This document shows, in pieces, positions 1 through 12,581 of a DNA stretch of 12,581 nt (the stretch's first letter is position 1; each line of letters begins with the position of its first letter). A program made the translations under genes and the position numbers. The DNA lies in assembly GCA_946478675.1 (NCBI GenBank), contig CAMLEF010000101.1, forward strand, positions 1-12,581, given 5' to 3'. Below the pieces are notes generated by a model, which made no database searches, was not told where the DNA came from, and saw only the letters and a program-made list of their open reading frames with translations. The stretch comes from an uncultured Flavobacteriales bacterium. GTDB lineage: Bacteria; Bacteroidota; Bacteroidia; Palsa-965.

Positions 1-440
1 ACGGCGAAACGAGCAGCAGCGAAATTTTCAGCGTGCTGAAGAAAGGCGTGCGCTGGTACACGAACGGCGTCACCGGCTACGTGGATGTGCGCGACGTGGC
101 GACGGCAGCCGTAAAGCTCATGGACAGCGACATCAAAAACGAACGCTTCGTATTGAACGCCGCTAATCTCAGCTACAAAATCTTTTTCGAAAAAGCGACG
201 GCGCAGCTCGGGCAGCAACAACCGAAATTTTACGCTTCGCCATTCTTCACCGGCATGGGCTGGCGCGCGGAAAAAATGCTGGCGGCATTGAGCGGAAAGA
301 AACCGCGCCTCACGCGTGAAACGGCAGAAGCAGCACAGCTCGTCAATTTCTTCAACGGCGAAAAGATCACGCGCGTGCTCGATTTCCAGTATCGCGACAT
401 CGACACGACGATCCGCGAAGTCTGCGCGTTTTATAAATAA
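1..440 (+). CDS. NAD-dependent epimerase/dehydratase family protein, C-terminal part (5' end outside window)
   Basis: The reading frame is open to the left edge (first whole codon at base 3) and ends at TAA 438-440, so about 145 C-terminal residues are present. The segment YTNGVTGYVDVRDVA followed by a helix is the pattern of extended (atypical) SDRs of the NAD-dependent epimerase/dehydratase family, where it lies after the catalytic Tyr-x-x-x-Lys; ERFVLNAANLSYKIFFEKA resembles the substrate-domain part. The nucleotide-binding GxxGxxG motif and the catalytic residues lie outside the window, so substrate and activity cannot be judged. A GTG at base 33 is not a believable start, because the family sequence continues upstream of it (ETSSSEIFSVLKKG). 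The stop is 8 bases from the stop of the convergent DUF4296 gene. The family is fairly sure; the exact role is unknown. Confidence 0.85.
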   Translation, partial: GETSSSEIFSVLKKGVRWYTNGVTGYVDVRDVATAAVKLMDSDIKNERFVLNAANLSYKIFFEKATAQLGQQQPKFYASPFFTGMGWRAEKMLAALSGKKPRLTRETAEAAQLVNFFNGEKITRVLDFQYRDIDTTIREVCAFYK

Positions 441-448
441 GCAGGGAA

Positions 449-895
449 TTATTTCTTCTTCGTCGTATCCGGTTGCGGCTTAACACTACTCGCCTGCTCC
501 ACGGTTTGACGCCGCGTAAGCTCCGTGATCACGTCATCGTACAACACGCTCAGCTCTTCGGGATGCGCGGTGTACCACTTCATCGAACGATCGTATTGTT
601 CACGCGTGACGCCGTTGCGTTTGAAAACATCGTAGTAACCTAGCTCCTTTTGCTTCTGGATGACGGGCGGAACTTTTGCATCCATCGGCCCTTGTCCCAT
701 ATGCATGATCGGCATCGGAGGAGCAGCACCATTCGTAATGCCGATCGCTGCTTCGAGCAGGTGAATGTCGGCGAGTACGCTGACCATTTTTTCGCGGGGA
801 ATGAGATCGTCCGGCTTGTCGGCGACCGGCGTTTCCTTGCGCCCGCAGGCAACGGAAAACAGCAGCAACAACACCGGTAAAAGGAGACGTCTCAT
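449..895 (-). CDS. DUF4296 domain-containing lipoprotein
   Basis: A 148-residue protein with a lipoprotein signal: basic start MRR, a leucine-rich hydrophobic stretch, and a lipobox ending in Cys17 (FSVAC). The mature protein is therefore predicted to be a lipoprotein of the periplasm or outer membrane. Residues about 30-120 match the DUF4296 pattern known from Bacteroidota: IPREKMVSVLADIHLLEAA, then a middle region and a C-terminal YDRSMKWYTAHPEELSVLYD helix. The last about 20 residues are polar and lysine-rich. DUF4296 has no established function that I know of. It is divergent from the DUF5723 gene (79 bases between the starts) and convergent with the epimerase. A -7-like box lies only four bases upstream of the ATG, so the mRNA may be leaderless. 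The start is supported by the signal peptide beginning right there. Confidence 0.85.
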   Translation of the reverse strand: MRRLLLPVLLLLFSVACGRKETPVADKPDDLIPREKMVSVLADIHLLEAAIGITNGAAPPMPIMHMGQGPMDAKVPPVIQKQKELGYYDVFKRNGVTREQYDRSMKWYTAHPEELSVLYDDVITELTRRQTVEQASSVKPQPDTTKKK

Positions 896-899
896 GCGC

Positions 900-907
900 T
901 AAAGGTA
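900..907 (-). promoter_or_regulatory. Putative Bacteroidota -7 box for the DUF4296 gene
   Basis: On the minus strand TACCTTTA (consensus TAnnTTTG, one mismatch) is followed by GCGC and then the ATG at 895. A T-run (927-931) sits about 19 bases upstream, where the TTG/TTTG -33 element is expected, but it lacks the G. With the start of transcription a few bases after the box, the mRNA would begin at or next to the ATG. Confidence 0.45.
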
Positions 908-933
908 AGCAGGCGGCGGTTGACGGAAAAACG

Positions 934-941
934 TATTTTTG
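934..941 (+). promoter_or_regulatory. Putative -7 box for the DUF5723-SDR-zinc protein operon
   Basis: TATTTTTG matches the Bacteroidota -7 consensus TAnnTTTG in full. No TTG lies at the expected distance upstream (the TTG at 920-922 is only 11 bases away). It would leave a leader of about 30 bases before the ATG at 975. Confidence 0.45.
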
Positions 942-974
942 TTAATACACCTCTTCCAACTATTTCACCTGCAC

Positions 975-2393
975 ATGAGAAAAGTATTACTGCTCGCGAG
1001 CTTCCTCCTCGCCACAGGTTTGTCTGCCCAGATTGACATGGGCGTGCCGACCGCCACCGGGAAAGGCGGCGCCTCCACCGCGATCCTCCGCAACTGGGAC
1101 GCCATCGGCATCAACCCGTCGAACCTCGGCTGGAAAGAAAACTACACGCTCTCCGTCGGCGTGCTCAACTTCGGCATCACTGCGCAGTCCGACGCTTTCC
1201 AGTCGAAAACGCTGCGTGATGCGCTCATTCATCCGGGCGATACGTTCTCTTTGGCCGACAAACAATTTTACGCGAAGACGTTCGACTCGCCCAACGCGCT
1301 CAACCTGCAGGCGCATCTCAACTTCGGCGCAGCTTCGGTTTATTTCCCGAAGATCGGCGGGTTCGCGATCGGTTTGCGTGATCGCTCTTTCGCACACGTG
1401 GGCCTGAATAAAAATGCCGCCGACTTGCTGTTCAACGGACAGAACGCGGCCTTCCTGCAGGACACGGCTACGTATCACAAAACGCTGGGCCAGCTTTTCG
1501 ACAGCACGAATATTTCTTTCCTGCATTACCGTGAGTTGAACATCGCTTACGGCAGAAGAATTTATCACGGCGGCACAGAAGATGCGAACGGCATTCCTGC
1601 CATCCAGCTGTACGCGGGTGTCGGCTTCAAATATTTGTGGGGCTTCACCAGCATCGACGGCAAAGCGGAGAACGGCGTCATGAGCGGCCACGCGTCGATC
1701 AGCACGGATTACAACGTCAACTACAGCGCGATCAACAATTTCACGCCGCAGAGCACGAGCCTTCTTTTTAACGCGAACGGAACAGGCGTCGCCTTCGACT
1801 TCGGCGCTTCGATGATCGTGAAAAACAAATGGCGTTTCGGCGCAGCGCTCACAGATGTCGGTTCGATCACGTTCAAGAACAACCAGCTGCTCACTACCGA
1901 CACGACGATGACGCCGCCCGACAGCACCAACAACGGCATCAACTCCTGGAACATGTCGAACGCCGGTTTTGCATTCGGCAACAACGGGCTTTTCAACTAC
2001 GGTCCCGGCCCCGATTTCAAAACGACGCTTCCTTCACGGCTGCGTCTCGGCATGGGATTCTACACCGAAAAATTTGAAGCGGGCCTCGACGTTGTTGTGC
2101 CTGTTGCGAACAAAGACCTCAATCTCACGCAGCCGTATTTTGCGCTGGGTGCGGAATACAATATTCTCGGCTGGGTGAAAGTGAGCGCGGGCGTTTCCGG
2201 CAATTCCGACATGGGCTGGTCCGTTCCGTTCGGTGTGGTGGCCGGCGTTGGCGGTGTGGTTGAGATCGGCGTAGCTACCGGCGACGTGCTTACCTTCGTC
2301 GACAAATCGAAAAATCCGTATCTCTCCGTGGCGGTCTTCGCACTGCGCTTCAACATGAAGCCGTTCAAGAAGAGCACGCCGATGCCGAATTAA
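975..2393 (+). CDS. DUF5723 family outer-membrane protein
   Basis: A 472-residue protein. The frame is open upstream to 939, but ATG 975 is chosen because it begins a clean signal peptide (MRKVLLLASFLLATGLSA, cleavage before Gln20). The mature part starts with GVPTATGKGGASTAILRNWDAIGINPSNLGW, the plug-like N-terminus typical of Bacteroidota DUF5723 proteins and related beta-barrels (compare the FadL/PorV style 'NPA' segment). The rest alternates polar and hydrophobic residues with many Gly/Phe/Tyr, including repeated strands such as LRLGMGFYTEKFEAGLDVVVP, and ends LSVAVFALRFNMKP, as outer-membrane beta-barrels do. Its location is therefore inferred to be the outer membrane; no function is established. 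It is followed after 6 bases by the SDR gene, so it is probably the first gene of an operon. Family call is good; role unknown. Confidence 0.8.
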   Translation: MRKVLLLASFLLATGLSAQIDMGVPTATGKGGASTAILRNWDAIGINPSNLGWKENYTLSVGVLNFGITAQSDAFQSKTLRDALIHPGDTFSLADKQFYAKTFDSPNALNLQAHLNFGAASVYFPKIGGFAIGLRDRSFAHVGLNKNAADLLFNGQNAAFLQDTATYHKTLGQLFDSTNISFLHYRELNIAYGRRIYHGGTEDANGIPAIQLYAGVGFKYLWGFTSIDGKAENGVMSGHASISTDYNVNYSAINNFTPQSTSLLFNANGTGVAFDFGASMIVKNKWRFGAALTDVGSITFKNNQLLTTDTTMTPPDSTNNGINSWNMSNAGFAFGNNGLFNYGPGPDFKTTLPSRLRLGMGFYTEKFEAGLDVVVPVANKDLNLTQPYFALGAEYNILGWVKVSAGVSGNSDMGWSVPFGVVAGVGGVVEIGVATGDVLTFVDKSKNPYLSVAVFALRFNMKPFKKSTPMPN

Positions 2394-2399
2394 GTGCAG

Positions 2400-3194
2400 A
2401 TGAATTACAAAGACAAAGTGGTTTGGATCACCGGCGCCTCTTCCGGCATCGGTGAAGCGCTGGCGAAAGCGTTTGCCGCAGAAGGCGCGAAGCTCGTGCT
2501 CTCTGCGCGGCGTAAAGAAGAGCTGCTTCGCGTGCAGCAGGAATGCAAGCTCGGCGACGACCGCGCGTTCGTGCTGCCATTGGATCTTTCCGATACGAGC
2601 AACATCAACGCCGTCACGCAGCAGATCATCGACCGCTTCGGGCGCATCGACGTGCTGGTGAACAACGGCGGTTTTTCGCAACGCGCCTACGCGCAGGAAA
2701 CGCCCATCGACATCGACCGCAAGATCATGGAAGTAAATTTCTTCGGACAGGTGGCGGTCACGAAGAGCGCGCTGCCGTTTATGCTGAAGCAGCATGCGGG
2801 ACATATCATCGTCGTGAGCAGCATCTCGGGAAAATTCGGATTCTTCCTGCGCAGCGCGTATTCCGCATCGAAGCATGCGCTGCACGGTTTCTTCGAATCG
2901 CTGCGGCTCGAGACGGAGAAGGAAGGCATCAAAGTGCTGCTGGCGGTGCCGGGAAAAATCCGCACGAATATTTCATTGCACGCGGTGAAATCCGACGGTA
3001 CGAGTCACGCGAAGATGGACAAGAGCCAGGAAGACGGCATGCCCGCCGAAACCTGCGCCGCGATCATCCTCGATGCGATGAAAAAAAACAAAGAAGAGAT
3101 CCTCATCGGCGGAAAAGAAACGAAAGCCGTGTGGATCAAAAGACATTTTCCGAAATTGTTCGGGAGAATTATCCGCAAACAAACCATCGAATAA
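2400..3194 (+). CDS. Short-chain dehydrogenase/reductase (classical SDR, DHRS7-like)
   Basis: A 264-residue NAD(P)-dependent oxidoreductase. Motifs seen: cofactor glycine motif TGASSGIG (11-18), a basic pair after strand 2 (ARR, 36-38) that suggests NADP(H), LDLSD (61-65), NNGG (88-91, a variant of NNAG), Asn113, Ser141, Tyr154 and Lys158 (YSASK), which together form the classical catalytic tetrad. The sequence FGFFLRSAYSASKHALHGFFESLR resembles the DHRS7/dehydrogenase group acting on hydrophobic substrates, but the substrate cannot be read from the sequence. A GTG six bases upstream directly follows the preceding stop; ATG 2400 is preferred because it gives the normal N-terminus. The tight spacing with the DUF5723 gene suggests co-transcription and perhaps translational coupling. 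The C-terminus is basic (KRHFPKLFGRIIRKQ), possibly a membrane-contacting tail. Confidence 0.93.
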   Translation: MNYKDKVVWITGASSGIGEALAKAFAAEGAKLVLSARRKEELLRVQQECKLGDDRAFVLPLDLSDTSNINAVTQQIIDRFGRIDVLVNNGGFSQRAYAQETPIDIDRKIMEVNFFGQVAVTKSALPFMLKQHAGHIIVVSSISGKFGFFLRSAYSASKHALHGFFESLRLETEKEGIKVLLAVPGKIRTNISLHAVKSDGTSHAKMDKSQEDGMPAETCAAIILDAMKKNKEEILIGGKETKAVWIKRHFPKLFGRIIRKQTIE

Positions 3195-3215
3195 GTTAAC
3201 CTCAATTCCCGCTCC

Positions 3216-3644
3216 ATGTTAGGCTCGTATCTTCTCATCAAGCTGCTCGTCATTGTCGTCATTCTCGTAGTGCGCTTCGCGGTAAAAGCCGGGCGCAAAA
3301 ATTCTTCGTCTTCGTACGTTCCGCCGCCGAACACGAATTACAATTACAACAACCAGCAGCCGAATTACAACCAGCCTTACGGCAATTATCCGCCGGCGAA
3401 CGGTTACCCGCAAAACAACCCGCAGCAAAACGGTTACGCGCAGCATCCGCAGGGTTACCAGCAGATGCCGGATTATACTTCCTACGTGCCGCCGGTGAGC
3501 GCGGTGTACTGCAAATATTGCGGCAAACAATTCCAGAACGTCAATGCGCTTCGTGCCGATACGTGCTTCCGTCACCCGGATACGAGCACGCTGCAGAAGC
3601 ATGAGATTTTCGAAGGACCGGGCGCGCCGAATGTGACGATGTAA
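3216..3644 (+). CDS. Small membrane-anchored Q/N/Y/P-rich protein with C-terminal Cys/His zinc motif
   Basis: A 142-residue protein in three parts. Residues 4-22 form a single hydrophobic helix (LLIKLLVIVVILVVRF) followed by a basic patch, which fits an inner-membrane anchor with the rest in the cytoplasm. Residues about 30-92 are low complexity, almost only Asn, Gln, Tyr, Pro and Gly with NYN, NGYPQ and NGYAQ repeats. Residues 99-129 hold CKYCG, then Cys117 and His120 (C-x2-C-x14-C-x2-H), with a further His129: a likely zinc site. I recall this CKYCGKxF...C.RHP...KHE.YEG ending in other Bacteroidota hypothetical proteins, but know no function. It lies 21 bases after the SDR stop, with no own promoter visible, and is followed by a terminator, so it is the likely last gene of the operon. 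Coding is supported by the in-frame Cys/His motif and start. Confidence 0.75.
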   Translation: MLGSYLLIKLLVIVVILVVRFAVKAGRKNSSSSYVPPPNTNYNYNNQQPNYNQPYGNYPPANGYPQNNPQQNGYAQHPQGYQQMPDYTSYVPPVSAVYCKYCGKQFQNVNALRADTCFRHPDTSTLQKHEIFEGPGAPNVTM

Positions 3645-3667
3645 ATTCGGAGAAGAAATAAAAAAGC

Positions 3668-3708
3668 AACCGCGAAAGTTTTGGAAACCTTCGCGGTTTA
3701 TTTTTTTA
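3668..3708 (+). terminator. Intrinsic terminator after the DUF5723 operon
   Basis: AACCGCGAA (3668-3676) pairs with TTCGCGGTT (3690-3698); an inner GTTT/AAAC pairing extends the stem. It is followed by a T-rich run to 3708. It lies 24 bases after the stop of the zinc-motif protein. Confidence 0.85.
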
Positions 3709-3729
3709 ATCTACGCCGTAAATTGCCGC

Positions 3730-4071
3730 ATGATCGTTTCCGACAAGACCGGTTCCCCGCATTATACCTGGGGACAAAATTGTGACGGCTGGCGGTTGCT
3801 CGATTCGCCATCGCTTAGCGTGATCCACGAACGTATGCCGGCGGGTGCGCGTGAGCAGAAGCATTACCACGAAAAAGCGCAGCAGTTTTTCTTTGTGCTT
3901 TCCGGCGAAGCAAAATTTTATTTTGAAGAGGAAACGGTAACCGTGCGCGCGCAGCAGGGCTTGCACATTCCTGCGGGAACGCGGCATTTCATTGCGAATG
4001 AATCGGAAGAGGCGATTGAGTTTCTTGTGATCTCGGAGCCTTCTGCGAGAGGTGATCGTCGGGAAGTTTAG
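3730..4071 (+). CDS. Cupin domain-containing protein
   Basis: A 113-residue single-domain cupin, the usual length for small stand-alone cupins. Motif 1 is KHYHEKAQQFFFVLSGE (44-60), with His45 and His47; the position normally occupied by the metal-binding Glu is Gln (Gln52 by spacing to the Gly), as in a common small subfamily with 'QFF.VLSG'. Motif 2 is IPAGTRHFIAN (80-90), with His86. Metal binding through three His is therefore possible, but the ligand or reaction cannot be read. The start ATG 3730 follows the terminator of the upstream operon by about 20 bases, so the gene needs its own promoter; TAAATTG at 3719-3725, four bases before the ATG, is a weak candidate (-7 box lacking one T). 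Convergent with the aldehyde dehydrogenase. Confidence 0.88.
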   Translation: MIVSDKTGSPHYTWGQNCDGWRLLDSPSLSVIHERMPAGAREQKHYHEKAQQFFFVLSGEAKFYFEEETVTVRAQQGLHIPAGTRHFIANESEEAIEFLVISEPSARGDRREV

Positions 4072-4180
4072 CCGCTGATTGCGCAGATTTCCGCAGATTA
4101 TCTTTTGCCACGGACTACGCGGATTGCGCGGATTCTTTTTCTCTGCGATTTCTCTGCGCCCTTGCGCCTCTGCGGTTTTA
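4072..4180. repeat. Intergenic short-word repeat element between convergent genes
   Basis: The 113-base spacer between the cupin and aldehyde dehydrogenase stops consists almost only of quasi-repeats. Block A (4072-4100) is three 9-10-mers ending in GATT (CCGCTGATT, GCGCAGATTT, CCGCAGATTA). Block B (4108-4134) repeats CGGACTACGCGGATTGCGCGGATT-type words. Block C (4141-4175) holds CTCTGCG words in the opposite orientation. GCGCAGA (4081-4087) can pair with TCTGCGC (4153-4159), and CCGCAGA (4091-4097) with TCTGCGG (4169-4175). A T-rich run follows on the plus strand, so it may end transcription from the cupin side. Confidence 0.7.
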
Positions 4181-4184
4181 TTTT

Positions 4185-5597
4185 TTACTTCACGAGTATC
4201 CGCGCCTCCAGCATATCCATGATCGCGTACTTCACGCCTTCTCTTCCCTGCCCGGAATCTTTCACGCCGCCGTACGGCATGTGATCGACACGGAACGTCG
4301 GCACGTCATTAAGAATAATGCCGCCCGCCTCGATTTCACGGAACGCTTTATCCATCTCCTTCACATTATTCGTGAATACGCCCGCCTGCAAACCGAAACG
4401 CGTGTCGTTGATCATACGGATCGCATCTTCGAACGTATCGTAAGGCTCCACGATCACGACCGGCCCGAACACTTCTTCGCAATTTACTTTCATCGACGTG
4501 TTCGTGCCCGTGATCACCGTCGGCAAATAATACGAGCCTTCGCGCGTTCCGCCGCACAGCACCTTCGCGCCTGCCGCTTTCGCCTCATCCACCCACGCTT
4601 CTACCCGCTTCGCATTTTCTTCGTCGATCATCACGGACATATCCGTCTTCGGAAATTCGGGATTGCCGTTGCGCAGCTTTTGCACCAGCGCAAGAAATGT
4701 ATTCGTGAACGTTTCAAAAATGCTGCGCGCTATGAAAATGCGCTGCGCATGAATGCAGACCTGTCCCGAATACGCGAAGCCGCCGTTCAGGCAACGCATC
4801 GCCGCATCCTGCAGATCGGCGGAAGCGGTAACGATCACGCCTGCATTTCCGCCGAGCTCGAGCACTACTTTTTTCCTGCCGGCATCGCGCTTCATCTTCC
4901 ATCCCACTTCGGGAGAACCGGTGAAGCTCAGCAGCGCAAAACGATCGTCGGTAACGAGCTGGTTGCCGGCGGTGCGGTTCATCGGCAGAATCGAAACGGC
5001 GCCTTTCGGCAGATCCGTTTGATCGATGATCTTCGCCAATGCAAGCGTCGACAGCGGCGTGGAGGACGCGGGCTTAAGAAGGATCGGGCATCCTGCGGCA
5101 ATCGCCGGAGCGATCTTGTGTACGGCGAGGTTCATCGGGAAATTGAACGGCGCAATGCCTGCGACAATTCCCACCGGGAAATAACCGACGATGCCCTCTT
5201 TCTTTTCTCCGGCCGGTGTCCAGTCGAGCGAGAGGTATTCCTTCGGCAATCGTTTCGCTTCTTCCGCAGCAACAAGAAACGTTTGCGCCGCACGATCGAT
5301 CTCGCCGAGCGCGTAACGGATCGGCTTCCCGGATTCGTGCGAAAGCAGCAATGCCAGCGTTTCCCGTTGCGCAGCGAGCGCGTCGGAAATTTCACGGAGA
5401 ATGCTGAAGCGTTTATGCGAAGGCAATTCCGCCATTTCCCGCTTCACCGACTGCGCAGCTGCGATCGCGGCTTCGAGCTCCTGCGGACCCGCAAGAAACG
5501 TTTCCGCAAAAACTTCCCCGGTGTACGGATTGGTGACCGGCAACACCGAAGAAGTCGTCGCGAACCGGCCGCCGATATAAATGGAATACCGTTCCAT
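4185..5597 (-). CDS. NAD(P)-dependent aldehyde dehydrogenase family protein
   Basis: A 470-residue full-length aldehyde dehydrogenase oxidising an aldehyde to an acid (or acyl product) in the cytoplasm. Seen in order: IAPFNFPMNL with the oxyanion Asn152, ILLKPAS with the cofactor Lys175, FTGSPEVG (225-232), general base Glu247 in LELGGNAG, nucleophile Cys281 in SGQVCIHAQR, EEVFGP (374-379), and the C-terminal MPYGGVKDSGQGREG (440-454). The FNFPMNL and GQVCIHAQRI segments resemble the lactaldehyde / non-phosphorylating glyceraldehyde-3-phosphate / phosphonoformaldehyde branch rather than betaine aldehyde or retinal enzymes, but the substrate remains open. The ATG is 1 base beyond the stop of the upstream HMA gene, with no Shine-Dalgarno sequence, so translation is probably coupled. 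The gene is shadowed on the other strand by a long spurious frame. Confidence 0.95.
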   Translation of the reverse strand: MERYSIYIGGRFATTSSVLPVTNPYTGEVFAETFLAGPQELEAAIAAAQSVKREMAELPSHKRFSILREISDALAAQRETLALLLSHESGKPIRYALGEIDRAAQTFLVAAEEAKRLPKEYLSLDWTPAGEKKEGIVGYFPVGIVAGIAPFNFPMNLAVHKIAPAIAAGCPILLKPASSTPLSTLALAKIIDQTDLPKGAVSILPMNRTAGNQLVTDDRFALLSFTGSPEVGWKMKRDAGRKKVVLELGGNAGVIVTASADLQDAAMRCLNGGFAYSGQVCIHAQRIFIARSIFETFTNTFLALVQKLRNGNPEFPKTDMSVMIDEENAKRVEAWVDEAKAAGAKVLCGGTREGSYYLPTVITGTNTSMKVNCEEVFGPVVIVEPYDTFEDAIRMINDTRFGLQAGVFTNNVKEMDKAFREIEAGGIILNDVPTFRVDHMPYGGVKDSGQGREGVKYAIMDMLEARILVK

Positions 5598-5598
5598 G

Positions 5599-5814
5599 TT
5601 AAGCTGCTTCGTAAATGCCGGTGTCGTTCACCGCGTCTTTGATTTGCGCCGGCGTTACTTTGGAGTCGTCGAAGCTGACGGTAACGGTTCCGTTGTTTTT
5701 ATCGGCTTTCGCATCGATGATGCCGTCGAGTGTTTTGATCGCTTTATTGACTGACATTTCGCAGTGCCCGCAGGTCATACCGGAAACGTTGAAGGTTTGT
5801 GTCTGGATAGCCAT
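5599..5814 (-). CDS. Heavy-metal-associated (HMA) domain protein, CopZ-like copper chaperone
   Basis: A 71-residue single HMA domain of the normal ferredoxin-like size. The metal-binding motif GMTCGHC (12-18) puts the two Cys at 15 and 18. The rest fits the fold: a helix (EMSVNKAIKTLDGI), a strand (ADKNNGTVTVSFD) and the second helix (TPAQIKDAVNDTGIYEA). The family binds Cu(I) and hands it to P-type ATPases or regulators; other soft metals are possible. No copper ATPase, CsoR or CopY is visible here. The neighbour one base downstream is an aldehyde dehydrogenase, which is an unexpected partner. A full-consensus -7 box lies 22 bases upstream of the ATG. Confidence 0.92.
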   Translation of the reverse strand: MAIQTQTFNVSGMTCGHCEMSVNKAIKTLDGIIDAKADKNNGTVTVSFDDSKVTPAQIKDAVNDTGIYEAA

Positions 5815-5836
5815 GATGATTGGTTTTTAGCTCCTG

Positions 5837-5844
5837 CAAAGTTA
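5837..5844 (-). promoter_or_regulatory. Putative -7 box for the HMA-aldehyde dehydrogenase operon
   Basis: TAACTTTG on the minus strand matches TAnnTTTG fully. A TTG lies upstream at 5872-5870, with 25 bases between, slightly longer than the usual spacing. The box leaves a leader of about 20 bases before the ATG at 5814. Confidence 0.5.
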
Positions 5845-5893
5845 CGCAGTGCGCAGGTAAGAGAATGAACAATAAATTTCCCCGCCCCACCCC

Positions 5894-5950
5894 CTCGCAC
5901 CTCCGCACCTCCGCAACTTCGCAACTCCGCAACTCCGCACCGCGCAACTC
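5894..5950. repeat. Tandem 8-mer repeat upstream of the EamA gene
   Basis: Five consecutive 8-mers of form CTNCGCAM fill 5901-5940 in exact register (CTCCGCAC, CTCCGCAA, CTTCGCAA, CTCCGCAA, CTCCGCAC), preceded by CTCGCAC (5894-5900) and followed by CGCGCAACTC. No complementary arm is seen in the spacer, unlike the other intergenic elements. It lies between the divergent HMA and EamA promoters and ends 13 bases before the EamA -7 box. Confidence 0.8.
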
Positions 5951-5963
5951 ACTTCTCAATTCC

Positions 5964-5971
5964 TATCTTTG
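5964..5971 (+). promoter_or_regulatory. Putative -7 box for the EamA gene
   Basis: TATCTTTG fully matches TAnnTTTG. It ends three bases before the proposed GTG start at 5975, so the mRNA would be leaderless. An upstream TTG start at 5969 would lie inside this box and is therefore unlikely. No clear -33 TTG is seen. Confidence 0.5.
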
Positions 5972-5974
5972 CGC

Positions 5975-6859
5975 GTGCAAAACCGGCGCGTTCTCCACTG
6001 GATCATCTTCATCGCATTAGCCCTCACCTGGGGCAGCTCGTTCATCCTCATGAAACGCGGGATGGAAGCGTTCTCCAGCGACCAGGTAGCCGCGCTGCGC
6101 ATCTTCACCGCTTTTGTTTTTCTTTCCCCGCTCGCGTTCAAGCGCATCAACCGCGGACTGCTAAAAAATACGGCTGCCGTTGCGGGCATGGGCATCTTCG
6201 GCAATCTCATTCCTGCGTTTCTTTTTACGAAAGCGGAAACGATGATCAGCAGCGCGATGACGGGCATGCTGAATTCGCTGACACCGGTTTTTACACTGCT
6301 GATCGGGCTGCTGATCTTCCGGAATAAAGTGATGTGGCGGCAGGCGCTCGGCGTAATCATCGGCCTGGGCGGCGCGATCGGGTTGCTGGCGCTCGATGAG
6401 AAAGACGCTGCGGCTGTGATGCAAAATTCCGTTTTCATCGGTGGCGCGCTGGTCGTGCTCGCGACGTTCTTCTACGGATTATCTGTGAACATCATCCGCT
6501 CGAAGCTCGGCCACGTGAATGCCGTTACGGCAACTGTGTTCGCGATGTGCATCATCGGCCCGATCGCAGGAACGTATCTCTTCACCACCGACTTCGTGCA
6601 TCGCCTGCAGACGAACCCGCTCGCGCTGCACAGCCTCGGTTTCGTATCGATCCTCGCGGTCTTCGGCACTTCGCTGAGCGTAATCGTTTACAACATTCTC
6701 ATTCGCGAAGCCGGCGCGCTCTTCGCCGCATCCGTGACTTATCTCATGCCGGTCGTCGCCATGGGCTGGGGACTTTACGACGGCGAATCCGTCACCTGGA
6801 TGCACGCGGTTTTTATCCTCGTTATTCTCAGCGGCGTTTTCCTCGTTAATAAAAAATAG
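5975..6859 (+). CDS. EamA family (DMT superfamily) transporter
   Basis: A 294-residue integral membrane protein with about ten hydrophobic helices arranged as two EamA repeats (about residues 8-140 and 152-292), the normal length for the family. Helix 1 carries the typical ALTWGSSFILMKRG; LTPVFTLLIGLLIFRNKVMWRQALGVIIGLGGAIGLL closes the first repeat, and the second ends with LMPVVAMGWGLYDGESVTWMHAVFILVILSGVFLV. The family exports metabolites or amino acids; the substrate is not visible. Start choice: the first in-frame ATG is inside helix 1, so a non-ATG start must be used. GTG 5975 is preferred over TTG 5969, because the latter overlaps the -7 box. Confidence 0.92.
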   Translation: MQNRRVLHWIIFIALALTWGSSFILMKRGMEAFSSDQVAALRIFTAFVFLSPLAFKRINRGLLKNTAAVAGMGIFGNLIPAFLFTKAETMISSAMTGMLNSLTPVFTLLIGLLIFRNKVMWRQALGVIIGLGGAIGLLALDEKDAAAVMQNSVFIGGALVVLATFFYGLSVNIIRSKLGHVNAVTATVFAMCIIGPIAGTYLFTTDFVHRLQTNPLALHSLGFVSILAVFGTSLSVIVYNILIREAGALFAASVTYLMPVVAMGWGLYDGESVTWMHAVFILVILSGVFLVNKK

Positions 6860-6861
6860 TA

Positions 6862-6954
6862 GGGAGTTTGGTGTCGGGAGTTCGGAGTAACAGCATTGTT
6901 CAGAACTTTTAATTGCAGACGCTCCGAACTCCAGGCTTCCAACTCCGAACTCCC
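6862..6954. repeat. Nested inverted repeat between EamA and xseA
   Basis: Inner arms are GGAGTTCGGAG (6877-6887) and CTCCGAACTCC (6922-6932), a perfect 11-base complement. Outer arms are GGGAGTTTGG (6862-6871) and CCGAACTCCC (6945-6954), complementary with one G-T pair. The loop between the inner arms is 34 bases. The repeat occupies nearly the whole spacer and ends just before the xseA -7 box. A large hairpin in the EamA 3' end is the likely form. Confidence 0.8.
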
Positions 6955-6957
6955 CTC

Positions 6958-6965
6958 TATCTTTG
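6958..6965 (+). promoter_or_regulatory. Putative -7 box for xseA
   Basis: TATCTTTG fully matches TAnnTTTG and is followed by AATC and the ATG at 6970. A start of transcription a few bases after the box would make the mRNA begin at the AUG. No TTG -33 element is evident; that region is occupied by the right arm of the inverted repeat. Confidence 0.5.
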
Positions 6966-6969
6966 AATC

Positions 6970-8319
6970 ATGCAACTCCGCCTTTCGGAATTCTGCGCGA
7001 TGATCAGCGACACGCTGCAAACAACCTTTGCGGAACGTGCGTGGTGGGTGTTGGCGGAAATCAAGGAACGCAACGATAAAGGCGAGTATCTCTATTTCGA
7101 GCTCGTGGAAAAATCCGCGAACGGCAGCGATATCGTAGCGCGCATCAACGCGAGCGTGTGGCGGCGCGAGGCCGTGGCGGCGTTCCGGAATTTTGAAGAT
7201 GTCACCGGCAAACGTCCCGACAAAGGCATGCAGGTGCTGGTGAAAGCCGGCGTGAACTATCACCCGGTTTACGGACTTTCGCTGCAGCTGTTCGATATCG
7301 ACGCGCAGCACATGCTCGGACAGCTCGAGCTGCATCGCCGACGCACGATCGAAGCGCTTTCGAAAAAAGAAGACGTGCAGCTGATCGACGGCGTTTTTCA
7401 CACGAAGAATAAATCGAAACCGCTTCCCGCCGTCATCCAGCGGATCGCGATCATTACGTCGGCTTCTGCGGCGGGCTACCAGGATTTCATGCATACGCTG
7501 GAGCGGAACATTTTCGGTTACCGCTTTACATGCACGCCGTACTTCTCCATTTTGCAGGGAGAAAATGCTGCTGCAAAAATGAAAGAGCAGCTGATCAAAA
7601 TTCACGCCGACTGGAACAACGGCAACGGCAAAACGTTCGACGCAGTTGTTTTCATTCGTGGCGGCGGCGCGCAAAGTGACCTGCTGCCGTTCGATGATTT
7701 TCATCTTGCGTATGCGGTTTCGCGTTTCCCGATTCCCGTCATCACCGGCATCGGTCATTTGAAAGATGAAAGCATCGTCGACATGGTGGCGAACACGAGC
7801 ACGAAAACGCCAACACAGGCCGCCGAGCTCATCATCGATCACAACCGCGCGTTCGAAGAACAGATCGGCGATTTGCGACAATTGATTGTTCTGCGCACGA
7901 ATAATTTATTGACCGCGCAGCACCGTCGCCTCGACCACGCCGGCATGATCGTCACCAACGGAACGACGCAGCTCATTAACGCGACCGAAAACAAGCTGCA
8001 GCGGATCCGCGACCGCATCACTTCCGGCGCAGAGAAATCGATGCTCGCATCGGCACAAGCGCTCGGTGAAATGCAGCGCAATCTTTCTCCGCTGACGAAG
8101 CGTTTGATCGAACGGCAATCGCACCAGCTCGATCTCTTCACCGAACGCATCAAGCTGCTGCACCCGATCAACGTGCTGAAACGCGGTTACGCGATGATCC
8201 TGAAAAACGACCAGCCGGTTGTTTCCGCAAACGCAGCAGTCGCCGGCGATCAGCTGAAGATCGTCATGCACGACGGCAGCATTAACACAACAGTAAACGA
8301 CACGACGCTTAATCCCTGA
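6970..8319 (+). CDS. xseA: Exonuclease VII large subunit
   Basis: A 449-residue XseA. It degrades single-stranded DNA from both ends in complex with several copies of XseB, acting in repair and mutation avoidance in the cytoplasm. Residues 1-110 form the N-terminal OB-fold domain (LSEFCAMISDTLQ..., AWWVLAEIKE). The catalytic domain holds IAIITSASAAGYQDF (159-173), VVFIRGGGAQSDLLPFDD (226-243) and PVITGIGHLKDESIVDMVAN (256-275) with TKTPTQAAE. A long helical region (about 285-395) follows that would carry the small subunits, and the conserved HPINVLKRGYAMI (398-410) lies in the C-terminal segment. Length is normal. xseB begins five bases after the stop, so the two are co-transcribed. Confidence 0.97.
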   Translation: MQLRLSEFCAMISDTLQTTFAERAWWVLAEIKERNDKGEYLYFELVEKSANGSDIVARINASVWRREAVAAFRNFEDVTGKRPDKGMQVLVKAGVNYHPVYGLSLQLFDIDAQHMLGQLELHRRRTIEALSKKEDVQLIDGVFHTKNKSKPLPAVIQRIAIITSASAAGYQDFMHTLERNIFGYRFTCTPYFSILQGENAAAKMKEQLIKIHADWNNGNGKTFDAVVFIRGGGAQSDLLPFDDFHLAYAVSRFPIPVITGIGHLKDESIVDMVANTSTKTPTQAAELIIDHNRAFEEQIGDLRQLIVLRTNNLLTAQHRRLDHAGMIVTNGTTQLINATENKLQRIRDRITSGAEKSMLASAQALGEMQRNLSPLTKRLIERQSHQLDLFTERIKLLHPINVLKRGYAMILKNDQPVVSANAAVAGDQLKIVMHDGSINTTVNDTTLNP

Positions 8320-8324
8320 ACAAT

Positions 8325-8528
8325 ATGAGCAACGACATTTCTTACACCGACGCCTTGAATGAGCTGAACACCATCTCCCGCGCCATCGAGAACGAAAGCA
8401 TCCCGATCGACGAGCTTGCGGCGAAAGTGAAACGCGCTTCGGAGCTGATCGAACTCTGCCGGAAGAAGCTGCGCTCGACGGAAGAAGAAGTGAAAAAGAT
8501 CATCGGCGAAATGGGAGAAAAGCAGTAG
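8325..8528 (+). CDS. xseB: Exonuclease VII small subunit
   Basis: A 67-residue XseB, typical in size. The pattern YTDALNELNTISRAIE, then IPIDELAAKVKRASELIELCRKKLRSTEEEV, is the family's two-helix hairpin, which binds the long helices of XseA. It starts five bases after the xseA stop, without a Shine-Dalgarno sequence, suggesting coupled translation and a common mRNA from the promoter upstream of xseA. A repeat-rich spacer with a T-run follows and may end this transcript. Confidence 0.96.
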   Translation: MSNDISYTDALNELNTISRAIENESIPIDELAAKVKRASELIELCRKKLRSTEEEVKKIIGEMGEKQ

Positions 8529-8540
8529 GCCATTCGCAGC

Positions 8541-8641
8541 CTGCAGTTGGCAATCTTCAGCAGGCAGTGTGCAATAGGCAGTGTGCAACCTTCCCAAAAA
8601 CTGCAAACTACCGACTGCGTACTGCCGACGGCATGCTTTTT
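8541..8641. repeat. Short-word repeat element after xseB
   Basis: The left part carries CTGCAGTTGGCAA and two copies of AGGCAGTGTGCAA (8562-8574 and 8576-8588, 14-base period). The right part (8601-8636) carries the reverse-complementary words CTGCAAACTACCGACTGCGTACTGCCGAC in broken form. GCAGTTGG (8543-8550) can pair with CCGACTGC (8611-8618) with one G-T pair. GCATGC and a run of six T follow (8631-8642), so the element may serve as a terminator of xseAB. Confidence 0.7.
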
Positions 8642-8645
8642 TAAC

Positions 8646-8653
8646 TACCTTTG
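8646..8653 (+). promoter_or_regulatory. Putative -7 box for the DEAD-box helicase gene
   Basis: TACCTTTG fully matches TAnnTTTG directly after the T-run of the preceding element. No good -33 TTG is seen. If used, it gives a leader of about 135 bases before ATG 8792. Confidence 0.4.
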
Positions 8654-8657
8654 TTCC

Positions 8658-8791
8658 GATTGACATCCCTTCTTTCTACCGGCACTCGTTCGGTAAACTC
8701 TCAAGATCATTGCACAGGCGTTGACTTCAAAAGGGATACGGTGAAGAACCGGTGATCCAGCGTGTTTGCATCTCATTTTACTGTTTCAATA
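8658..8791 (+). other. Possible long structured 5' leader of the helicase mRNA
   Basis: About 130 bases without an ORF or word repeats. Two small hairpins can be drawn by eye: TACCG (8677-8681) with CGGTA (8691-8695), and CGGT (8739-8742) with ACCG (8748-8751), enclosed by GGAT (8734-8737) with ATCC (8755-8758). DEAD-box helicase genes in other bacteria often have long regulated leaders; that it is so here is inference only. Confidence 0.3.
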
Positions 8792-10366
8792 ATGTCGTTT
8801 GACAAACTGAACCTCATTGCGCCTATCCTCACGGCGTTAAAAGAAGAGGGCTATTCCACTCCCACCCCCATCCAGCAACAGGCCATTCCGATCGTACTCG
8901 AAGGACGCGACCTGCTCGGCTGTGCGCAAACCGGCACCGGAAAAACGGCGGCATTCGCTATTCCGATCCTGCAACTGATGGCCACGCAACCGCGGGAGGG
9001 CAAAAAAAATATCCGTGCGCTCATTCTTACACCGACGCGCGAACTGGCGATCCAGATCGAAGAAAGCTTTAACGCGTATGGCCGTCACGCCGGTCTGAAA
9101 AGCGTAGTGGTCTTCGGCGGTGTCGGACAAAAGCCGCAAACGGATGCGCTGCGTCACGGCGTGGACATTCTCGTTGCGACGCCGGGCCGTTTGCTCGATC
9201 TCATGGACCAGCGTTTCATCAATCTTTCGCACATCGAATTCTTCGTGCTGGATGAAGCCGACCGCATGCTCGACATGGGCTTCGTGCACGACGTGAAAAA
9301 AGTGATCGCGAAACTTCCGCATAAACGCCAGTCGCTGTTTTTCTCTGCGACGATGCCGCCGGAAATCGTGAAGCTTTCTTCAACGATCCTGACAAATCCC
9401 GCGAAGGTGGAAGTCACGCCGGTTTCATCGACGGCAGAAACCGTACAACAAGTCGTTTATTTCGTTGACAAGCCGGACAAGCGCAAGCTGCTCGTTCACC
9501 TACTGAAGAACGACGATTCGATTGTAACAACGCTCGTCTTCACACGCACGAAACACGGCGCCGACCGCGTGGCCCGCGAACTTACCCGCGCCGGCATCAA
9601 AGCCGAAGCGATCCATGGCGACAAATCGCAGAACTCCCGCCAGCGCGCGCTCAGCAATTTCAAAGAACAGAAGACGCGTGTGCTCGTGGCCACCGATATC
9701 GCCGCGCGCGGCATCGACGTGGATGATCTTGCACACGTGATCAACTACGATATGCCGAACGTTCCGGAAACCTACGTGCACCGCATCGGCCGCACGGGTC
9801 GCGCAGGAGCCAGCGGCCTCGCCATCTCTTTCTGCGATAACGAAGAACGCGAATACCTCCGCGACATCTCGAAGCTGATCGGCAAAAAAATTCCGTCGGT
9901 GGACGAACATCCGTATCTCGCCGGGGAACCGCGCGAAGAAAAGATCGTCGTCAATCAAAACGGCGAAGCGCGCCCGAAGCAGAAAAGCAGTTTCCGCAAG
10001 AAGCAAGGTAATCGCAACGCGCAGGCACCGCAGGCTGAAAACTCCGGCAACCGCAATTCCCGCGGACGCCAGCCGCGCAGGGAGCAATCCGCGCAGCCGC
10101 AGGGAGAGAACTCCGGGCGCAACTCCGGCGGACGCCAACCGCGCAAAGAGCAATCCGCACAACCGCAAGGTGAAAATTCCGGCAACCGCAATTCACGCAA
10201 TCGCAACCGGAACCGCAAGCGTCGTGGCAATCGCGGAACGAGCGAAGAGAGCTTCAACAAAGCCTACAGCAACGATCACCAGCAGCAACACAGCGCACCG
10301 GCTCCCGCAGCACAGGAAGCGCCGAAGAAAAAAGGCTGGTTCAACTGGAGCTGGAAAAGCCGGTAA
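8792..10366 (+). CDS. DEAD-box ATP-dependent RNA helicase, RhlE-like
   Basis: A 524-residue cytoplasmic RNA helicase. The frame is open to GTG 8762, but ATG 8792 gives the usual MSFDKLNL start. Motifs: Q motif (Phe3, PTPIQ ending Gln28), AQTGTGKT (45-52), PTREL (81-85), GG (109-110), TPGR (130-133), DEAD (154-157), SAT (185-187), TLVFTRT (247-253), ARGID (305-309) and HRIGRTGRA (330-338). All core residues are present, so it should be active in ATP-driven RNA unwinding (ribosome assembly, RNA decay or cold adaptation are the usual roles). From about 380 the tail is disordered, Arg/Asn/Gln-rich and strongly basic, with 22-23-residue repeats (416-460) and an [13 protein letters not shown] stretch, probably binding RNA. 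The last residues, [13 protein letters not shown], are aromatic and basic. Monocistronic: promoter and long leader upstream, terminator downstream. Confidence 0.95.
10037..10171 (+). repeat. In-frame tandem repeat coding the helicase tail
   Basis: Two units code for ENSG(N)RNS(R/G)GRQPR(R/K)EQSAQPQG: 10037-10105 (23 residues) and 10106-10171 (22 residues). A third [10 protein letters not shown] start follows at 10172. The codons differ between units at several silent sites, so the duplication is not very recent or is being kept at protein level. Confidence 0.85.
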
Positions 10367-10387
10367 CCGTTAGCCGATAACACTTTC

Positions 10388-10424
10388 AAAAACGCCTGGC
10401 CTTTCGTGGTCGGGCGTTTTCTTT
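10388..10424 (+). terminator. Intrinsic terminator after the helicase gene
   Basis: AAAACGCC (10389-10396) pairs with GGCGTTTT (10413-10420), with partly paired TGGCC and GGTCG between them, followed by CTTTCT. It starts 22 bases after the helicase stop. Confidence 0.8.
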
Positions 10425-10448
10425 CTCCGGAAAATCAGACGAAGATCA

Positions 10449-10479
10449 TTTGCCTGTCGGCGGAGCTTTGTTATTTTTA
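10449..10479 (+). promoter_or_regulatory. Promoter for the type IX cargo gene
   Basis: TTTG (10449-10452), then exactly 19 bases, then TATTTTTA (10472-10479). This is the Bacteroidota TTTG-N19-TAnnTTTG arrangement with one mismatch in the last base. The ATG follows 17 bases later. It is the best two-part promoter in the window. Confidence 0.6.
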
Positions 10480-10496
10480 ACGACAACCCACCTCCC

Positions 10497-11312
10497 ATGA
10501 AAAAACCTCTACTCCTTCTTGCTTTCGTACTCTCCGCAGGAACCGCCGCTTTCGCGCAGGCCAACTGCAACGCGGGATATGAAACAACCGTCTTCCCGAA
10601 TTCCATGAACATTCCGGCCAACACGCTCTTCGCGATCCGTGTGACAGCCGCAAGCGCAGGAACACTCACCGACCTCAGCATGTATAATTCGGGGAATTCG
10701 GCATTGAACATCAAGCTGGCGGTGTATGCCGACAATGCAGGCGTACCGGGCAATCTCGTCGCAAGCACAGGGCCCATTGCGCTCACGATGACTGCCGGCG
10801 TCATTACTACGCCCGTAACGCCCGTTGCAGTTGCCGCAGGTGATTATTATCTCGCCGGTGTGATTGATGCATCCGGCAGTCCTATCCCTGTCGACAACAC
10901 TACGTCGCTCACGCTGTACGGCACGTCGATGTCGTTTGCTTCATCGTTCCCGGCCAGCGGAACGGGCTTCGCGACGATTCCCGGCAACCCGGTCAACATC
11001 TGGATGAACATTACCTGTTCTACTACGGGCCTTCCGGAAACCGCCGGGAATCCCACGTTCATCATGAGCAGCTATCCGTCTCCGGTGCGTGAGAATTATT
11101 TCATGGATTTTCATTCTGCTTTTGCGCAGCAGGTGACGGCGGAAGTTTACGATTGCCGCGGAGCGATTGTACTGAGCCAGGCGATTTCGGTTGCCGCCGG
11201 TGAAAGCTCTTCTTCCCTTTCGATGACGAACCTCGCTCCCGGAATTTATTTTCTGCGCATGCACGACGCGTCGGGAAATATGCTCGTGAACCGGAAGCTG
11301 ATTAAGGAATAA
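10497..11312 (+). CDS. Secreted protein with type IX secretion C-terminal sorting domain
   Basis: A 271-residue exported protein. Residues 1-20 form a Sec signal peptide (KKPLLLLAFVLSAGTAAFA, cleavage before Gln21). Residues about 28-176 are a beta-rich domain with NSALNIKLAVYADNAGVPGNLVASTG and AAGDYYLAGVIDASG; I do not recognise a named family, but the pattern suggests a jelly-roll or beta-sandwich as found in surface proteins. Cys24 and Cys174 frame this domain and might form a disulfide. Residues about 190-271 fit the Por/type A sorting domain (SSYPSPVRENYFMDF..., LAPGIYFLRMHDASGNMLVNRKLIKE), which in this phylum directs transport across the outer membrane and is then removed. No enzymatic motif is seen. 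It has its own promoter and stands alone. Confidence 0.87.
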   Translation: MKKPLLLLAFVLSAGTAAFAQANCNAGYETTVFPNSMNIPANTLFAIRVTAASAGTLTDLSMYNSGNSALNIKLAVYADNAGVPGNLVASTGPIALTMTAGVITTPVTPVAVAAGDYYLAGVIDASGSPIPVDNTTSLTLYGTSMSFASSFPASGTGFATIPGNPVNIWMNITCSTTGLPETAGNPTFIMSSYPSPVRENYFMDFHSAFAQQVTAEVYDCRGAIVLSQAISVAAGESSSSLSMTNLAPGIYFLRMHDASGNMLVNRKLIKE

Positions 11313-11347
11313 TTGGGCCAACATTTTTGCTGAAAAGTCCCGAAGGC

Positions 11348-11506
11348 ATTGCAACGGATTTTGCCACCAAGGCACGAAGGCACTAAGAAAAGCACAAGGG
11401 AAAAATTGTTGCGTCCTATATTATTTCGTAACAAATCGCAAGAAAGAAAACGAGCAGAAGGATGAGCGACACTTCCTGTCTTTGTGCCTTCGTGGCAAAA
11501 TGCAAT
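11348..11506. repeat. Long imperfect inverted repeat between convergent genes
   Basis: TTTTGCCACCAAGGCAC (11359-11375) is complementary to GTGCCTTCGTGGCAAAA (11484-11500) at 16 of 17 positions. Outside it ATTGCA (11348-11353) pairs with TGCAAT (11501-11506) with a five-base bulge. The left arm continues as CCAAGGCACGAAGGCACTAAG, a partly tandem GAAGGCAC word. The 108 bases between the arms hold nothing I can identify. The element fills most of the 205-base spacer between the secreted protein and the SRAP gene. Confidence 0.85.
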
Positions 11507-11517
11507 CGAATATTTTA

Positions 11518-12267
11518 TTACAGGGAAGAAAACAAGTCGAATGCATTTCCATTCACATCCGGCAATTCTGCATAATGGAAAGGCGCTTTCACATCCGGAA
11601 CATCATCGGGCTCGTTGCGTGAAGTGATGCGTTTCGAAATCGTCCAGTAATCGAGCGCTTCTGCCGGCAAGGGTTGCATCTGCTGCTGAATTTGCGCCTG
11701 CGAAAGATCCGGCGCGATCCAATCATACATCCTGTTCTTCGGCAGCATGAACGGCATTCGCTTTTTCTTGTTGTGAATGACTTCCATGACGGCATTCGCA
11801 GGCGTAGTGATGATCGAGCAGGTGTTAATGATCTCGCCCGTCGCTTTGTTCACCCAGTTTTCATACAAGCCGCCGAGCGCAAACGCATCCTGGTCTTTCA
11901 GGCGGATGAAGTAGGGATAATTTTTCTTCCTGTACTCGCGCCACTCGAAGAAACCGTCGACAAACACGAGGCAACGTTTTTTGCTGATGGAGCGGAACGA
12001 AGGTTTTTCGAACGCCGTTTCACTCTTCGCATTCAGCGTCACCGCCTGCAGCTCGCGCGCCTGCGATTCGTCTTTGCACCATTCCGGGATGAGCCCCCAG
12101 GTAAACGCCTGCACCCGCTTCGGCTGCTCCGATGTCAGCACCGGCAGCTGCACATTTGAAAATCCCGACACATGATGATGCTCTTCGCTCCAGTCTTCCA
12201 CAACTGCATCATCGCCAAGCAGGGCTTTGATTTTTGCAGCAACAGGAGAAGAGACGTGGTAGCACAT
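11518..12267 (-). CDS. SRAP (YedK/HMCES-type) abasic-site DNA-protein crosslinking protein
   Basis: A 249-residue SOS-response-associated peptidase family protein. In this family the Met is removed and Cys2 forms a stable thiazolidine bond with abasic sites in single-stranded DNA, shielding them. Key residues are present: Cys2 (MCYH), Asn79 in LNAKSE, Glu108 in VDGFFEW, and His165 in VIHNKKKRMPFML, plus WGLIPEW (57-63). The required Cys at position 2 fixes the start at 12267. The length is near the usual 220-250. The conserved IHxRMP motif has extra lysines (HNKKKRMP), as in other Bacteroidota members I recall. It is convergent with the secreted protein and is single; no LexA-type box could be identified with confidence. 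Confidence 0.95.
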   Translation of the reverse strand: MCYHVSSPVAAKIKALLGDDAVVEDWSEEHHHVSGFSNVQLPVLTSEQPKRVQAFTWGLIPEWCKDESQARELQAVTLNAKSETAFEKPSFRSISKKRCLVFVDGFFEWREYRKKNYPYFIRLKDQDAFALGGLYENWVNKATGEIINTCSIITTPANAVMEVIHNKKKRMPFMLPKNRMYDWIAPDLSQAQIQQQMQPLPAEALDYWTISKRITSRNEPDDVPDVKAPFHYAELPDVNGNAFDLFSSL

Positions 12268-12286
12268 GAGGTGAGAGATTGCAGGA

Positions 12287-12294
12287 TAAAGATA
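12287..12294 (-). promoter_or_regulatory. Putative -7 box for the SRAP gene
   Basis: TATCTTTA on the minus strand (one mismatch to TAnnTTTG) lies 19 bases before the ATG. No TTG is seen at the expected -33 distance; that region belongs to the first right-edge repeat. The box overlaps one half of the GATAATG/CATTATC inverted repeat. Confidence 0.4.
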
Positions 12295-12311
12295 ATGTGG
12301 CTCGCATTATC
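12291..12311. promoter_or_regulatory. Palindrome overlapping the SRAP promoter
   Basis: GATAATG (12291-12297), seven bases, CATTATC (12305-12311): a perfect 7-base inverted repeat. Its left half overlaps the -7 box. It could be an operator or the foot of a hairpin; no known operator is recognised. Confidence 0.35.
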
Positions 12312-12405
12312 ATCTGACCAGGTTCGGGGCAGGGTCGGAGCGTTAAGAAATGTACAGTAGACTTTTTAGCGGAGGAGCCGGTCTGTGCGCTGGGCTCGCG
12401 GAGCG
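12310..12405. repeat. Right-edge GC-rich repeat, copy 1
   Basis: The first 41 bases (12310-12350, starting TCATCTGACCAGGTTCGGGG) match copy 2 at 40 positions, and the last about 46 bases (12360-12405, AGCGGAGGAGCCGG ... GGGCTCGCGGAGCG) match copy 2 with three substitutions together and one T fewer. The middle is short (about ten bases) and has no hairpin, unlike copy 2. GAGCC and GGCTC within the right part can pair. Confidence 0.9.
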
Positions 12406-12463
12406 AGTATCATTCCGCAGTGCATTAAAAGAAAAAGCGCCTCCTATCCTCCTACCAACAATT

Positions 12464-12581
12464 TCATCTGACCAGGTTCGGGGCAGGGCCGGAGCGTTAA
12501 GAAAAAGTCCGGTCCGCAGGACTCCTTCGGAGTGGACTTTTTTAGCGGAGGAGCCGGGGAGTGCGCTGGGCTCGCGGAGCG
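12464..12581. repeat. Right-edge GC-rich repeat, copy 2 (reaches window edge)
   Basis: Same ends as copy 1, 154 bases further on, with a 58-base spacer (12406-12463) that contains the words CTCCTATC and CTCCTACC. The middle is longer (about 30 bases) and forms a hairpin. The unit may continue past the window edge. Confidence 0.9.
12503..12543 (+). terminator. Terminator-like hairpin inside repeat copy 2
   Basis: AAAAAGTCC pairs with GGACTTTTTT around two small inner hairpins, one being ACTCC-TTC-GGAGT (12521-12533). It is followed by six T. It is nearly symmetric (A-run before, T-run after), so it could act on both strands. Confidence 0.5.

Follow-up and report, generated by a model that had tools for sequence, protein, structure and literature searches.

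Word repeats in the spacers of a Flavobacteriales contig resemble gene-less copies of selfish elements that carry S23 or GxxExxY genes in relatives

The window analyzed here, a 12,581-nucleotide stretch of an uncultured Flavobacteriales bacterium (contig CAMLEF010000101.1), contains runs of short degenerate words in six of its long intergenic spacers. We consider it probable that five of these spacers hold word-armed selfish elements, as gene-less members in four spacers (elements 1, 3, 4 and 5) and as a single arm in the fifth (element 2). At full length, an element would consist of one small gene, encoding either an S23 ("four helix bundle") or a GxxExxY protein, between two inverted arms that each reiterate one degenerate 7–9-nt word. 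S23 is PF05635, the protein encoded by the intervening sequences (IVSs) of 23S rRNA, and GxxExxY is PF13366, a family of the PD-(D/E)XK nuclease fold.

Word repeats and second arms in the window

Word repeats were scored as pairs of 8-mers having at most one mismatch and compared with 100 dinucleotide shuffles of each spacer, whereas local self-alignment, and inverted alignment for a second arm, were compared with 40 shuffles per spacer. The observed number of 8-mer pairs was reached by none of 100 shuffles in each of the cupin/ALDH, HMA/EamA, EamA/xseA and right-edge spacers, by 4 of 100 in xseB/helicase and by 6 of 100 in cargo/SRAP. Self-alignment was equaled by 0 of 40 shuffles in five of the six spacers and by 3 of 40 in cargo/SRAP. 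No word repeat was found in the helicase/cargo spacer, the 8-mer pairs of which were matched by 73 of 100 shuffles and the self-alignment by 40 of 40. The first-pass annotation, which had reported word repeats in six of seven long spacers, was upheld, with five spacers clearly above shuffles and cargo/SRAP marginal.

A second arm made of reverse-complement words had been ascribed to most of these repeats, and it is clear in three spacers: EamA/xseA, cargo/SRAP and the right edge, where inverted alignment was reached by 1, 2 and 0 of 40 shuffles, respectively. Inverted arms of a reiterated 7–9-nt word are present in elements 3 and 5, which have RNA folding z-scores of -6.2 and -6.15. The word run of HMA/EamA is itself a single arm and is unfolded (z +0.28), despite an inverted alignment of the spacer that 0 of 40 shuffles reached. 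Reverse-complement words can be seen by eye in elements 1 and 4, but their pairing is little or no better than that of shuffles (inverted alignment reached by 30 of 40 in cupin/ALDH and 18 of 40 in xseB/helicase; folding z -1.2 and -0.8). For the cupin/ALDH spacer as a whole, 97 of 100 shuffles folded less well.

The proposal that all six spacers have one common design holds for five of them and fails at the right edge, where a unit of about 155–175 nt is present in two copies (12305–12581; 12305–12350/12459–12504 and 12363–12405/12539–12581) with a compact hairpin at 12502–12542 (z -4.6). Pieces of this repeat were found at two contig ends of one relative (G012), at 92% and 88%. It looks like a different, REP-like dispersed repeat that lies outside the word-armed group.

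The five window elements

Arms of the window elements were scored against the arms of gene-bearing loci in relatives, with 14 as the cut for a match. Element 1 begins within the cupin stop codon with a left-type arm (4071–4099, plus strand; words CGCTGATT/CGCAGATT, of the GxxExxY-type CRCNRAK) that matched GxxExxY locus L029 at 24.5, the best S23 and cold-shock scores being 10.0 and 10.5. A second left-type arm (4107–4135, plus strand; CACGGACT/CGCGGATT) had its top GxxExxY match at 14.5 (L073), and the right-type arm (4140–4178, minus strand; CTCTGCG, reverse complement CGCAGAG), the pairing of which is not above shuffles, matched GxxExxY locus L021 at 25.5 with an S23 best of 12.0. Both arms of element 5, the left (11358–11387, plus strand; ATTTTGCCACCAAGGCACGAAGGCACTAAG; 30 nt and 83% complementary to its partner) and the right (11472–11501, minus strand; CTTCCTGTCTTTGTGCCTTCGTGGCAAAAT), matched GxxExxY locus L026 at 19.5, although a cold-shock flank (L137) also matched the right arm, at 17.0. 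Words in common with gene-bearing GxxExxY arms were thus found for elements 1 and 5, and these are best explained as gene-less relatives of GxxExxY elements, to judge from the direct matches of their arm sequences.

Elements 3 and 4 are probably S23-type, a placement made by heptamer design only. The left arm of element 3 (6858–6887, plus strand; GGAGTTCGGAG) overlaps the EamA stop codon and the right arm (6922–6951, minus strand; CTCCGAACTCC...CTCCGAACT) is 77% complementary to it; the top gene-bearing match, 13.0 to a GxxExxY locus, fell below the cut and the S23 best was 11.0. Element 4 has a left arm (8543–8589, plus strand; GGCAGTGTGCAA/GCAGTTGGCAAT) with word repeats above shuffles and a right arm (8600–8634, minus strand; ACTGCAAACTACCGACTGCGTACTGCC) that is followed by a T-run and pairs with its partner no better than shuffles. 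Its top gene-bearing match, to S23 locus L055, was also below the cut (13.5), and GGCAGTN, a word related to its own, makes up the two arms of an S23 element in L298. Element 2, a lone C-rich right-type arm (5888–5950, minus strand; CTCCGCAA, seven copies with a period of 8), sits between the divergent HMA and EamA genes. Its top gene-bearing match was 14.5, to one GxxExxY locus, and it is best explained as a lone arm of either the S23 or the GxxExxY class, by design only. No gene lies between the arms in the window, the inter-arm distance being 34 nt in element 3 and 84 nt in element 5.

Genes between word arms in relatives

The association of genes with arms was tested in relatives, where an arm score of at least 15 was counted as clear. 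Inverted word arms surrounded 36 of 52 GxxExxY nuclease-like genes and 32 of 55 S23 genes at Bacteroidota loci, and were present at 0 of 30 Bacteroidota loci of control cold-shock genes. Clear arms were absent at about one third or more of the gene-bearing loci (16 of 52 GxxExxY and 23 of 55 S23). Words differ between elements and agree between the two arms of an element. Own arms exceeded the 95% point of mixed pairs, a set that contains homologous flanks too, at 14 of 30 GxxExxY loci and at only 8 of 30 S23 loci, these loci being best-scoring matches that include orthologs and hence are not independent, and the scored repeat of one (L017) being no word arm. A further comparison of own arms with mixed pairs gave 17 of 22 for GxxExxY and 18 of 25 for S23. 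Protein similarity tracked word similarity among GxxExxY loci (rho 0.20, 0 of 500 permutations) but not among S23 loci (rho 0.04, 79 of 500 permutations).

The GxxExxY proteins have the PD-(D/E)XK nuclease fold and its D...ExK residues, and no transposase domain was found in S23. Among sampled Bacteroidota genomes S23 was present in 157 of 198 and GxxExxY in 151 of 296. We propose that the encoded protein would recognize its own words and copy or move elements that bear them, both in cis and in trans, much as RAYT does for REPs but with different proteins. The transcribed hairpin could make an insert tolerable in operons, spacers or rRNA through cutting by RNase III, a reaction published for the rRNA form.

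Gene-less copies and alternative explanations

Gene-less copies are dispersed in the relatives and, within a genome, use words that its gene-bearing elements use as well. In a sample of one relative, words were present in 30 of 207 spacers (about one in seven), two of which were arms of an S23 element. Few word copies lie near a gene: 2 of 30 GGCAGTN loci had S23 within 1.5 kb, versus 4 of 330 random 3-kb windows, and 1 of 5 TTCGGAGTT loci had it at a distance of about 1 kb. Comparison of orthologous junctions revealed whole elements gained, lost or swapped, with the two arms of an element changing in concert. The EamA/xseA junction of L001 has a two-armed element with different words in the place of element 3, and two compared junctions lack the element in a sister species. 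Words dispersed over unrelated loci of a genome, the gain and loss of copies at orthologous junctions, and gene-carrying full-length forms thus back the mobile palindrome mechanism that the first-pass annotation had offered as one possibility.

A selected RNA role, in which transcribed hairpins shape mRNA processing or 3' ends within operons to the benefit of the host and the S23 and GxxExxY genes are passengers, seems unlikely to us. Where neighboring genes run in the same direction, arms adjoin their stop and start codons, T-rich stretches follow elements 1 and 4 (only these among the window elements), elements are kept at a junction while their words change, and RNase III is described as cutting the stems of rRNA IVSs (PMC4990558). 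However, spacers with words were not enriched between convergent genes of the relatives (tandem/convergent/divergent 50/10/10 versus 165/42/62 for spacers without words, p = 0.23), a sister species does without the element at the two junctions mentioned, and a purely structural function gives genome-specific vocabularies no evident role. The terminator-like hairpins of the window lie in word-free spacers, one in helicase/cargo (10389–10421, plus strand, z -5.6; spacer 10367–10496) and one ahead of the cupin gene (3648–3718; spacer 3645–3729). Given these results and the position of element 2 between divergent genes, the suggestion of a shared role in 3'-end formation was not borne out.

Somewhat less likely still is local replication by itself, in which words arise by slippage and template switching at the hairpin preserves the complementarity of the arms, with no mobile element or protein involved. 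An 8-nt unit indel between orthologs indicates that slippage is a real side process, both arms of an element change together between orthologs, and PMC4692102 describes heptamer repeats at given genes whose length and sequence vary from one Xanthomonas species to another. Slippage alone is insufficient because one vocabulary recurs at many unrelated loci within a genome, more often than in its relatives. Moreover, three copies of one family also have similar loops (51, 40 and 37 of 55 aligned positions), arms surround two gene families and are absent from the control family, and whole elements are present or absent at junctions.

Conventional REP/REPIN elements mobilized by a RAYT (Y1) transposase are a very improbable source: the dispersed intergenic palindromes and the Y1_Tnp genes of 9 of 12 relatives would fit, but inverted flanks were found at 7 of 18 usable Y1_Tnp loci (24 in total, 6 dropped as cut by contig ends) and by eye were compact palindromes without word runs. 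At two of the 18 loci (L339 and L359), the DNA of one flank is strongly periodic.

Relation to known repeat systems

Word-armed elements resemble MITEs, which have gene-less inverted-repeat copies beside rarer gene-bearing relatives, but differ in arms that vary in length and wording, in loops that are partly common and in having no demonstrated target duplication. In REP/REPIN systems, too, a genome has dispersed short intergenic palindromes alongside a scarcer partner that bears a gene; these systems have a fixed palindrome and a Y1 gene, whereas word-armed elements have varying words and an S23 or PD-(D/E)XK nuclease gene. The window elements were rejected as REPIN/RAYT, since the partners are S23 and GxxExxY rather than Y1 (HUH) and the word runs vary in length and wording; the right edge alone is REP-like.

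The 23S rRNA IVSs of Coxiella and Leptospira similarly have a stem of terminal inverted repeats whose loop holds a single S23 gene, and in Coxiella heptamer repeats of variable copy number directly precede the S23 gene (PMC4990558). The IVSs known from that source lie within 23S rRNA, whereas word-armed elements lie between protein genes and have dispersed gene-less copies with common words. The window elements were rejected as IVSs because all lie between protein genes and none has an S23 gene inside its arms.

The heptanucleotide repeats of cyanobacteria, Xanthomonas (GGGAATC) and Beggiatoaceae (TAACTGA) are also intergenic degenerate heptamers of many copies and unknown function, and those of Xanthomonas are often inverted pairs (PMC4692102, PMC4679880, available text). 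The available text of PMC4692102 does not mention S23 or "four helix", and that of the two papers names no partner gene of either the S23 or the GxxExxY family. In the present analysis, cyanobacterial plasmids had S23 genes between such arms, with word arms on either side in 8 of 10. A literature search found no paper that ties S23 or GxxExxY genes to dispersed repeats. It is conceivable, and we advance it tentatively, that cyanobacterial STRRs, the Xanthomonas and Beggiatoaceae repeats and the Bacteroidota words are arms of one superfamily. Its members would be mobilized, in cis and in trans alike, by S23/Avd-like proteins or GxxExxY nucleases, which would read the reiterated word rather than a fixed terminus. 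Vocabularies would change although the position of the element stays the same, and rRNA IVSs would be members that landed in rRNA.

Significance

One paper on heptamer-type repeats regards a potential functional role as still to be elucidated (PMC4692102), and another considers that they may be horizontally transmitted by a mechanism that is not evident (PMC4679880). Joining such repeats with S23 and GxxExxY genes gives both a testable meaning, as gene, arms, gene-less copies and element-linked vocabulary. The words make up a good part of the intergenic DNA in the sampled relative and can mislead annotation of terminators, sRNAs and small ORFs. Word-armed elements look like a widespread, little-described form of selfish DNA that the encoded proteins would spread, and the words of the window look like its short gene-less copies.

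Word repeats in the window spacers

The window is a piece of a Bacteroidota-type chromosome (its xseA relatives carry the names Bacteroidetes or Bacteroidia) encoding cupin, ALDH, HMA, EamA, xseA, xseB, a DEAD helicase, a protein with a secretion-sorting tail (cargo) and SRAP. The first-pass annotation placed reiterated short words in six of the seven long spacers, and this was borne out: five of the six clearly exceeded dinucleotide shuffles and cargo/SRAP was marginal (reached by 6 of 100 and 3 of 40 shuffles), with no word repeats in the helicase/cargo spacer by the same comparison. Its statement that most elements have a second, reverse-complementary arm held in part. Pairing was clearly above shuffles in EamA/xseA, cargo/SRAP and the right edge but not in the cupin/ALDH and xseB/helicase elements, and HMA/EamA has one arm only. 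Within the helicase gene, the part coding for the C-terminal tail contains a 66-nt tandem repeat (83% matches; window 10052-10182).

The right edge was rejected as a word-armed element, being another kind of repeat with pieces at two contig ends of the relative G012, one of these copies about 60 nt from a tRNA-Phe gene. At locus L336 (1-196) this repeat has a tRNA-Phe gene (123-196) close by, and its sequence includes GGTTCGGGGC, also found at the end of that gene.

A shared role in 3'-end formation, also proposed at first, was not upheld. Word spacers showed no bias to convergent genes, terminator-like hairpins sit in word-free spacers and one window element located between divergent genes likewise counts against it. 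The cupin/ALDH and xseB/helicase elements are followed by T-rich DNA, and therefore a local terminator effect is possible at these two. Y1 transposase loci of the relatives had compact palindromes, not words, in 7 of 18 cases (by eye). Strongly periodic DNA was seen beside the Y1 transposase genes of L339 and L359 (scores 94 and 56).

A scan with an xseA alignment as query gave four loci. One, L001, has in common with the window ALDH, HMA, EamA, xseA, xseB and the helicase, the last following two small genes. At its EamA/xseA junction a two-armed hairpin stands at the same stop codon as in the window and is worded differently: own arms scored 13 (window) and 20.5 (L001), and the mixed pairs 8.5 and 7. 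By eye, the words in the L001 HMA/EamA spacer are different again, and the EamA/xseA junction of a second locus, L002, has no two-armed hairpin. The two small genes (L001:4559-5106), by sight a RelE-type toxin-antitoxin pair, lie between xseB and helicase, where the window has its xseB/helicase element.

Small genes between word arms

The S23 (PF05635) and GxxExxY (PF13366) families were picked for testing on the suspicion that they adjoin such repeats. Among 12 relatives, PF13366 was present in 8 genomes and PF05635 in 10. When the left flank was aligned to the reverse complement of the right flank, own pairs scored at least 15 at 17 of 22 GxxExxY and 17 of 25 S23 loci, and exceeded the 95% point of mixed pairs (arms from different loci) at 17 of 22 and 18 of 25; one GxxExxY and five S23 loci had been dropped as cut short, and the best alignment at L017 was another repeat. 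Additional genomes of the phylum were scored in sets of 30 loci, each made up of the best-scoring hits, orthologs among them; own pairs reached 15 at 19 GxxExxY, 15 S23 and 0 cold-shock loci and exceeded the 95% point at 14, 8 and 0. Mixed pairs, homologous flanks included, reached 15 in 84, 58 and 46 of 870 cases, respectively.

The arms are mostly short-word runs whose wording agrees within a locus and differs across loci. GxxExxY words follow the pattern CRCNRAK, one position of which takes all four bases; at least two such words occurred in 51 of 72 GxxExxY arms versus 0 of 72 shuffled, the motif having been derived from such arms. Among S23 words, heptamers predominate (for example, GTATTGA, GGCAGTC and CGATTTG). 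Among unrelated GxxExxY loci more alike proteins had more alike words (rho 0.20, 0 of 500 permutations), a correlation not seen for S23 (79 of 500 permutations). In one S23 group (L260, L261, L265, L266 and L267), arm and gene are separated by a conserved GTAAGGAATTgctttgaattgGTCTTAC-like leader that looks like a conserved RNA hairpin.

Outside Bacteroidota, arms of at least 15 flanked 8 of 10 cyanobacterial plasmid S23 genes, hand-picked from 29 records found, versus 8 of 132 mixed pairs, which include two GxxExxY loci; those two loci themselves had no arms. The words (for example, AACAGGG and GGGTGTA) are heptamers of the kind described earlier from cyanobacteria. Two of the ten, the S23 genes of L303 and L311, are flanked by annotated cas genes (cas6/cas4 and cas10/cmr3). 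According to PMC4990558, an S23 gene sits in the loop of the Coxiella intervening sequence, whose stem is 28 bp long, and two or three GACAGAT heptamers, strain-variable in number, precede the gene, with an RNase III site at the first of them. Its build is that of the word-armed elements, located in rRNA.

Gene-less copies and turnover

In 400 kb of G012, word runs (score at least 12) were found in 30 of 207 spacers versus 1 of 207 shuffled spacers and 3 of 317 coding pieces. This stretch holds two gene-bearing elements, L025 and L060; two of the 30 word spacers are the arms of the S23 element L060 and the other 28 are not. Across three genomes (38 of 41 S23/GxxExxY hits entered, 30 used with arms of at least 14), words of gene-bearing arms occurred away from such elements at 0.063/kb in spacers of their own genome versus 0.014/kb in the other two, an excess matched by 1 of 20,000 label shuffles. 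The words of L212 occurred in 10 spacers of G001 and in none of the other two genomes, those of L039 were present in 8 G012 spacers, and GxxExxY words such as CGCAGATT occurred in all three.

The 22 word families picked out of the outputs of these tests gave 36 arm pairs and 69 single arms. Judged by gaps of 422, 519 and 574 nt, three pairs are gene-bearing elements; the remaining gaps are 2-148 nt. Arm orientation was constant in seven of the eight families having at least two pairs, the exception being AATTTTG, and three copies of the TTTACCG family have loops in common (51, 40 and 37 of 55 aligned positions). In the 2.8-Mb genome G386 a single vocabulary is extremely expanded (GGCAGTNGGCARTNGGCAG has 378 matches), and at L168:10223-10390 a second hairpin (CACACTGAGCGGAGTCGAAGTGTG) is nested in the loop of a word-armed element.

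Orthologous junctions showed gain, loss and replacement. At one junction in eight species of a genus, two have S23 elements (genes 66% identical, one with an in-frame stop), five gene-less word runs and one a bare 36-nt gap; in three of the five (G175, G050 and G066) the run is short, and the G175 halves do not pair (score 5.5). Four species were also compared over a syntenic region, where 39 of 49 spacers could be matched to an ortholog from one or more of the other species. In one species an element of 77-85 nt gives way to a gap of 5 nt, and a second element, 60 nt long, is absent as well. One junction carries an S23 element in a single species, with short word runs in others; at two further junctions both arms are worded differently in one species, and the length of one array varies by an 8-nt unit. 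Three gene-less or mixed sites gave a mean own-arm score of 14.3 versus 10.5 for mixed pairs, near-identical sisters included. Two S23 lineages, 56-63% identical, sit at one and the same position in a junction resembling a phenylacetate operon (gene names by sight) but use different words; arms scored 14.5-20 within elements and 6-11 between lineages. Here the words follow the element rather than the site. In many of the compared junctions the arms adjoin stop and start codons.

Assignment of the window elements and proposed mechanism

Matched against gene-bearing arms, the cupin/ALDH element scored 24.5 and 25.5 with GxxExxY loci L029 and L021 (best S23 match, 12.0). The cargo/SRAP element scored 19.5 with GxxExxY locus L026 (best S23 match, 14.0), its right arm also matching one cold-shock flank (17.0). 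The best match of the xseB/helicase element in the compared set was an S23 locus (13.5), and a related word, GGCAGTN, occurs as ten units before the S23 gene of L298 and several after it. The HMA/EamA and EamA/xseA elements, with best matches of 14.5 and 13.0, both to GxxExxY loci, are assigned by design only. We favor, with moderate confidence, the reading that these five window elements are gene-less or lone-arm members of S23/GxxExxY word-armed elements, slightly weakened because the EamA/xseA element lacks an S23 match and the stricter S23 arm count is 8 of 30.

GxxExxY is a predicted PD-(D/E)XK nuclease, nearest to SSO0001 (which we take to be Cas4) and other nucleases, with D91, E101 and K103 invariant. 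The S23 relative 2gsc forms a pentameric ring, according to PMC4990558. Heptamer repeats, S23 intervening sequences and REP/MITE systems are already known, separately; the parts of the open-access literature consulted gave nothing joining S23 or GxxExxY genes to dispersed word repeats. In the most likely reading, S23 and GxxExxY proteins would recognize their own word arms, presumably by binding them in the intergenic forms, and would drive the copying of elements bearing those words, gene-less ones included, by a putative movement; the transcribed hairpin, through RNA cutting that may extend to intergenic forms, would make the insert tolerable.
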